Shown here: positions 1 through 64,000 of the stretch, one piece after another
Layout of the letters: the number at the start of each line of letters is the position of its first letter
Position numbering within the stretch: position 1 is the stretch's first letter
Assembly (NCBI GenBank): GCA_002305315.1
Contig: DBQQ01000052.1
Location: 40,332-104,331, forward strand
Length of the DNA: 64,000 bases
Origin: Clostridiales bacterium UBA1390
GTDB taxonomy: Bacteria; Bacillota; Clostridia; Lachnospirales; Bianqueaceae
Reading direction: 5' to 3'
Position numbers and translations under genes: made by a program
Notes under the pieces: model-generated
Databases searched by the model: none
What the model was told of the DNA's origin: nothing
What the model saw: the letters and a program-made list of their open reading frames with translations, nothing else

Positions 1-718
1 CAGGATAGCGTATAAAATCGAGGCAATCCGTTCCTTAAGCAATCTATTATACGCAAATTGAATAATAGAGGCGATGGGGATCGCGGGATAGCATATAAAA
101 TCGAGGGGATTCGTTCCTTAGGTAATTTATTGTACGCAAATTGAAAAATCAAGGAGAGCCGAATCGCGGGGGAGCGTATAAAATCGAGGGATCTCGTTCC
201 TTAAGTAATCGATTGTACGCAAATTGAAAATTTGGGAAAGCAGGATCGCGGGATAGCGTATAAAATCGAGGGGATTCGTTCCTTAGGTAATTTATTGTAC
301 GCAAATTGAAAAATCAAGGAGAGCCGAATCGCGGGATAGCGTATAAAATTGAGAAATCTCGTTCCTTAAGCAATCTATTATACGCGAATTGAAAAATAGA
401 GGAGAGCAGAATTGCGGGATAGCGTATAAATATAGAGGAGATTCGTTCCTTAAGTAAGCTATTATACGCAAATTGAAAAATCGAGGCGCGGGGGATCGCG
501 AGATAGCGTATAAATATAGAGGAAATTCGTTCCTTAGGCAATCATTCATACGCAAGATAAAAAAATGAGGTGAGGGAGATCGCGGGATAGCGTATAAAAT
601 GGAGGCGATCCGTTCCTTAAGTAATTCCTTGTACGCAAACTGAAAATTCAAGAAAGCAGGACTGCGTATAAAACCTCCCCCTCAGTATAGACTCAGGGGG
701 AGGTTTGCATTTATACGC
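1..718. repeat. Tandem array A of ~83-bp palindromic GCGTATAA repeats
   Basis: Nine copies of a unit start with GCGTATAA (once GCATATAA) at about 8, 91, 174, 256, 339, 422, 506, 590 and 664, so spacing is 82-84 bp except the last (74). The window edge truncates the array on the left. Each unit has a left arm GCGTATAA, a ~30-nt loop containing GTTCCTTA, and a right arm ending TTATACGC or TTGTACGC, so it can fold as a hairpin. A ~36-nt linker follows, ending in GAATCGCGGGATA. Open frames on the minus strand here (for example 292-651) simply read through the repeats and look like artefacts, not genes. The same family recurs at 25,993-26,661. Function unknown. Confidence 0.93.
671..706 (-). terminator. 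Terminator of the lysis cassette, nested in the last repeat
   Basis: AAACCTCCCCCT pairs with AGGGGGAGGTTT around a short loop, giving a 12-bp GC-rich stem with a T-rich side on the minus strand. It lies directly after the endolysin stop codon. It is enclosed by an outer stem, GCGTATAAA (664-672) with TTTATACGC (710-718), which is the arm pair of repeat array A. Confidence 0.8.
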
Positions 719-1445
719 CGCATAGGTTTTTCCAGGTTGCGGTACCGACAATACCATCAGTCTGAATAGCTGTATCTTGCTGGAATTTCTTGACTGCCGT
801 GGTTGTTTGTGCACCGAAGATTCCGTCCATGCCATCAGCCCCCACGTTATAGCCATGCATCAGAAGGGCCATCTGCAGAATCTTCACGGCATCGCCTTTG
901 GAACCTTGCGACATCTCAAAAGGCGCAGAGACGGTTTCTGAGATGTTTTCTGTTTTGTAGGGTGGTCGAACGGTCGCAATGACTTCCGATGCTCTATAGG
1001 CGATGGTTCGCCGAGATACGGAGTTATTTTTGTTTCCTTCGATGACGGTCATTTTTGCGGTACTTGCGGAAGAACCCTCGACTTTCTCTACGAGGCCGAT
1101 GTGGTCGATATAAGACGTATTGGCATTCCAGCGGTAAAATACGATATCGCCAGCCTGCGGTATATCATCGGCTCCGGTTCGGTACCCTCGCGCTTCGAAC
1201 CAGGATAGGCAGTATGGGCAGGCACTGCCCTGCGGCGATGTGGACGGATACACCTGGTTGTCCATTGCGCCGGCCTTATAGAAGACCCACGTCAGAAACA
1301 TGTTACACCAGTCGGCGCGGGAAAAACCAGCAACTTTGGCCACATTTTCCTCATACCATTGACCGTATTTGGTCCATCCATTGGCATCTTCCAGGTAGCC
1401 AAGCTCGCCTTGTGCGATCTGAATCACTTTTTCTTTTTGCGTCAT
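711..1445 (-). CDS. Phage-type endolysin, CHAP domain plus peptidoglycan-binding domain
   Basis: A 244-residue cell-wall hydrolase. The N-terminal part looks like a CHAP amidase/endopeptidase domain, with the probable catalytic Cys47 in ADWCNMF and His115 in YIDHIGLV. Residues about 178-242 match a PG_binding_1 repeat (QGSKGDAVKILQ, then GIFGAQTTTAVKKFQ, GIVGTATW). It has no signal peptide, as expected of a holin-dependent phage lysin. Its start overlaps the holin stop by 4 bp. The stop codon lies inside a repeat-family arm (GCGTATAA on the coding strand), so the array abuts or has recombined with the gene end. No other phage genes are visible, so this is a prophage remnant or a domesticated lysis module. 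Confidence 0.9.
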   Translation of the reverse strand: MTQKEKVIQIAQGELGYLEDANGWTKYGQWYEENVAKVAGFSRADWCNMFLTWVFYKAGAMDNQVYPSTSPQGSACPYCLSWFEARGYRTGADDIPQAGDIVFYRWNANTSYIDHIGLVEKVEGSSASTAKMTVIEGNKNNSVSRRTIAYRASEVIATVRPPYKTENISETVSAPFEMSQGSKGDAVKILQMALLMHGYNVGADGMDGIFGAQTTTAVKKFQQDTAIQTDGIVGTATWKNLCGV

Positions 1446-1675
1446 ATTTTGTCATCTCCTTTTGTTGTGATCTTCTTTTTATACTGGGCGGAGCTGATTC
1501 CCAGAATGGCTCCTAGAAATGTGACTACGGCACTGATGGTTCCTGTGATTTGCTCTCCGTACGGAAGTCCCCAGATGGTAGCCAGGGCAAAATATAGGGT
1601 GCCTAACCCGGGAAGAACCAGTATCGTGATCCATTTGAGAACATCGTATACTCTGTTGCTGAACATATATCTCAC
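1442..1675 (-). CDS. Phage holin, Dp-1 type
   Basis: A 77-residue membrane protein with two hydrophobic stretches (about 12-33 and 42-62) separated by a short turn, and a charged lysine-rich C-terminus. The sequence style (VYDVLKWI, then LPGLGTLYFALATIWGLP) is that of the Dp-1 holin family (Phage_holin_Dp1). The family makes the membrane hole that releases the endolysin. A strong AGGAGG ribosome site lies just upstream of 1675. Coupling to the endolysin by an ATGA-type overlap supports a joint lysis cassette. A 7-bp hairpin (ATCCTGC at 1684-1690, GCAGGAT at 1699-1705) sits in its leader. Confidence 0.88.
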   Translation of the reverse strand: MRYMFSNRVYDVLKWITILVLPGLGTLYFALATIWGLPYGEQITGTISAVVTFLGAILGISSAQYKKKITTKGDDKI

Positions 1676-1738
1676 CTCCTGAGATCCTGCTTGTACTAGC
1701 AGGATATGCAGGGGGAGGGGAGAAGGTTCCTATAGAGC

Positions 1739-1766
1739 TTGATTGCGGTATAAAAGAAAATATAGT
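1739..1766 (+). promoter_or_regulatory. Possible promoter of the ABC exporter pair
   Basis: TTGATT (1739-1744) and TATAGT (1761-1766) are separated by 16 bp, upstream of the two ABC genes. The match is moderate; no better candidate is seen between the holin and the exporter genes. Confidence 0.4.
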
Positions 1767-1878
1767 CAATGCAGAGTGTGATATAAACAATGTGCAAATG
1801 AATGAAAATTTGATAGAATAGGATTACATCGAGGAGCCCAAAAAACGAGTAAACCAGATGTTTAGAGGAAATGGCAAA

Positions 1879-3603
1879 ATGAATAAGAAAAACGATAATA
1901 AAGGAAATATGCGCTTTTTAATATCCAGATGGCTGCGTTGGGACAAAATAGGAACAGTGTGTGTGTTTTTACGGATTCCGGTGGCAGTTATATTACCTAT
2001 ACTGACAGCTTTTTTGCCACAGCTTCTGGTTAGCGCAATTGAATTTCAATGGGACTTTTTATACTTTGTGAAGGCACTGCTGATTCTGTCCAGTGTAATT
2101 TTGATACTCACGATGATGAGTCGTTTTTTGGAGGCAAGACTGAAAGAATTTCAGGCGGGAATTAGTATGCATTATGCGGTGGAGATGATGCATAAGTTAA
2201 TTCATATGGACTATGAACGGCTGGAAAGCTATGAAGGAAGAGCACAGTTTCAGCGTTGTAAAAAGTTTGCATTTGAAGGGGAACAAGCGGATGGGGCTTG
2301 GTCGGCAGTGAGATTGACAGGTCTGTTGACGAGTCTGCTGGGGATTGTGTCATACTCCGCTTTATTTGGAAGGATCAGTATATGGTTACTGGCAGTTATT
2401 CTAGGTTCATGTTTTGTAGAGCTTTTCATTTCTTCGAGAATCATACAATTTGGTGATCAAACAGAAAATCAGATGGTTAGGGGAGAAATGGAATTTTTCT
2501 ATCTATATCGTATCGCTACGCAGAAGGAGATAGAGAAAGATATACGGTTAAGCCGTGCCGGTTCATGGCTCATGAAACACTTAAAACAAGCTGAAAATAA
2601 ATATATGGATGTTATGCATGCATATACGGTGCAGTCTACTAGATCATTGGGAATACAAGTCTTATGTACGATAATACGCGATTTTTCAACCTTTGGTTTT
2701 CTGGTGTTTTCTGTATTGCAAGGTGATATATTAGCCAGTGAGTTTTTGTTTTACTTTAGTTTAGTCACGGGTTTTTCTGATTGGATTAATGGAATTTCTG
2801 GCCACATAAAAAGTTTGAAACGGATTATGCTGGAATGTGCTCATTACAGAAGATTTATAAGTATGCCGAACGTACAGAAAGAAGGAAAAAGAATCCCTAT
2901 TGATAAGATCGAAAACATTGAACTGAGACATGTGTATTTTAGTTATGCAGACAGCATAGTTTTGAGGGATATCAATTTGTGCTTTCGGGTGGATGAGAAT
3001 ATTGCATTGGTTGGTGCAAATGGAGCAGGAAAAACCACACTCATCAAGCTATTGTGTGGTTTATATCAACCTACTGAGGGAGAAATCCTGATCAATGGAA
3101 TTTCAATGAGAGATTTGGATTTAGAAAATTATTATATGCAAATTTCTGCCGTTTTTCAAGAATATATGGTACTTCCTACCAATGTGCTATGCAATATCAC
3201 ACTGAGAGAAACAAATGATGAGTTAAAAGAATGGGAAAAAGAATTGGGTGTAGCACTTAACAAGGAGGCGACCATATTATCAGGTGGTCAAAAACAAAAG
3301 ATGCTGTTAGCACGGGCGTTATACAAGAAGGGGTCATTACTGATCTTGGATGAGCCAACGGCGGCGTTGGATCCTTTAGCAGAAGAAAAATTATATCAAC
3401 AGTATAAGGATTTGGCCAAAGATAGAATATCCATTTTTATTTCACATCGGCTGAGTTCTACTCAATTTTGTGATAGAATCCTATTGATGGATAACGGAGA
3501 AATCATAGAGGAGGGGACGCATAGGGAATTGATGAAAAAGAATGGAGCATATAAAAGAATGTTTGAAGAACAGGGCCACTATTATCAGGAGAATGAATCA
3601 TGA
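1879..3603 (+). CDS. ABC exporter half-transporter A
   Basis: About 574 residues: an N-terminal ABC exporter membrane domain with several hydrophobic helices, then a nucleotide-binding domain. Walker A is GANGAGKTT (about residue 378), the signature is LSGGQKQK (about 466), and Walker B LLILDEPTAALDP carries the catalytic Glu. The open frame reaches back to ATG 1858, but ATG 1879 is preferred because AGAGGA lies 10 nt upstream of it. The stop overlaps the next start (ATGA), so the two probably form a heterodimer. Base composition is visibly AT-richer than in neighbouring genes, suggesting horizontal acquisition. Exporters of this form often move peptides or drugs, but no substrate gene is visible, so the cargo is unknown. 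Confidence 0.85.
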   Translation: MNKKNDNKGNMRFLISRWLRWDKIGTVCVFLRIPVAVILPILTAFLPQLLVSAIEFQWDFLYFVKALLILSSVILILTMMSRFLEARLKEFQAGISMHYAVEMMHKLIHMDYERLESYEGRAQFQRCKKFAFEGEQADGAWSAVRLTGLLTSLLGIVSYSALFGRISIWLLAVILGSCFVELFISSRIIQFGDQTENQMVRGEMEFFYLYRIATQKEIEKDIRLSRAGSWLMKHLKQAENKYMDVMHAYTVQSTRSLGIQVLCTIIRDFSTFGFLVFSVLQGDILASEFLFYFSLVTGFSDWINGISGHIKSLKRIMLECAHYRRFISMPNVQKEGKRIPIDKIENIELRHVYFSYADSIVLRDINLCFRVDENIALVGANGAGKTTLIKLLCGLYQPTEGEILINGISMRDLDLENYYMQISAVFQEYMVLPTNVLCNITLRETNDELKEWEKELGVALNKEATILSGGQKQKMLLARALYKKGSLLILDEPTAALDPLAEEKLYQQYKDLAKDRISIFISHRLSSTQFCDRILLMDNGEIIEEGTHRELMKKNGAYKRMFEEQGHYYQENES

Positions 3604-5408
3604 AAACAGGAAAATACTGCGCCCGAATTGTTCGGGAATTATGGAGGGCTAAGAAAAGCATTTTACTTGGAAATTTTGGAAACAATATGATAAGCGCGGT
3701 AAAGCCATATATATATCTTATATTTCCAGCTTGGATCTTAAATGCGTTAATTTCTCATCAAGATTTATATGTAATCATTGGGCTGATTATTGTGGGCGTT
3801 TTTTTTAATGGTATTTTATTGTGGTTGTCAAACTGGTTAGAAAATATAAACCTGGAAAACGGCGATTATTGTAGTATGATAGAGAAAAATCAGATCACTC
3901 GAAAACTGATGAAAATGGACTATTCAGTATTTGAGGAGAAGAAGAGTGCGGAATCTATCGCGCGTCATCGAAGTGAAACGAAGGAGAGAGGGGGAGTTTA
4001 TTATAATTTTCTTCGATTTATGCGCGAAAGCATGACGGCTATTACAAAAATTATGGTATCGGGGATTGTGTTAGGACCTTTTTGGCCTATTCTATTTATA
4101 AATACAGGAACCGATTTCTGGGGATCCGCAGGTTTTAGTTGGTTAGTTATATGTGGAATGATAGGGGCTTGGATATTGCTGACAAAAGTAAAAGAAAAAA
4201 TGAACCAGAAAATACGTGTCCTGCGAAATCAATATTCAGAAATTGATCAAGTGTATGAAACATATCGGGATGAGATTTCCCAATACCAGACAGGGAAAGA
4301 GATTCGTATTTTCCAAATGCAGTCTTTTATTATGCGGGAAGCGACATCAAAACTTCTGGGAGAAGGAAAAAGGCTGCAACGTAAAATGGCTTGGAGTAGG
4401 GCTTTAGGAGATAGCGCCGGATATGCGATTTTCATAGTATTAAGTTTTTGCTTTTATTTAATTATTGGTAATAAAATGCTTTTAGGTTATTTTAGTATAG
4501 GGGATGCTGTCATATATGCGGGAGCATTCGTACAGCTTTTAGAGGGTTTTAGACGAGGAGCTTCCAGTCTAGGAGAATTGAAAGATATTGAAGTAAGAGC
4601 AAAGACGTATTTTGATATACTGGATACGAAAAAAACAAGTGAAGAAGTCCCTGGAGATGGAATGTTGGAAAAGGGACAAGAACCGGTTTTTAGATTTCAG
4701 AATGTATGGTTTGGGTATCAAGAAGAGGATGTTATAAAAGGCGTCAATCTGGAAATTCGATCAAAAGAAAAAGTAGCGATTGTGGGGGAGAATGGATCAG
4801 GAAAATCGACCTTAATTAAGCTATTATGTGGATTATATCAACCCAGAAAGGGAAAAATCCTATGCAATGGACGAGACATTCGGCAATATCCATCAAACGA
4901 ATATCAAAAATTATTTGCTGTGGTTTTTCAGGATTTCTCGTTGTATGCATATGCTCTAGGAGAAAATGTGGCAGTTAAAAGCGAATATAATCAACAAGAG
5001 GTATCAAACCTGTTGAAACAGGTTGATTTTCCAGAGAAATATGGATTAGGGACGATATTATACCAAGAATGTGATCCGGAGGGGGTCAATATTTCTGGAG
5101 GAGAGGCGCAAAAAGTAGCGTTGGCACGAGCAATTCATCTGCAGGCACCTGTTGTCATTATGGATGAACCAACATCGGCAATGGATCCTTTTGCAGAAAT
5201 GAAACTCTATCATCAATTAGAGACTATGTCTAAGGAAAAGACGGCGATTTATATTTCACACCGGTTATCTTCCTGTAGATTTTGCGATCGAATTATTGTT
5301 TTGGATCAAGGAAGAATCGTACAATCGGGAACACATGAAGAATTATTGCAAGATACAGAAGGAAAATATTTTGCATTGTGGAATGCACAGGCACAGTTTT
5401 TCCTATAG
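3600..5408 (+). CDS. ABC exporter half-transporter B
   Basis: 602 residues with the same plan as its upstream partner: a membrane domain over roughly the first 340 residues, then an ATPase domain. Walker A is GENGSGKST (about 395), the signature is ISGGEAQK (about 497), and Walker B VVIMDEPTSAMDP keeps the catalytic Glu. The two ATPase domains share the stretch LIKLLCGLYQP, which points to gene duplication within the pair. Both sites look catalytically complete, unlike the asymmetric pair at 9.4-13.0 kb. The gene is AT-rich like its partner. Translation is coupled through a 4-bp overlap. No peptidase C39 domain is present, so leader-peptide cleavage, if any, is done elsewhere. Confidence 0.85.
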   Translation: MKTGKYCARIVRELWRAKKSILLGNFGNNMISAVKPYIYLIFPAWILNALISHQDLYVIIGLIIVGVFFNGILLWLSNWLENINLENGDYCSMIEKNQITRKLMKMDYSVFEEKKSAESIARHRSETKERGGVYYNFLRFMRESMTAITKIMVSGIVLGPFWPILFINTGTDFWGSAGFSWLVICGMIGAWILLTKVKEKMNQKIRVLRNQYSEIDQVYETYRDEISQYQTGKEIRIFQMQSFIMREATSKLLGEGKRLQRKMAWSRALGDSAGYAIFIVLSFCFYLIIGNKMLLGYFSIGDAVIYAGAFVQLLEGFRRGASSLGELKDIEVRAKTYFDILDTKKTSEEVPGDGMLEKGQEPVFRFQNVWFGYQEEDVIKGVNLEIRSKEKVAIVGENGSGKSTLIKLLCGLYQPRKGKILCNGRDIRQYPSNEYQKLFAVVFQDFSLYAYALGENVAVKSEYNQQEVSNLLKQVDFPEKYGLGTILYQECDPEGVNISGGEAQKVALARAIHLQAPVVIMDEPTSAMDPFAEMKLYHQLETMSKEKTAIYISHRLSSCRFCDRIIVLDQGRIVQSGTHEELLQDTEGKYFALWNAQAQFFL

Positions 5409-5421
5409 CCCCCTTCCACCA

Positions 5422-5458
5422 AAAAAGCTGCCCCATCTTTCTGATAGAGCAGCTTTTT
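5422..5458. terminator. Bidirectional terminator between convergent ABC genes
   Basis: AAAAAGCTGC (5422-5431) pairs with GCAGCTTTTT (5449-5458), giving an A-run before and a T-run after the stem. It can therefore end transcription from both the exporter pair (plus) and the MacB-like gene (minus). Confidence 0.85.
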
Positions 5459-5474
5459 CATAAAGATTTTTATA

Positions 5475-8195
5475 TTATTCGGTTCGCAGCGCCGTCACAG
5501 GGTCTTTCTTGGCCGCCTTGCTAGAAGGCAGCAGTCCCGCGATCATAGTCAGGAGCATGCTCAGAAGCACCAGGAACCCGGCGGCGACGATCGGCAATGA
5601 TGCATTGATCGTGGTGATGCCCGCCAGAGAGTGAATGATCGAGTTGATGGGGATGAGCAACAGTGCGGTGATGCCCACGCCGAGCAGGCCGGAACAAAGC
5701 CCGATGATAAAGGTCTCTGCGTTAAAGACCTGCGCCACGTTGCGTTTGGAGGCGCCGATGGCGCGCAGGATACCGATCTCCTTGGTCCGTTCCAGAACGG
5801 AAATATACGTGATGATTCCGATCATGATGGAAGAGACGATGAGCGATACGGAGACAAAAGCAATCAGCACATAGGAGATGACGTCGACGATGGTGGTCAC
5901 GGAGGACATTAAAAGTCCGACATAATCGGTATAATGGATCTGGTTCTCGGAAGAGGCGGTTGCGTTATAGTCTTCGATGCAGCCTGCGATGAGATCTTTG
6001 TCTTCGAAACTATCCGCATAAATACTGATCGAAGAAGGCGCGTCCAGACTGACCCAGCCAAAGGCTGTCATGTTGTCATCGTAACTTCCGGGAGAAATAT
6101 AGGTATCGTAAATCATGAGCAGGGATTCATCGTCCAGTGTATCACTGGCCAGATACTGATCTAGCATGCCGGCCAGCTCTGCCTCGCCCAGAGAGGACAT
6201 GGATTCGAGCTGTTCCGGATTATCCGCATACATCGACCGAAGCATGCGCTGACATAAGGCGGCTTTCTCAGAGATGCTCAGATTCGTCAGATATTCCTTG
6301 GTATCCGCGATTTTGGCCGCATCATCTTCGGGCTCAAACTGAAATCCACTGACAACATTGACCTCCGGGCTGTCGATCTGCGCCCGCACGACAGCGCTGG
6401 CGTTCGTGTAATCAATCAAATAGTCGGTCAGGGCCTTCGTATATCCCACGTATCCATTCATCAGAAGGGCGTTGCTGTCCGCAGAAGGACGAATGATGCC
6501 TGTAATCGTAAGCTGTACGCCATTTTCTACCAGATCCGCAAGGGCTTCCTCGTCATCTCCGACATAAGCATAAAGCCCTTCCTCGTTTTCCACATAATAA
6601 TCACAGGCAGGTACCAGATAATATACCTTTTCGCAGATATCCTCGTAAGTCCAGGAATGTTCTTCCAGCGTGATCTCTTCGCCCTGTTCCAGCTGATCCT
6701 GCAGCTGGCGATATTCGCTGGCAGGCAAAAGCCCCAGTTCATACAGAACAGAAGAGGGAATTTCGTTGTTTTCATCCAGGATGAGGACAATCTCATTATA
6801 GGCTGTGGGCCAGCTGCCGTAGAGCAGATCGTAATGTTCGGTCACGGCGGTACTGATCAGTGCGTCCCCCTGCCCTGGAAGCAATTCGTCAAAATAGCTG
6901 TTTTCTGTCCCCATCATCTCATTCATACGCTGCATCATGGCCGGGGTCTCTTCGGCCTCATCGGAAAAAGTGCTGCCATCGGTATTGATCAGTTCCTCTT
7001 CCGGGTCGTAGGTATACACGTCGAATTGAGTATCGTAAGAATAGACGATGCCGTTTTCTCCCAGATACTGATGAATCTCGCTGTCGGGATCATCCAGGTA
7101 TGACTTGAAGTTTGTCAAGTTGTTTTTTGTGATGCTGGTGGTCATAGTACTGATGAGTTCCATATCCGTGTTGTTAGCATATACACCGTCCAGATCATGC
7201 CCTGCTTCGCCGCCTTGAGAGGCTTCTCTGCCGGCGGACATGATACTCGAAAGATCGATGGTTTCGGCTTGGATGGAGATTGGATAGGAGGCCATGGTAT
7301 CCCGTTGGATATCGGTGATGTACTGATTCACGCCATTCGACAAAGAGAGAATCAGCGCGATGCCGATGATGCCGATAGAACCGGCAAAGGCAGTCAGCAG
7401 CGTTCGGGCCTTTTTCGTCCGCAGATTGTTGAAACTCAGTGAAAGTGCGGTGAAAAAAGACATGGCGGCACGTCCCATGTTCGCGTGTTTCGGTGCGTCA
7501 AGCGATTTCTCCTCCAAGATATAGGGGTTGGTATCGTCTATAATCTTACCATCGCGAAGCCGTACAATACGATTGGCGTATTGCTCGGCCAGTTCTGGAT
7601 TGTGTGTGACCATGACGACCAGCCGATCCTTGGCGACCTCTTTCAGAAGATCCATCACCTGGATGCTGGTATCCGAGTCCAGGGCGCCCGTAGGTTCATC
7701 CGCCAGAAGAATATCTGGATTATTGACCAGGGCGCGGGCAATGGCCACGCGCTGCATCTGTCCACCGGACATCTGGTTGGGTTTTTTATGCAGCTGCTCA
7801 CCCAGACCCACCTGTTCCAGCGCGGTGATGGCCCGTTTACGGCGTTCAGACCGGGAGATGCCGGAAATGGTCAGCGCCAGCTCTACATTGGCCAGCACGG
7901 TCTGATGAGGGATCAGGTTATAACTCTGAAACACAAATCCAATCGTATGATTGCGGTAGGAGTCCCAGTCCCTGTCTTTATACCTCTTGGTAGAGATCCC
8001 ATTGATGATCAGATCACCGCTGTCATAACGATCCAGTCCGCCGATGATATTGAGCAGCGTTGTCTTACCGGAACCACTGGGGCCCAGGATGGCTACAAAC
8101 TCATTATCCCGCAGGTTCAGGCTGACATCGTCCAGAGCTTCCTGCACCAAATCACCGGTCACATATTGCTTACATATATTTTTGATCTGCAGCAT
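5475..8195 (-). CDS. MacB/FtsX-type ABC transporter, ATPase fused to permease
   Basis: 906 residues. The N-terminal LolD/MacB-like ATPase has GPSGSGKTT (about 38-46), the signature MSGGQMQR and Walker [15 protein letters not shown] first membrane segment (about 263-285) is followed by a long extracytoplasmic domain (about 290-750). Three C-terminal helices form an FtsX domain with the typical [17 protein letters not shown] cytoplasmic loop. The family uses ATP to drive movements of an outside domain (peptide or antibiotic resistance, lipoprotein or hydrolase control) rather than classical transport. In this gene ATPase and permease are one chain. It is transcribed alone from a promoter at 8247-8275. 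The substrate cannot be told from sequence. Confidence 0.88.
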
Positions 8196-8246
8196 GCCAA
8201 TAAACTCCTCCCTTTTTGTTAGGTTCTTTGAGGAACCATATTTAGT

Positions 8247-8275
8247 AGTGTATCCTATTTAAGAAAAAAACTCAA
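8247..8275 (-). promoter_or_regulatory. Promoter of the MacB-like gene
   Basis: On the minus strand TTGAGT (8270-8275) and TACACT (8247-8252) are 17 bp apart. A GGTTC...GAACC inverted repeat (8222-8237) lies between this and the gene and could be an operator or leader hairpin. Confidence 0.6.
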
Positions 8276-8395
8276 GGGAGAAAGTAAAAATTACCAAAAT
8301 GAGACATGAAATTTTGTGCAAAAGCACAAGAGCGGGGAAAAAGGACTGGGGGGATCTGGAAAGAGATGCTATCCAAAAATTTTACAAAACAGGGC

Positions 8396-8424
8396 TTGTA
8401 GATTTCATGAGAAAACAGTATACT
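8396..8424 (+). promoter_or_regulatory. Promoter of the HD-domain gene
   Basis: TTGTAG (8396-8401), a 17-bp spacer, and TATACT (8419-8424). The probable start codon at 8458 follows with GAAGGAG in between. This promoter lies inside the longer open frame from 8299, which argues against that upstream start. Confidence 0.65.
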
Positions 8425-8457
8425 GCTTATTATACCAAATCAAGAGAAGGAGATATT

Positions 8458-9120
8458 ATGAAACTCACATATAAACAGATTAAAAATAGCGAAGAGATCA
8501 ATATTCTGATTGAGAAGGGAAACGAAGTATTAGGGAAGTTGGGGTATACGGAACATTCTAAGAAACATGCGGCCAAGGTGGCGGAGACGGCGGCGATGAT
8601 TCTCAGAGAGCTGGGGTGCGAGGAGCATGCTGTGGAGCTTTGTAAGATTGCAGGGTACATGCACGATATTGGGAATAGTATCAATCGAGAGGATCATGCG
8701 CACAGCGGCGCCATTCTGGCCTACCAGATCCTGAAAGAGATGGGAATGCCGCTTGCGGATGCCGCATCGGTAGCCGCAGCGATCGGGAATCATGATGAAA
8801 AGACAGGAACCGCTTTTGATGTGGTGTCCGCCGCGCTGATTCTGGCGGATAAGACGGATGTGCGCCGTAACCGAGTGCGGAATCATGTCATCACCAGTTT
8901 CGACGCACACGATCGTGTGAACTATGCGGTACTTTCGGCGAATCTTACGGTAAATCGGGAGAAGAAAACGATTCAGATGGAGATGGAACTGGATGATACG
9001 ATGTGTACCGTGATCGACTACTTTGAGATTTTCCTGGAACGCATGCTCATGTGCCGCAGAGCGGCGGAGGTATTGGGATGTAAGTTCAAGCTGATTGCGA
9101 ACGGAAGCAAACTCAGCTGA
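8458..9120 (+). CDS. HD-domain phosphohydrolase
   Basis: 220 residues from ATG 8458, chosen because AGAAGGAGATATT precedes it and a promoter overlaps the longer open frame. The HD metal-site pattern is visible: an early His in SKKHAAKVAE, MHDIGN, HAHSG, GNHDEKTG and the closing Asp in LADKTD. HD proteins of this size hydrolyse phosphate esters, often nucleotides or signalling nucleotides; the substrate is not evident. A positively charged RRNRVRNH segment follows the last metal ligand. It is monocistronic. Between its stop and the ABC operon at 9.4 kb there is about 295 bp with no gene. Confidence 0.85.
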   Translation: MKLTYKQIKNSEEINILIEKGNEVLGKLGYTEHSKKHAAKVAETAAMILRELGCEEHAVELCKIAGYMHDIGNSINREDHAHSGAILAYQILKEMGMPLADAASVAAAIGNHDEKTGTAFDVVSAALILADKTDVRRNRVRNHVITSFDAHDRVNYAVLSANLTVNREKKTIQMEMELDDTMCTVIDYFEIFLERMLMCRRAAEVLGCKFKLIANGSKLS

Positions 9121-9304
9121 GATTCGGCAGCCCTGTACAAAATTCTGCGCAGAGAACAGGACGAGACAGCGTATGTGCGAGACTCCGAATCCCAGCGGCA
9201 GCAAGGCTCTCGGTGATTATCCATAGAAATTCATTCTTTGCCAGTTTTTTGTTTGTATCTTATCACAGTTTCCCGCAAAAGAGCCGGGAAAATAAAAAGG
9301 TACC

Positions 9305-9377
9305 TTGACATTAATATTTAGATAGACTATAATTAAGAATGTTACCGTAGTGTTTATCAAATGGGTGATTTGATAAA
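9305..9377 (+). promoter_or_regulatory. Consensus promoter plus perfect dyad operator
   Basis: TTGACA (9305-9310), a 17-bp spacer and TATAAT (9328-9333) form a full consensus promoter. About 20 bp downstream, TTTATCAAAT (9353-9362) and ATTTGATAAA (9368-9377) make a perfect 10-bp inverted repeat with a 5-bp gap, in the place expected of a repressor site. No regulator gene is adjacent, so the binding protein must be encoded elsewhere. Confidence 0.8.
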
Positions 9378-9415
9378 TACTTTTTTTTGACAAATGGGAA
9401 AGAAGGAAGTGTGCA

Positions 9416-11164
9416 ATGGTCAAAGAACTGGCAAAAAGTATTCGAGAGTATAAAAAGACATCGATTGCGACTCCCATATTGGTTTCTATGGAGGTTGTGA
9501 TGGAGTGTATCATCCCGTTTATCATCGCAGAGCTGGTGAACCAGATCAAGGCGGGATGTGACCTTGGGGTCATCGTAGGCTACGGTCTGATATTGATCGT
9601 GATGGCGGGATTGTCTCTGATGTTCGGCGCGTTAGCGGGATCCACCTGTGCGACCGCTTCCTGCGGACTGGCTAAAAACCTGCGGAAGGATATGTTCTAT
9701 GCGATTCAAAACTATTCGTTTGAGAACATTGACAAGTTTTCCACCTCGTCATTGGTAACGCGAATGACGACGGATGTGAGCAATGTGCAGTTTGCGTATA
9801 TGATGATTATCCGTACAGCGATCCGGAGTCCGTTGATGCTCATTTTTGCGTTCGTCATGGCATTTGTCATGGGAGGACGGATGGCTTTTATTTTCTTGAT
9901 TGTCGCGCCGCTTTTGGGCGTTGGCCTGTTTCTGGTAGCGCGTAAGACAATGCCTCTCTTTAAGCGGGTATTCAAGAAATATGATGCGCTGAACAGTTCC
10001 ATTCAGGAAAATGTGAAGGGCATTCGCGTGGTCAAGTCCTATGTGCGAGAAGATTATGAGAAGCAGAAGTTTAATCGCGCCGCGGAAGATGTGTGCAACG
10101 ATTTTACAAAGGCAGAACGTATTCTGGCGTTGAATAATCCGCTGATGCAGTTTTGTATTTATGCGGTCATGGTGTTCGTGCTTTCCTTCGGTTCCTATAC
10201 GATTATTACGTCCCAGGGACTGGACTTGGATGTGGGACAGTTTTCTTCTCTGCTGACCTATAGTTTTATGATCCTGAGCAGTCTGATGATGCTCTCCATG
10301 GTGTTTGTCATGATCACAATGGCGACAGAGTCGGCGCAGCGTATTGTGGAGGTGCTGCAGGAGAAGAGCACGATTGAAGACCCGGACAATCCGATCCATG
10401 AAGTAAAGGATGGGTCCATCGACTTTGACAATGTTAGTTTTAAATATTCTAAAAAGGCGGAACGTATGGCGCTGGCGGATATCAATCTGCATATCCGTTC
10501 TGGAGAAACCATCGGGATCATCGGCGGGACGGGTTCTTCTAAATCCTCTCTGATTCAGTTGATTTCCCGGTTGTATGATGCGACGGAGGGATCGGTCAAG
10601 GTGGGCGGCGTCGATGTGCGTCAGTATGATGTGGAGACCCTCAGAAACCAGGTGGCCGTGGTGCTGCAGAAGAATATTCTCTTCTCTGGTACGATCAAGG
10701 AGAACCTGCGTTGGGGTAATCTGAATGCCACGGACGAGGAGCTGGAGGAGGCCTGCAGACTGGCGCAGGCGGATGAATTCATCCAGCAGTTTCCGAAGAA
10801 ATATGATACATATATCGAGCAGGGCGGCGCGAACGTGTCTGGTGGACAGAAGCAGCGTCTGTGTATTGCCAGAGCGCTCCTGAAGAAGCCGAAGATCCTG
10901 ATTCTGGATGATTCCACCAGCGCGGTGGATACGCGGACAGATGCATTGATTCGAAAGGCCATGCGGGAATATATTCCGGAGACCACCAAGATTATTATCG
11001 CACAGCGTACGGCGTCGGTGGAGGATGCGGATCGCATCATCGTCATGGATGGCGGCAGAATCCAGGCGATTGGTACCCATCAGGAGCTGATGGCGACAAA
11101 CGCCATCTATCAGGAAGTCTATACTTCTCAGAATAAGGCAGGTGATCAAGATGCAGAAGAATAA
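9416..11164 (+). CDS. Multidrug-type ABC exporter subunit with degenerate ATP site
   Basis: 582 residues: six-helix exporter domain, then an ATPase domain. Walker A reads GGTGSSKSS, with a serine where a glycine is usual. The signature is VSGGQKQR. Walker B LILDDSTSAVD has Asp in place of the catalytic Glu. That is the pattern of the degenerate half of asymmetric heterodimers such as TM287/288 and BmrC/BmrD. The catalytically complete partner is the next gene, starting within the end of this one. AAGAAGGAAG precedes the ATG. Expression is probably repressible through the dyad at 9353-9377. The likely role is export of lipophilic drugs or lipids; the substrate is unknown. Confidence 0.87.
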   Translation: MVKELAKSIREYKKTSIATPILVSMEVVMECIIPFIIAELVNQIKAGCDLGVIVGYGLILIVMAGLSLMFGALAGSTCATASCGLAKNLRKDMFYAIQNYSFENIDKFSTSSLVTRMTTDVSNVQFAYMMIIRTAIRSPLMLIFAFVMAFVMGGRMAFIFLIVAPLLGVGLFLVARKTMPLFKRVFKKYDALNSSIQENVKGIRVVKSYVREDYEKQKFNRAAEDVCNDFTKAERILALNNPLMQFCIYAVMVFVLSFGSYTIITSQGLDLDVGQFSSLLTYSFMILSSLMMLSMVFVMITMATESAQRIVEVLQEKSTIEDPDNPIHEVKDGSIDFDNVSFKYSKKAERMALADINLHIRSGETIGIIGGTGSSKSSLIQLISRLYDATEGSVKVGGVDVRQYDVETLRNQVAVVLQKNILFSGTIKENLRWGNLNATDEELEEACRLAQADEFIQQFPKKYDTYIEQGGANVSGGQKQRLCIARALLKKPKILILDDSTSAVDTRTDALIRKAMREYIPETTKIIIAQRTASVEDADRIIVMDGGRIQAIGTHQELMATNAIYQEVYTSQNKAGDQDAEE

Positions 11165-13037
11165 GAAGAGTATTACGATTCGTCTGATGAAGGAGCTCTT
11201 TTCCTTCTATCCGGTCATGCTGCCGCTGGTCATTGTTTTCATTATTTTTAATGCGATTGTCAGCTCGATTCCTGCGGTGTTCATGCAGAATGTCATCGCG
11301 CTCGTGGAACAGAGTTGGCAGAGCGGCGACTGGAGTCAGGTAGGAAGTCAAATCCTCGGCTTCGTAGGGATTTTAGTATTTTTCTACGTTTTGTCTCTTA
11401 TTTCCGGTTTCGCGTTTAATCAGATGATGGCCATCATCACGCAGGGATCTCTGATGAAGATGCGTGAGAAGATGTTTGGTCAGATGCAGAACCTGCCGGT
11501 TCGTTACTTTGATCGCAACAATCATGGTGATATCATGAGCCATTATACGAATGATATTGATACGCTGCGTCAGATGATCTCGCAGAGCTTTCCGCAGCTT
11601 CTGATTTCTGTCATCACGGTATTGACGATCTTCAGCATCATGCTGTACTTCTCCGTATGGATGGCGTTGGTCGTTCTGGCTGGCGTAGTCATCATGCTGA
11701 TGATTACGAGAAAGGTGGGCGGCAGTTCCGCACGGCATTTCGCCTATCAGCAGGTAGCCTTGGGAAAAGAAGAGGGCTTTATCGAGGAGATCATGAATGG
11801 GCAGAAGGTCGTGAAAGTCTTCTGTCATGAGGAAGAGAGCAAGAAGGATTTCGACAGGATCAACGATAAGCTTTTTGAAGAGTCAGAGAAGGCGCATAAG
11901 TTTGCGAATACGCTGGGGCCGATTCTGAATAATGTCGGAAACGTATTGTATGTAATCGTCGCACTGGTGGGAGGAATCCTCCTGGTGAGCGGCGCGCCGA
12001 ACCTGAGTATTTCGGGAATGGCGCTGAGCATCAGCGTGGTGGTTCCGTTCCTGAACATGACCAAGCAGTTTGCGGGGAATATCAACCAGGTATCCAACCA
12101 GGTCAATTCCATCGTCATGGGTCTTGCCGGTACGGGGCGTATCTTCGAGATGTTGGATCAGGAGCCGGAAGTCGACGATGGATATGTCACATTGGTCAAT
12201 GCGCGGGAAGAAAATGGAGAATTGGTGGAGTGTACGGAGCGGACGGGCGTATGGGCCTGGAAGCATCCCCATCAGGCGGATGGTACCGTGACGTATACCA
12301 AACTGGCTGGCGATGTACGGATGAAGGACGTAGACTTTGGTTATGATCCCGGGAAGATCGTTTTGCATGATATCACGTTATATGCGGAACCGGGACAGAA
12401 GGTGGCCTTTGTGGGGGCGACCGGCGCCGGAAAGACCACGATCACAAACCTGATTAACCGTTTTTATGATATCGAGGATGGAAAGATCCGTTACGACGGC
12501 ATCAATATCAATAAGATCAAGAAGGCCGATCTGCGGCGTTCTCTGGGAATGGTGCTGCAGGATACGAATCTGTTTACAGGGACGGTCATGGACAATATTC
12601 GTTATGGCCGCCTGGATGCGTCGGATGAAGAGTGTATGGATGCAGCCAAGTTGGCCGGTGCCCACGATTTCATCACGCGTCTGCCGGAAGTCTACAAGAC
12701 CATGTTGTCGGGAAACGGCAGTAATCTGTCGCAGGGACAGCGGCAGCTTCTGTCCATCGCTCGCGCGGCGGTGGCAGATCCTCCGGTCATGATCCTGGAC
12801 GAGGCTACCTCTTCGATTGATACGAGTACAGAAGCAATTGTACAGCGGGGAATGGACGCGCTGATGAAAGGACGTACCGTATTTGTCATCGCACACCGCC
12901 TGTCTACGGTCAAGAATTCCAACGTCATCATGGTATTGGAGCATGGACACATTATCGAGCGGGGAACGCATGAGCAGCTGATCGAGCAAAAGGGCAAGTA
13001 TTATCAGCTGTATACGGGTGCTTTTGAGTTGGAGTAA
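11151..13037 (+). CDS. Multidrug-type ABC exporter subunit with complete ATP site
   Basis: About 628 residues. The frame opens at GTG 11142, but ATG 11151 is preferred because AGGTG lies about 6 nt upstream. It has an exporter membrane domain, an insert of about 40 residues before the ATPase domain (rich in E, G and W, seen in Clostridia members of this group), and then Walker A GATGAGKTT. The signature is LSQGQRQ and Walker B MILDEATSSID keeps the catalytic Glu. It overlaps the preceding gene, consistent with stoichiometric heterodimer synthesis. A strong terminator follows. Together the two genes make one exporter with one consensus and one degenerate ATP site. Confidence 0.88.
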   Translation: MQKNKKSITIRLMKELFSFYPVMLPLVIVFIIFNAIVSSIPAVFMQNVIALVEQSWQSGDWSQVGSQILGFVGILVFFYVLSLISGFAFNQMMAIITQGSLMKMREKMFGQMQNLPVRYFDRNNHGDIMSHYTNDIDTLRQMISQSFPQLLISVITVLTIFSIMLYFSVWMALVVLAGVVIMLMITRKVGGSSARHFAYQQVALGKEEGFIEEIMNGQKVVKVFCHEEESKKDFDRINDKLFEESEKAHKFANTLGPILNNVGNVLYVIVALVGGILLVSGAPNLSISGMALSISVVVPFLNMTKQFAGNINQVSNQVNSIVMGLAGTGRIFEMLDQEPEVDDGYVTLVNAREENGELVECTERTGVWAWKHPHQADGTVTYTKLAGDVRMKDVDFGYDPGKIVLHDITLYAEPGQKVAFVGATGAGKTTITNLINRFYDIEDGKIRYDGININKIKKADLRRSLGMVLQDTNLFTGTVMDNIRYGRLDASDEECMDAAKLAGAHDFITRLPEVYKTMLSGNGSNLSQGQRQLLSIARAAVADPPVMILDEATSSIDTSTEAIVQRGMDALMKGRTVFVIAHRLSTVKNSNVIMVLEHGHIIERGTHEQLIEQKGKYYQLYTGAFELE

Positions 13038-13051
13038 TTATCATATAGACG

Positions 13052-13107
13052 AAAGAACTGTTGCGAGAGTAGATCAAGAATCTACCGGAGCAGCAGTTCT
13101 TTTTTTC
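13052..13107 (+). terminator. Terminator of the heterodimeric ABC operon
   Basis: AAAGAACTG (13052-13060) pairs with CAGTTCTTT (13094-13102), with an inner GTAGAT/ATCTAC stem, followed by a run of T. Confidence 0.8.
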
Positions 13108-13207
13108 AATAAAGATTTTGCGTGTCAGTCCCATCTTCGGTGCAAAGCCACATACATACTGGCTTTTTCAAGTCGAATTCTGTTTGATGTTCTATTTCCA
13201 TGATATC

Positions 13208-13260
13208 AAAAAAGAGCGTGTTCCTTCACCCTCTCGGATGATGGAACACGCCCTCTTTTT
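13208..13260 (-). terminator. Terminator of the OB-fold-like lipoprotein gene
   Basis: AAAAAGAG plus CGTGTTCC pairs with GGAACACG plus CTCTTTTT around a long loop. It lies 14 bp after the lipoprotein stop on the minus strand. Confidence 0.8.
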
Positions 13261-13273
13261 GAAATTTTTCAGA

Positions 13274-14140
13274 TTATGCCGCAGGTGTTACGGAAACGAT
13301 ATGGGGGTTTACTCCTTCATACCAGTACAGATATCCTTCCATGTCGATCACATCGCCGATCGCAAGGTTCTGTACAGCCTGATATACCTCCGTCGTGCTG
13401 TCGCACAGATAGGATTCGATTACGAAGGTATAGGTCTCGCCATCCTTGGATACGTTGAAGTACAGATCGTCGCCTTCGGAACCGGAACCGTTATAGTTGT
13501 ACAGGAACGGAACCTCTGCATTGCCATTCGCTTCATCAATGCTGGCGACTACTTCCAGACCCTTGAAGGATACAAACTGATTCTGATGATCGATCAGTTC
13601 GTCGGTGCCCAGAAGATCGGTGACATCGAGGGCTTCTGCAACAAAAGTATCCTCACTGTCCAATACTTCCACAGTACCATCAATGATTTCGACCTCGCCG
13701 GACCACTCGGACTTATAACCGGTGACACGAATCTTAGTACCGGGCTCCAGCTTGTCATAATCTTCCTGAGAAATGGAAGCGTCATAGACAAAGTAAGCGC
13801 CATCCTCATCCTGCGTATACAGGGTAGCGGTCTGCTGCTCTGCATAATAGGACTGCTTAGCCTGTACGTATGTCTCTACACAGACTTCGCTGTCCAACTC
13901 AGCTGCTACATACTCCTCATAGCTCATCACTTCCGCCTGTGCATCGGCCGCGGAGCTCTCGTCTGCGACAGAACTCTCTTCGGCTGCGCTCTCTTCAGCC
14001 GCGGAACTTTCTTCGGCTACAGAGCTATCCTGCGCCGCAGAACTGTTCTGCGCTGTAGAGCTGTTTCCTGTATCGCTGGAACAGGCAGCCATTGCGAATA
14101 CCATCAGCGTGACAAGCAGCAATGATATTACTTTTCTCAT
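13274..14140 (-). CDS. Secreted lipoprotein with an OB-fold-like C-terminal part
   Basis: 288 residues. A type II signal peptide ends in the lipobox FAMAAC, so Cys20 should be lipidated and the protein anchored outside the membrane. About 50 residues of low-complexity Ser/Ala/Glu linker follow (repeats of AAEESS). The rest is rich in beta strands, with segments such as GTKIRVTGYKSEW, EIIDGTVEVL and IGDVIDMEGYLYWY that resemble bacterial OB-fold modules. No catalytic motif is seen. It is monocistronic with its own promoter and terminator. A binding or structural role at the surface is an inference; its ligand is unknown. Confidence 0.75.
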   Translation of the reverse strand: MRKVISLLLVTLMVFAMAACSSDTGNSSTAQNSSAAQDSSVAEESSAAEESAAEESSVADESSAADAQAEVMSYEEYVAAELDSEVCVETYVQAKQSYYAEQQTATLYTQDEDGAYFVYDASISQEDYDKLEPGTKIRVTGYKSEWSGEVEIIDGTVEVLDSEDTFVAEALDVTDLLGTDELIDHQNQFVSFKGLEVVASIDEANGNAEVPFLYNYNGSGSEGDDLYFNVSKDGETYTFVIESYLCDSTTEVYQAVQNLAIGDVIDMEGYLYWYEGVNPHIVSVTPAA

Positions 14141-14191
14141 CTTTTTGTTCTCCTCCTAATAAATTCTCGTTGCGTTTTCCGCAACGCATCT

Positions 14192-14220
14192 ATTATAGAA
14201 CAGAGAGCCTGGGAAATCAA
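14192..14220 (-). promoter_or_regulatory. Promoter of the OB-fold-like lipoprotein gene
   Basis: On the minus strand TTGATT (14215-14220) and TATAAT (14192-14197) are 17 bp apart. A GTTGCG/CGCAAC hairpin (14169-14185) lies in the leader, then AGGAGG before the start. Confidence 0.7.
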
Positions 14221-14234
14221 GTTTTTTTAAGAAG

Positions 14235-15833
14235 TTATGCGTTCTTTTTCCGGCGCGATTTCTTCCATTGCCATAGAACATACAGGATGATCAATACCCA
14301 AACTGCAGCGAGGGCACTCAGAAGAATGATGGCAGTCTGCGGCAGAGGCCCCAGATCCGCCTTGCCGGACGAAAGCCCCTCGGCCTGATCCAGATGATAT
14401 AAGGAAGAAACTTCATCGAATAGGGAATCTATATAGGCGTCATCCACGGTCTCGCTGCGACGCATGGACTTCGTGACAGATTCGATCAGCTCTCCGGCGG
14501 CATTACGCAGAGATGTGGAACCGTTGAAGACCGGAGTGACAAAGGTATCGTCCATATGATCGAGAAGAAGCTGGGAAGCCTGGATCTTCACGTCGTAATA
14601 TTGGTTATTATCCTCGCCGGCCCGGGACAGGTAGTCCTGGTAGGTTTCGGAGTTTTGAGCCTTCGAAGTGACAGGCACGTAACCTTCGGTCTCGGAATAC
14701 GCAATCTGCACATCGTTCGTCAGAAGATACTGCGTGAAGAGCCAGGAAGCCAGGACTTCCTGGGGGTCATCTTTGTTGAAGATACAGATCGACGGCCCTT
14801 GCGAGATCATCTGTGGATGTTCCGTGTCAAACTGAGGGATCGGCATGACTTCGATTTCAAAATCGACCAGGGATTCTTCCGAGATATCGGTGAGAGGCGC
14901 ATCCGTACCCATCCAGGTGGCGCCCGCAGTAGAATCAATGGCAAAGATACATTGTCCGGCATTGAGAAAATTCGCGGGATAACTGGAGATCTTGAAAGTA
15001 GAGAAAGCCCTTGTTCCGGCGTGTTCCGCGATGGTATACAGGAGCTCCTTCGTCGTGTCGTTAAAGAGAAGAATCTCTCCATTGTCGGTGGAATATCCGG
15101 CGTCCAACTGCCGCAGCATCTGGATCATCATGTTATCCGTAGACTTATAGATGAAAGGAATCATTACGGATTGTCCGTTGACCAGGAAATTGCCGTCGGC
15201 ATCCTGAGCCATGGCTGCTTCAGAGACTTCCCAGATGAAATCCCAGGTCAGTGTTTCTGGTAATGTATAGCCCAGCGCTTCCACATAGGTCTTGTTGATG
15301 TAACAGGCCTCTGTGGAACGCATGAAGGGAACGGCATAATACTGACCGCCAATCTGACATTCCGCAAGGAACTGCGGGATGATTTCGTCTACAGTCGGCG
15401 AGTCGAATAGCAGCTCGCTGCCGCCCAAACCATAGGTTTCATCCGTAAACAGCGTATCCAGGGGCACTACGGTATTATCGCCGGTCATATAGGTGGCGAT
15501 GTGATCCGGATAGGTGATACATACATTCGGGGTGGTACCGGTGGAAATATTCGTGATGACATCATTATAGATATCGCCATAGTCCGTGTACAGTTTGAGT
15601 GTGACGGTGATATTTGGATACAGGCTTTCGAAGTTCTCGATGGCCTCTTTGTAAATGGTGGTCTGAGTGGCGTTCGTGTCATTTTTGGCCCAGAAGGTGA
15701 TCTCATACTGGCGCGAAGTGTCGAAGGTTTCGGGCACTTCAAAGGCCGACAGATCCTGTGTATTGCCATGACAGCCGGAAAGACACAGCGTCAGAAGCAG
15801 AAAGCAGAGTATACAGGAGATATACTTTCTCAT
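14235..15833 (-). CDS. Extracellular sugar-binding protein with an added C-terminal membrane anchor
   Basis: 532 residues, longer than most family 1 solute-binding proteins (about 420-460). The N-terminus has a lipoprotein signal with lipobox LCLSGC. The body matches carbohydrate/glycerol-phosphate binding proteins (ITFWAKNDTN, PNVCITYPDH, YAVPFMRSTEACYIN). Unusually, the C-terminus carries a hydrophobic helix of about 22 residues (about 500-522) followed by WQWKKSRRKKN. The chain could therefore be held at both ends. It is the last gene of the importer operon, overlapping the preceding permease by 4 bp. The substrate is not determined; sugars or glycerol-phosphate-type ligands are the family norm. 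Confidence 0.87.
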   Translation of the reverse strand: MRKYISCILCFLLLTLCLSGCHGNTQDLSAFEVPETFDTSRQYEITFWAKNDTNATQTTIYKEAIENFESLYPNITVTLKLYTDYGDIYNDVITNISTGTTPNVCITYPDHIATYMTGDNTVVPLDTLFTDETYGLGGSELLFDSPTVDEIIPQFLAECQIGGQYYAVPFMRSTEACYINKTYVEALGYTLPETLTWDFIWEVSEAAMAQDADGNFLVNGQSVMIPFIYKSTDNMMIQMLRQLDAGYSTDNGEILLFNDTTKELLYTIAEHAGTRAFSTFKISSYPANFLNAGQCIFAIDSTAGATWMGTDAPLTDISEESLVDFEIEVMPIPQFDTEHPQMISQGPSICIFNKDDPQEVLASWLFTQYLLTNDVQIAYSETEGYVPVTSKAQNSETYQDYLSRAGEDNNQYYDVKIQASQLLLDHMDDTFVTPVFNGSTSLRNAAGELIESVTKSMRRSETVDDAYIDSLFDEVSSLYHLDQAEGLSSGKADLGPLPQTAIILLSALAAVWVLIILYVLWQWKKSRRKKNA

Positions 15834-16714
15834 CCCTTGGTCCCTCCTCTCGATACACCGGACATGATTTTCTTGCGGAAGATTAGGAACAGGATAATCA
15901 GAGGAACCGAGATGACCACCACCGCGGCCATCATGGCGGGAATATTTTCCCGGCCAAAGCCGTTTTCCCGAATCTCCTGAATCCCATTGGAAACCAGATA
16001 CATGGTCGGGTCATCGGTGATCAGGCGCGGCCACACATAGGAGTTCCAGCATTCGATGATCTTCAGAATGATGATCGTGATGATCGTAGGACGACAGATG
16101 GGAATCATCACCTTCCACAGATACTTCAGATCCGAAGTGGCATCGACTTTCGCTGCGTAATAGAGTTCATCCGGCACCTGCTCGAAGTTCTCTTTGAGCA
16201 GGTAGATATAGAAGACGCTCGTTACGGAGGGAAGGATCAGCCCCCAGAACGTATTGCGCAGCTCCAGGTTGGTGATCGTGGCGAAGTTGGTAATCATGAC
16301 CAATTCCGTGGGAATCATCATCAGAGAAAGAAACAGCGTGAATAGTGCGTTCTTTCCGCGAAAACTGAGTCTGGCAAAGGCATAAGCCGCCAGCGTAATC
16401 ACAACAATCATGATCGCGGTCGTAGCCAGTGTGAAGATCAGTGTATTGAGAAGGTAGCGTCCCAGGGGAACCGTGGTAAAGGCATTCACATAGTTCTCCC
16501 AGGTGGGGGACAGGGTGAAGAAGGTGGGGACGACCTCGGCATTATAGGAAGCATAGCTCTTGAACGAAGTCAGGACCATCCAATAAAAAGGAAACAGGAC
16601 GATGAGGGCCCAGAGAGTCAGAAAAAAGTAGATGATCACTTTGGAGAGGGTTTTGCGATGTTCTCCTGCTTTCTGTACTTTCTGAAAATCGATTTTTGGC
16701 GATTGCTTATCCAT
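15830..16714 (-). CDS. Carbohydrate ABC importer permease, MalG/UgpE type
   Basis: 294 residues with six predicted membrane helices. The EAA-type loop that contacts the ATPase is visible around PDELYYAAKVDATSDLKYLW (near residue 190). The hydrophobic start after about 30 residues and the IMSGVSRGGTKG tail are typical of the MalG-like subunit. It lies between the MalF-like permease (14-bp gap) and the binding protein (4-bp overlap). Confidence 0.9.
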   Translation of the reverse strand: MDKQSPKIDFQKVQKAGEHRKTLSKVIIYFFLTLWALIVLFPFYWMVLTSFKSYASYNAEVVPTFFTLSPTWENYVNAFTTVPLGRYLLNTLIFTLATTAIMIVVITLAAYAFARLSFRGKNALFTLFLSLMMIPTELVMITNFATITNLELRNTFWGLILPSVTSVFYIYLLKENFEQVPDELYYAAKVDATSDLKYLWKVMIPICRPTIITIIILKIIECWNSYVWPRLITDDPTMYLVSNGIQEIRENGFGRENIPAMMAAVVVISVPLIILFLIFRKKIMSGVSRGGTKG

Positions 16715-16728
16715 AACCAGATTCCTCC

Positions 16729-17619
16729 TTAGTGATGGACGTGCCGGCGGCTGACCAGCAGATTGATACAGGTGATGGTCAGCACGATCACGAACAGGAT
16801 GATGGCCGCAGCGGAAGCGTAGGAAGGATATCCGCCGCCATCGCCGTACAGCATATCGTAGACATAACCCACAATCGTATTCATACCCGCCGCGTTCAGA
16901 TCTGTCCCGAAGAGAGCCACCGCGTCACTGTACGCCTTGAAGGCGCCGATGCAGCCGGTGACGACCAGATAGAAGATCATCGGAGAGATCATGGGCAGGG
17001 TGATCTTGCGAAACGTGCGGAAGGCTGAAGTTCCATCGACCCTGGCCGCCTTGTAATATTCCTCATTGACCGAGGCCAGCGCGCTGGTCAGAATGAGAAT
17101 CTTGAAGGGCATGACAATCCAGACGGTGTATAGGCAAAGAACCATCATCTTGGCCCAGTAGGGACCGTCGATGAAGTCGACAGACTCACCGCCGAACCAC
17201 TGAATCAGAAGATTCACAAGGCCATCCGAGTATTCCGTCTGCTGAAACAGCACCATGAAGACCAATCCCACGGCCAGTGTGTTTGTCACATAGGGCAGGA
17301 AGTATACGGTCTGGTATAAGTTGCGCAGCGGCTTGATTTTGCTGAGGCCCAGGGCGATCAATAGAGAAAGGATCGTCGAGGTGGGCACGGTGATCGCCGT
17401 CAGGATGAAGGTGTTCTGGATGGCCTGCAGGAAATACGGATCATGGAGTACATACGAATAATTATACAGGCCGGTACCGAAGTAGGTCTGGGAGGCAAAG
17501 TTATAGCCCTCTTCAAAGGAGTAGATGAACACGTCGATCAGAGGATAGATCATGAATACACCCAGAAACAGGAGGGCCGGCAGCAGATACAGCCATGCCT
17601 TTTTCCCGTTCTTTTTCAT
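16729..17619 (-). CDS. Carbohydrate ABC importer permease, MalF/UgpA type
   Basis: 296 residues, six helices, beginning with a positively charged stretch and a first helix at about 9-29. The EAA loop reads NEEYYKAARVDGTSAFRTF, followed by KITLPMISP. This is the UgpA/LacF-like short form, without the large periplasmic loop of enterobacterial MalF. It overlaps the ATPase gene by 4 bp, which suggests translational coupling, and pairs with the next gene product to form the membrane channel. Confidence 0.9.
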   Translation of the reverse strand: MKKNGKKAWLYLLPALLFLGVFMIYPLIDVFIYSFEEGYNFASQTYFGTGLYNYSYVLHDPYFLQAIQNTFILTAITVPTSTILSLLIALGLSKIKPLRNLYQTVYFLPYVTNTLAVGLVFMVLFQQTEYSDGLVNLLIQWFGGESVDFIDGPYWAKMMVLCLYTVWIVMPFKILILTSALASVNEEYYKAARVDGTSAFRTFRKITLPMISPMIFYLVVTGCIGAFKAYSDAVALFGTDLNAAGMNTIVGYVYDMLYGDGGGYPSYASAAAIILFVIVLTITCINLLVSRRHVHH

Positions 17620-18728
17620 AATGAACGCTCTCCTTCCTTATAAATACGCGTCTGCGTCTTTTTATGGAATACATGCAGTTTATGCGGCTTGATCGCAAAA
17701 TGAATGTCAGTGGTAGCCGGATGAATCACATGATCCGAGGCGATGATTGAGCGGATGGTAGGCGTCACGCTGGCAGGATGCGTGGTGATGACACTGATAT
17801 CCCGTCCCATCACTTCCACAGCGCTCAGCTTGCAGTGGAGCGGTCCGTCTTCCTGTAACACGAAGCCTTCCGGACGGATTCCCACCCAGACCTCCTGGTC
17901 GGCAAGGCCAGGAACGGAAAGGACCGGATCCTCCGCGAGATACAGTATCTCGTCCTTCACAAGGCCCTCGAATACGTTAATAGGCGGTGTGCCCAGAAAT
18001 TGAGCGACAAAGAGATTGGCCGGATCATCATAGACGTCCTGGGGCTTTCCGATATGTTGAATGACGCCCTGGCGCATCACAACGATCTGATCCGAGATGC
18101 TCATGGCCTCTTCCTGATCGTGCGTGACGAATACGGTCGTGATGCCCGTGGTACGCTGGATTTTGCGGATCTCTTCCCGTGTCTGCAGTCGGAGCCTTGC
18201 GTCCAGATTGGACAGGGGTTCATCCAGGAGAAGTACATGCGGCATCTTGACCAGCGCTCTGGCGATGGCGACGCGCTGCTGCTGTCCTCCGGAAAGCTCA
18301 CTGGGCTTGCGGTCCATCAGTTCTTCGATCTGCACCAGGGCTGCCGCATCCTGCGCACGTTTTTGCATCTCGGCCTTGGAAAGCTTGTCCTTTCCTTTCA
18401 GGTTTTCCAGGGGGAACAGGATGTTATCCAGTACCGTGAGATGCGGATACAAAGCATAGTTTTGAAACACCATTCCCACGCCGCGTTTTTCCGCAGGCAG
18501 GGCGGTGACATCCTGATCGCCGAAGAAAATATGGCCGGATGTGGGCTTTTCCAGTCCACAGATCATGTTTAAGGTGGTACTCTTACCGCATCCGGAAGGC
18601 CCCAGCAGCCCGATCAGCTGACCATCCGGAATCTCAAAGGAAAAATCTGAGACAGCCACTACATCGGTTGTATTTTTCTTTCCCCTGCTGGGAAAGGTTT
18701 TGGTGATATGTTGCAGAACAATCTTCAT
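17616..18728 (-). CDS. Carbohydrate ABC importer ATPase, UgpC/MsmX-like
   Basis: 370 residues: an ATPase domain with GPSGCGKST (about 41-49), signature LSGGQQQR and Walker B VLLLDEPLSNLDA, plus a C-terminal TOBE/OB-type regulatory region (about 240-360) typical of the CUT1 sugar importers. First gene of a four-gene operon (ATPase, two permeases, binding protein). Many CUT1 loci in Firmicutes lack their own ATPase and share one, so its presence makes this a self-contained importer. Confidence 0.9.
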   Translation of the reverse strand: MKIVLQHITKTFPSRGKKNTTDVVAVSDFSFEIPDGQLIGLLGPSGCGKSTTLNMICGLEKPTSGHIFFGDQDVTALPAEKRGVGMVFQNYALYPHLTVLDNILFPLENLKGKDKLSKAEMQKRAQDAAALVQIEELMDRKPSELSGGQQQRVAIARALVKMPHVLLLDEPLSNLDARLRLQTREEIRKIQRTTGITTVFVTHDQEEAMSISDQIVVMRQGVIQHIGKPQDVYDDPANLFVAQFLGTPPINVFEGLVKDEILYLAEDPVLSVPGLADQEVWVGIRPEGFVLQEDGPLHCKLSAVEVMGRDISVITTHPASVTPTIRSIIASDHVIHPATTDIHFAIKPHKLHVFHKKTQTRIYKEGERSL

Positions 18729-18762
18729 CGTAACATTCCCTCATTTCTTTTTCTTCTTTATA

Positions 18763-18791
18763 ATAGTATCACAACTGATATCATGAAGCAA
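18763..18791 (-). promoter_or_regulatory. Possible promoter of the sugar importer operon
   Basis: On the minus strand TTGCTT (18786-18791) and TACTAT (18763-18768) are 17 bp apart, upstream of the ATPase gene. Moderate match. Confidence 0.45.
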
Positions 18792-18832
18792 CAAAAAAAT
18801 GCAGGCGGGGAGCGCCAATTTGCAATAGGGGC

Positions 18833-18862
18833 TTGTGTGACGAGCCTAATATATAGTATAAT
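18833..18862 (+). promoter_or_regulatory. Possible promoter of the degV-like gene
   Basis: TTGTGT (18833-18838) and a perfect TATAAT (18857-18862) are 18 bp apart. A small GGAGG/CCTCC hairpin (18871-18885) lies in the leader. Confidence 0.5.
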
Positions 18863-18912
18863 ACCCTGCAGGAGGCAGCGCCTCCCATCCTAGTATTTAA
18901 GGGGAGAATAGC

Positions 18913-19785
18913 ATGAGAACATATCAGATCGTTACAGATACCAACTCGGATCTGCCGCAGAGCTATGTGAAGGAGCATGGTCTCGTGGAGGTGCCGCAGT
19001 ACTATTCGATCGGAGATGAGATTTATGAAGGATCCGCAGGGCCTTCTCCGTCGGAATTCTATCGCCTGATGCGGGAAGGCAGCATGCCGAAGAGTCAGGC
19101 GGTCAATCCTGCCGTTGTGGAGAAGACATTTCGAGAGATTCTGGATGCGGGGAAGGACATCCTCTATATCAGCTTTTCGTCCGCGCTCAGTGGAAGCTGC
19201 GACATCGTGCGGATGGTGGCCAAGCAGCTGGTCGAAGAGGAGTATCCGGATGCGGTGATCGAGGTGATAGACAGCCTGTGCGTATCCTTGGGTGAGGGCC
19301 TGCTGGTCAATAAAGCGCTGGCGATGCAGGCGCAGGGAAAGACCTTGGCGGAAGTCCGAGACTGGCTGGTGGAGAACGCCGTTCATGTCTGCGTGAAGTT
19401 TACGGTGGATGACCTGTTTCATCTGCAGCGGGGTGGCCGTGTATCCAAGGCAACGGCTGTGGTGGGTAGTGTGCTCAACCTGAAACCGGTATTGAAGCTG
19501 ACGCCGGAGGGGAAGCTGGAGGCGGCCGGTACGGTGCGGGGGCGTAAGAAATCCCTGACGGCCCTGGTCGATTACATGGCAGAAAAGATGCCGGGGTATG
19601 AGGCGCTCAACGATATGGTGGCTATTGTGCATGGCGATTGTCTGGAGGATGCACAGTTTGTGGCTAAGCAGGTGACGGAGCGTTTTGGCATCGAAAACAT
19701 TATGATTGGAGATGTGAATCCCAGTATTGGCGTCCATTCCGGACCCGGCGCCCTGGGGCTTCTGTTCTTTGGAAAAGAGCGCTGA
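18913..19785 (+). CDS. DegV family fatty-acid-binding protein
   Basis: 290 residues, the usual DegV length. Family hallmarks are visible: the N-terminal IVTDTNSDLP, the SQAVNP segment, ISFSSALSGSC around the ligand site, the LQRGGRVSK motif, and GVHSGPGALGLLFF near the C-terminus. DegV proteins such as FakB bind a fatty acid and present it to the FakA kinase for phospholipid synthesis. FakA is not in this window. The gene stands alone, with AGGGGAGA before the ATG and a strong terminator after it. Confidence 0.93.
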   Translation: MRTYQIVTDTNSDLPQSYVKEHGLVEVPQYYSIGDEIYEGSAGPSPSEFYRLMREGSMPKSQAVNPAVVEKTFREILDAGKDILYISFSSALSGSCDIVRMVAKQLVEEEYPDAVIEVIDSLCVSLGEGLLVNKALAMQAQGKTLAEVRDWLVENAVHVCVKFTVDDLFHLQRGGRVSKATAVVGSVLNLKPVLKLTPEGKLEAAGTVRGRKKSLTALVDYMAEKMPGYEALNDMVAIVHGDCLEDAQFVAKQVTERFGIENIMIGDVNPSIGVHSGPGALGLLFFGKER

Positions 19786-19797
19786 TGGCAAAAGAAG

Positions 19798-19849
19798 GGG
19801 AGCGTTGCGAAATGATGAGCGATTCATCGGTGAGCAACGCTCCCTTTTT
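19798..19849 (+). terminator. Terminator of the degV-like gene
   Basis: GGGAGCGTTGC (19798-19808) pairs with GCAACGCTCCC (19834-19844), followed by five T. Confidence 0.88.
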
Positions 19850-19912
19850 CATTTGCATAGAGAGGGAATTTAAAATTCCGCTAATATTTTTGAATAATTT
19901 TTGAACAAACTA

Positions 19913-19941
19913 TTGACAAGCAGAAAAGAAAAGGGTATACT
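19913..19941 (+). promoter_or_regulatory. Consensus promoter of the small unit at 20 kb
   Basis: TTGACA (19913-19918), a 17-bp spacer, and TATACT (19936-19941). It is one of the best promoter matches in the window and drives a transcript ending at the terminator at 20,367. Confidence 0.75.
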
Positions 19942-19994
19942 GAACTTAGAGAATATCCTATAGGATCCAACCTGAGAAAGAGAGGTATAGACCC

Positions 19995-20036
19995 ATGGAC
20001 AAGATGGAAGAAAGGCGTACGAAGACCGTATTTTGA
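19995..20036 (+). CDS. Possible 13-residue leader peptide
   Basis: ATG 19995 opens a frame for MDKMEERRTKTVF and a TGA. GAGAGG lies about 9 nt upstream. The peptide is short and charged. It could be a leader peptide or a chance frame within a structured RNA. Confidence 0.25.
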   Translation: MDKMEERRTKTVF

Positions 20037-20076
20037 GCGTGGTAAGGCAAGACGATTTTTGGGGGAAGAGATATCT

Positions 20077-20178
20077 GTGTCTATGAGACGGGTGGCCGCC
20101 CTGCCCTTGAAAATGTGTGTTGCAAAACAAGAGGACAATGAAAATTCAATATATAACCGGAACGGGGATCTACTTTGA
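20077..20178 (+). CDS. Possible 33-residue small protein
   Basis: GTG 20077 (or ATG 20083) with GGGGGAAGAG upstream opens a frame that includes ALPLKMCVAKQEDNEN and ends at TGA 20178. It overlaps the 64-residue frame that follows in another phase, so at most one of the two is likely to be the main product. No known family is recognised. Confidence 0.25.
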   Translation: MSMRRVAALPLKMCVAKQEDNENSIYNRNGDLL

Positions 20179-20332
20179 CGCGAACACCTATGCGACAACG
20201 GCGAATACGAGGGTGCGTCTTCAGGATCCACATTATGCAGATGAATATAATGGAGATCATACGGTTACGATGAATGAGTTGATTAAGGCGCTGTCTGAGA
20301 TCAGCTATCATAATCTGGTCTATTGTAATTAA
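20138..20332 (+). CDS. Small protein of unknown function (64 residues)
   Basis: ATG 20138 is preceded by AAGAGGA at very short spacing, so initiation may be weak; the frame also extends to 20117. The product begins MKIQYITGTGIYFDANTYAT and has a C-terminal helix-like part (TMNELIKALSEI) ending VYCN. There is no signal peptide or membrane helix, and the family is not recognised. It lies in a transcript with its own consensus promoter and terminator, with about 190 nt of leader. The alternative is that the transcript works as an RNA. Confidence 0.45.
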   Translation: MKIQYITGTGIYFDANTYATTANTRVRLQDPHYADEYNGDHTVTMNELIKALSEISYHNLVYCN

Positions 20333-20338
20333 GGATTT

Positions 20339-20367
20339 GGTGGGGAATGTGGATTCCTCACCGTTTT
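20339..20367 (+). terminator. Terminator of the small unit at 20 kb
   Basis: GGTGGGGAAT (20339-20348) pairs with ATTCCTCACC (20353-20362) with one G-T pair, followed by TTTT. Confidence 0.8.
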
Positions 20368-20434
20368 ATACAATTGTTCAGCCTGGGGATAGAAAGTGGT
20401 TATTATCCCACATGGTGGGGATAGGGGGGATACT

Positions 20435-21658
20435 ATGAAAAAAGCGATATCATTGAGTCTTGCGCTGTTTATGATGGTTATGACTGGTTGTGAGACGCCG
20501 GAACAGCCGAATAGCCAGGTGTCCGAGCCTTCTTCCGTTGTGGAGGAGAGCAGCGCGCCGGCGGAGGAAGTAAAAAGCCTGTGGGTGCTTCGAGAAGGGG
20601 GGGTTCCGAGAAAACCCCATACGCCGGATCGGGAAGAAGTCGAGCGAGATCGAAAGGCGGCGTCGGACTGGCTGTGGGAGAGAAGGAATGACAATCCGGC
20701 TTCCGATTTTGACGCGTCGATCCTGACTGACGTGGAAATCATAACGGAAGAGGTTCCCGCGGCGCAAGCCTCAGATGCCTATTGCAGAGGCGACTGGCTG
20801 ATCATGGAGGGCAGAGGCGATGAGAGACGGATGATAGCATATAAAAGGGAAGATGACGGGCTTCGGTTCATGTTCGAACAGAAGGCACAAAATGAAAACT
20901 TTATTCAAGATGTCATGCTGACAGAGTCCTATCTGTTCTGGAGCGAGCATACTCCCAAGGGAACCGGATGGAGTCTCTACTATGTGTCTCTGAGCGAGCC
21001 GGAGACGCTCCATGTGATCCTAGACTCCACGGAGAATTCGGCGGTGGAAATAGAGCCCCGTGTGTTTGCCATGCAGGATCAGTTGATCGTGGAGCTGGAT
21101 TATAAGGGGCAGGAGTACGGAACGATCTGTGGATACGATCCCCGGACAGACACGTGGACGACGCTCTTCCAGGTGGGAAGGCTGGACCTTCGGCTTCGCG
21201 GAAGGGGCGATGAGGTGTATGGGGCCGATTACGACGGCAAGCAGTGGTACGCGCTGCGCTATAACCTGAAGACGAAAGAGATCTATGAGATGCCTCTGGA
21301 TTTCAAATATGATACGGAAGAACCAACGACGGTGGACCTTGTCGGAGAATGGGTAGTTTATCGCTCCAGCTGTCTTATAAAATACGCGAAGAATAATAGG
21401 ACAGGGGAATTACGTATATTGCCGGATGCGTTTTCATTTAGTGGACTGGGTGATCGATATGTGGTGTATACTTTAAGTTCAGGAGAGGGAAATGTATACC
21501 TATATGATTTTGAACAGGATCAAAGCTTCAAAATCGATATCGGGAAAGAGGAGTGCAGTGGCTTTCTGTTCGGAAGCGGAGAGATGGGTATAGCGTTGCC
21601 CTGTGATAGGGAGAGTGAAGAAGGCACGCAGACGGTCATCCATATTCGGGAGAAGTAG
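20435..21658 (+). CDS. Secreted lipoprotein, propeller-like, unknown function
   Basis: 407 residues from ATG 20435, chosen over the longer frame because GGGGGGATACT precedes it and a signal peptide begins there. The lipobox is VMTGC, followed by a Ser/Glu/Pro-rich linker. The rest has repeated strand-rich blocks with aromatic and acidic motifs (GDWLIMEG, SYLFWSEH, YGTICGYDPRTDTW, VVYTLSSGEGNVYLYDF). This resembles a beta-propeller of DUF5050/TolB-like type. No catalytic residues are seen. A role in binding or sensing at the cell surface is inference. Confidence 0.72.
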   Translation: MKKAISLSLALFMMVMTGCETPEQPNSQVSEPSSVVEESSAPAEEVKSLWVLREGGVPRKPHTPDREEVERDRKAASDWLWERRNDNPASDFDASILTDVEIITEEVPAAQASDAYCRGDWLIMEGRGDERRMIAYKREDDGLRFMFEQKAQNENFIQDVMLTESYLFWSEHTPKGTGWSLYYVSLSEPETLHVILDSTENSAVEIEPRVFAMQDQLIVELDYKGQEYGTICGYDPRTDTWTTLFQVGRLDLRLRGRGDEVYGADYDGKQWYALRYNLKTKEIYEMPLDFKYDTEEPTTVDLVGEWVVYRSSCLIKYAKNNRTGELRILPDAFSFSGLGDRYVVYTLSSGEGNVYLYDFEQDQSFKIDIGKEECSGFLFGSGEMGIALPCDRESEEGTQTVIHIREK

Positions 21659-21664
21659 ACAAAA

Positions 21665-21704
21665 AATCCAGGATGTACTCCTATGTGGAGAAGATCCTGG
21701 ATTT
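21665..21704 (+). terminator. Hairpin after the propeller-like lipoprotein
   Basis: ATCCAGGAT (21666-21674) pairs with ATCCTGGAT (21694-21702 on the right arm). The T-run after it is short, so termination may be weak; a second stem follows at 21,721. Confidence 0.55.
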
Positions 21705-21720
21705 GTGAGTGAGCATAGGT

Positions 21721-21769
21721 GGAGCGCCGCTTCATCATCGGTTTTCAGGATGAGGCGGCGCTCCCTTTT
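21721..21769. terminator. Terminator between convergent genes
   Basis: GGAGCGCCGC (21721-21730) pairs with GCGGCGCTCC (21755-21764), then five T. Strong for the plus strand; it also lies right after the minus-strand DUF47 gene. Confidence 0.8.
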
Positions 21770-21772
21770 TAA

Positions 21773-22420
21773 TTAGGTGTTCTTTGTGATCGTGCTGTCG
21801 ATGATGTCGGCGGTATTCTCGCAGGCATCCAGCGCGTTTTCCATGGCGTCAAAGATGACAGTCCAAGCCAGGAGAGCATGCGGCGAAACCGTATCCGTAA
21901 ACAGGCGGCGGATGGAATCGGTATGGAGCTTGTCTCCCTTATTTTCCAGCGTATTGATCTCGATGATATACTGCTGGATCTTTTTGGATTTCTTGAAGTC
22001 GGCAAATTCCTGCAGCAGCTTATAGAAAACGGCGCAGGTGTCCATGATCAGCTGGGCAAATTCCAGGGCTTCGGAACGCATTTCATCGATGTTGAACATA
22101 TAGATCTTGCGGATGATATCCTCCACGGTGTCTACCACGTTATCCAACTCCTGGGACAGTGTGGAGATATCTTCGCGTTCGATAGGCGGCATGAATTCTC
22201 GGGCTAGTTGTTTATTTAATTCATGTCTTCTTTCGTCGGCGGCATGCTCCAACTTGTGCATCTCTTCTACATAGGTGTTGATCTTCTCGACTTGGAACGA
22301 GGTGATGGCACGGTGCAGATACTCAGCGGAATCGCTGGCAAGTTTCCCCACCTGGCAGAAGGAATCGAAATAGTCATAATCTTGTTTGTGTCTCATGAAA
22401 CTCATAGCTATTCTCCTCAC
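21773..22420 (-). CDS. DUF47/PhoU-like partner of the Pit transporter
   Basis: 215 residues, almost entirely helical. It has the DUF47 pattern: the start HKQDYDYFDSFCQ, a central EMHKLEHAADERRHELNKQL, ISTLSQELDNVVDTVEDI, and a late ENKGDKLHTD with acidic and His residues. These proteins are distant PhoU relatives found directly beside Pit-type transporters and thought to regulate phosphate uptake. The gene begins 3 bp after the end of the transporter gene, so they are co-transcribed. Confidence 0.9.
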   Translation of the reverse strand: MRRIAMSFMRHKQDYDYFDSFCQVGKLASDSAEYLHRAITSFQVEKINTYVEEMHKLEHAADERRHELNKQLAREFMPPIEREDISTLSQELDNVVDTVEDIIRKIYMFNIDEMRSEALEFAQLIMDTCAVFYKLLQEFADFKKSKKIQQYIIEINTLENKGDKLHTDSIRRLFTDTVSPHALLAWTVIFDAMENALDACENTADIIDSTITKNT

Positions 22421-22423
22421 GTT

Positions 22424-23476
22424 TTAGAATATGTACATAAAGACCTTGGCAACGATGAAGCCCAGAAGACCACAGCCCGGGAACGTAAAGATCCAGGCCA
22501 GGGCCATTTCTTTCACGATCTTCCAATTGACGGCGGACAGCCGCTTGGAAGCGCCCACACCCATGATGGAAGTGGTCTTTGTGTGGGTCGTGCTGACAGG
22601 GATACCCGTGAGGGAGGACAAAAGCAGACATCCTGCTGCGCCCAGATCCGCAGCGAATCCCTGGTAGGGATCGAGATGCACCATGTCCAGCCCAACGGAC
22701 TTGATGATACGGTATCCTCCGATGGAAGTACCAAAGGCCATAACGACGGAACACAATACCATCAGCCAAATCGGAATCACGAACTGATTGGTCTGACTGT
22801 CTCCATTTACGAGAAAGATACCCAGCAGGAATACGCTCATAAACTTCTGCCCGTCCTGAGCGCCATGCATGAAGGCCATCGCCGCGCCGGCAGCTACCTG
22901 CGCCTTCTTAAACTTGGGATTGGCCTTGCGGCGATCCACACCATGGAAAAGGAACTCGATGATCCGCGTGCAGAGGAAGCCGAAGGAAAAGCCCAGGAAA
23001 GTGGAGAGAACCAAACCATAAATGACTTTGATCCATTCGGAGGGATTAATGCCGCTCAGGTTGCCGTGCAGTGCGATCGCCGCACCGGAAAGACCCGCGA
23101 TCAGCGCGTGGCTTTCACTGGTAGGAATCCCAAACTTCCATGCGACGGTGGCCCAGAGCACGATGGCAAAGAGGGCGGCGCACAGGGCAATCGTAGCGTC
23201 TCCGGTATTGGTACCAAAGTCCACCATGTTGTAGATCGTCATGGCCACATTGGAGTTGATCATGGTCATGACCAGCACGCCCAGGAAGTTGAACACAGCG
23301 GCCATCAGGATGGCGCTGGATGCTTTCATGGCCCGAGTGGATACACATGTGGCAATCGCGTTAGGAGCATCGGTCCAGCCATTGACCAGGATGACACCCA
23401 GAGTCAATACGACCGTGATCATCAGAAGTGGATTGCCTGCCAACTGTTGTAAGAAATCCATAAATTCTACTGTCAA
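22424..23476 (-). CDS. Inorganic phosphate transporter, Pit family
   Basis: 350 residues with about ten membrane helices. The two duplicated signature regions of the PiT family are present: GWTDAPNAIATCVSTRAM near the N-terminus and IPVSTTHTKTTSIMGVGASK near the C-terminus. It couples phosphate entry to an ion gradient. The start is read as TTG 23476 because AGGTGATATGAT lies just upstream; ATG 23461 is possible. First gene of a two-gene operon with the DUF47 regulator. Confidence 0.92.
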   Translation of the reverse strand: MTVEFMDFLQQLAGNPLLMITVVLTLGVILVNGWTDAPNAIATCVSTRAMKASSAILMAAVFNFLGVLVMTMINSNVAMTIYNMVDFGTNTGDATIALCAALFAIVLWATVAWKFGIPTSESHALIAGLSGAAIALHGNLSGINPSEWIKVIYGLVLSTFLGFSFGFLCTRIIEFLFHGVDRRKANPKFKKAQVAAGAAMAFMHGAQDGQKFMSVFLLGIFLVNGDSQTNQFVIPIWLMVLCSVVMAFGTSIGGYRIIKSVGLDMVHLDPYQGFAADLGAAGCLLLSSLTGIPVSTTHTKTTSIMGVGASKRLSAVNWKIVKEMALAWIFTFPGCGLLGFIVAKVFMYIF

Positions 23477-23536
23477 ATCATATCACCTACAGGTTCAGAG
23501 TATGTATGCAGGAGGGCAGTCTCCGCACATACCTCT

Positions 23537-23565
23537 ATTATAACGGAAAAAGCCTCTCGTGTAAA
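23537..23565 (-). promoter_or_regulatory. Promoter of the pit-DUF47 operon
   Basis: On the minus strand TTTACA (23560-23565) and TATAAT (23537-23542) are 17 bp apart. No clear PHO-type direct repeats were seen next to it. Confidence 0.7.
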
Positions 23566-23631
23566 GAATCTGTTAAAAAATTATAATCCGTGTTAGAAAA
23601 ATGAGAAAATCGTGTAAAGGAAAAAGAAGCC

Positions 23632-23660
23632 TTGACTTTTGACGGAGGGGTGTTTATAAT
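23632..23660 (+). promoter_or_regulatory. Promoter of the thrS T-box transcript
   Basis: TTGACT (23632-23637), a 17-bp spacer, and TATAAT (23655-23660), just upstream of the T-box leader. Confidence 0.8.
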
Positions 23661-23662
23661 GG

Positions 23663-23955
23663 AAGTGTTCTTGAATAAGGAATAATGCGTTGATGAGGAG
23701 AGTAATACGCCAGTCTCCGGTCCAGAGAGAAGTGTCACAGGCTGTAAGCACTTCCGAAGAGGTCGTATGAAAACCACCTCAGAGCGGCCCCAATACGGCC
23801 CGGTGATTCCGTTATCATCGTAGGAATGAAGATGGTTTTCCATGGAAAACAAGCAGGGTGGAACCGCGGGCATACTCCCGTCCCTGTATGGAGTGTTTCC
23901 GTGTGGGCATTGATTTCGAGATAGAGAGACATTCCGGCGGAATGTCTTTTTTGTT
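23663..23955 (+). ncRNA. T-box riboswitch of thrS
   Basis: Stem I is closed by GGAAGTG (from 23661) and CACTTCC (about 23748-23754), with AGAGAGAAG inside. Two ACC triplets at 23773-23778 are candidate threonine specifiers, but the specifier was not assigned with certainty. The conserved T-box AGGGTGGAACCGCGGG is at 23855-23870. An intrinsic terminator follows: AGACATTCCG (23927-23936) with CGGAATGTCT (23938-23947) and a T-run. In the known mechanism uncharged tRNA-Thr pairs with specifier and T-box and favours the antiterminator, raising ThrS when threonine is short. Confidence 0.93.
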
Positions 23956-23999
23956 TCCGGCAGAGCGGCACGGAAAAAACGAATGAAAGGAAGAGGAAG

Positions 24000-25922
24000 A
24001 TGAAGATCACACTGAAAGATGGCTCCTGTAAGGAGTATCAGGATCCCAAGAGCGTGTACGAGATCGCGCTGGACATCAGCGAGGGCTTGGCTCGGATGGC
24101 AACGGCAGGGGAGATGGATGGAGAGGTTGTGGATCTGCGGACTGTAGTCGATCATGACTGTGAGCTGAATATCCTGACGTTTAACGACGAAAAGGGCAAG
24201 GGCGCATTTCGTCATACAGCATCGCACATCATGGCGCAGGCCATTAAGAGGCTCTATCCGGAGACTAAGCTTGCGATCGGCCCTTCCATCGCAGAGGGTT
24301 TCTACTATGATGTGGACCGGGAGACTCCGTTCACAGCAGAAGATCTGGAGAAGATCGAGGATGAAATGAAGAAGATCGTTAAAGAAAACCTCGAGATCAA
24401 GCGTTATACGATGCCGAGGGATGAAGCGATCGCGTATTTCCAGGATAAGGAAGAGCCTTATAAAGTAGAATTGATCGAAGATCTGCCGGAAGGCGAGGAG
24501 ATTAGTTTTTATTCGCAGGGCGAGTTTACCGATCTGTGTGCGGGCCCCCATCTGATGACGACGAAGCCCGTTAAGGCCTTCAAGCTGACGAGCCTCGCGG
24601 GCGCCTACTGGCGTGGGGATGAGCATAACAAGATGCTGCAAAGAATCTATGGAACAGCGTTTTCGAAAAAGGCGGAGCTTGATGAGTATCTGGCCAGAAT
24701 CGAAGAGGCCAAGAAACGCGACCACAGGAAACTGGGCCGGGAACAGGGCCTGTTCATGATGCGTGAGGAGGGCCCGGGATTTCCGTTCTTCCTGCCTAAC
24801 GGAATGGTGCTGAAAAACACGCTGCTGGACTACTGGCGGACGATTCATCGCCGTGCCGGTTATGTAGAAATCAGCACGCCCATCATCCTGAGCCGCAAGC
24901 TGTGGGAAACCTCGGGACATTGGGATCATTATAAAGAAAACATGTATACTACGGTGATTGACGAGGCGGATTACGCGATTAAGCCGATGAACTGCCCGGG
25001 CGGAATTCTGGTATATCAGTCGGAACCTCGTTCGTATCGGGATCTGCCGATTCGGATGGGGGAACTGGGAATTGTACACCGCCACGAAAAGTCTGGCCAG
25101 CTGCATGGTCTCATGCGGGTACGTTGCTTTACGCAGGATGATGCCCATATCTTCATGACGCCGGATCAGATCAAGGATGAGATCAAGGGTGTGGTACAGC
25201 TGATCGACGAGGTCTATAGCCTTTTTGGATTCAAGTATCATGTGGAACTTTCTACGCGTCCAGATAACAGCATGGGCAGCGATGAGGACTGGGAGATGGC
25301 TACAGATGCGCTGCGAAGCGCCTTGGACGACATGGGCTTGCCGTATGTGATCAACGAAGGCGATGGCGCTTTCTATGGACCGAAGATTGATTTCCATCTG
25401 GAAGATTCTATCGGAAGAACCTGGCAGTGCGGTACGATTCAGTTGGACTTCCAGTTGCCGCTGCGGTTTGAACTGGAGTATACGGGCGCAGATGGCGAGA
25501 AACATCGTCCGATCATGATCCACCGCGTGGTATTTGGTTCCATCGAGCGTTTCATCGGCATTTTGATTGAACATTTCGCAGGAGCATTCCCTACCTGGCT
25601 GGCGCCTGTACAGGTGAAAGTACTGCCGATCTCGGATAAGTATCTCGAATACGGTATGCAGGTACTCGAAGAACTGCGTGCGGCCGGCATCCGTGCCGAG
25701 ATCGACATGCACGCGGAGAAGATCGGCTATAAGATTCGCCAGAGCCGTCTGGAGAAGGTGCCTTACATGCTGATCGTCGGCCAGAAGGAGGAAGAGGATC
25801 ATAAGGTGTCCATGCGCAGCCGTTATGACGGAGACGCAGGCAGCATGGATCTTTCCGCCTTCATCGAGCAGGTGCGCGAAGAGATCCGAACAAAAGAGAT
25901 TCGTAAGGCAAAAGAAGAATAA
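24000..25922 (+). CDS. thrS: Threonyl-tRNA synthetase
   Basis: 640 residues, the normal length. Domain order: TGS domain (about 1-62), editing N2 domain with the HTASHIMAQA motif (about 75-85), class II catalytic core, and an anticodon-binding domain (about 540-640). Zinc and active-site elements are visible: MNCPGG, RHEKSGQLHG, VRCFTQDDAHIF (motif 2 region) and IHRVVFGSIERF (motif 3). It charges tRNA-Thr and is controlled by the T-box leader immediately upstream. GGAAGAGGAAG precedes the ATG. Monocistronic. Confidence 0.97.
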   Translation: MKITLKDGSCKEYQDPKSVYEIALDISEGLARMATAGEMDGEVVDLRTVVDHDCELNILTFNDEKGKGAFRHTASHIMAQAIKRLYPETKLAIGPSIAEGFYYDVDRETPFTAEDLEKIEDEMKKIVKENLEIKRYTMPRDEAIAYFQDKEEPYKVELIEDLPEGEEISFYSQGEFTDLCAGPHLMTTKPVKAFKLTSLAGAYWRGDEHNKMLQRIYGTAFSKKAELDEYLARIEEAKKRDHRKLGREQGLFMMREEGPGFPFFLPNGMVLKNTLLDYWRTIHRRAGYVEISTPIILSRKLWETSGHWDHYKENMYTTVIDEADYAIKPMNCPGGILVYQSEPRSYRDLPIRMGELGIVHRHEKSGQLHGLMRVRCFTQDDAHIFMTPDQIKDEIKGVVQLIDEVYSLFGFKYHVELSTRPDNSMGSDEDWEMATDALRSALDDMGLPYVINEGDGAFYGPKIDFHLEDSIGRTWQCGTIQLDFQLPLRFELEYTGADGEKHRPIMIHRVVFGSIERFIGILIEHFAGAFPTWLAPVQVKVLPISDKYLEYGMQVLEELRAAGIRAEIDMHAEKIGYKIRQSRLEKVPYMLIVGQKEEEDHKVSMRSRYDGDAGSMDLSAFIEQVREEIRTKEIRKAKEE

Positions 25923-25934
25923 GCATAAGCAAAG

Positions 25935-25958
25935 GGGACGTCGAAAGCGGCGTCCCCT
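25935..25958 (+). terminator. Hairpin after thrS
   Basis: GGGGACG (25935-25941) pairs with CGTCCCC (25952-25958). The following bases are A-rich rather than T-rich, so terminator strength is uncertain. Confidence 0.55.
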
Positions 25959-25992
25959 AAAATATATAAAGAAAATATGCAATCCCGCGTAT

Positions 25993-26661
25993 GCGTATAA
26001 TTTGTGGGGAAGTTTCGATTTATACGCACTTCGAGGAGGTTGTCTTTGCTGATCTCATATTTGCGTATAAACTTAGGGAGCTTCTATTTTCACGACGCTG
26101 AAAATGGGAAAATATTACAGATTTATACGCGTTCTGGGGATTTGCTAGCCGTCGATCTCACGAATGCGTATAAATTTGAGAGAATTAGTTCTTGTTGGAA
26201 CTGAATTGTACGCAGATCAGAAGGGGTGCTCCGCGGAATCGCGAGGATGCGTATAATTTTGAGAATATTTGTTCTCTTTAGAACTGATTTATACGCAGAT
26301 CTGAAGGGGTGCTCCGCAGAATCGCAAGGATGCGTATAATTTCATTCCTTTTAAAATTGATTGTACGCAGTTTCACGAAAAGGCGTTACAGAGTCGCTGA
26401 ATTGCGTATAATTGGGGAGATATTAGTTCTTTTTGAAATGGATTTATACGCAGATCTGGAAGGGGACTTCGCAGAATCGCGAGGATGCGTATAATTCCGT
26501 TCCTTTTAGAATTGATTATACACAGATCCGCGAAAAGGTGCTCCAGAATCCCATCTTTGCGTATAAAGTAGAGGGTGTCTCTGTCCCCCACATCACATTT
26601 TATACGCAACGAAAAGACTCCATTTTCCCATCTGCGTACAAAATAGAATGTTTGTACGCAA
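25993..26661. repeat. Array B of palindromic GCGTATAA repeats
   Basis: Units begin with GCGTATAA (last: GCGTACAA) at about 25993, 26063, 26166, 26249, 26332, 26404, 26487, 26559 and 26634. Spacing alternates mainly between 72 and 83 bp, with 70, 75 and 103 bp exceptions. Each unit has a right arm TTATACGC or TTGTACGC. The loop holds GTTCNTTTTNGAA in most copies. The linker ends in GAATCGCGAGGAT, closely matching the linker end GAATCGCGGGATA of array A at 1-718. Copies are more diverged here than in array A. The array lies between thrS and the nuclease-like gene, with only about 50 bp to the latter. No real open frame is supported inside. Confidence 0.92.
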
Positions 26662-26684
26662 AATACCTCATTTTCAGGCACGAC

Positions 26685-26712
26685 AAAAAGGCGTCCGACG
26701 TGGCGCCTTTTT
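26685..26712 (-). terminator. Terminator of the nuclease-like gene
   Basis: AAAAAGGCG (26685-26693) pairs with CGCCTTTTT (26704-26712). It overlaps the stop codon of the minus-strand gene and separates it from repeat array B. Confidence 0.75.
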
Positions 26713-27493
26713 AAATTTTCGGGATAGGTTTGTCAGGAAAGAGAAGGTGGAACGCCTTCTGCGGAGCGATCTTCCCAAAGGAGATGAGTTGCAGCACGAT
26801 CTCACGAAGGTCGATGCAGGCACGCTTCTTTTCGGGATCATGAGAATCCGTCACGAAATGCTCCTTCGTGATGAGAAGATTCTTCTTTTCCCGAATGCCC
26901 TCCGCGGCGTAGTCCTCCAGCTTGCGTTTCTGATTCTGGGCGTACTGTTCATCATCCAGCATGCCCATATGCTCGTGAAAATCCTGTGAGTCTGGAAAAT
27001 AGAAGTCAACTAAATAGGTACGCCCCTGCGCGTAAATGGAATAATTATGCGTATATTTTATACCCAGCAAATCGAACAGGAGGGAAAGGATGATCTCGCT
27101 CTTGGAATCGCGAGTCGTGCCATCGAGATATGTATTTTTCTCAACATTTTTCCCGACGCCGGCCTCCAGCGCATACTGAAAACAGGCAAGAGCATAGCGG
27201 ACATCGCGTCGATCCTTAAAGGACAGCGTCTTATATTTCGCTTTGAGCTCTTTCAGGCGCGCCTTCAGCTTCTGTCGTTCTGAGTACAACGCAAGATAGT
27301 ACGCTTCTTTGGCAGCCTTGATTTTAGTCTGTTTTCGGCCATTACGAGTAGACTCCTGCTTGTATAAATACACCTTCCCCGTTTTCTTGTTTTTCTTGCG
27401 GGAGAGACAGAATTCGGGAATGGCATGGAGTTTGAGCAGCGTATGATAGAACGAAGAAATAATATGTGCAATGTGAGATGAGAGTTTGGCCAT
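26711..27493 (-). CDS. PD-(D/E)XK-like nuclease beside repeat array B
   Basis: 260 residues from ATG 27493, chosen over the longer frame because GAAAGGGGCGAT precedes it and a promoter overlaps the upstream part. Residues 30-95 are very basic (RKKNKKTGK, TRNGRKQTKIK), fitting nucleic-acid contact. The C-terminal half resembles VSR/restriction-type PD-(D/E)XK folds: Glu133 in DSKSE, Asp163 in TYLVDFYFP, Glu174 in HEHMGMLDDEQYA, then Lys203/204 in REKKNLLIT. The HEHMG-DDEQY stretch resembles a WEHFGMMDDPEYA motif I recall from uncharacterised Clostridia proteins. It has its own promoter and terminator. Function unknown; the nuclease call rests on motif reading only. Confidence 0.65.
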   Translation of the reverse strand: MAKLSSHIAHIISSFYHTLLKLHAIPEFCLSRKKNKKTGKVYLYKQESTRNGRKQTKIKAAKEAYYLALYSERQKLKARLKELKAKYKTLSFKDRRDVRYALACFQYALEAGVGKNVEKNTYLDGTTRDSKSEIILSLLFDLLGIKYTHNYSIYAQGRTYLVDFYFPDSQDFHEHMGMLDDEQYAQNQKRKLEDYAAEGIREKKNLLITKEHFVTDSHDPEKKRACIDLREIVLQLISFGKIAPQKAFHLLFPDKPIPKI

Positions 27494-27517
27494 AGGATCG
27501 CCCCTTTCGTATATCTT

Positions 27518-27546
27518 ATAATACCACAAAGAATACGAATTGTAAA
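27518..27546 (-). promoter_or_regulatory. Promoter of the nuclease-like gene
   Basis: On the minus strand TTTACA (27541-27546) and TATTAT (27518-27523) are 17 bp apart. Confidence 0.65.
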
Positions 27547-27608
27547 GACGGAATACATCGGGGACGGATCTTGTAAAAATAACTCTTTCTGAGATGGTAT
27601 GTTGACTC

Positions 27609-27637
27609 TTGACAAATAAAAGGCGAACATGTATTCT
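27609..27637 (+). promoter_or_regulatory. Promoter of rmuC
   Basis: TTGACA (27609-27614), a 17-bp spacer, and TATTCT (27632-27637), divergent from the nuclease-like gene. Confidence 0.7.
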
Positions 27638-27669
27638 ATACAGTAGATGAAAGGGGGAAAAGATGCGAG

Positions 27670-28935
27670 ATGGAATGGGTGATTTTAGGTATAGCGGCGT
27701 TATCCGTTATACTACTTTTGATTTTAGTGTTTCGGCGGGATGAATCGGGCCTGCAGAAACTGCGGTTGTCTCTCGCCAAGGATTTGCAGGAGCAGCAAAT
27801 GCGCCAGTCACAGGCGACGGAGCAATCACTGCAGAGCCTGCGGATTGAAAATGATAAGAAGTTCTCGATGTTTCAAAATCAGTTGGAACAGAATCTGGAG
27901 GGGCGTATGAATACGCAGACGCAGATTCTGAGGGAGTTGGAAAAAGCGCTTTTGGAACAAAATCACGAGGCGCAGGAAAAGATTCTTCGGGAGTTGGTGT
28001 CCTCGATTCAAACGATGACAAAGGTCAATGATGAGAAACTCAAGCAAATTCATGGAGAGATTCGAGAGAAGCTGGATAAGTCTTTGAATGAACGCCTGGA
28101 TTCCAGCTTCGAGAAAATCGGAACGCAGTTGGGACAGCTTTATAAGACAGTCGGAGAGCTGCAAACCCTGACCAATGGCGTGGAGAATTTGAATCGTACC
28201 CTGTCGAATGTGAAGACCAGGGGAACCTGGGGCGAGATGCAACTGGAACAGATTCTTTCCAATCTTTTTCCGGAGTCATTATATGATAAGAATGTGGAGA
28301 TCAAGAAAAACAGTGGACAACAGGTTGAATTTGCATTGAAAATTCCGGATAAAACAGAGGGAGAGCGTTTTATCTATTTGCCCATCGACAGCAAGTTTCC
28401 GGCGGATTTGTATGATAAGATTCAGGAGGCGGCTGTTCAGGCGGACCGTAAGGCGATGGATACAGCCGTGAAAGAGTTGGAGGGACGGATTAAGGCAGAG
28501 GCGCGGGAGATTGGAAAGTATATTGATCCGCCGGTTACGACGGATTTCGCGATCATGTTTCTTCCCGCAGAAGGCCTGTATTCAGAAGTGCTTCGGATTC
28601 CAGGGCTGGCGGAATATTGTCAGCAGGGATACAAAGTCGTGATTTCCGGGCCGACAACCATTAGCGCATTGCTCAACAGTCTGGCGATTGGATTCAAGTT
28701 CTTGACAGTGAGCCGCAATACAAAAGAGGTGCTGAAAGTGCTGCAGAATATCCGGGGACAATATAGCAAGTTCGGAGAATTGATTGACAGGACACAGCGC
28801 AATCTGGATCTGGCAGTACGATCCACAGAAGACATGAAAAAGCGATCCGATATGATTCAAAAGCGGCTGGAAAGAGTTAGTGCGCTGGAATTGCCGGGAG
28901 AGGAAATGCAGGCGGAAGACGGACTTGACAAGTGA
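27670..28935 (+). CDS. rmuC: DNA recombination protein RmuC
   Basis: 421 residues. An N-terminal membrane helix (about 2-22) is followed by a long coiled coil (about 30-160, repeated EQNLEGRMN, EQNHEAQEK). The RmuC domain follows (about 165-390), with TRGTWGEMQLEQIL, LPIDSKFPADLYDKI, DFAIMFLPAEGLYSEVL and the VISGPTTISALLNSL block. RmuC limits inversions at repeats and is predicted to contain a restriction-like nuclease fold. It starts 30 bp after a promoter and diverges from the PD-(D/E)XK-like gene, so two nuclease-fold genes lie back to back next to a repeat array. Confidence 0.92.
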   Translation: MEWVILGIAALSVILLLILVFRRDESGLQKLRLSLAKDLQEQQMRQSQATEQSLQSLRIENDKKFSMFQNQLEQNLEGRMNTQTQILRELEKALLEQNHEAQEKILRELVSSIQTMTKVNDEKLKQIHGEIREKLDKSLNERLDSSFEKIGTQLGQLYKTVGELQTLTNGVENLNRTLSNVKTRGTWGEMQLEQILSNLFPESLYDKNVEIKKNSGQQVEFALKIPDKTEGERFIYLPIDSKFPADLYDKIQEAAVQADRKAMDTAVKELEGRIKAEAREIGKYIDPPVTTDFAIMFLPAEGLYSEVLRIPGLAEYCQQGYKVVISGPTTISALLNSLAIGFKFLTVSRNTKEVLKVLQNIRGQYSKFGELIDRTQRNLDLAVRSTEDMKKRSDMIQKRLERVSALELPGEEMQAEDGLDK

Positions 28936-28993
28936 GGCGGAGTGTGTCAGAATAGTTAAAGTGAAACGAATATAAATATAAGGGGGTAACGGA

Positions 28994-29947
28994 ATGCATA
29001 AAGTCATCATTACGCATGAGGTATCAGAAGAAGTCAAAGAGAGGCTGCGTCAGCAGGCGGAGATTCAGGAAGTTTTCGATCGTAAAACGCTGCTATCTGT
29101 GGTATCGGATGCGGATGCTATTCATGGAAACGGCAGCCTGCGGGTAGACGAAGAGCTGCTTGCGGCGGCGCCAAAGCTGAAAATGGTGGCATTGGCTTCT
29201 GTAGGATATAATAATTTCGATATTGAGGCGATGCGGGCTCATGGCGTATTGGGAGCGCATACCCCTGGGGTTTTGAACGATTCCGTGGCAGATCTTGCGA
29301 TTGCGCTTATGATTGCAGCGGCCAGGCGTGTGTGCGAGTGGGATCGGTACATGCGGGAAGGCCGCTGGAATGGTTCCGAGGGCAAGGCATTCTTTGGCCT
29401 TGAAGTGAGCGGCAAGACACTGGGGATCCTGGGAATGGGACGTATTGGACAGGCAATTGCTCGCAGGGCCGTGTTGGGAATGGGCATGAAAGTAATTTAT
29501 CATAACCGGCACACGAATGCAGAGGCTGAACAAAAGTACGGCGCGGTCTATGTTTCAAAAGAGGAACTCATGAAACAGGCTGATTTTGTTGTTATTGTCA
29601 CGCCCTTGACAGAAGAGACGAGAGGTATGGTGGGAGAAGCAGAAATCAACCTCATGAAACCCACGGGAATTTTAGTGAATGTGGCGCGTGGCCCAGTGGT
29701 GGATGAGGTAGCGCTTACACAGGCATTGGCAGCGCGACGCATTTATGCTGCGGGGTTGGATGTTTTTGAAGAAGAGCCTACGCCGGCTGATAATCCGCTG
29801 TTAAAATTAGATAATGTAGTGCATGTGCCTCATATCGGTACGGCGACACAGGAAGTGCGGGATAAGATGGCCATGCTGGCAGCGGACAATATTGTTGCGT
29901 GTCTGCGTGGAGAGGTTCCGCCCACGGTGGTGCCGGAACTCAGATAA
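28994..29947 (+). CDS. D-isomer-specific 2-hydroxyacid dehydrogenase
   Basis: 317 residues, the usual length. The NAD(P)-binding motif is GILGMGRIGQAIARRA. Catalytic residues are visible: Arg in NVARGPVVDE, Glu in DVFEEEPTP, and His in VPHIGTAT. The N-terminal substrate domain includes ALASVGYNNFD and the ADLAIALMIAAAR helix. The pattern fits glyoxylate/hydroxypyruvate reductase-like members of the family, but the exact 2-keto acid is not determinable. AGGGGGTAACGG precedes the ATG. It may be the first gene of a run extending to the ABC exporter at 35.7 kb. Confidence 0.9.
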   Translation: MHKVIITHEVSEEVKERLRQQAEIQEVFDRKTLLSVVSDADAIHGNGSLRVDEELLAAAPKLKMVALASVGYNNFDIEAMRAHGVLGAHTPGVLNDSVADLAIALMIAAARRVCEWDRYMREGRWNGSEGKAFFGLEVSGKTLGILGMGRIGQAIARRAVLGMGMKVIYHNRHTNAEAEQKYGAVYVSKEELMKQADFVVIVTPLTEETRGMVGEAEINLMKPTGILVNVARGPVVDEVALTQALAARRIYAAGLDVFEEEPTPADNPLLKLDNVVHVPHIGTATQEVRDKMAMLAADNIVACLRGEVPPTVVPELR

Positions 29948-29968
29948 TAGAAGTAGAAAGGAGTCAGG

Positions 29969-30781
29969 ATGAGGATATCAGGAAGTTCTCGTAAGGATGG
30001 CATGACGCTGTACGGAGAGAAATATGCAGTGACTGTGAAGTACCAACGCAAATCAGGAGAGTATACGTATAGCTTGCGGACGCAATCTATTACAGGGGCA
30101 GGAGAATCGATGAAAAACACACCGTTGCTGCGGGGACTTTACAGTCTGTGGCGCAATACGGGCATGAAGGTCGCACTGGCGATGTCTGTGGTGGGAATTG
30201 TAGGAGAACGGCTTACGCTGTGTCCTAAGCATTCTAAGAGACGGAAACTGGGATATGGAATGGTTTTCGCCCAATATGGATTTACCGCCGTGATGCTCTA
30301 TAAGATCTTTGGACTGGGAAATGATGTGCGCCTTTTTCATGGAGCAGAGCATAAAGTCATCAATGCGTATACCCTGAAACAGGAGGAGATTACGGAAGAA
30401 GAAGCGGAACGTGCGTCCCGGATCTCAAGACGCTGTGGAACCAATTATGTGGTCTATGTGACAGCGGCGGGGATGACGATAGGTTTGCTGCCTTTGGGGC
30501 ATGGTTTATTCCAGCAGCTTCTGACCATGGGAATCGCCTATGAGGCTTTTCAGATGCCGACGGAAAAATGTCCCGTGGTGAAATCAACGCTGAATTTAGC
30601 GGGAGATGCCCTGCAGCGTAAGATTATGACACAGGAGCCGCATAAGGGACAACTGGAAGCGGCGCGCAAGGCGCTGAACCTTCTTCTGGCAGCAGAAAAA
30701 GGGACGTTAGCAGAAGAGGAAAAGCAAAAATATATGGAAAACGCGAGAGAACGATCTTGGCTTGACCGTTTGATCGGATAG
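29969..30781 (+). CDS. DUF1385 family membrane protein, YqhQ-like
   Basis: 270 residues, shorter than the usual family length of about 300. The diagnostic HGAEHK motif (HGAEHKVINAY) and the SRRCGTNYVVYV motif are present. The usual N-terminal GGQAVMEGVMMR block is replaced by GSSRKDGMTLYG, a degenerate version. Hydrophobic segments lie around residues 100-112 and 150-190. The family is conserved in Firmicutes and suspected to be a metal-dependent membrane protein; its role is unclear. It is separated from the next gene by 12 bp. Confidence 0.82.
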   Translation: MRISGSSRKDGMTLYGEKYAVTVKYQRKSGEYTYSLRTQSITGAGESMKNTPLLRGLYSLWRNTGMKVALAMSVVGIVGERLTLCPKHSKRRKLGYGMVFAQYGFTAVMLYKIFGLGNDVRLFHGAEHKVINAYTLKQEEITEEEAERASRISRRCGTNYVVYVTAAGMTIGLLPLGHGLFQQLLTMGIAYEAFQMPTEKCPVVKSTLNLAGDALQRKIMTQEPHKGQLEAARKALNLLLAAEKGTLAEEEKQKYMENARERSWLDRLIG

Positions 30782-30793
30782 GAGGAGACAAGT

Positions 30794-32566
30794 ATGGATA
30801 CGGTAGAGAAGCTTACCGCTCTGCGGCAGCAGATGGCGGCAGTGGGTGCAGACTATTATTTAATTCCGAGTCAGGATGCGCATCAGAGCGAGTATGTAGC
30901 GGAGTATTGGCGTGCCAGAGCCTATTTCAGTGGGTTTACAGGCTCTGCGGGAACATTGCTGGTTGGCAAGGAAGAAGCATTCCTATGGGTGGATGGCCGA
31001 TATCATATACAGGCAGAACAGCAGACGGCTGGCAGCGGAATTACGGTATTTAAGATGGGGCTTCCAGGCGTTCCCAATTTGGATGACTGGATGAAGGAGC
31101 ATATTCAGGCAGGGGAGCATGTGGCATATGACGGCAGGATGATCAGCATGCAGATGGGAGAACGGCTGCAAAAACTCCTCCCAGGAGTTACCTTCCTGTG
31201 TCAGGAGGATCTGGCGGGTAGAGTCTGGACAGATCGGCCAGGATTGCCAACCGATCCGGTCTTTGCGCTTAGCCTCTCCTATACGGGAGAGAGCCGAAAG
31301 GAGAAATTGGCGCGGGTTCGCGAGCATATGAAGGAAAAAAATGCGCAGTATTTTATGTTGGCATCTTTGGACGATATTGCCTGGCTGACAAACCTGCGTG
31401 GAAATGATATTGATCATACGCCGGTATTTTACTCGTATATGCTGGTTTCCAGGGAGAATGCCTGGTTGTTTGCGCCCGTGGAGAAGTTTAGCGAAGGGAT
31501 TCGGCAGTCTTTGGAAGCGGATGGTATCCAGTTGAAAGAGTATGCGGCACTGCCTGGTTTTCTGGGAGAACAGAAGGCAGGGAAGGTGTTGTTGAATGCC
31601 GACAGGATCAATATGTTATTGGGAGCCTCTATCCCGGCGGAGTGGCAGATTGAATCCGAGATGGATATCACGACGGTGTATAAGACTTGTAAGAATGAGA
31701 CGGAATGTCGGAATATCCGGAAGGCCCATGTGAAAGATGGCGTGGCCATGGTCAAATTCCTGAAATGGATCAAAGAAGCGGTACAGGATAGAGAGCATCC
31801 GATCGATGAATGTGACGCTGCGGATTTTCTGGACGCCAGAAGAAAAGAGCAGGACGGTTGCCTTGACTTGAGTTTTGGCACGATTGCGGGATATAATGCC
31901 AATGGAGCTAGTGCGCATTATAGCGCGAAGAGAGGAAGCTGCGCCCAGCTGAAGCCAGAGGGAATGATCGTAGTGGATTCTGGCGGACAGTACATGGAGG
32001 GGACCACCGATATTACGCGAACCATCGTGCTGGGTCCCATAACAGAGAAGATGAAAAAGGCCTATACGCTGGTATTAAAAGGACATCTGGCGCTGGGACA
32101 CGCTCGTTTCATGGAGGGAACAACAGGGCATTATCTGGATATTCTTGCCAGAGAACCGCTGTGGAAAGAGGGAATGGATTTCCGTCATGGAACTGGACAT
32201 GGAGTGGGATATGTGCTGAGTGTACATGAAGGACCTCAGAATATCGGAACACGGCCTGTTCCGGTGGCCCTCAAGCCGGGAATGCTGACTTCCGACGAGC
32301 CAGGATACTATGCGGAGAATGAGTTTGGCGTGCGTATTGAAAATCTGATTCTGACGAAAGAATGGAAGAAAACAGTGGATGGAGCCTTCTTGGAATTTGA
32401 GACGGTCACGCTGTGTCCCTATGATTGGGAAGCCATCGATGAAAGCCTTTTGACAGATGAAGAGAAACATTGGATTGCAGAGTATCATAAACGCGTATAT
32501 GACACCTTGTCACCGTATTTGAATGAAGAAGAGAAGGTGTGGTTGAAGAAGGAGACTCGCCAGTAA
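30794..32566 (+). CDS. Xaa-Pro aminopeptidase (M24B, aminopeptidase P family)
   Basis: 590 residues, the long three-domain form. Two creatinase-like N-terminal domains precede a pita-bread catalytic domain (about 310-530). Metal ligands are recognisable: Asp in VVDSGGQY, Asp in EGTTDITRT, His in DFRHGTGHGVGY, Glu in SDEPGYY, and Glu in GVRIENL. It removes N-terminal residues preceding proline, in the cytoplasm since no signal is present. GGAGGAGACAAGT precedes the ATG. It lies in a tight gene run with DUF1385 upstream and a transglutaminase-like gene 10 bp downstream. Confidence 0.94.
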   Translation: MDTVEKLTALRQQMAAVGADYYLIPSQDAHQSEYVAEYWRARAYFSGFTGSAGTLLVGKEEAFLWVDGRYHIQAEQQTAGSGITVFKMGLPGVPNLDDWMKEHIQAGEHVAYDGRMISMQMGERLQKLLPGVTFLCQEDLAGRVWTDRPGLPTDPVFALSLSYTGESRKEKLARVREHMKEKNAQYFMLASLDDIAWLTNLRGNDIDHTPVFYSYMLVSRENAWLFAPVEKFSEGIRQSLEADGIQLKEYAALPGFLGEQKAGKVLLNADRINMLLGASIPAEWQIESEMDITTVYKTCKNETECRNIRKAHVKDGVAMVKFLKWIKEAVQDREHPIDECDAADFLDARRKEQDGCLDLSFGTIAGYNANGASAHYSAKRGSCAQLKPEGMIVVDSGGQYMEGTTDITRTIVLGPITEKMKKAYTLVLKGHLALGHARFMEGTTGHYLDILAREPLWKEGMDFRHGTGHGVGYVLSVHEGPQNIGTRPVPVALKPGMLTSDEPGYYAENEFGVRIENLILTKEWKKTVDGAFLEFETVTLCPYDWEAIDESLLTDEEKHWIAEYHKRVYDTLSPYLNEEEKVWLKKETRQ

Positions 32567-32576
32567 GGAGGGCAAT

Positions 32577-33938
32577 ATGTACGATTGGAAATATTTGAAG
32601 GTTTGTCTGCCAGATGATATCCGAATGATGCGGGATCATGGGGATTGGGATGGCGCATTGCGGCTGATTGATAAACGTTTGGAACGGGAACTGCCAGAGG
32701 CTATGCGGCAGCGTCTTCTCATTGAAAAGGACATGATCCAGCTTCTCAGAAGGGAATATACCTATTCCTGGGAGGATGCGGTGAAGCTCATGAGCGAAGA
32801 ATTGACAGAGTTTGATCCGTCAGAATTGCAATTTTATATGGATGAGGGGACAGCAGACTGGCATTATGTGGATGGAAAGTTATATTTCCATCGTCGATTC
32901 TTTCGTACGTTGACTGCCACAAAGCCGGAACTTCGCAAAAAATGGAAGAATCAGGAGAGCCGTGAAGCAGATCAAAAAGAAGAAGAGATTCTGGAGGCGA
33001 CACGCAAGAAAATGCGGGAACAGGGAGAAGTCGCCTACCGGATTCGGTATCGCGCGAGTCTGCGTGTAAAGGATGAGTATTTCCGGCCTGGCGAGAAGCT
33101 GCGAGTGCATTTGCCGGCGCCGGCCTTGGCGCAGCAGATGTCTGAAGTGAAGATTCTTTGGGTCAGCCCAGAACCTACTTATATTGCGCCGGAAGATTCG
33201 CCCAGCCGGACGATTTACTTCGAGGGGGCACCTACGGAAAACCATGCTTTTGAAGCGGAATACGAGTTTGTCAGCCGGATGCCCTATGTACCGCTAGATG
33301 AGGAGCGGGTGCGAGCGCTTCAGCCGGATTTTAATACGCAAGAGCAGGAACCCCATATTATGTTTACGCCCTATATCCAGGAGCTTGTGAAAGAACTGGT
33401 GGGGCAGGAGAAGAATCCACTCAAAAAGGCCAGGGCGTTCTATGATTTTGTCACTACGAAAGTGAAGTATACTTTTATGAGAGCGTATTTCACATTGGAA
33501 AATATTCCAGAATACGCGGCCAAGAATCTAAAAGGGGATTGCGGAGTACAGGCACTTCTTTTCATTACGCTGTGCAGAGCAGCAGGGATTCCGGCAAAGT
33601 GGCAGTCTGGTTTGTGTGCAGGCCCCTTAGATATGGGAATGCATGACTGGGCGCAGTTTTATATTGCGCCTTACGGATGGTTGTATGCGGATTGTTCTTA
33701 TGGCGGAAGCGCATATCGGGCAGGCAATATCCAGAAATGGAATCATTATTTTGGCAACCTGGATCCATTCCGTGCGGTGATCAACTCTGAATTTCAGCAG
33801 GAGTTTGATCCGCCCAAATACCAGGTGCGCTACGATCCATACGACAATCAGTGTGGAGAGGCAGAATACGAGGATCATGGTCTGATGGGCAATGAGTTTG
33901 AAACCGAAGAGACCCTGATCGGAATTGAGGAGTTATGA
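32577..33938 (+). CDS. Cytoplasmic transglutaminase-like protein
   Basis: 453 residues without signal peptide or membrane helix. The transglutaminase-core triad can be read as Cys in KGDCGVQALLF (about residue 322), His in MGMHDWAQFY (about 354) and Asp in LYADCSYGG. The first 150 residues are helical and charged; a strand-rich region (about 150-250) precedes the catalytic core. Members act as cysteine peptidases, amidases or cross-linkers, so the reaction is uncertain. The stop overlaps the next gene start (ATGA), which couples it to an ABC exporter. An aminopeptidase lies just upstream, suggesting a peptide-processing theme. Confidence 0.85.
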   Translation: MYDWKYLKVCLPDDIRMMRDHGDWDGALRLIDKRLERELPEAMRQRLLIEKDMIQLLRREYTYSWEDAVKLMSEELTEFDPSELQFYMDEGTADWHYVDGKLYFHRRFFRTLTATKPELRKKWKNQESREADQKEEEILEATRKKMREQGEVAYRIRYRASLRVKDEYFRPGEKLRVHLPAPALAQQMSEVKILWVSPEPTYIAPEDSPSRTIYFEGAPTENHAFEAEYEFVSRMPYVPLDEERVRALQPDFNTQEQEPHIMFTPYIQELVKELVGQEKNPLKKARAFYDFVTTKVKYTFMRAYFTLENIPEYAAKNLKGDCGVQALLFITLCRAAGIPAKWQSGLCAGPLDMGMHDWAQFYIAPYGWLYADCSYGGSAYRAGNIQKWNHYFGNLDPFRAVINSEFQQEFDPPKYQVRYDPYDNQCGEAEYEDHGLMGNEFETEETLIGIEEL

Positions 33939-35698
33939 GAAGAGGACAGAAGAAAGAAGGATTCCATTTTATAAAAGAATTTGCTTCATATTATAAGCCG
34001 CATCGTGTTCTGTTTTTTACGGATATGTTCTGTGCCTTTATTGTGGCGTTATGCGATCTATTTTATCCGATGATTGCGAAGGACATTATCAATGATTATG
34101 TTCCGAATCAAAATCTGCGGATGCTTCTGATCTGGGCTGCGGTTCTCCTGGGAATTTATGTCCTGAAGGCCGGGCTGAACTACTTCATACAGTATTGGGG
34201 CCATGTGGTAGGGGTACGGATTCAGGGAGATATGCGCAGAGACATATTCAGACATCTGCAAAAGCTGCCCTTCTCCTATTTTGATGAGACGAAGACGGGA
34301 ACGATCATGTCCAGAATGATCAATGATTTGATGGATATCTCAGAGTTGGCACATCATGGACCGGAAGATCTATTTCTCTCGATTGTCATGTTGATCGGCT
34401 CATTTATCATGCTATCCGGAATCAATTTGTGGCTGACTTGTATTATTTTTGTTTTCATTCCGCTGATTGTGATCTTCGCGGTTATCCTGCGCAAGGAACT
34501 GCAGGATACATCGCGTAAAGCCAGAGAAGAGATTGCGGAAGTCAATGCGAATGTAGAGACCGCGATCGCAGGCATTCGTGTCTCGAAGGCGTACACAACA
34601 GAGCAGTATGAGAATGAGAAGTTTGATGTGGCGAATGAACGCTATAAACAGGCCAGAGGAAAGTCTTATAAAGTCATGGGAAAGTTTTTTTCCGGGATGG
34701 GACTTCTTCAGGATTTGCTGTATTTAGTGGTTCTAGTGGCTGGCGGATTATTTTTCTTCTACGGATGGATCGATACGGGCGAGTTTGCGGCATATCTGCT
34801 CTACATCAGCATGTTTTTGAAGCCGATTCAGCGTCTGGTCAACATTTTTGAACAAATCCAGAATGGACTCACGGGCTTTGTACGCTTCCAGGAGATCATG
34901 CAGGTAGCGGAGGAAAGTGAGCCGGAGAATCCGTTGCCGGTGGATACACTGGAAGGTAATATCTGTTTTGATCATGTGGGATTTCGTTATCAAAATTCCG
35001 ATGATGCCGATCAGGAAAGCCGTGTGATTCAAAACATGAGTTTACAGATCGATCAAGGAAAGACCGTTGCGTTGGTGGGCCCCTCTGGAGCAGGAAAAAC
35101 AACACTTTGTCATCTGATACCCAGGTTTTATGAATTGAACGAGGGGAAAATCACCATAGATGGCATGGATATTCGAGACATGTCACGGTATGATCTGCGG
35201 CGCAATATTGGTATGGTAGCGCAGGATGTCTTTTTGTTCAATGGAACGATTCGAGAAAATATCGCATATGGAAAATTGGACGCCACGGATGAGGAGATTA
35301 TAGAGGCTGCTAAGAAGGCCAATATACATGAATATATCCTCACCATGGAGAATGGATATGATACGCAGGTAGGGGAGAGAGGAGTGAAACTCTCGGGAGG
35401 ACAGAAACAACGAATCTCGATTGCTCGCGTATTCCTCAAAGATCCTGCGATTCTCATTTTGGATGAAGCGACTTCTGCGCTGGATAATGCAACAGAGATG
35501 TTGATTCAGGAATCTCTGGAAGAATTGTCAAAGGGCAGGACTTGTATTGTAGTGGCGCATCGTCTCTCGACTATCAAAAATGCAGACGAGATTATCGTGT
35601 TGACACGAGATGGTGTTGAGGAACGAGGCACACATGATGAGCTCCTGGAGAAGCAGGGACTATATGCATCCTTATATCAATATCAATTTCGAGTATAA
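33935..35698 (+). CDS. ABC exporter with complete ATP site
   Basis: 587 residues: a six-helix exporter domain (about 20-320) and an ATPase domain. Walker A is GPSGAGKTT, the signature is LSGGQKQR and Walker B AILILDEATSALD has the catalytic Glu. No partner gene lies beside it, so a homodimer (MsbA/Sav1866 style) is likely. It overlaps the transglutaminase-like gene by 4 bp. Substrate unknown. It ends 6 bp before the inverted-repeat-bounded element at 35,705. Confidence 0.88.
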   Translation: MRRGQKKEGFHFIKEFASYYKPHRVLFFTDMFCAFIVALCDLFYPMIAKDIINDYVPNQNLRMLLIWAAVLLGIYVLKAGLNYFIQYWGHVVGVRIQGDMRRDIFRHLQKLPFSYFDETKTGTIMSRMINDLMDISELAHHGPEDLFLSIVMLIGSFIMLSGINLWLTCIIFVFIPLIVIFAVILRKELQDTSRKAREEIAEVNANVETAIAGIRVSKAYTTEQYENEKFDVANERYKQARGKSYKVMGKFFSGMGLLQDLLYLVVLVAGGLFFFYGWIDTGEFAAYLLYISMFLKPIQRLVNIFEQIQNGLTGFVRFQEIMQVAEESEPENPLPVDTLEGNICFDHVGFRYQNSDDADQESRVIQNMSLQIDQGKTVALVGPSGAGKTTLCHLIPRFYELNEGKITIDGMDIRDMSRYDLRRNIGMVAQDVFLFNGTIRENIAYGKLDATDEEIIEAAKKANIHEYILTMENGYDTQVGERGVKLSGGQKQRISIARVFLKDPAILILDEATSALDNATEMLIQESLEELSKGRTCIVVAHRLSTIKNADEIIVLTRDGVEERGTHDELLEKQGLYASLYQYQFRV

Positions 35699-35704
35699 TC
35701 AAAA

Positions 35705-36079
35705 GGCTGTTGCAAAATAGATGAGAAATCATCTCTCAGTTGGACTAATGAGAAAAATCTTGGATTTCTCATTAGTCTTGAAGCGATGTAACAATTTCTC
35801 AGCTGGACTAATGAGAAAAATCTCGGATTTCTCATTAGTCTTGGAGCGATGTAACAATTTCTCAGCTGGACTAATGAGAAAAACCCGGGGTTTCTCATTA
35901 GTCTTGGAGCGATGTAACAAAATCAGGCTTCGACTAATGAGAAAAATCTCGGATTTCTCAGCTTTATGGAATATCCTGGAAACGAAAAAGGAGTCCGTGC
36001 ATTCACGGAACTCCTTAGGAGATCATACTCTTTCATTCTGTATCAATGGTGAGACCAGCGTAGGTATTTTGCAACAGCC
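35705..36079. mobile_element. Inverted-repeat-bounded element enclosing a 63-bp repeat array
   Basis: GGCTGTTGCAAAATA (35705-35719) is matched perfectly in inverse by TATTTTGCAACAGCC (36065-36079). The interior has four 63-bp repeat copies and a hairpin, and no gene. It sits exactly between two convergent genes. It may be a non-autonomous, MITE-like element, or a terminator stem into which repeats have expanded. No clear target-site duplication is visible, so mobility is not shown. Confidence 0.55.
35742..35962. repeat. Array C, four copies of a 63-bp palindromic repeat
   Basis: Copies begin GGACTAATGAG at 35742, 35805 and 35868, and CGACTAATGAG at 35931, spaced exactly 63 bp. Each holds CTAATGAGAAA and TTTCTCATTAG around a short centre, so it can form a hairpin; the fourth copy is cut short. 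Between palindromes lies CTTGGAGCGATGTAACAATTT. Because 63 is divisible by three, open frames persist in several phases (for example 35721-36197), but they run into the antisense of the next gene and are judged not real. Confidence 0.92.
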
Positions 36080-36086
36080 CCATCTG

Positions 36087-36908
36087 TTAGTTTTTCCTGG
36101 AGTTCGCTCGCAAGAGCAGATCCAGCACCTTCAAATACAGCCAGATCAGAGAATAGGCCAGGCCATAGGCGGCGGTCCATTCATACTGCTTGGGTAGTCC
36201 ATTCTCTACGGTCGTCTGTACCATATTGAAGTCGGAAAGCAGGAACAGAGACGCTATGATTACAAAAACAATGGACATGATAAAGCCTGTGAGAGGATCC
36301 TGTACGATGGGAAGCAGTACGTTTCGTATGCCGGGGATCCAGGTTCCAACATAGACTAGGAGACTGCCGAAAATGGTTGTCAGAATCACGACCATCAAGA
36401 AGGAACGGAACCGGTGTCCCACACGGGCAATGCCGGTTGTATATAAGACCAGCATAACGGCCGCGATCAGAATTGTAAGAGCTAACGCGCACCAGGGAAT
36501 CCACTGCATATCTGGCGTGAGGAAGATGGATGTCCAGGCGATAAGATATCCTTCACAGAGACAGTATAGAGTTCCTACTACTGCCAGAAGCCGTTGATTA
36601 AAGAGAGCAATAAAAGGCGATATGAAAAGGATGAGAAGAGCAATGCCGGCGATGATCAGTTCGGCGACGGTAATCTGTACCATGATGCCTTCGGCTACCA
36701 TATCCAGCGCATTTCCACTGGCGAGCCAGATAGGGTGCAGGCAAATGAAAAGAGCGGCGCCGATTATAGCCATCACAAGAAAGAATGCGGTTTTGGCGGC
36801 AATACCGCTATATGTCGCGGTCGTACTGGTGAGTTCCTGACGGACTGCATTCTGTAATCGTTGTAATACGGGATTGGCAAAGGAACGAGCAGTTTTTGTT
36901 TCGGTCAT
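36087..36908 (-). CDS. Bax inhibitor-1/YccA family membrane protein
   Basis: 273 residues with seven predicted membrane helices and a C-terminal basic tail (LLRANSRKN). The last helices have the family pattern with conserved acidic residues (LSDFNMVQTTVENG, WTAAYGLAYSLIWLYLKVLDLL). Bacterial members such as BsYetJ form pH-sensitive calcium leak channels; that activity is an inference here. The N-terminal 35 residues are cytoplasmic. It follows the alpha-galactosidase gene by 16 bp and probably shares its transcript. Confidence 0.85.
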   Translation of the reverse strand: MTETKTARSFANPVLQRLQNAVRQELTSTTATYSGIAAKTAFFLVMAIIGAALFICLHPIWLASGNALDMVAEGIMVQITVAELIIAGIALLILFISPFIALFNQRLLAVVGTLYCLCEGYLIAWTSIFLTPDMQWIPWCALALTILIAAVMLVLYTTGIARVGHRFRSFLMVVILTTIFGSLLVYVGTWIPGIRNVLLPIVQDPLTGFIMSIVFVIIASLFLLSDFNMVQTTVENGLPKQYEWTAAYGLAYSLIWLYLKVLDLLLRANSRKN

Positions 36909-36924
36909 AATGATTCAACTCCCT

Positions 36925-39132
36925 TTATTTTTTCAGAGGAATCTGAAAATGATAATGTCCCAACCGTTCTAAATGAACCTCTAAAAGATTTCCAAAGGTA
37001 TTGGTTCCCGCAGGTAAAGATACAGGATGATAACCCTGAGGCAGACGAATACCGTAACGAACAGAGCAAGGAAACTTCCAATCCATATCCAGAATTAGCG
37101 TTTCCTCTTCGATTGTCAGGCAAGAGAATTCTGCGCCCATGGAGAAATGTCCGGTACTGGTTAATACAGCAGGAGCAACATACTGTGGAAGAATCTTCAG
37201 GAGTGCTGTCCCATGAGGGGGAATGGTTCCCAAAGTAATTTCGGTATCTCTAGGAACGTATTCTTGATAGGACTGATGCCAGAAATCACAGACAGTAAAG
37301 GTCTCAGATACATGAACAAAATCTCCCAAGAGATCATAGTTCAGACGAAGAGTACAGGGAATGGATTCGGTGTCGGACCAATTGATCAGACAGACCATAT
37401 GATAGCCGGGATATGCCAGATCTACACAGGCGGGATAACGACTTCCCGACAGAAAATCCCGCGGATGGGGAATACCGGGATATACCGGTAAAATATGACG
37501 CAGCATCCATAGACGGTCATCTTCGATCTGCCGCATGGGTTCTGTGGAACAAGCTAGACCGCCTCCCATAAACTGATTCAGCACGGAAGTACGCGCTTCG
37601 TCGTCGTTTAAGAGTCCCAGCGAGAGATTCAAATTTCGAAATGGAGTGTTCTGCCGGCGAATCATCAATGCATCAGGATCGGCATCCCAAAACGGATGCA
37701 TCCAATAACGAAGCAGATTCTGTTTCATTGTGAAGGGAGCGGTTTTACCACCTCCACTCCCAACTTTTGCACTCCACATGCTGAGCACATCCGACCCTGT
37801 GCGCTGAGCATCCACAATGCCGATCAGAGGATCATACAGGCCGCCACACATAAGAAAATATGCATCTTGTCCTATTTCTTCTCGAATACGTAGTACGGCT
37901 TGTCGGTAAGCCTGTACCAAGGGAAGGTCGGGTCGAAAACGGGGGGCGTCCTCATATAGAATCGCCGCACGGGTGAAGTCTAATTTATGATATCGGTATC
38001 CCCATTCTCTGAGCTGCGTATATAGTGCAGCTGCCCACTCTACCGCAGCGGGACGAGTGATATCTAATACCCGATATACCGTACCATTCATGGGAAAAAG
38101 ACACCAGGAACCATCCATATGGTGTAAGAACCACTCTGGATGCAGCGATGTAATGGGAGCGTTTTCATGGGCAATAAAAGGACTCGTCCAGATGCCAGGT
38201 ATCATACCGGCTTCCTGGATCTTGTGGGCAATCTCTTGCATCCCCGAGGGGAAGCGAGCATTAGACTGCCAATCACCGAGACATTGTTCCCAACCTTCAT
38301 CCACCTGGAAGACTTCAAAGGGAATCTGGCGTTCCTGAATGGCAGCTAGGTTTTCTAAGACGTCGGCCTCGCTGACGGTGAGGCCGTAATAATACCAGGT
38401 GCAGTATACGGAAGGAACGTGCCTGGACTTACGAGCGTGATATCGCTCTGCTTTTCGATGGGCATATGCATCAATAGCCTTTTGAGGATCTGAGACTACG
38501 GAGACACGAAGACGCTCACTCACCAGGGTTTGACCGGGCAAGACTTCTGCGTAGACCGGACAGGCACATTCCAGAGAATGGAAATCATGAGAGGCAGTGA
38601 GTTCTAAAATAGTCTCGGTAAACAGCCGATCTCCAGTTTCAAAGGTAAGGAGCAGGGAATTACCACCGTGAATCAGTGTCATGCTGTCACTGATTAACGT
38701 GGGTTTTTTCGATAATGCTTCTGTCCCGTCTCCACTTTCCCGCAGGGAAGTACAGGCGTCTTGAAAACATTCGCCTTGGTCACCCAGCCGGCATACAGCA
38801 GGCAGCTCGTTTTTCATTCGGCCTTGGCGGAAAAAGAACCATTCTGTGCTGGGAAGATCTCCGAGTCGGAGATCTTCTGTATGAAGCAAAACTAGGCGTT
38901 CAACCCGTAATGAAATAGCGGATGTATTATGGAAGGAAAGCTCAAGTTCTATACCTTCGTCCATTGCATATATTTTTTGAATCAGTTCTCCACCATCCAA
39001 TGTAGCACGGTAAATTTGAACCCCATTCGGCTCGTTTGATGAGAAGATAAAATGAGGAAAAACCACGTGTCCGTTGAAATGAATGGCGGATTGAAATGAA
39101 AAAGAGATACCGGATATACTGTAGGATGGCAT
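36925..39132 (-). CDS. GH36 alpha-galactosidase
   Basis: 735 residues, typical of bacterial GH36. An N-terminal beta-sandwich domain (about 1-290) precedes a TIM barrel. Catalytic positions are recognisable: the nucleophile Asp in YHKLDFTRAA (about residue 388) and the acid/base Asp in QRTGSDVLSMW (about 445). CTWYYYG, FQVDEGWE and GIWTSPFIA fit substrate-site strands. It hydrolyses alpha-1,6-galactosides such as melibiose and raffinose. No signal peptide, so the sugar must be imported. GAGGATCCTGTC precedes the ATG. It lies between citrate synthase and BI-1 genes, not in an obvious galactoside operon. Confidence 0.92.
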   Translation of the reverse strand: MPSYSISGISFSFQSAIHFNGHVVFPHFIFSSNEPNGVQIYRATLDGGELIQKIYAMDEGIELELSFHNTSAISLRVERLVLLHTEDLRLGDLPSTEWFFFRQGRMKNELPAVCRLGDQGECFQDACTSLRESGDGTEALSKKPTLISDSMTLIHGGNSLLLTFETGDRLFTETILELTASHDFHSLECACPVYAEVLPGQTLVSERLRVSVVSDPQKAIDAYAHRKAERYHARKSRHVPSVYCTWYYYGLTVSEADVLENLAAIQERQIPFEVFQVDEGWEQCLGDWQSNARFPSGMQEIAHKIQEAGMIPGIWTSPFIAHENAPITSLHPEWFLHHMDGSWCLFPMNGTVYRVLDITRPAAVEWAAALYTQLREWGYRYHKLDFTRAAILYEDAPRFRPDLPLVQAYRQAVLRIREEIGQDAYFLMCGGLYDPLIGIVDAQRTGSDVLSMWSAKVGSGGGKTAPFTMKQNLLRYWMHPFWDADPDALMIRRQNTPFRNLNLSLGLLNDDEARTSVLNQFMGGGLACSTEPMRQIEDDRLWMLRHILPVYPGIPHPRDFLSGSRYPACVDLAYPGYHMVCLINWSDTESIPCTLRLNYDLLGDFVHVSETFTVCDFWHQSYQEYVPRDTEITLGTIPPHGTALLKILPQYVAPAVLTSTGHFSMGAEFSCLTIEEETLILDMDWKFPCSVRYGIRLPQGYHPVSLPAGTNTFGNLLEVHLERLGHYHFQIPLKK

Positions 39133-39162
39133 GACAGGATCCTCGATAGATGACGAAATACG

Positions 39163-40530
39163 TTATGAACGCTTCGACATGGGAATGTACGGAGCACTGT
39201 CCAACACGCTGCGATAAGCAGGACGAATGATCTTATCGGTATTGATCAATTCTTCCAAGCGATGCGCGCTCCAACCTACAATTCGTGCGATAGCGAACAT
39301 GGGAGTATATAGTTCCAGAGGAAGGTCTAACATGGAATATACCAGGCCGCTGTAGAAATCGACATTCGCACTCACTCCTTTATAAATACGTCGTTCTTGC
39401 GTAATCACTTCAGGACCAAGCCGTTCTACAAGGTGGTATAACTGGGTTTCTTCTTCTAAGCCTTTTTCCTTGGCAAGATCATCTACAAAGGAACGCAGCA
39501 TGATCGCACGAGGATCAGACAAAGAATACACAGCGTGTCCCATGCCATAGATGAGTCCTTTCTTGTCAAAAGCTTCCTTGTGCAATAATTTGAGAAGATA
39601 GTCTCTGACCGCATCCTCATCCTTCCAGTCTGAGACATGTTCTTTCAGATCGGCGAACATTTCCATGACTTTAATATTGGCTCCGCCATGCTTGGGGCCT
39701 TTCAGAGAGGCCAGTGCTGCAGCAATCGTAGAGTAAGTGTCTGTACCAGAGGAAGTCACGACATGGGTGGTAAAACTGGAATTGTTGCCGCCGCCGTGTT
39801 CCATATGGAGAACCAGAGCAAGGTCGAGAACACGAGCCTCCAACTTGGTGTACTTCATATCGGGCCGCAGCAAGCGCAGTAGATTTTCGGCTGTGGAAAG
39901 TGTTTCATCTGGAAAATGAATATACATGCTGTTGCCACATTCATAGTGATTATAAGCATGATAGGAATAGACAGACAACAGAGGAAATACGGCGATCAGC
40001 ATCAGACACTGTCTCAGAACATTGGGGAGACTCAAGTCATTCGCTGCATCATCATAGGAAGCCAGTGTCAGAACCCCACGTGCCAGTGTATTCATCATGT
40101 CACGTGTCGGGGCCTTCATGACAACGTCGCGAACAAAGTTTGTAGGTAAGGTTCTGCCCTTTCCTAAAAGAGTACAGAAGTCTTGAAGTTCCGCGGCGGA
40201 GGGAAGACGACCAAACAGAAGGAGGTAGGCCGTTTCCTCAAAACCAAGACGGTCTTCTTTGATAAAACCTTTAACGATATCTCTAACGTCGATACCGCGA
40301 TAGAGCAGTACGCCGTCGCAAGGAACCATCTTTCCGTCTTTTTCTACGGAGGAGATGATATTAGAGATATTGGTTAAGCCAGCAAGTACGCCTCGCCCCT
40401 GCAGATCTCTCAATCCTCTCTGCACGTTATACTTTGTATACAGTTCGGGATCGATTTTACTATTCTCCAGACAAAGAGAAGATAGTTCCTCAATCTTGGG
40501 GGTAACGGTCAGTATGGTATTATTATCCAT
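39163..40530 (-). CDS. Citrate synthase
   Basis: 455 residues from ATG 40530, chosen over the longer frame because AGAAAGGAGAATTATT precedes it. Active-site elements are visible: His in LHMEHGGGNNSSF (about 259), His in GMGHAVYS (about 330), and Asp in SANVDFYSGLVY (about 382). KGPKHGGAN is also typical. It condenses oxaloacetate and acetyl-CoA to citrate; a 2-methylcitrate synthase activity cannot be excluded. The N-terminal extension (about 50 residues) is usual in Clostridia. No aconitase or isocitrate dehydrogenase gene is adjacent. First gene of a probable three-gene operon. Confidence 0.93.
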   Translation of the reverse strand: MDNNTILTVTPKIEELSSLCLENSKIDPELYTKYNVQRGLRDLQGRGVLAGLTNISNIISSVEKDGKMVPCDGVLLYRGIDVRDIVKGFIKEDRLGFEETAYLLLFGRLPSAAELQDFCTLLGKGRTLPTNFVRDVVMKAPTRDMMNTLARGVLTLASYDDAANDLSLPNVLRQCLMLIAVFPLLSVYSYHAYNHYECGNSMYIHFPDETLSTAENLLRLLRPDMKYTKLEARVLDLALVLHMEHGGGNNSSFTTHVVTSSGTDTYSTIAAALASLKGPKHGGANIKVMEMFADLKEHVSDWKDEDAVRDYLLKLLHKEAFDKKGLIYGMGHAVYSLSDPRAIMLRSFVDDLAKEKGLEEETQLYHLVERLGPEVITQERRIYKGVSANVDFYSGLVYSMLDLPLELYTPMFAIARIVGWSAHRLEELINTDKIIRPAYRSVLDSAPYIPMSKRS

Positions 40531-40570
40531 AATAATTCTCCTTTCTGTTATAAAATTGGATATATTTCTC

Positions 40571-40599
40571 ATTATAACACAAAATATGGGAGATTGCAA
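40571..40599 (-). promoter_or_regulatory. Promoter of the citrate synthase operon
   Basis: On the minus strand TTGCAA (40594-40599) and TATAAT (40571-40576) are 17 bp apart. Confidence 0.7.
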
Positions 40600-40647
40600 G
40601 GCGCTAACCATGGGATGCTGTACCTGAGTGGAGAAGAGAGAGACGAT

Positions 40648-41586
40648 TTATTCTGAGATCTGAAGCTGCAAAGGGCGTTTGCAAGAGCACATTTTTCGAG
40701 GAATCAGGGTATCCTGGGGTGAGAGTGTTCCATAAAGGAGAGGAGAATCCACATGATGCTGACAAAAACTGTCCTGGACAAGCGCAGTATTATGATTTGC
40801 ATAACAATATATACATCCATTTTTACAGGAGTGGTAAGCGCCGATATCTATGCTGGCAGCACATCGGCATCCGGTTCTTTGATTGACATCAGCTTTTACA
40901 GATAAAGAATACTGCCCAAGACGCTCCAGACGCTGCGAATCAATACAGCTGGCATGGGAAATATGGAAGGGATGAAGATCTATATCTTCAGCACAAGTAT
41001 TGAGTTGCAGCCCAAACTTTGCTGCAGTATGGCTGAAGGCTTCTGCGAGTATCAGTATTTCTTCATGAGAAGGAGAACGAAGCTGGTGGGCCGTCATGCA
41101 CTTCTGAATGTTGCGGTACATATCTAAGAAGCTGATTGTACACATGTCTGTGTATGCATGCAGCTGTTCTGCAAGCTGATGAAAGGCGTGAATATGGTAA
41201 TCGATCGTATATTGCGGCCCTATCAATATGGGGTCGTAACGCCAGACTACATGTTGCGGACCGAGAGTAGAAGAGAGTTGCTGAAAGGTATGAATACGGG
41301 AGAGAAGAGGGGGAAGATTTGTCTCGACGGGAGGACCATAGGGGTTCAGTGTAAACTGAAAATAATAGATATAATCCCGAAGAGATGAGAGCATGGGAAG
41401 TGCTGGAGCAGGATTCTTGGTCCAGAATACAATTCCGTCTATCAGATCCGGGGATAAGGAGACAATACTGACCTGATGAAAACGCATGGGATTGCGGACG
41501 TAGACATATCCGTCGTGGATACGGTGGAGAAACCATTCAAAGTAATAGGAAGGAATGTCGGTTCTGCGACTAGCGCTGATAATCAT
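40648..41586 (-). CDS. DUF1848 family protein with cysteine cluster
   Basis: 312 residues from ATG 41586, the usual DUF1848 length; the upstream part of the frame covers the promoter and is excluded. It begins MIISASRRTDIPSYYFEWF, as the family does, with FWTKNPAP and WRYDPILI. A cysteine cluster, GCRCAASIDIGAYHSCKNGC followed by IYCYAN, near the C-terminus suggests an iron-sulfur site like that of radical SAM or photolyase-like enzymes. Biochemical role unknown. It is divergent from a Crp-family regulator with a shared regulatory region. Confidence 0.85.
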   Translation of the reverse strand: MIISASRRTDIPSYYFEWFLHRIHDGYVYVRNPMRFHQVSIVSLSPDLIDGIVFWTKNPAPALPMLSSLRDYIYYFQFTLNPYGPPVETNLPPLLSRIHTFQQLSSTLGPQHVVWRYDPILIGPQYTIDYHIHAFHQLAEQLHAYTDMCTISFLDMYRNIQKCMTAHQLRSPSHEEILILAEAFSHTAAKFGLQLNTCAEDIDLHPFHISHASCIDSQRLERLGQYSLSVKADVNQRTGCRCAASIDIGAYHSCKNGCIYCYANHNTALVQDSFCQHHVDSPLLYGTLSPQDTLIPRKMCSCKRPLQLQISE

Positions 41587-41623
41587 GAATCTCGCCTCCT
41601 GGTATTTGGTGGATCTGGGATCT

Positions 41624-41652
41624 ATTATAACAGAGCGGAAGACGAATGTCAA
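41624..41652 (-). promoter_or_regulatory. Consensus promoter of the DUF1848 gene
   Basis: On the minus strand TTGACA (41647-41652) and TATAAT (41624-41629) are 17 bp apart, a full consensus match. Confidence 0.82.
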
Positions 41653-41655
41653 TAG

Positions 41656-41681
41656 AAAATGCGAACAAATATTCGCATTTT
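41656..41681. promoter_or_regulatory. Perfect 10-bp inverted repeat between divergent promoters
   Basis: AAAATGCGAA (41656-41665) and TTCGCATTTT (41672-41681) with a 6-bp centre. It lies just upstream of the DUF1848 -35 box and 25 bp upstream of the Crp-family -35 box. Candidate operator for the adjacent regulator. The core CGAACAAATATTCG is one base away from a Gram-positive LexA-type box, so SOS control is an alternative. Confidence 0.6.
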
Positions 41682-41706
41682 CGGGCAAAAACTTTTGAAA
41701 AACCCC

Positions 41707-41735
41707 TTTACAGGCGAACGTATTTTTGGTATAAT
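41707..41735 (+). promoter_or_regulatory. Promoter of the Crp-family regulator gene
   Basis: TTTACA (41707-41712), a 17-bp spacer, and TATAAT (41730-41735). Confidence 0.75.
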
Positions 41736-41807
41736 GAGACATGCTCTCAGTTAAGAGAACAGCATGATTCATAGAATTAAGAAGAGAAGGGCGTAAGGAG
41801 GGATACC

Positions 41808-42497
41808 ATGCAGTGGAGTGAAGAGGATGGAAAAGTAGAGTGGGAACAGTTCTTTCCTTTTATATCGGTACTGAAAAAAGAAGAGCGCGAACAATTGGCA
41901 ATACATGCCAAACGTGCGCGCTTTCAGAAGAATGAAAATCTGCATGGGGCTGATGGAGAGTGCACAGGTTTGATTTTGATAGAACAGGGCATCGTGCGGG
42001 TATATATGATGTCTGAAGAGGGGAAAGAGATTACATTATATCGTTTGTATCCCGGAGATATATGCTTGCTTTCGGCATCTTGTGTTCTCGAGAGCATTAC
42101 GTTCGACGTATTTGTGGATGCGCAGACGGACTGCCAGGTATGCATTGTGCCGGCTGGTTTTGTAGCGAGTCTATCCAAACAGCATTTAGAGGTGGAGAAT
42201 TATTTGCTGAAAACAGCAACAGAACGTTTTTCAGATGTCATGTGGGCTATGCAGCAGATTCTTTTTTTACGATTTGATCAGCGCCTTGCCATTTTTTTGA
42301 TGGATGAAGCGGCACAAAGGGCAACAGATACATTGTACATGACACAGGAAGAGATTGCTCGCAGCATTGGGTCCGCGAGAGAAGTTGTATCCAGAATGCT
42401 AAAATTCTTTGCTAGTGAGGGCTTGGTTCGTATCCTGCGGGGAGGGGTGGAGATCCTTGATAAAGCGCGTCTGCGCAAGCTGACACAGTCAGCTTAA
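41808..42497 (+). CDS. Crp/Fnr family transcription regulator
   Basis: 229 residues: an N-terminal cyclic-nucleotide-type beta-barrel (about 20-125, with GLILIEQGIVRVYMMSEEGK and YPGDICLLSASCV) and a C-terminal winged helix (about 150-225). The recognition helix is around MTQEEIARSIGSAREVVSRM. No N-terminal cysteine cluster of the FNR type is seen, and the ligand is unknown. The stop codon overlaps that of convergent thioredoxin within TTAA. Candidate binding dyads lie at 41656-41681 and 42884-42900. Confidence 0.92.
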   Translation: MQWSEEDGKVEWEQFFPFISVLKKEEREQLAIHAKRARFQKNENLHGADGECTGLILIEQGIVRVYMMSEEGKEITLYRLYPGDICLLSASCVLESITFDVFVDAQTDCQVCIVPAGFVASLSKQHLEVENYLLKTATERFSDVMWAMQQILFLRFDQRLAIFLMDEAAQRATDTLYMTQEEIARSIGSAREVVSRMLKFFASEGLVRILRGGVEILDKARLRKLTQSA

Positions 42498-42802
42498 TCC
42501 AACATAGCTAGAATTGCCTCTTTGGGCCTGGCACCAGCCTGCTGGCGGATTAGTCTTCCCTGATCTATAACCGCGAGTGTTGGGATACTCATGACGGAGA
42601 AAGCGGAAGCGAGTTCGGGCTCCTCGTCTACGTTGATTTTGCCGACTTTGATATGGGTATTCTCGTTTGCGATTTCATCGATCAATGGAGAAACCATGCG
42701 ACAGGGACCGCACCAGGAGGCCCAGAAGTCCAGCAAAATCTTTCCATTATAGTTCTTGATTTCCGACTCAAAATTGTTTTTAGTAATGCGAATAGCAGAC
42801 AT
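42494..42802 (-). CDS. trxA: Thioredoxin
   Basis: 102 residues from ATG 42802, with GAAAGGAAGAAAACAA upstream; the longer frame adds only MKGRKQ, which encodes the ribosome site. The active site WCGPC is in LLDFWASWCGPCRM, and the cis-Pro is in MSIPTLAVI. It reduces disulfides in cytoplasmic proteins. No thioredoxin reductase gene is adjacent. It is convergent with the Crp-family gene, with overlapping stops and no terminator between them. Confidence 0.95.
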   Translation of the reverse strand: MSAIRITKNNFESEIKNYNGKILLDFWASWCGPCRMVSPLIDEIANENTHIKVGKINVDEEPELASAFSVMSIPTLAVIDQGRLIRQQAGARPKEAILAMLD

Positions 42803-42834
42803 TTGTTTTCTTCCTTTCATTCTTAATATGATGT

Positions 42835-42900
42835 GTAGGTATCAACCTACGATTCCATTATACGATAAACATAGTGGAAAAGACTGTGACGCAGTCACAG
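42835..42900. promoter_or_regulatory. Two dyads in the trxA upstream region
   Basis: GTAGGT (42835-42840) and ACCTAC (42845-42850) form one inverted repeat, between trxA and a minus-strand TATAAT at about 42857-42862. CTGTGAC (42884-42890) and GTCACAG (42894-42900) form a second, resembling a CRP-type TGTGA-N5-TCACA site. They may be operators for trxA. Confidence 0.45.
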
Positions 42901-42940
42901 AAGGCACGGGGATCGTGTCGTGGAATTTTGGAGAAAGGCA

Positions 42941-42969
42941 TTGAATTTTATAGGCGGATGTAGTATGAT
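42941..42969 (+). promoter_or_regulatory. Promoter upstream of the mreB-like gene
   Basis: TTGAAT (42941-42946), a 17-bp spacer, and TATGAT (42964-42969). Confidence 0.6.
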
Positions 42970-43063
42970 AAGTAAGCACCGGATGATATATGCCGGAAAG
43001 TGCTGAATGTGAAGTGGAATATAGGCCGGGAGCAGGTCCCGGATGCAGAGAGGAATAAGAGGT

Positions 43064-44050
43064 ATGTGGTCAACGAATATTGGAATCGATCTGGGGACCT
43101 CCAGTGTTCTAGTCTATATTAGGAAAAAAGGAATTGTCCTGCGGGAACCTTCAGTGGTCGTGGTGAATACACAGGAGGACAATCAGGTGGTGGCCGTAGG
43201 AGAAGAGGCGAGAAAGATGATCGGCAGGACGCCGAAATATCTGACGACAATTCGTCCTCTGCGAGAAGGTGTCATCTCAGATTTTCAATATACGGAGAAG
43301 ATGCTGAAGTATTTTGTGGAAAGAGCGATTGGCCGAAGGTTCTTGAAGTCGGTGATTGCGGTTTGTGTACCCAGCGGCGTAACGGAAGTGGAGAAAAGAG
43401 CCGTGATGGATGTCACTTATCAGGCAGGAGCCAGCAGGGTACATATTATTGAGGAACCATTGGCGGCAGCGATTGGAGCTGGGGTAGATGTCACCAAGGC
43501 AGCAGGTAGTTTGATTGTGGATATCGGTGGTGGTACGACGGATGTAGCCGTGGTGTCTCTGGGCGGAATTGTCTTAAGTGAGTCCATTAAAGTGGCGGGA
43601 GATATCTTTGATGATGCATTGATTCGATATGTAAGAAAACGTTATAATCTGTTGATTGGTGAGCGTACGGCAGAAGAAGTCAAGATGCGTATCGGTGAGG
43701 CCTATCATGCGGAAGAGAATCACTATATGGATGTAAAAGGAAGAGACCTGGTTACCGGTTTGCCAGCCACTGTACGAATCACATCCCAGGATACGCTGGA
43801 GGCTTTTAAGGAACCACTCTCGTCTATTTTGGATACAGTGCATGGAGTCCTGGAACGCACTCCGCCAGAGTTGGCGGCCGATATTATGGATCGGGGCATT
43901 GTTATGACAGGCGGCGGCAGCATGCTGCACGGTATGGATCGCCTAATTCAGGAGAATATGGGAATTGATGCTTTTGTGGCAGAAGATGCCATTTCTTGTG
44001 TTGCGATTGGAACAGGAAAATATGTGGACTATTTGACACAGCGATATTAA
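43064..44050 (+). CDS. MreB/Mbl family actin-like cell-shape protein
   Basis: 328 residues from ATG 43064 ([12 protein letters not shown]), preceded by GAGAGGAATAAGAGG; ATG 43043 is possible. Actin-fold nucleotide motifs are present: [14 protein letters not shown] (phosphate 1), [17 protein letters not shown] (phosphate 2) and [12 protein letters not shown] (adenosine). It polymerises on the inner membrane and guides wall synthesis. No mreC/mreD follow, which is typical for the Mbl/MreBH paralogues rather than the main mreBCD operon. metK starts 22 bp later. Confidence 0.92.
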
Positions 44051-44072
44051 TGGATACATGGGAGGTATTGAA

Positions 44073-45254
44073 ATGAGTAAAAGACTATTTTCTTCAGAGT
44101 CTGTTACAGAAGGACATCCAGATAAGATTTGTGACCAGATATCAGATGGGATTTTGGATGCCATTCTGGCGCAGGATCCGCAGGCGCGAGTTGCCTGCGA
44201 GACAGCAGTAACTACGGGACTGGTATTGGTGATGGGAGAGATTTCTACCAAGTGTTATGTGGATATTCCCAAGATTGCGAGAGAAACGATCCGAGAGATC
44301 GGATATGACAGAGCTAAGTTTGGGTTTGACTGCGATACATGTGCAGTATTGACTGCGTTGGATGAGCAGTCGCCGGATATTGCCATGGGAGTGGATGTAT
44401 CCATGGAAGCCAAGAATGGTGCAGAGGATGCGGATCTGGCGATTGGTGCTGGAGATCAGGGAATGATGTTTGGATATGCCTGTGATGATACGCCGGAACT
44501 GATGCCCATGCCGATTTCTTTAGCCCATCAGTTGACGAGAAGATTGACGCAGGTGCGTAAAGAAGGGATCCTTCCCTACCTTCGTCCGGATGGAAAGGCG
44601 CAGGTGACAGTGGAGTATGATGAGCAGGATCATCCGGTACGAGTGGATACGGTCGTCGTCTCCTCACAACATGGAGAAGAGGTGGATTTGGCAACACTGC
44701 GGGAGGATATCATTCGAGAGGTGATTCAGCCGGTCATTCCTGAAGGGATGCTGGATGAGAATACAAGATTTCTGATCAATCCCACGGGACGTTTTGTGAT
44801 CGGGGGACCCCAGGGTGACTCTGGTCTTACCGGACGCAAGATCATTGTGGATACATATGGAGGGTATGCGAGTCATGGGGGAGGAGCGTTCTCGGGTAAA
44901 GATCCTACCAAGGTGGACCGCAGCGCTGCGTATGCGGCACGGTATGTGGCGAAGAATATCGTTGCAGCCGGACTGGCCAGAAAGTGCGAGATTGAGTTGG
45001 CGTATGCCATTGGCGTGGCAGAGCCCGTGTCGATTCATGTAGATACTCATGGTACAGGTAAGATTTCTGACGAAAAGTTGGCAGAGGTAATTCAGGAGAA
45101 TTTCGATTTACGTCCGGCTGGCATTATTAAGGAGCTGGATCTACGCCGTCCGATCTATAAGCAGGTGGCCGCATACGGACATTTTGGCAGAACGGACCTG
45201 GATCTGCCGTGGGAAAGAACGGACAAAGTGGACATTCTGCGCAGCATCTTATAA
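44073..45254 (+). CDS. metK: S-adenosylmethionine synthetase
   Basis: 393 residues from ATG 44073, with GGGAGGTATTGAA just upstream; the frame start at 44058 would cover that site. Motifs: [16 protein letters not shown] at the N-terminus, [12 protein letters not shown], and [18 protein letters not shown] near the C-terminus. It makes SAM from methionine and ATP. No SAM riboswitch is seen in the 22-bp gap after the mreB-like gene. An in-frame read-through from the mreB-like promoter seems the main supply. Confidence 0.96.
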
Positions 45255-45272
45255 GTCAAGGAGTACAGACTG

Positions 45273-47531
45273 ATGAAAGAATCCAATTGTGTGGAAGGAT
45301 TGGTCACAGAGGTAATCTATGCCAATGACAATAATGGGTATAAGGTCTGTGAAGTGGAGCAGGAAGATGGGGGGACAGTGACCATCGTGGGGATCCTGCC
45401 GGATCTGCAGTCAGGAGAGTCGATTCGTGCAGAAGGAATCTGGAAGCAGCACGCGGTATACGGCCCACAATTGGAAGTCAAACAGTTTGAGAAGTTTATG
45501 CCAAAGACCCGAGAAGCCATTGAGCGCTATCTCGGGTCCGGCGCATTAAAGGGAGTGGGACCGGCTCTAGCGAAACGTATTGTACAGACTTTTGGAGATG
45601 AGACACTGGAGATCATGGGCCGTGAGCCAGAACGTTTAGCCGAGGTGCGGGGAATTAGTACCAAAGGAGCTATGGAGCTGGGAGCACAGTTCCAGGAACA
45701 AACCTATCTGCGAGATACCATGATGTTCCTGCAGCAGTATGGTATCACCCCGGCGCTGTCCATGAAGATCTATAAGCAATATAAGGAAAATACGATTACG
45801 ATCATGAGAACCAATCCGTATGCGCTGGCGGATCAGGTGAGAGGAATCGGATTTCGGAGAGCGGATGCCATTGCCAGTCAGATGGGGATGGCGGAGGACG
45901 CGCCGGAACGGATTCGTGCGGCGATGAAGTACGCATTGTCGGAAGCTGTGGGGGATGGCCATGTATACCTTTCTTTGACAGAACTGGAAGATCGTGTGAC
46001 ACAGCTGACGGGTATTGTGGGACCGGATGTAGACAATATGAAGATTCAGCTTTTGCTGGATGGGCAAGTTGTGGAAAAAGAGGTGGCCGGCCGGTCGGTT
46101 TTGTATTTGACCCCATTTTACCAGGCAGAAGCACATACAGCGCTGAAGATGGCAGAGTTGGCAGCCGAAGAGGATCCTGAGCCGGAACCCTTGGATTCGA
46201 TTCTGGAAGAAGAAGAGAGAAAGCATGGCATCAAACTGGCGGCTCAGCAGAGTATGGCGATTCAGGAAGCGATGCAGCATGGTGTTTTGATTATTACGGG
46301 AGGACCGGGAACCGGAAAAACGACGATCATCAATATCCTGTTGGATATTCTGGAGCAGCGGGAGGAGGAATACCTTCTGGCGGCGCCTACAGGAAGAGCG
46401 GCTAAGAGGATGAGCGAGGCTACCGGGAGAGAAGCACAAACGATACATCGGCTTCTGGAGATTGATTATCAGCCGGAAGAAAAGATGACACAAACCTTTC
46501 AGCGGAATGAAGAGAATCCGCTGGAGGCGGATGTTCTGATCGTGGATGAGATGTCCATGGTGGATATTTTGCTGATGAATAGCCTGCTTAAGGCGGTGGT
46601 GCCGGGAACCAGATTGATTTTAGTGGGAGATGTGGATCAGCTTCCTTCGGTAGGAGCTGGAAATGTCCTGAAAGACCTGATTCAGTCTGAGTGTGTTCCG
46701 GTTGTACGGTTGGATCAGATCTTCCGGCAGAGTGATACCAGCTGTATCGTCTCCAATGCACATCGAATTCTTCATGGAGAATATCCTATATTCAATACGC
46801 CAGGGACGGATTTCTTTTTCATGAAGCGGAGATCTCCGGACATGGCAGCTCAAACATTAGCGGAAGTAGTGAAGATTCGTATGCCCAGATATGCCAAATG
46901 CTCTCCGGTAGATGATATTCAGGTATTGACTCCGATGAAGAAGAGTCCGCTGGGTGTGGAACAGCTGAATTTATTATTGCAGAATACGCTGAATCCGCCC
47001 TCTTCTCATAAGAAAGAGATTGATTTTCGGCAGAATAAGCTGCGAGAAGGCGACAAGGTCATGCAGATTCGGAACAATTATAATGTTCCCTGGAAGGTGA
47101 AGAATGATTTTGGATATCCCTTGGATGAGGGGCAAGGCGTATTTAACGGAGACATTGGAAGGGTCCTCAAGATAGATGCAGCTAGTAAGACGGTTTGCGT
47201 CCGGTTCGACGATCGGCGGGAAGTGGAGTATGAATACTCTGCCCTGGAGGAACTGGAGCTGGCCTATGCGATCACGATCCATAAGTCGCAGGGAACAGAA
47301 AGCCCCATTATTATATTGCCGCTCTTAGGAGGTTCTCCAATGCTCTTTTGCCGGAACTTGTTGTATACGGCGGTGACGCGGGCTAAACGGATTGTGGTGA
47401 TTATTGGAGACGAGGAGACGGTACACCGCATGGTGGACAATGATCGGCCCACGCTTCGCAATTCGGCTCTGTGTGAACGGATGCGGGACGCGTTTCATAA
47501 AAATACAGAGATAATTAGCGAAAAGGCTTGA
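45273..47531 (+). CDS. recD2: RecD2-like ATP-dependent DNA helicase
   Basis: 752 residues, the RecD2 length. The N-terminal domain includes helix-hairpin-helix segments (GSGALKGVGPALAKRIV, VRGISTKGA). The SF1B motor has motif I ITGGPGTGKTT (about 341-351), motif II VLIVDEMSMVD, motif III LILVGDVDQLPSVGAG, and late motifs around YAITIHKSQGTE and LLYTAVTRAKR. It unwinds DNA 5' to 3' and functions in repair outside RecBCD. It starts 18 bp after metK, so it is co-transcribed. Confidence 0.93.
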   Translation: MKESNCVEGLVTEVIYANDNNGYKVCEVEQEDGGTVTIVGILPDLQSGESIRAEGIWKQHAVYGPQLEVKQFEKFMPKTREAIERYLGSGALKGVGPALAKRIVQTFGDETLEIMGREPERLAEVRGISTKGAMELGAQFQEQTYLRDTMMFLQQYGITPALSMKIYKQYKENTITIMRTNPYALADQVRGIGFRRADAIASQMGMAEDAPERIRAAMKYALSEAVGDGHVYLSLTELEDRVTQLTGIVGPDVDNMKIQLLLDGQVVEKEVAGRSVLYLTPFYQAEAHTALKMAELAAEEDPEPEPLDSILEEEERKHGIKLAAQQSMAIQEAMQHGVLIITGGPGTGKTTIINILLDILEQREEEYLLAAPTGRAAKRMSEATGREAQTIHRLLEIDYQPEEKMTQTFQRNEENPLEADVLIVDEMSMVDILLMNSLLKAVVPGTRLILVGDVDQLPSVGAGNVLKDLIQSECVPVVRLDQIFRQSDTSCIVSNAHRILHGEYPIFNTPGTDFFFMKRRSPDMAAQTLAEVVKIRMPRYAKCSPVDDIQVLTPMKKSPLGVEQLNLLLQNTLNPPSSHKKEIDFRQNKLREGDKVMQIRNNYNVPWKVKNDFGYPLDEGQGVFNGDIGRVLKIDAASKTVCVRFDDRREVEYEYSALEELELAYAITIHKSQGTESPIIILPLLGGSPMLFCRNLLYTAVTRAKRIVVIIGDEETVHRMVDNDRPTLRNSALCERMRDAFHKNTEIISEKA

Positions 47532-47558
47532 CTGTAAACCTGCTTGATAGTTTAGAAT
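47528..47558 (+). promoter_or_regulatory. MerR-type promoter with 19-bp spacer and dyad
   Basis: TTGACT (47528-47533) and TAGAAT (47553-47558) are 19 bp apart, the overlong spacing typical of MerR-controlled promoters. Inside it TAAAC (47535-47539) and GTTTA (47550-47554) form an inverted repeat. The next gene encodes a MerR-family protein, so autoregulation is likely. Confidence 0.65.
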
Positions 47559-47624
47559 GAAGGTGTCAAGGGGCGGAGAACCCGCCGATGCCGATGCTGT
47601 CTATAAAGGAGAGGGGGGGAGACC

Positions 47625-49067
47625 ATGGATATTCGGGAAGTGGAAAGAAGCACGGGGTTGGAGCGAGCCAATATCCGGTTCTATGAAAAGGAAGGATTGA
47701 TTCAGCCGAAACGACGGGAAAACGGATATCGTGACTATACTGCGGAGGATGTGAAAACATTACTGCGGGTTAAGCTGCTGCGAAGATTGATGCTTTCGGT
47801 AGAGGAGATTCGCTCTCTGCAGGAAGCGCAGGTAGATTTGGGGGTACTGCTGGACCAGAAGATGGAAGAACTGCGTGAGAAGCAGAGAGAATTGGCGGCA
47901 GCGCAGCGGGTATGCGAGAGAATACGGGAAGAAGGGATGACGTATGCCAGCCTGGAACCGTCGCGATATCTGCGCATGCTGGAAGAAGAGGAACGAAGAC
48001 CGAATCAGCCAGCCTTGATTCGTAAAGAGAACGATATTCTGCGGGTGGATCAGGAACCGATGGCAGTGCATCCTTGTAAACGGCTGATCGCGCGTCTGTT
48101 TGATCTGGCTTTTTACGGTTTCTGGATCGATGCGGTCTGGTATGGGATCTTTCGGGTGCATCCCGTGAACAGCATGCTGCTATCACTGGCGGCAACATAT
48201 CTGGCCGTTTTGCTGGTAATGCTCTTCGAGCCGCTCTGGCTTCATTTCTGTGCGACGACACCGGGGAAGTGGCTGATGGGGATTCGTGTCTATGCGGCGG
48301 AAGGAGGAAGGCTTTCGCGGCAAGAAGCATGGGAGAGAACCAAAGAGATGCTGAGCCGGGGGCTGGGATGGAATCTGCCCGTGTATGGCTGGGTTCGTCT
48401 GTATCGCAGTTACAAGCAGTATGGGTGCGATGCGGAGCCATTGGATTGGGATGCGAATACAGAATATATATGGAAAGATCAGCGGGGATATCGGCCTTGG
48501 GTCAGCCTGGGAGTTTGGGCCTTAGGGGTGCTTTTCTGCGCGATACTCATGCAGAACGCACAGCTGCCGCTGCATCGCGGAGAGCTGACGCTGAGTCAGT
48601 TTGTAGAGAATTATAATGACTATATAAAGTATCTATATCCGGATTCTAACGAGTATATGAATGACGAGGGGCAGATACAGGAGAGAGAAAAATACAGAGT
48701 GTTGGTAGTGGATGTGGTTACCGCTTCGCAACCACCCACGTTTACGTACCGATCGGAGGATGGGTATCTTCAGGAGATCGTGTATACAGTGGAGTATGAG
48801 GATCTATTTTTGGTGAGCAAGGTGACGGCGGACATGACGCTGGGAGCGATATCCTTTATAGGGGCACAGGACAATGTGCTCTGGCAGGGTGGTCCGTCGG
48901 AGATCCCGCGTCGAATGCAGGCGGGAGAGGATTTCACGTTTGCGGGTGTACAGGTGGAATTTGAATACGAGATGGAAAACTGTATAGACATTGGCGATGG
49001 GATTGCGGTGGATCAAGAGGATGCGCCTAGTTCTCTGCGGATCCGCATGGTGATGAGAAAGGGATAA
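47625..49067 (+). CDS. MerR-RDD fusion, membrane-tethered regulator
   Basis: 480 residues. Residues about 1-70 are a MerR winged helix (IREVERSTGLERANIRFYEK, RDYTAEDVKTLLRVKLLR). A dimer coiled coil follows (about 75-110). Residues about 145-270 are an RDD-type membrane region (CKRLIARLFDLAFYG, TTPGKWLMGIRVY), with another helix at about 292-311. A C-terminal strand-rich domain (about 315-480) should lie outside the cell. It therefore looks like a one-protein signal path from surface to DNA. GGAGAGGGGGGAGACC precedes the ATG. Ligand and target genes are unknown; its own promoter is the best target candidate. Confidence 0.85.
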   Translation: MDIREVERSTGLERANIRFYEKEGLIQPKRRENGYRDYTAEDVKTLLRVKLLRRLMLSVEEIRSLQEAQVDLGVLLDQKMEELREKQRELAAAQRVCERIREEGMTYASLEPSRYLRMLEEEERRPNQPALIRKENDILRVDQEPMAVHPCKRLIARLFDLAFYGFWIDAVWYGIFRVHPVNSMLLSLAATYLAVLLVMLFEPLWLHFCATTPGKWLMGIRVYAAEGGRLSRQEAWERTKEMLSRGLGWNLPVYGWVRLYRSYKQYGCDAEPLDWDANTEYIWKDQRGYRPWVSLGVWALGVLFCAILMQNAQLPLHRGELTLSQFVENYNDYIKYLYPDSNEYMNDEGQIQEREKYRVLVVDVVTASQPPTFTYRSEDGYLQEIVYTVEYEDLFLVSKVTADMTLGAISFIGAQDNVLWQGGPSEIPRRMQAGEDFTFAGVQVEFEYEMENCIDIGDGIAVDQEDAPSSLRIRMVMRKG

Positions 49068-49071
49068 AAGA

Positions 49072-49773
49072 TTGTGGAAAGAACTGCTATATCCGCCGCG
49101 GTGTCTTCTGTGCGGACAACTGGTGGGGCTAGACAGTCGTCTGCCGCTGTGTAAAAGATGCCGTCCGCAAATCTATTTGCCGCGGGAACCAAGGTGCCCT
49201 GTCTGCAGTCGGCCGGTGAGCGCGGAAGGAGAACGCTGTAAGAGCTGCATGCGGCATGACTGTGCCATATGCGGACATGGAACATTTCTGTATCAGGATG
49301 GCATGAGAGAGTCGGTAGAACAGTTTAAATACGCCGGAATGAAAGAATATGCGAAGGGCTATGCGGCCCTGATGGCGCATTTTGAGGGGGAGTGGGCGGA
49401 GAGGTGGGAATATCCCTTCCTCGTGCCCGTCCCAATTCATAAGAGGCGGTATCAGGAGAGAGGATATAATCAGGCGGCGGAATTAGCGAAGGCATTATCG
49501 GTGCGTATGGGACTGCCGGTGTGGGAAGGGCTTGCGCGTACACGGAATACGGCGCCATTGCAGCAGATGAGTGCGGTACAGCGGCGCAGGAGCCTGGAAG
49601 GCGCATTTGGCATTCTGGATGAAAGGAGCTGGCCAAGGGGGACTGCTATACTGATAGATGATATCTATACGTCCGGCAGTACGGTGGAGGCCTGCGCGAG
49701 GGCGATGCGGCAAAGGCGGCCGGAACAGATGGTCGTTTTCTGGACACTGTCGATTCGAGCGGAATTGACATGA
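49072..49773 (+). CDS. ComF family phosphoribosyltransferase-like protein
   Basis: 233 residues, read from TTG 49072 with AGAAAGGGA upstream. The N-terminal part has four CxxC pairs (CLLCG, CKRC, CPVC, CKSC) and CAIC, forming zinc fingers. The C-terminal part is a type I phosphoribosyltransferase fold with the PRPP loop ILIDDIYTSGSTVEAC. Orthologues serve in DNA uptake (ComFC). No ComFA or EC genes lie beside it; it follows the MerR-RDD gene by 4 bp. Confidence 0.88.
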   Translation: MWKELLYPPRCLLCGQLVGLDSRLPLCKRCRPQIYLPREPRCPVCSRPVSAEGERCKSCMRHDCAICGHGTFLYQDGMRESVEQFKYAGMKEYAKGYAALMAHFEGEWAERWEYPFLVPVPIHKRRYQERGYNQAAELAKALSVRMGLPVWEGLARTRNTAPLQQMSAVQRRRSLEGAFGILDERSWPRGTAILIDDIYTSGSTVEACARAMRQRRPEQMVVFWTLSIRAELT

Positions 49774-49788
49774 ATTAAAAAAAAGCTC

Positions 49789-49817
49789 TTGACTTTAGGA
49801 GCTCCGTGTGGTAAAGT
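49789..49817 (+). promoter_or_regulatory. Promoter of rpmG-secE-nusG-rplKA
   Basis: TTGACT (49789-49794), a 17-bp spacer, and TAAAGT (49812-49817). It overlaps the left arm of the comF terminator. Confidence 0.6.
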
Positions 49818-49848
49818 ATTCGGGTAACACTTAGGAGCTCTTTTTTTT
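49799..49848 (+). terminator. Terminator after the comF-like gene
   Basis: GAGCTCC (49799-49805) with adjoining GTG pairs with CAC and GGAGCTC (49834-49840), followed by eight T. Confidence 0.75.
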
Positions 49849-49901
49849 ATGCCTGAAAGTAGCCCTAATGCTTATGAAACAAACCAATGGAGGTGGAAGT
49901 T

Positions 49902-50051
49902 GTGCGTACAAAGATAACCTTGGAATGCACAGAGTGCAAACAGAGGAACTACAACACGACGAAGGACAAGAAAAAGCACCCCGACAGAATGGAGACGAAG
50001 AAGTATTGTCGTTTCTGTCAGCGCCACACAGTCCATAAGGAGACCAGATAA
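49902..50051 (+). CDS. rpmG: Ribosomal protein L33
   Basis: 49 residues starting at GTG 49902 ([17 protein letters not shown]), with GGAGGTGGAAGTT upstream. Two zinc CxxC pairs are visible (CTEC and CRFC). It is the zinc-type (C+) L33 of the large subunit. It lies 35 bp before secE, the usual order in Firmicutes. Confidence 0.95.
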
Positions 50052-50086
50052 TCCTGTGGATAGGGTGGAGGAAAGGAGAACAAGCT

Positions 50087-50272
50087 ATGTTCAACTTTAG
50101 TTTTAAAGAGCTGAAAAGTGAGTTCAAGAAGATCGTCTGGCCGGATAAGAAGGAATTGGCTCAGAAGACGGCGATTGTCGTAGTGTTTTGCGCGGTTTTC
50201 GCGGTGATTATCGGCGTTTACGATTGGCTGTTTGTCAGCATCCGTGAACTCATTCAGGGACTATTTATTTGA
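50087..50272 (+). CDS. secE: Preprotein translocase subunit SecE
   Basis: 61 residues with a single membrane helix (about 29-50) preceded by the conserved amphipathic segment ELKSEFKKIVWPDKKELAQKT. This is the short Gram-positive form. It stabilises SecY in the translocon. AAAGGAGAACAAGCT precedes the ATG. Its stop overlaps the nusG frame. Confidence 0.95.
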   Translation: MFNFSFKELKSEFKKIVWPDKKELAQKTAIVVVFCAVFAVIIGVYDWLFVSIRELIQGLFI

Positions 50273-50286
50273 TGAGGATGAATGAG

Positions 50287-50814
50287 ATGGCAGACGAAGT
50301 GATTTCGGAAGTAAAATGGTATGTGGTGCACACGTATTCCGGTTACGAGAATAAGGTGAAGGCCAATATCGAGAAGACCGTCAATAATCGGAATATGCAT
50401 GATCAGATTCTGGAGGTCGCAGTTCCTCTGGAAGAGTGCGAAGAAGAGAAGAACGGCAAGATGGTCAAAGTACAGCGGAAGGTATTTCCGGGTTATGTGC
50501 TGGTGCATATGATTATGAATGATAATACCTGGTATGTTGTGCGGAATACCCGAGGCGTGACAGGGTTTGTCGGACCCGGATCGAAGCCGGTTGCCTTGAC
50601 TCCAGAGGAGGTCAAGAATCTCGGTGTGCATATGCAGCATTCTTCAGAATTCGAAGTCGGCGAGGTCGTAACGATCTCCGATGGCCCTATGGCGGGATCT
50701 GCTTGTACGATCACGCAGATCGATACGGAGAATCAATCCCTATCCGCGAAGATTTTCATGATGGGCAGAGAGACGCCGATCGAACTCAAATTCAGCCAGG
50801 TCAAAAAACTTTAA
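50287..50814 (+). CDS. nusG: Transcription termination/antitermination factor NusG
   Basis: 175 residues from ATG 50287 (MADEVISEVKWYVVHTYSGY), chosen because GAGGATGAATGAG precedes it; ATG 50272 and 50278 are upstream alternatives. The NGN domain includes WYVVHTYSGYENKVK and VFPGYVLVHM; the KOW domain begins at FEVGEVVTISDGPMAG. It binds RNA polymerase and modulates pausing and termination. Confidence 0.96.
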   Translation: MADEVISEVKWYVVHTYSGYENKVKANIEKTVNNRNMHDQILEVAVPLEECEEEKNGKMVKVQRKVFPGYVLVHMIMNDNTWYVVRNTRGVTGFVGPGSKPVALTPEEVKNLGVHMQHSSEFEVGEVVTISDGPMAGSACTITQIDTENQSLSAKIFMMGRETPIELKFSQVKKL

Positions 50815-50866
50815 GCAATCTGCGGCCATTCGCAGATGAAGTCGAAATTTTGGAGGTGTCATTCAA

Positions 50867-51292
50867 ATGGCAAAGAAAATTACTGGATATATTAAGCTGC
50901 AGATCCCCGCGGGCAAAGCGACGCCGGCTCCTCCGGTAGGTCCTGCGCTGGGTCAGCATGGCGTGAATATTCCTGCGTTTACGAAGGAGTTTAATGCCAG
51001 AACGGCAAATCAGGCAGGGATGATTATCCCGGTTGTGATCACCGTTTATCAGGACAAGACCTTTACGTTCGTTACTAAGACTCCACCGGCAGCGGTTCTG
51101 CTGAAGAAGGCTGCGAAGATCGAGTCTGGTTCCGGCAAGCCGAATACCACGAAGGTTGCGAAGATCACCAAGGATCAGGTGAAGGAGATCGCGGAGCTGA
51201 AGATGCCGGATCTGAACGCAGCCAGCATCGAGGCGGCCATGAGCATGATCGCGGGTACCGCGAGAAGCATGGGCATCGTTGTCGAGGACTAA
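50867..51292 (+). CDS. rplK: Ribosomal protein L11
   Basis: 141 residues, normal length. It begins [20 protein letters not shown] with the conserved [14 protein letters not shown], and has [13 protein letters not shown] and a C-terminal rRNA-binding domain. It forms the GTPase-associated stalk base. TTTTGGAGGTGTC precedes the ATG. Confidence 0.97.
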
Positions 51293-51299
51293 TCATTTC

Positions 51300-51435
51300 T
51301 GTTTTGAACCCTTGCCCGTCCGCTGTGGGCAGGAGCCTTAAGGAAGATATCTGGGACCTTAGGGCGCAAAACAATGATGTATAACACATTCGTGGGAGGG
51401 AAGCTCCCCGCTATAACCACAAGGAGGTATATCTC
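51300..51435 (+). promoter_or_regulatory. rplK-rplA intergenic leader, possible L1 control site
   Basis: About 140 nt separate rplK and rplA. A structured part at about 51391-51425 (GTGGGAGG, then CTCCCCGC and ACCAC) could mimic the L1 site on 23S rRNA, as L1 is known to repress its own mRNA in other bacteria. The assignment is inference from position and pairing only. Confidence 0.4.
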
Positions 51436-52131
51436 ATGAAAAGAGGAAAGAATTATCAGGAGGCTGTCAAGTTATATGACCAGTCCGCTGTTTACTCTCC
51501 GTCTGAAGCGATCGGAACGGTATTGAAGACAGCTAAGGCAAAGTTTGATGAGACTGTAGAAGTTCATGTTCGTCTGGGTGTAGATGGACGTCATGCGGAT
51601 CAGCAGGTTCGTGGCGCAGTCGTACTGCCCCATGGTACCGGTAGAACCGTTCGTGTACTGGTCTTCGCAAAGGGCGACCGCGCGAAGGAAGCAGAAGCCG
51701 CTGGCGCTGATTATGTGGGCGCAGAGGAACTGGTGGCTAAGATTCAGGGTGAGAACTGGTTCGAGTTTGACGTTGTAGTCGCGACTCCGGATATGATGGG
51801 CGTGGTTGGCCGTCTGGGCCGTGTGCTGGGTCCCAAGGGCTTGATGCCGAACCCCAAGTCTGGTACGGTTACCATGAACGTAACACAGGCTATCCAGGAT
51901 ATCAAAGCCGGTAAGGTGGAGTATCGTCTGGACAAGAGCAACATCATTCATGTTCCGATCGGAAAGGTATCTTTCGGCCAGGAAAAGCTGGAAGAGAACT
52001 TCCGTACTCTGATTGGTGCAATTATAAAGGCAAAGCCGGCAGCAGCAAAGGGACAGTATCTGCGTAATCTGACTCTGGCATCGACCATGGGTCCTGGCGT
52101 AAGAGTGAACCCGCTGCAGGTGGAAGCATAA
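51436..52131 (+). CDS. rplA: Ribosomal protein L1
   Basis: 231 residues, normal length. It begins [16 protein letters not shown], with [44 protein letters not shown] and a C-terminal [13 protein letters not shown]. It shapes the L1 stalk that handles exiting tRNA. CAAGGAGGTATATCTC precedes the ATG. In most Firmicutes rplJ follows; here a three-gene operon intervenes. Confidence 0.97.
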
Positions 52132-52151
52132 TTCAAAAATAGGTTCGTGCG

Positions 52152-52190
52152 AAGAAGACATGCCGTCTCAGGATGGTGTGTCTTCTTTTT
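52152..52190 (+). terminator. Terminator after rplA
   Basis: AAGAAGACA (52152-52160) pairs with TGTCTTCTT (52179-52187), followed by T. Confidence 0.82.
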
Positions 52191-52226
52191 ATGATTGCCA
52201 GATCGTAAATTTTACAAAATAGGATC

Positions 52227-52255
52227 TTGACAAGAGACAGGAGATGTTTTACTGT
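52227..52255 (+). promoter_or_regulatory. Possible promoter of the MoxR/DUF58/transglutaminase operon
   Basis: TTGACA (52227-52232), a 17-bp spacer, and TACTGT (52250-52255). Good -35, weak -10. Confidence 0.5.
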
Positions 52256-52337
52256 ATAGACAGGGGAAACGTTTGTATATTTATGCGTGATAGGCTGGAA
52301 GTGGGAGGACCGGCGGGCGCAAAAGGAGGAGTTACAA

Positions 52338-53288
52338 TTGAAAAATTGGCTTCATGTGGCACAAGGGGTGATGGAGCAGGTCAACCAGATTATCCTGGGC
52401 AAACAGGAAGAGATCCGGGAGATTATGCTGACTTTTTTGGCCAATGGACACGTCCTGTTGGAGGACATTCCGGGAGTAGGTAAGACGACGTTGGCGCTGG
52501 CTTTCTCAAAGGCCATGGCTTTTTCTTATCATCGTATTCAATTCACACCGGATGTTTTGCCATCGGATCTGACGGGTTTTTCGATCTATCGAAGGGATCA
52601 GGAACGGTTTGTTTATCAGGAGGGCAGCGTATTCTGCAATCTTCTGCTTGCGGATGAGCTGAATCGGACGTCGCCAAAGACCCAGTCGGCCCTGCTGGAA
52701 GTCATGGAGGAGCGGCGGGTTACAGTGGAAGGCGTGACCAGAGAGGTGCCGTCACCGTTTCTTGTGATTGCGACTCAGAATCCGCCAGGCGGAGCGGGGA
52801 CGCTGTCTCTGCCGGAGGCGCAGGTGGATCGCTTCATGACGTGTTTATCCATTGGATATCCGGATTTTGAGAGTGAACTGGCCATGGCAATGGGCGTGCA
52901 GACACGCCAGTTGTTGGAAAAGGTACAGCCGATTATGCAGAAAGAAGACATTTTGGCGATTCAGGAAATCGTATGCAGCGTACATATGGAAGAATCGATC
53001 TATCGGTATATTCTGCGGTTGGTACGGTCTACCAGGGAGCATCCTTATCTGGACAGAGGGGGCAGCCCTCGCGCGACGATTTCGCTGGTGCGTATGGCAA
53101 AGGCTTCTGCGTGGCTCTCTGGACGTGACTATGTGACGCCGACGGATGTCATGGAACAGTTTCCCTATATTATCCGGCACCGGATGCGACTCAACGCAGC
53201 GGCACGCGTGGAGGAAAAGGATCGGGAAGCACTGATTCGTGAGATCCTGCAGGAGACGGAGAAACCCGTTATGGGACTGCGCAGATGA
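52338..53288 (+). CDS. MoxR-type AAA+ ATPase
   Basis: 316 residues from TTG 52338 (LKNWLHVAQGV), chosen because AAAAGGAGGAGTTACAA lies just before it; the frame extends upstream to 52287. Walker A is EDIPGVGKTTLA (about 42-50), Walker B LLLADELNR, sensor 1 VIATQNP, and the EAQVDRFM arginine-finger region follows. MoxR ATPases act as chaperones for complexes with DUF58 and von Willebrand-type proteins. Its stop overlaps the DUF58 gene start. Confidence 0.92.
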   Translation: MKNWLHVAQGVMEQVNQIILGKQEEIREIMLTFLANGHVLLEDIPGVGKTTLALAFSKAMAFSYHRIQFTPDVLPSDLTGFSIYRRDQERFVYQEGSVFCNLLLADELNRTSPKTQSALLEVMEERRVTVEGVTREVPSPFLVIATQNPPGGAGTLSLPEAQVDRFMTCLSIGYPDFESELAMAMGVQTRQLLEKVQPIMQKEDILAIQEIVCSVHMEESIYRYILRLVRSTREHPYLDRGGSPRATISLVRMAKASAWLSGRDYVTPTDVMEQFPYIIRHRMRLNAAARVEEKDREALIREILQETEKPVMGLRR

Positions 53289-54319
53289 GAAAAGGAATAT
53301 GGATTCTGCTGATTTTTCTGACATGGTATCTGGCTGGGATGTATCATGGGAGGGCGCTGATGGTTCTTGCTATCGCAGAATGTCTGTTATTTGTGGTCAT
53401 GTGGGGACAGTCCCGGTATTTTCGCAGACATTTTCGGGTGGAATTTGCACAGGAACGATGGGTAGTCCGCAGAGAAGGAAAGGCGGTCTGCACGATTCGC
53501 ACGCAATATGATGGGAAACTACCGTTAGGACGGTATCGGCTGCGGCTGAGTGCGGAGTACGAGGGAAAACGCAGAATGAAGGCTCCCTATATTTATGGAT
53601 CGGGAGAGGGCGAGCTTGCGATACCGATGACGCCGTCGCATCTGGGCTGGATGGAGGTTCGGGTATGGCGAACAGAGGTTTTTGATTATTTGGCGTTATT
53701 TCCGGTGCGGATTTCCTATCGGGAACGGGCATACGTGGCCGTACTGCCGCCCAGGAGGCAGATGCATGTTCAAAAGATCCTGGATACAGGGATGTATGCG
53801 GGAGAGGGAGAGGAACGACGTTTGATCCTAGGCAGCGGCGGTGAAGAGATCCGTCAGTTGCGAGAGTATGCGGCGGGCGATCCGTATCGCCTGATTCACT
53901 GGAACCAGACGGCCCGTACGGATGTTTTATGGGTGAAAGAGTATGAGCCGGAGTCTGAGCGAAGTGTTGTGATATATCTGGATTTTTTTCGGTCTCCTTC
54001 CAAGCAGGATATCCCCCTGGATGCTTTTTGGGAGATTTTGTGGGCGTTTTTGGAGGGAATGCTGGCTGCGGAGATATTCATACAGGTGCGGTGGACTAGT
54101 CAGGGGGGATACCCTGCAGAACAGAGAATTGTGGACTTGGAGAGCTGTGAACAATTGCTGTTGCAGTTCTATTGTCTGGAGAAAATAGACTGGACGGCCC
54201 GGGTGCGGACAGAGGAGGAGACGGACTTTCGGTTGGGCTTGGACCTTATCTTATATCGTGGATCAGAACCCCTTGTGCAGTTCACGAAGGAGGGGTATGA
54301 GGAGGAGCTGGAGAGATGA
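53285..54319 (+). CDS. DUF58 domain membrane protein
   Basis: 344 residues. Two N-terminal membrane helices (about 4-35) are followed by a strand-rich middle region and the DUF58 signature GDPYRLIHWNQTARTDVLWV (about 199-220). DUF58 proteins accompany MoxR ATPases and resemble von Willebrand A domains. Overlaps both neighbours by 4 bp, so the three proteins are coupled in synthesis and probably in function. Confidence 0.88.
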   Translation: MRKGIWILLIFLTWYLAGMYHGRALMVLAIAECLLFVVMWGQSRYFRRHFRVEFAQERWVVRREGKAVCTIRTQYDGKLPLGRYRLRLSAEYEGKRRMKAPYIYGSGEGELAIPMTPSHLGWMEVRVWRTEVFDYLALFPVRISYRERAYVAVLPPRRQMHVQKILDTGMYAGEGEERRLILGSGGEEIRQLREYAAGDPYRLIHWNQTARTDVLWVKEYEPESERSVVIYLDFFRSPSKQDIPLDAFWEILWAFLEGMLAAEIFIQVRWTSQGGYPAEQRIVDLESCEQLLLQFYCLEKIDWTARVRTEEETDFRLGLDLILYRGSEPLVQFTKEGYEEELER

Positions 54320-56571
54320 GAGAACGAGTCTGGCTGCGAATGGAACGTGAACGTAGGGAAAATGTGGCCGGCATGGAATGGATTTTTATGCTGACCATGG
54401 TATATGGGACGATGTTCTTTCTGAACTCCATTGAAGGACTGGATATATCCTGGGAATGGATCTGGATTCCGGCAGCCATTCCGATGGGAATGCTGTGGAT
54501 GGGAGAACGACGATGGGGAAAATGGGGTATGGGAGCTGTGTCCACTCTACTTTTACTGCTTGTCTTAGGGCTGGGCATCGGTTCGACAGAACTGAGAAAC
54601 CAGCTGCAGCGGATCTGGGAATCCCTGCGGGGATCTGGCATGGAATCTTACGGAAACGTGAATGGAGGCGTATTGCTTCTGCTGACCCTGGAAACGCTCC
54701 TCTTAGGATGGCTGGAAGTGGTGTTTCGGATCCATATGCCGCTGTATATTCTGACTACGGGCCTCATGCTGGCTTCGCCGATGTTTGGAATCGAACTCCG
54801 GGAGGAAACGGTATTCTTCTTCTTTGTGTTTCAGGTTTTGTTTTGGGGGATACAGGTTCTGGGCAGTGTCCCCTGGTGCGGCATGCGAGAAAACCATCAT
54901 AGACTGCGGGGATCCGGGAAGGCGAAGATCGCGCTCCTATGCTGCATCCTTGGTTGTTTCCTGGCATCGCAGATGCTGGTGCTATTGAATCCGCAAGGAT
55001 TTTATCAGGCGGCGTATGAGGCGGAAGGATATCTGCAGAGGACCATGAAGCAGGTACGCGGCAGCGTGCGAACCGATCAGGAGGGGATCATCAGCCGGGG
55101 CAATCTGTATCCGGCGGATATGCGGCAGCTCACAGTGAGCAGTGATCGCAGGCCCACAGAGCGCATATATCTGAAGGGATTCAGCGGAGGAGACTATGTC
55201 AATGGAGAATGGTTGGCGGCGGATGACGAGGCGATTTTCCACCGGATGGAAGAGAATACGTTGCATTGGGATCGATGGAGCAGTCTGATTCCGGGAATGT
55301 ATCGGTCTATGTTTTTTATTATGAATGTGAATATGCGCCGGGACGAACAGCTTTTGTCGCGCGGACTCTGGATTGAACCGGAGAACCTGGCGAACGAGCC
55401 GGAGTATGTCCCCTATTTCAGTATGCAGTATTATTGGAATGTACAGGATGTGGAAGAAAACGGATATAGCTATCGATACTTTCAACAGGATGAGATGAAT
55501 GTGGACTGGGAGAACATCCGAATGGATTTCGTCACGGGCCGGGACTGGTACTATGAGACGGAGGAGGCCTACCGGGAGGAGATGATGGAGCCCTATACCC
55601 GGGTGCCCAGGCAGGAATTACCCAGGCTGACAGCCCTGTGTGATGCGAATCCGGCGCATAGTGTAGAGGAAGTTACGGCATTGATTCTATCCCTGCTGCG
55701 GGAGAACGTACAGTATACAAGGACGCCGGGACTGTTTCCGGTGAATGAAGATCCGGTGGAATACTTCTTGTTTGAAAGCCAGGAGGGATACTGCCAGCAT
55801 TATGCTTCGGCAGCGGTGCTGATGTATCGGCTGTATGGGATTCCGGCCCGGTATGCCACGGGGTATGTGGTTTCGCCGGATGCTTTTTCTGCCCGCGGCG
55901 AGGAGTATGTGGCCGAGGTGACGGATGTGTCGGCGCATGCATGGCCGGAAATCTACTTGGAGAACTATGGGTGGGTACCGGTGGAAGTCACGCCATCTTC
56001 CTATGAGGCCGCAGAGACAGCCTATCTGGGACTGGATATGGAAGCGCTGCAAGACTCATTGGAATCCGTGCAGTGGGATCTTTCGGCGCTGACTCAGCAG
56101 ACGGTAGAAGAACCGGAGGAAAGGGAAGAGCTGAATGGTCCCCGGTTGTCTTTGCCAGAGAACGAGGAGATCTGGCGGATCGTGACGTATCTGGTGTTGT
56201 TCATCCTGGCATATGGCGTTTTGGAACGAGGCTGCCGCACATGGGCGGTGGGAAGCATGAGTGCCCGGGCGCTCTATGACAGATGGCAACAGGCGTTGGA
56301 TTTTGCGGTAGGAGAAGAACGGGCGGCGTCTTGGGAGGAGAGTCCGCCGAAAGCAGCCAAGATCATCTCGGAAACCTTTCCGACGATCCAAAACGAATGG
56401 ATCTATGGCTTTTTTGAGTGGGTGGAACGGGAAGCCTTTCGCGGAAAACCATTGGAGGAGCCGGAAGAAGATCAGGCAAGAATGCTGTACAGGCGCTGTA
56501 TTTGTGGCCTGGAGGAATCGCTGCCCTGGTGGAAGCGCTTCGTGTTTCGGTACATCAAGATGTTGGGATAA
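54316..56571 (+). CDS. Membrane transglutaminase-like protein, TgpA type
   Basis: 751 residues. About six N-terminal membrane helices (15-225) precede an extracellular transglutaminase core. Catalytic residues are Cys in EGYCQHYASAAVLMY (about 492) and His in DVSAHAWPEIYL (about 540); the third position is Glu in GWVPVEVTPS rather than Asp, as in some relatives. A further helix (about 618-637) and a cytoplasmic C-terminal tail follow (DUF4129-like region). With MoxR and DUF58 it forms a known conserved triad whose physiological role is not settled. Overlaps the DUF58 gene. Confidence 0.88.
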   Translation: MRERVWLRMERERRENVAGMEWIFMLTMVYGTMFFLNSIEGLDISWEWIWIPAAIPMGMLWMGERRWGKWGMGAVSTLLLLLVLGLGIGSTELRNQLQRIWESLRGSGMESYGNVNGGVLLLLTLETLLLGWLEVVFRIHMPLYILTTGLMLASPMFGIELREETVFFFFVFQVLFWGIQVLGSVPWCGMRENHHRLRGSGKAKIALLCCILGCFLASQMLVLLNPQGFYQAAYEAEGYLQRTMKQVRGSVRTDQEGIISRGNLYPADMRQLTVSSDRRPTERIYLKGFSGGDYVNGEWLAADDEAIFHRMEENTLHWDRWSSLIPGMYRSMFFIMNVNMRRDEQLLSRGLWIEPENLANEPEYVPYFSMQYYWNVQDVEENGYSYRYFQQDEMNVDWENIRMDFVTGRDWYYETEEAYREEMMEPYTRVPRQELPRLTALCDANPAHSVEEVTALILSLLRENVQYTRTPGLFPVNEDPVEYFLFESQEGYCQHYASAAVLMYRLYGIPARYATGYVVSPDAFSARGEEYVAEVTDVSAHAWPEIYLENYGWVPVEVTPSSYEAAETAYLGLDMEALQDSLESVQWDLSALTQQTVEEPEEREELNGPRLSLPENEEIWRIVTYLVLFILAYGVLERGCRTWAVGSMSARALYDRWQQALDFAVGEERAASWEESPPKAAKIISETFPTIQNEWIYGFFEWVEREAFRGKPLEEPEEDQARMLYRRCICGLEESLPWWKRFVFRYIKMLG

Positions 56572-56588
56572 TTTTTTGATTTTGGGGA

Positions 56589-56617
56589 TTGACAAAGTTT
56601 TTAAGAGATGATATACT
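56589..56617 (+). promoter_or_regulatory. Promoter of rplJ-rplL
   Basis: TTGACA (56589-56594), a 17-bp spacer, and TATACT (56612-56617), starting 18 bp after the transglutaminase-like gene. Confidence 0.85.
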
Positions 56618-56624
56618 ACAGACG

Positions 56625-56742
56625 TTCTGTTACCGGAGACAGCTGGCGCCGTAAGGCTTAATGTATGCCCGCCGAGGTACAAAAGTCTGTAGTAATGATT
56701 GACTTTGATTAACCTCGTCCTTCTCTCCGGAAGGACTTTTTT
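56625..56742 (+). ncRNA. L10 leader of rplJL with intrinsic terminator
   Basis: The leader contains the conserved elements of the L10 autoregulatory RNA (TTACCGGAGACAGC, AAGGCTTAATG and GCCGAGGTAC). It ends in a terminator stem, GTCCTTC (56717-56723) with GAAGGAC (56730-56736) and a T-run. L10 with L7/L12 binds this leader to repress the operon. Confidence 0.85.
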
Positions 56743-56793
56743 CATGCGGCGGTATCAGGCGCTGCCGCGAAATCTATTTGGGAGGTGAATCAG

Positions 56794-57309
56794 GTGCCGA
56801 AGATTGAACAAAAGCAGCTTGTTATCAATGAGCTGAAGGAAAAGATCGAGAAGGCTTCTTCTATGGTGCTGGTGGATGCCCGCGGTTTGACCGTTGCGGA
56901 AGATACCGAGCTTCGTAAGGGGCTGCGTGAGAAGAATGTAGACTACAAGGTTTACAAGAACACGATGATCAATTTCGCGATTCAGGGCACTCCGTATGAG
57001 GAGTTGGCCAAGCATCTGGAGGGTCCGACGGCTGTAGCGATCAGCTATGACGACGCGACCGCAGCCGCAGGCGGTTTAGATCCGTTTGTGACTAAGTTTG
57101 AGAAGCTGGAATTCAAGGCTGGCATAGTGGAGGGCGTGTATTATGACGCCAATACCATTGTGAAGATTGCTAAGATTCCGTCAAGAGAGGTTTTGCTGTC
57201 CAAGTTGTTGGGAAGCTTCAAGTCTCCCATGGCTTCTTTTGCTCGTGTAATCAACGAGGTGCTGAAGAGCAAGGGCGGCGAGAGTGCCGCGGCGAGCGAC
57301 GCGGAGTAA
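56794..57309 (+). CDS. rplJ: Ribosomal protein L10
   Basis: 171 residues from GTG 56794 (VPKIEQKQLVINELKEKI), chosen because GGGAGGTGAATCAG precedes it; the frame start at 56785 lies within that site. Conserved parts: ASSMVLVDARGLTVAE, RKGLREKNVDYKVYKNTM, EGPTAVAISYDD. It anchors L7/L12 dimers on the ribosome stalk. Confidence 0.96.
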   Translation: MPKIEQKQLVINELKEKIEKASSMVLVDARGLTVAEDTELRKGLREKNVDYKVYKNTMINFAIQGTPYEELAKHLEGPTAVAISYDDATAAAGGLDPFVTKFEKLEFKAGIVEGVYYDANTIVKIAKIPSREVLLSKLLGSFKSPMASFARVINEVLKSKGGESAAASDAE

Positions 57310-57358
57310 TCTGCGCGTGGTTTGTATCCACTACACATTATCAGGAGGTTAAATCATT

Positions 57359-57730
57359 ATGGCTAAGTTAAGTGTTCAGGAAATTATCGATGCTGTGAAG
57401 GAACTGTCTGTTCTGGAGCTGGCTGATCTGGTCAGCGCTGCTGAGGAAGAGTTCGGCGTAAGCGCTGCTGCAGGTGTTGCTGTTGTTGCGGCAGGTCCCG
57501 CTGAGGCTGCTGAGGAGAAGACCGAGTTCGACGTAGAGCTGACTGAGGTTGGCGCTGAGAAGATCAAGGTGATCAAGGTGGTTCGTGAGATCACTGGCCT
57601 GGGTCTGAAGGAAGCTAAGGACATGGTTGAGTCCGCTCCTAAGGTGCTGAAGGAAGCTGTCAGCAAGGACGAGGCTGACGAGCTTGTCAAGAAGCTGGAG
57701 GAAGTAGGAGCCAAGGCGACTCTGAAGTAA
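57359..57730 (+). CDS. rplL: Ribosomal protein L7/L12
   Basis: 123 residues, normal length: an N-terminal dimer helix region ([20 protein letters not shown]), an Ala-rich hinge (about 36-50), and the C-terminal factor-binding domain with [20 protein letters not shown]. It recruits translation GTPases. Starts 49 bp after rplJ with TCAGGAGGTTAA upstream. Confidence 0.97.
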
Positions 57731-57750
57731 TTGACCTTACAATAAAAAGC

Positions 57751-57786
57751 GCTGCCGTCTGTATGGATTCGGACGGCAGCTTTTTT
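57751..57786 (+). terminator. Terminator of rplJL
   Basis: GCTGCCGTC (57751-57759) pairs with GACGGCAGC (57772-57780), followed by six T. It separates rplJL from rpoBC. Confidence 0.87.
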
Positions 57787-57840
57787 ATTCAGGGCTTCCC
57801 GAGAAATTGGGTTCCCATATAGGTGCGAGAGAATATAACA

Positions 57841-57868
57841 TGCGCCTCTGGAGATGTCCAGAGGCGCA
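57841..57868. other. Perfect 11-bp hairpin in the rplL-rpoB gap
   Basis: TGCGCCTCTGG (57841-57851) pairs perfectly with CCAGAGGCGCA (57858-57868). An A-run follows, not T, so it is no plus-strand terminator. It lies 38 bp upstream of the rpoB -35 box. The rest of the 333-bp gap holds the rplL terminator and the rpoB promoter and leader. Confidence 0.6.
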
Positions 57869-57905
57869 AAAAACAAATAATTTTTAAAAATGAGACGCAG
57901 AGGCC

Positions 57906-57934
57906 TTGACAGGCCCCTGAAAATGTGGTAACAT
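57906..57934 (+). promoter_or_regulatory. Promoter of rpoBC
   Basis: TTGACA (57906-57911), a 17-bp spacer, and TAACAT (57929-57934). The leader to rpoB is about 120 nt. Confidence 0.7.
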
Positions 57935-58063
57935 CTTATATTGCCATCACAGTGTCAAAAGAGACATATACTAATGATAGCACATTTCCGGTCAAAAAGC
58001 AACTGATTTTTACGGAAAACCAAATAAGAGCTTTAGAAATTCTTCAAGGGGTGAAACGTATTT

Positions 58064-61000
58064 ATGGAAAACAACCGTATCCATCCGCAGCGGTATGGCA
58101 GCCGTGTCCGTGCTTCCTTTGCCAAAGAGAAGGAAGTTTTGAGCATGCCCAATTTGATTGAGGTACAGAAGGATTCTTATCGTGGGTTTATTGAAGAAGG
58201 CCTTAAAGAAGTGTTTGAGGATATCTCTCCGATCACGGATTTCAGCGGGAATCTGTCGCTGGAATTTTTAAGCTTTAATCTGAATGGGGAACCGAAGTAC
58301 ACGATCGATGAGGAGAAGGAACGAGACGCGACGTATTCCGCACCGCTGAAGGTAAGAACCCGTCTGACCAATGCGGAGACGGGAGAGGTGCAGGATCATG
58401 AGATCTTCATGGGAGATTTCCCGTTGATGACAGAAACCGGCACCTTTGTGATCAATGGTGCTGAACGTGTCATCGTAAGCCAGTTGGTACGTTCCCCTGG
58501 TATATACTATGCGAAGACACTGGATAAGATGGGTAAGCCCCTGTATTCTTGTACGGTGATTCCGAATCGGGGCGCATGGCTGGAGTACGAGACGGACTCG
58601 AATGATGTGTTTAATGTCCGTGTAGACCGTACGCGTAAGATTCCCGTGACCGTGCTGATTCGTGCATTGGGTGTGGGAACAGATGCGGAGATCATCGACA
58701 TGTTTGGCGAGGATCCCAAGCTGCTGGCTACCATGGAGCGGGATATCGCTAAGAATAAGGACGATGGTCTGATTGAGATTTATAAAAGAATTCGACCGGG
58801 CGAGCCTCCTACGGTAGAAAGTTCCGAGAGTTTGCTCACGGCGATGTTATATGATAATAAGCGTTATAATCTGGCTCGTGTGGGCCGTTATAAGTTCAAT
58901 AAGAAGTTGGCGCTGCGCGCCCGTGTGGTGGGGCAGAAGCTGGCAGAGGACGTGGTGGATGCATCCACAGGCGAGGTGCTGGCGACCGCGGGTACAGTGT
59001 TAGACAAGGAACTGGCGGATCAGATTCAGAATGCAGGTGTTCCCTTTATCTGGGTAGAAACAGAGGAGCGCAAGGTCAAGGTACTGAGCAATCAGGCTGT
59101 AGATATCCATTCTTATGTGGATCTGTCTGATCAGGATCTTCTGGATGCCGGGATCAATGAGCAGGTTTATTTCCCAGTACTGATGGAGGTTTTGGAGCAG
59201 AATCTGGAGGGGGATGCGCTGAAGAGTCTGCTGAAGAAGGAGAGCCATCGTTTGATCCCGCGCCATATCACGTTTGAGGATATCATGGCGTCCATCAACT
59301 ATAACCTGAATCTGGAGTATGGAATGGGCAATACCGACGATATCGACCATCTGGGGAATCGTCGGATCCGTTGCGTCGGCGAGTTGCTGCAGAACCAGTT
59401 CCGAATTGGTCTGGCTCGTATGGAGCGTGTAGTCAGAGAGCGTATGACGACACAGGATCCGGAAGGCGTGACGCCGCAGTCTTTGATTAATATTCGTCCG
59501 GTGACCGCTGCGGTGAAGGAGTTCTTTGGAAGTTCTCAGCTATCGCAGTTCATGGATCAGAACAACCCGCTGGCGGAGCTGACGCATAAGCGCCGTCTGT
59601 CTGCCCTGGGTCCCGGCGGTCTGTCCAGAGACCGTGCCGGATTTGAGGTTCGAGACGTTCACTATTCTCATTATGGAAGAATGTGTCCGGTAGAGACGCC
59701 AGAAGGACCGAACATCGGTCTGATCAACTCCCTGGCTTCCTATGCCCGGATCAATGTATATGGATTTATCGAGGCGCCGTATCGTAAGGTGGATAAGAGC
59801 GGCGATGTGCCGGTGGTAACTAACGAGGTCGTGTATATGACGGCGGATGAGGAGGAGAACTTCCGCGTGGCGCAGGCGAATGAGAAACTGGATGAGCAGG
59901 GTCATTTTGTGAATCGCCGGGTTACAGGCCGTTTCCGCGATGACAACATGGAGATGGATGCGAAGGATATCGACTTCATGGACGTATCCCCGAAGCAGGT
60001 CTTCTCGGTGGCGACATCGCTGGTGCCGTTCCTGCAGAATGATGACCCGACGCGTGCGCTGATGGGTTCCAACATGCAGCGTCAGGCGGTGCCGCTTATG
60101 ACAACGGATTCGCCAGTCATTGGCACAGGCATGGAGCATAAAGCCGCTATTGATTCTGGTGTCTGCATTGTGGCCAAGGAAGATGGCGTGGTAACGTATG
60201 TTTCCGCGGATAAGGTCATCGTGAGATCGGATGCAACGGGACAGAACGAGACGTATAAGCTGGGCAAGTTCCAGAGAAACAACCAGGGTACCTGTTTTAA
60301 CCAGAAGCCGCGTGTGAATAAGGGCGACCATGTGAAAGCAGGGCAGGCGATTGTGGACGGACCTTCCGTATATGATGGAGAATTGGCACTAGGTCAGAAC
60401 CCTCTGATCGGTTTCATGACCTGGGAAGGATATAACTACGAGGATGCCGTTTTGTTGAGCGAGCGTCTGGTAGCAGAAGACGTGTATACGTCTCTGCATA
60501 TCGAAGAATATGAGACCGAGGCGCGGGATACCAAGCTGGGTCCTGAAGAGATCACAAGCGATATCCCGAATGTGGGCGATGATGCGCTGAAGGATCTGGA
60601 TGAGCGCGGTATCATTCGTATTGGAGCCGAGGTGCATGCCGGAGATATCCTGGTCGGTAAGGTAACGCCTAAGGGTGAGACGGAACTGACCGCGGAGGAG
60701 CGTCTGCTGCGCGCAATCTTCGGAGAGAAGGCCAGAGAAGTGCGGGATACCTCTCTGCGTGTGCCCCACGGAGAAGAGGGTATCATCGTCGATGTGAAGA
60801 TCTTCACGAGAGATAACTGTGACGAGATGTCCCCCGGTGTGAATGAGGTAGTACGTGTCTATATCGCGCATAAGCGTAAGATTTCTGTGGGCGATAAGAT
60901 GGCAGGCCGACATGGAAATAAGGGTGTTGTCAGCCGTATCCTGCCGGTAGAGGATATGCCGTTCCTGCCGAATGGCCGTCCGCTGGATATTGTGCTGAAC

Positions 61001-61936
61001 CCGCTGGGTGTACCTTCTCGTATGAATATCGGACAGGTACTGGAGATCCATCTGGGTCTGGCTGCCCGTGCGCTGGGACTCAAGATTGCTACGCCGATCT
61101 TTGACGGTGCTACACATGAGGATATCATGGATACGTTGGAGATGGCGGATACCTATATCAATAAGCCGTGGGAAGAGTTTAAGGAGAAATACACAGAAGT
61201 CCTGGATCCGGAGATCATGCAGTATCTGGAGGATAACCTGGATCATCGCGAGGAGTGGGCAGGCGTGCCGATTTCCCGGGATGGTAAGGTGCCTCTGCGT
61301 GATGGCCGTACGGGAGAGTATTTCGATAACTATGTGACGATTGGCTTCATGTATTATTTGAAGCTGCACCATCTGGTAGATGATAAGATTCATGCTCGTT
61401 CCACGGGTCCCTATTCTCTCGTGACGCAGCAGCCTCTGGGCGGTAAGGCACAGTTTGGCGGACAGCGTTTCGGAGAGATGGAAGTATGGGCGCTGGAAGC
61501 ATATGGCGCAGCGTATACTCTGCAGGAGATTCTGACGGTGAAGTCCGACGATATCGTAGGACGTGTGAAGACCTACGAAGCGATTGTCAAAGGTGAGAAT
61601 ATTCCGGAACCGGGTGTGCCGGAATCCTTCAAGGTACTGCTGAAGGAATTGCAGTCCTTAGGACTGGATATTCGTGTACTGACGGAAGATCTGCAGGAAC
61701 TTGAGATTACAGAAGATATCGAAGATGATTCGGAGCCGCTGGCTGTCAATATGGAAGGGCGGGAGGATGATCCTGCCACGCATCATTTTACTCCGTCGGA
61801 GGGGGATGCAGAGCCGCAGACGCTCGAATTTGACGAGGATTTTGATGATATCGGACTGGAAGATCTGGATTTCGATGATGCAGGTTTTACCGTGGCTGAT
61901 TCTGATGAGATGGATAGTTTAGGACTGGATGAATAA
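58064..61936 (+). CDS. rpoB: RNA polymerase beta subunit
   Basis: 1290 residues. AAGGGGTGAAACGTATTT precedes the ATG. Conserved regions in order: [28 protein letters not shown], the rifampicin region [20 protein letters not shown] with [31 protein letters not shown], the [15 protein letters not shown] segment, and the C-terminal [18 protein letters not shown]. The rifampicin region has the usual sensitive residues ([17 protein letters not shown]). It ends in a long acidic tail (about 1225-1290) rich in Asp and Glu. Catalytic core of transcription together with rpoC. Confidence 0.98.
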
Positions 61937-61955
61937 TGAGAAAGGGGTGCGCTTG

Positions 61956-64000
61956 ATGGCGGCAAACACCAACGAGAAACAGCAAATTCAATTTGATGCG
62001 ATCAAAATTGGTCTCGCATCTCCGGAGAAGATCCGGGAATGGTCCCATGGTGAGGTAAAGAAGCCGGAGACGATCAATTATCGAACTCTGAAGCCGGAAC
62101 GGGATGGATTGTTTTGCGAACGGATTTTTGGACCCAGCAAAGACTGGGAGTGTCATTGCGGCAAGTATAAGAGAATCCGCTATAAGGGTGTCATCTGCGA
62201 CCGATGCGGTGTGGAAGTAACCAAGGCCAAAGTGCGTCGGGAACGGATGGGGCATATTGAGCTAGCGGCTCCGGTTTCTCATATCTGGTATTTTAAGGGG
62301 ATTCCCAGCCGTATGGGACTGATCCTGGATATTCCGCCGAGAACACTGGAGAAGGTGCTGTATTTTGCAGCGTATATTGTGCTGGATCCAGGAAATTCTT
62401 CTCTGCAGTATAAGCAGCTCCTGACGGAAGCTGAGTATCGGCAGGAACTGTCCAGAGAGGGTGTGCATTTCCGCGCGGCTATGGGCGCGGAAGCGGTCAA
62501 AGAATTGCTGCAGGCGATTGACCTGGAGAAGGAGATGAACGAACTGAAGGACGAGCTGGTCGGTACATCCGGTCAGAAGCGCATTCGAATTTTGAAGCGT
62601 CTGGAAGTCGTGGAGTCGTTCATCAAATCCGGAAATAAGCCCTCCTGGATGATTTTAGACGCGGTGCCGGTGATTCCGCCGGATCTTCGTCCTATGGTAC
62701 AGTTGGATGGCGGTCGGTTTGCAACTTCCGACCTGAACGATCTGTACCGTCGTGTGATCAACCGGAATAATCGTCTGAAGCGCCTGCTGCAGCTGAAGGC
62801 TCCGGATATTATCGTGAGAAACGAGAAGCGTATGCTGCAGGAAGCGGTGGACGCATTGATTGATAATGGACGCCGCGGACGTTCGGTGACAGGCCCCGGA
62901 AACCGGGCCCTGAAGTCCTTGTCCGATATGCTGCGAGGCAAGCAGGGACGGTTCCGTCAGAACCTGCTGGGTAAGCGTGTAGACTATTCTGGCCGTTCTG
63001 TTATCGTAGTAGGCCCGTCTCTGAAGATTTATCAGTGTGGTTTGCCTAAGGAGATGGCAATCGAACTGTTTAAGCCCTTCGTTATGAAGAAGCTGGTGGA
63101 GAAAGATCTGGCGCATAACATCAAGTCGGCGAAGCGTATGGTAGAGCGTCTGCAGCCGGAAGTATGGGATGTGCTTGAGAATGTCATTCACGAGCACCCG
63201 GTTATGCTGAACCGTGCTCCTACACTGCACCGTCTGGGAATTCAGGCTTTCGAGCCCACGCTGGTGGAAGGTAAGGCGATTCGTCTGCATCCGCTGGTTT
63301 GTGCTGCGTTTAACGCAGACTTCGATGGAGACCAGATGGCAGTCCACGTTCCGCTGTCCGTAGAGGCACAGGCGGAATGCCGGTTTATGCTGCTGTCTAC
63401 GAATAACCTATTGAAGCCTTCTGATGGCGCGCCGGTAGCAGTACCCTCTCAGGATATGGTTCTGGGTATTTACTATCTGACGAAGGAATGCCCGGATGAG
63501 CCAGGCGCCGGTCGCTGGTTTAAGGACAAGAATGAAGCGCTGGCGGCGTACTTTGATCATGAGATTACCCTGCATACCCCTGTGATGATTCGTCGGAGTG
63601 TGGAGGTAGAGGGACAGACGGTTTCCGGTATGATTCGTACGACGGTGGGCCGTATTATCCTGAATGAGAAGATTCCGCAGGATTTAGGCTATGTAGAACG
63701 GGATCCTGAGCGTCCGGAGACGTATCTGCCCTATGAGATTGATTTCATGGTAGGCAAGAAGCAGCTGCAGAAGATCCTGCACAACTGCATCAATGTGCAT
63801 GGTATTACTGATACCGCGACGGTGCTGGATGATATCAAGGCTCTGGGATTCCAGTATTCGACGAAGGGTGCGCTGACTGTTTCTGCGTCGGATGTAGTAG
63901 TTCCGAAACAGAAGCAGGCACTTCTTCATGAAGCGGAACAGGAAGTAGAAAAAATCGTTCGGAATTACCGCAGAGGGTTCCTGACGGATAAGGAACGCCA
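61956..64000 (+). CDS. rpoC: RNA polymerase beta' subunit (5' part, cut by window edge)
   Basis: The frame starts at ATG 61956 ([20 protein letters not shown]), with GAAAGGGG upstream, and is open to the window end, giving about 681 residues of roughly 1200. Conserved parts: the zinc site with [53 protein letters not shown] and the catalytic [16 protein letters not shown]. It starts 19 bp after rpoB. Confidence 0.97.

Follow-up and report, generated by a model that had tools for sequence, protein, structure and literature searches.

The defining feature of the RAYT systems is a Y1 (HUH) tyrosine transposase gene tied to a family of repeats, and that of CRISPR loci is a set of identical repeats with unique spacers between them, together with cas genes. 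REP, BIME and REPIN sequences are palindromic intergenic repeats with a cognate RAYT (TnpAREP) enzyme gene (PMC8266576, PMC2817692, PMC3116915, PMC3733652), the REP type bearing a GTAG- or CGTC-type tag at one foot of a 20-40 bp palindrome (PMC3733652). Homing endonucleases occupy an intron, an intein or a fixed genic site (PMC6083498), and the Tas proteins of TIGR-Tas systems bear a Nop-type RNA-binding domain (PMC12045711). Searches of open-access PMC texts gave no earlier account of a nuclease gene travelling with a matched palindrome array. Here we describe what appears to be such a mobile-unit family in gut-type bacteria, comprising a small, likely nuclease gene and its own array of regularly spaced palindromic sites.

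The system was studied from the window, i.e. the whole 64,000-nucleotide stretch of DNA from Clostridiales bacterium UBA1390 that was analysed, which contains two arrays (A and B) some 25 kb apart. It resembles REP/BIME/REPIN in having palindromic intergenic repeats, some of which in those systems form alternating arrays (BIMEs), with a cognate enzyme gene and many gene-less copies; it works like REP/RAYT insofar as each is a family of repeats served by an enzyme of its own. The preliminary description had proposed a spreading, REP-like palindrome family: the spreading and the gene-less copies are borne out, but the enzyme, unlike that of REP/BIME, models as a PD-(D/E)XK nuclease, and no Pfam match to a Y1 transposase was found in 18 family proteins. 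REP also differs in that the arrays here are long and keep their linker fixed, that their loops are turn-sized in the window's family, and that one genome can have several different nuclease/array pairs. Read by eye, the arm listings showed no GTAG/CGTC-type tag. Unlike the EDxHD/Vsr-like homing endonucleases (I-Bth0305I), the units are intergenic and each carries its own array of sites. The nuclease domain is homologous with those of the candidate defence proteins PDC-S68 and HEAT_CxxC_PDDEXK and of AAA ATPases with a C-terminal nuclease; PDC-S68 and HEAT_CxxC_PDDEXK are larger (profiles of 1202-1273 and 288 positions), whereas the protein here is a two-part one of about 260 residues that is accompanied by arrays. 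A small protein adjoining a regular repeat array also recalls TIGR-Tas, but the 18 family proteins gave no Pfam match to a Nop-type domain. CRISPR was rejected, the 35-36 bp linkers of array A resembling each other and the loops varying.

Arrays A and B

The arms GCGTATAA and TTATACGC take turns in both arrays, each GCGTATAA arm lying opposite a TTATACGC arm across a loop, with a linker joining the pair to the next. That the arrays share palindromic arms, as had been proposed, is confirmed by the 25 occurrences of GCGTATAA in the window, compared with a mean of 1.0 and a maximum of 3 in 100 dinucleotide shuffles. When arms with at most one mismatch were listed, the part of array A that lies in the window had loops of 31-32 bp (39 bp in the last pair) and linkers of 35-36 bp (the last one 27 bp), and TRF gave 7.7 copies of an 83-bp unit at 3-646 with 81% matches; the array starts at C21:39015, 1.3 kb to the left of the window, and a run of N breaks its sequence. 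Array B, listed likewise, had loops of 10, 19, 21, 32, 33 and 52 bp and linkers of 35 bp (the last one 26 bp), with TRF periods of 83 and 155 at 26164-26538. The unit length near 83 bp, previously assigned to both arrays, applies to array A and to only some units of array B. The reported divergence of array B is evident, and its irregularity arises because its loops vary and its linkers do not. The neighbours of array A (L006 on the left, a CHAP gene on the right) do not include a nuclease gene. Its last arm pair (664-718) surrounds a strong terminator-like hairpin, and the last arm shares bases with the stop codon of the CHAP/peptidoglycan-binding gene (711-1445, reverse strand).

Features of the window, with positions from its first letter
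Feature	Position	Strand	Basis
Array A, right part; 18 arms (9 arm pairs), no adjoining nuclease gene	8..718	.	arm listing
Mobile unit in full, from left end through promoter, nuclease gene and terminator to array B (array-side end approximate)	about 25985..27582	-	six-copy alignment
Array B; 18 arms, distal part of the mobile unit, adjoins thrS terminator	25993..26659	.	arm listing
Terminator-like hairpin flanked by A and T runs, separating the nuclease gene from the array	26685..26712	-	by eye; kept in six copies
Putative nuclease gene, 260 aa from conserved Met	26711..27493	-	ORF and alignment
Sigma-70-like promoter of nuclease gene: TTTACA, 17 bp, TATTAT	27518..27546	-	read by eye from alignment
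Left end of mobile unit, conserved, TTTTTRCAADATCCGTCCC	27561..27582	-	six-copy alignment

A genome-wide search for further copies, as the preliminary description had advised, found the exact arm pair with a loop of 10-40 bp 70 times in the same genome (2,817,651 bases in 61 contigs; reversed control 0), with arm matches on 17 contigs other than C21 (C3, C6, C8, C9, C25, C28, C29, C36, C41, C42, C49, C50, C52, C53, C55, C58 and C59). The possibility which that description had left, that the two arrays stand alone and are alike only in their arms, does not hold. Many of the matches sit at the ends of contigs, where repeats that interrupt assembly would be expected to lie. A three-arm pattern gave no match in 57 relatives, two of which are of the same genus. 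Neighbouring genes other than nuclease genes point their 3' ends at arrays of the window's family in 22 of 28 cases (p 0.004; the ORFs were chosen mechanically, and one miss is an antisense ORF over thrS).

Similar motifs occur elsewhere. A Fibrobacter MAG (L010, G058) has 12 GCGTATAA/TTATACGC pairs on 5 contigs, 11 of them with a 20-bp loop, and two stretches fetched from it gave no nuclease match; these pairs look like an independent repeat family. In Stappia indica (L009, 7161-7249) several GCGTATAA sites, which are probably operators, lie directly upstream of a gene whose start, by eye, is like that of an XRE-type regulator. The motif RATCCGTCCC, which resembles both the left end of the mobile unit described below and a loop motif, matches 60 places in the genome to which the window belongs, as against 3 when the pattern is reversed.

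A mobile unit around array B

Not visible in the preliminary description were three things: array B forms one half of a mobile unit, which has a putative nuclease gene of its own; this gene family is multicopy; and the arrays of relatives have other arms. Near-full copies of the gene lie beside GCGTATAA arrays in the window and on C2, C9, C36, C41 and C52. Aligned in gene orientation, the six copies have a common start at TTTTTRCAADATCCGTCCC, followed by a promoter-like stretch, the gene, the terminator and the start of the array, and the sequences upstream of this sharp left end are unrelated, from which it follows that array B is one end of a mobile unit. The core of the left end has 17 exact copies in the genome (19 when one mismatch is allowed), and no target-site duplication was identified by eye at the copies of the unit. 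Identical ends at unrelated sites together with internally deleted copies are the behaviour of a mobile element; at the level of sequence, the unit is multicopy, has a sharp left end at unrelated sites and exists in gene-less and internally deleted forms.

In the window the unit sits between thrS (24000-25922) and rmuC (27670-28935), both on the forward strand. The rmuC promoter region beyond the left end is common to the window's genome and the congener G002, and the insertion therefore lies approximately 25 bp from that region. As far as sequence was fetched, synteny is broken in both congeners, thrS not being found upstream of rmuC within 0.8 kb in G002 or 1.5 kb in G001. The window also contains a T-box leader before thrS (23681-23888), an L10 leader (56615-56751) and a MITE-like stretch (35702-36080) with inverted ends GGCTGTTGCAAAATA...TATTTTGCAACAGCC, within which lies a 63-bp palindromic tandem repeat (35734-35960, 3.6 copies).

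Gene-less arrays in other species clarify how such copies may arise. The arms of the gene locus L082 occur 34 times, in nine arrays, in genome G206; the counts for five congeners are 0, 1, 0, 0 and 0. No nuclease match was obtained in the stretches fetched for the eight G206 arrays other than that of L082 or for the single array in G163. Arrays at unrelated sites have blocks in common (L151 and L154 are 95.5% identical over 537 bp). In the G163 array (L156) there remain the left end and a single unit, together with about 70 bp from the 3' end of the nuclease gene and 49 bp from its upstream side. L114 and L149 retain about 70 bp of the gene end, and on C55 of the window's own genome 64 bp of the 5' part of the gene and 116 bp around its 3' end are retained. 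Such remnants are the marks of a mobile element shedding gene-less copies, and some orphan arrays in a species other than that of the window are derived from a gene-bearing unit by internal deletion. No remnant of the nuclease gene was seen at array A, the origin of which from a gene-bearing unit is presumed. In four of the gene-less G206 arrays (L150, L151, L152 and L154) the right flank has a promoter-like tail, TGTATAATTG...TTAACAAATC, which precedes unrelated sequence, in some cases with an ATG near, and which may drive neighbouring genes.

The putative nuclease and its relatives

The reading frame of the gene, which is not annotated, stays open to 27529 (272 residues from a TTG). Its product is predicted to consist of a basic N-terminal region with a helix, a three-strand sheet and a long helix, and a C-terminal PD-(D/E)XK core, for which the nearest structures to the model are the homing endonuclease I-Bth0305I and Vsr. 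Members of the PD-(D/E)XK superfamily have an alpha-beta-beta-beta-alpha-beta core in which catalytic acids are joined by a basic or His residue; the model places the protein there, in the Vsr/EDxHD-like branch, and the residues likely to be catalytic (E, D, E-H, K) show little or no variation in the family. Profile searches gave nothing of note: at E <= 10 the window protein gave only a weak Thg1C line in Pfam (E 0.029) and nothing in NCBIfam, the 18 family proteins gave a single weak ATG17-like match in Pfam at E <= 0.01, and the Rpn and PD-(D/E)XK transposase profiles of Pfam and NCBIfam matched neither the window protein nor the 18 members. The protein fits no Pfam or NCBIfam family. A search of the family with the window protein gave 34 matches in the window's genome, and 18 of the 19 genomes had matches, a large share of which are distant; an HMM built from 12 members gave matches in 44 of 246 genomes of the order, often several in each. 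The AAA ATPases with a C-terminal nuclease gave matches on four plasmids. A 4.2-kb faecal phage contig (MT839528.1) encodes at 380-1147 a full-length relative, 27% identical, of a nuclease from family f6.

The arrays beside the relatives differ in arms and unit length, and several different nuclease/array pairs can occur within one genome. Paralogues in the window's genome (32-41% identical) adjoin 86-87-bp units with GTATAC arms at six loci, and one adjoins GGAGCGTA arms in a 52-bp unit. A second genus of the same family includes one species in which the unit measures 62-63 bp and its arms are GCAACCGCTGG, and two others that have TTGGCACGCT arms in units of 95 and 84 bp, respectively; in the latter two (G005 and G012, loci L052/L053) the nuclease genes are closely related. 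Relatives in the congener G002 (50-59% identical) have arms GCGTATGAA/TTCATACGC and GCGTACAA/TTGTACGC; in the stretch examined there, linkers are 34 bp long and loops measure 0, 1 or 20. Two relatives in the congener G001 (L054 and L055) show no array. Six loci (L073, L129, L130, L132, L135 and L139) have 52-53-bp units with six different arms, located 55-370 bp upstream of the nuclease genes.

Co-occurrence of nuclease genes and arrays

The association was examined at 60 distant gene loci sampled from the HMM matches, 42 in family f6 (L067-L086, L105, L106, L126-L145) and 18 in family f1 (L087-L104), with 19 control stretches, 17 from f6 genomes and 2 from f1. A locus was scored as positive if at least two of its inverted repeats, not overlapping one another, had the same 9-bp arms without mismatch and enclosed loops of 3-60 bp. 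Arrays were found in this way at 21/42 f6 loci, 2/18 f1 loci and 1/19 controls (Fisher p 0.0005 for f6 against all controls, 0.001 against the 17 f6 controls), and five shuffles of each of the 79 loci gave no positives; three positive loci (L076, L081 and L141) depend on two pairs with unequal loops, which may have arisen by chance. Half of the f6 loci and most of the distant f1 loci are without arrays by this test. The sole positive control, L114, has the arms and 75-bp period of the gene locus L082 from the same genome. The nearest repeat lay within 700 bp of the gene in 21 of the 23 positive loci. Putative nuclease genes and palindromic arrays co-occur in two families of the order.

Array spacing and correspondence of arms with proteins

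In 21 stretches fetched from the window's genome, two of which overlap by 69 bp, the linker measured 35 or 36 bp in 136 of 153 cases, and the loops fell at 10-12, 19-24, 28-33, 35-37, 39, 42-44, 51-56 and 83-84 bp. The common classes (12, 21-22, 31-33, 42-43, 53 and 83) are separated by steps of about 10.5 bp or multiples thereof, so that an array consists of a nearly constant linker and a loop that lengthens by approximately whole turns of DNA. The periodicity statistic R at 10.5 bp was 0.81 over 159 loops and 0.69 over 71 locus-unique values, both inflated by kinship of the copies, and 0.43 (p 0.005) over 28 distinct lengths. Support for whole-turn spacing across families is weak (n 30, p 0.001), with a best period of 11.2 and the GTATAC family off it.

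Arm similarity tracked protein similarity over 26 loci (Mantel r 0.25, p 0.0002; Spearman 0.11; among pairs scoring less than half the self-score, r 0.16). Examples of related proteins with related arms are L129 (TAGATAGTAAG), L071 (AGGTAGTAA) and L139 (TAGGCAGTA, reverse strand), and L133 (TTCTGTCACA) and L075 (TTTTGTCAAAA). Such a correlation is the trace expected if the protein reads its arms, but common descent of gene and array alone would also yield some of it. The arms, as far as their sequences tell, change with the protein, and the loops of the window's family step by turns.

Proposed explanation and alternatives

We favour, with a probability of roughly 60%, the explanation that array B is one end of a mobile element made up of a gene for a small Vsr/homing-endonuclease-like PD-(D/E)XK nuclease and an inverted-repeat array specific to the lineage of that nuclease, with array A a gene-less member of the same family. 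The nuclease protein would bind each arm as duplex DNA, and the bound protomers would align along one face of the helix, which would account for the turn-sized loop steps. The nuclease domain would then nick or cut at the array or its ends, as a result of which repair would copy the unit, or a gene-deleted array, into new intergenic sites.

An unlikely alternative is that the arrays are operators, by means of which the protein, as an active or dead nuclease, controls its own gene or chromosome structure, the spread of arrays being incidental and due to other transposases or recombination. Operators would suit the 18 of 23 array-bearing distant loci with repeats only 5' of the gene, and cooperative binding would suit the turn-sized steps; duplex sites are likewise consistent with full compensation in only 1 of 44 units with both arms changed and with arm changes that prefer neither RNA strand (19 versus 17), counts into which the two-mismatch limit lets some chance arms. 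Many arrays, however, have no adjoining gene (eight of nine in G206), the array of the window's family is at the 3' end of the gene, behind a terminator, and neither the near-invariance of the likely catalytic residues nor the resemblance of the deletion derivatives to mobile-element remnants is what operators would lead one to expect.

Somewhat less probable again is that the palindromes extrude as hairpins or cruciforms, from single strands or supercoiled DNA, and are moved by the nuclease as a structure-specific resolvase, in the manner of RAYT but with another class of enzyme. The persistence of inverted symmetry while the sequence differs between families points in this direction, as do the Holliday junction resolvases among the viral fold matches. 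Folding as DNA divides the units: 6 of 12 scored z -3.7 or below relative to shuffles, one of these in array B, but both array A units tested (z -0.8 and -1.1) were not clearly better than shuffles. Loops of up to 83 nt on 8-bp stems are hard to reconcile with hairpins, one-turn steps have no obvious meaning for a hairpin loop, and the rarity of compensation also speaks against them. Together, turn-sized loops, rare compensation and folding favour duplex recognition in the window's family; hairpins may be possible in others.

A defence, addiction or RNA-guided system, with an array that would either yield a transcript or titrate a toxic nuclease and a unit that would protect or poison its cell, is very improbable: the catalytic domain matches the C terminus of PDC-S68 in 18/18 members (best E 1e-28) and HEAT_CxxC_PDDEXK in 11/18, but in the member shown the match is confined to the shared nuclease domain, the units are small, multicopy and also found deleted, the arrays have no RNA family match at gathering thresholds, and the linkers within an array are similar copies rather than unique spacers. 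Ordinary IS/MITE activity, with another transposase moving the unit and the nuclease as cargo, is scarcely credible, for although deletion derivatives with common ends are MITE-like, the nuclease is the only gene in the stretch common to the six copies, and the link between nuclease and array recurs in two families of the order with different arms.

Extending the mobile-element explanation beyond the window, we tentatively propose, at a little under even odds, a class of mobile DNA in Lachnospirales-type bacteria, the order being taken from the names of relatives (those of one f6 protein are Butyrivibrio sp. and Lachnospiraceae bacterium). In this class a Vsr/homing-endonuclease-like protein and a helix-phased palindrome array would co-evolve as lock and key, with several independent pairs per genome and gene-less arrays shed from them, and the nuclease would form a regular filament on its array, the array serving as a donor or landing platform for copying.

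The results link a multicopy family of nucleases, itself uncharacterised, with a kind of repeat that breaks assemblies. They also provide a natural set of nuclease/site pairs, the specificity of which can be read from sequence, as with TAGATAGTAAG, AGGTAGTAA and TAGGCAGTA beside three related proteins, and the rules of recognition are therefore directly testable. If the nuclease does move the arrays, it would represent a class of enzyme for which searches of open-access PMC texts revealed no previous connection with families of palindromic repeats, and the system would work somewhat like RAYT/REPIN.
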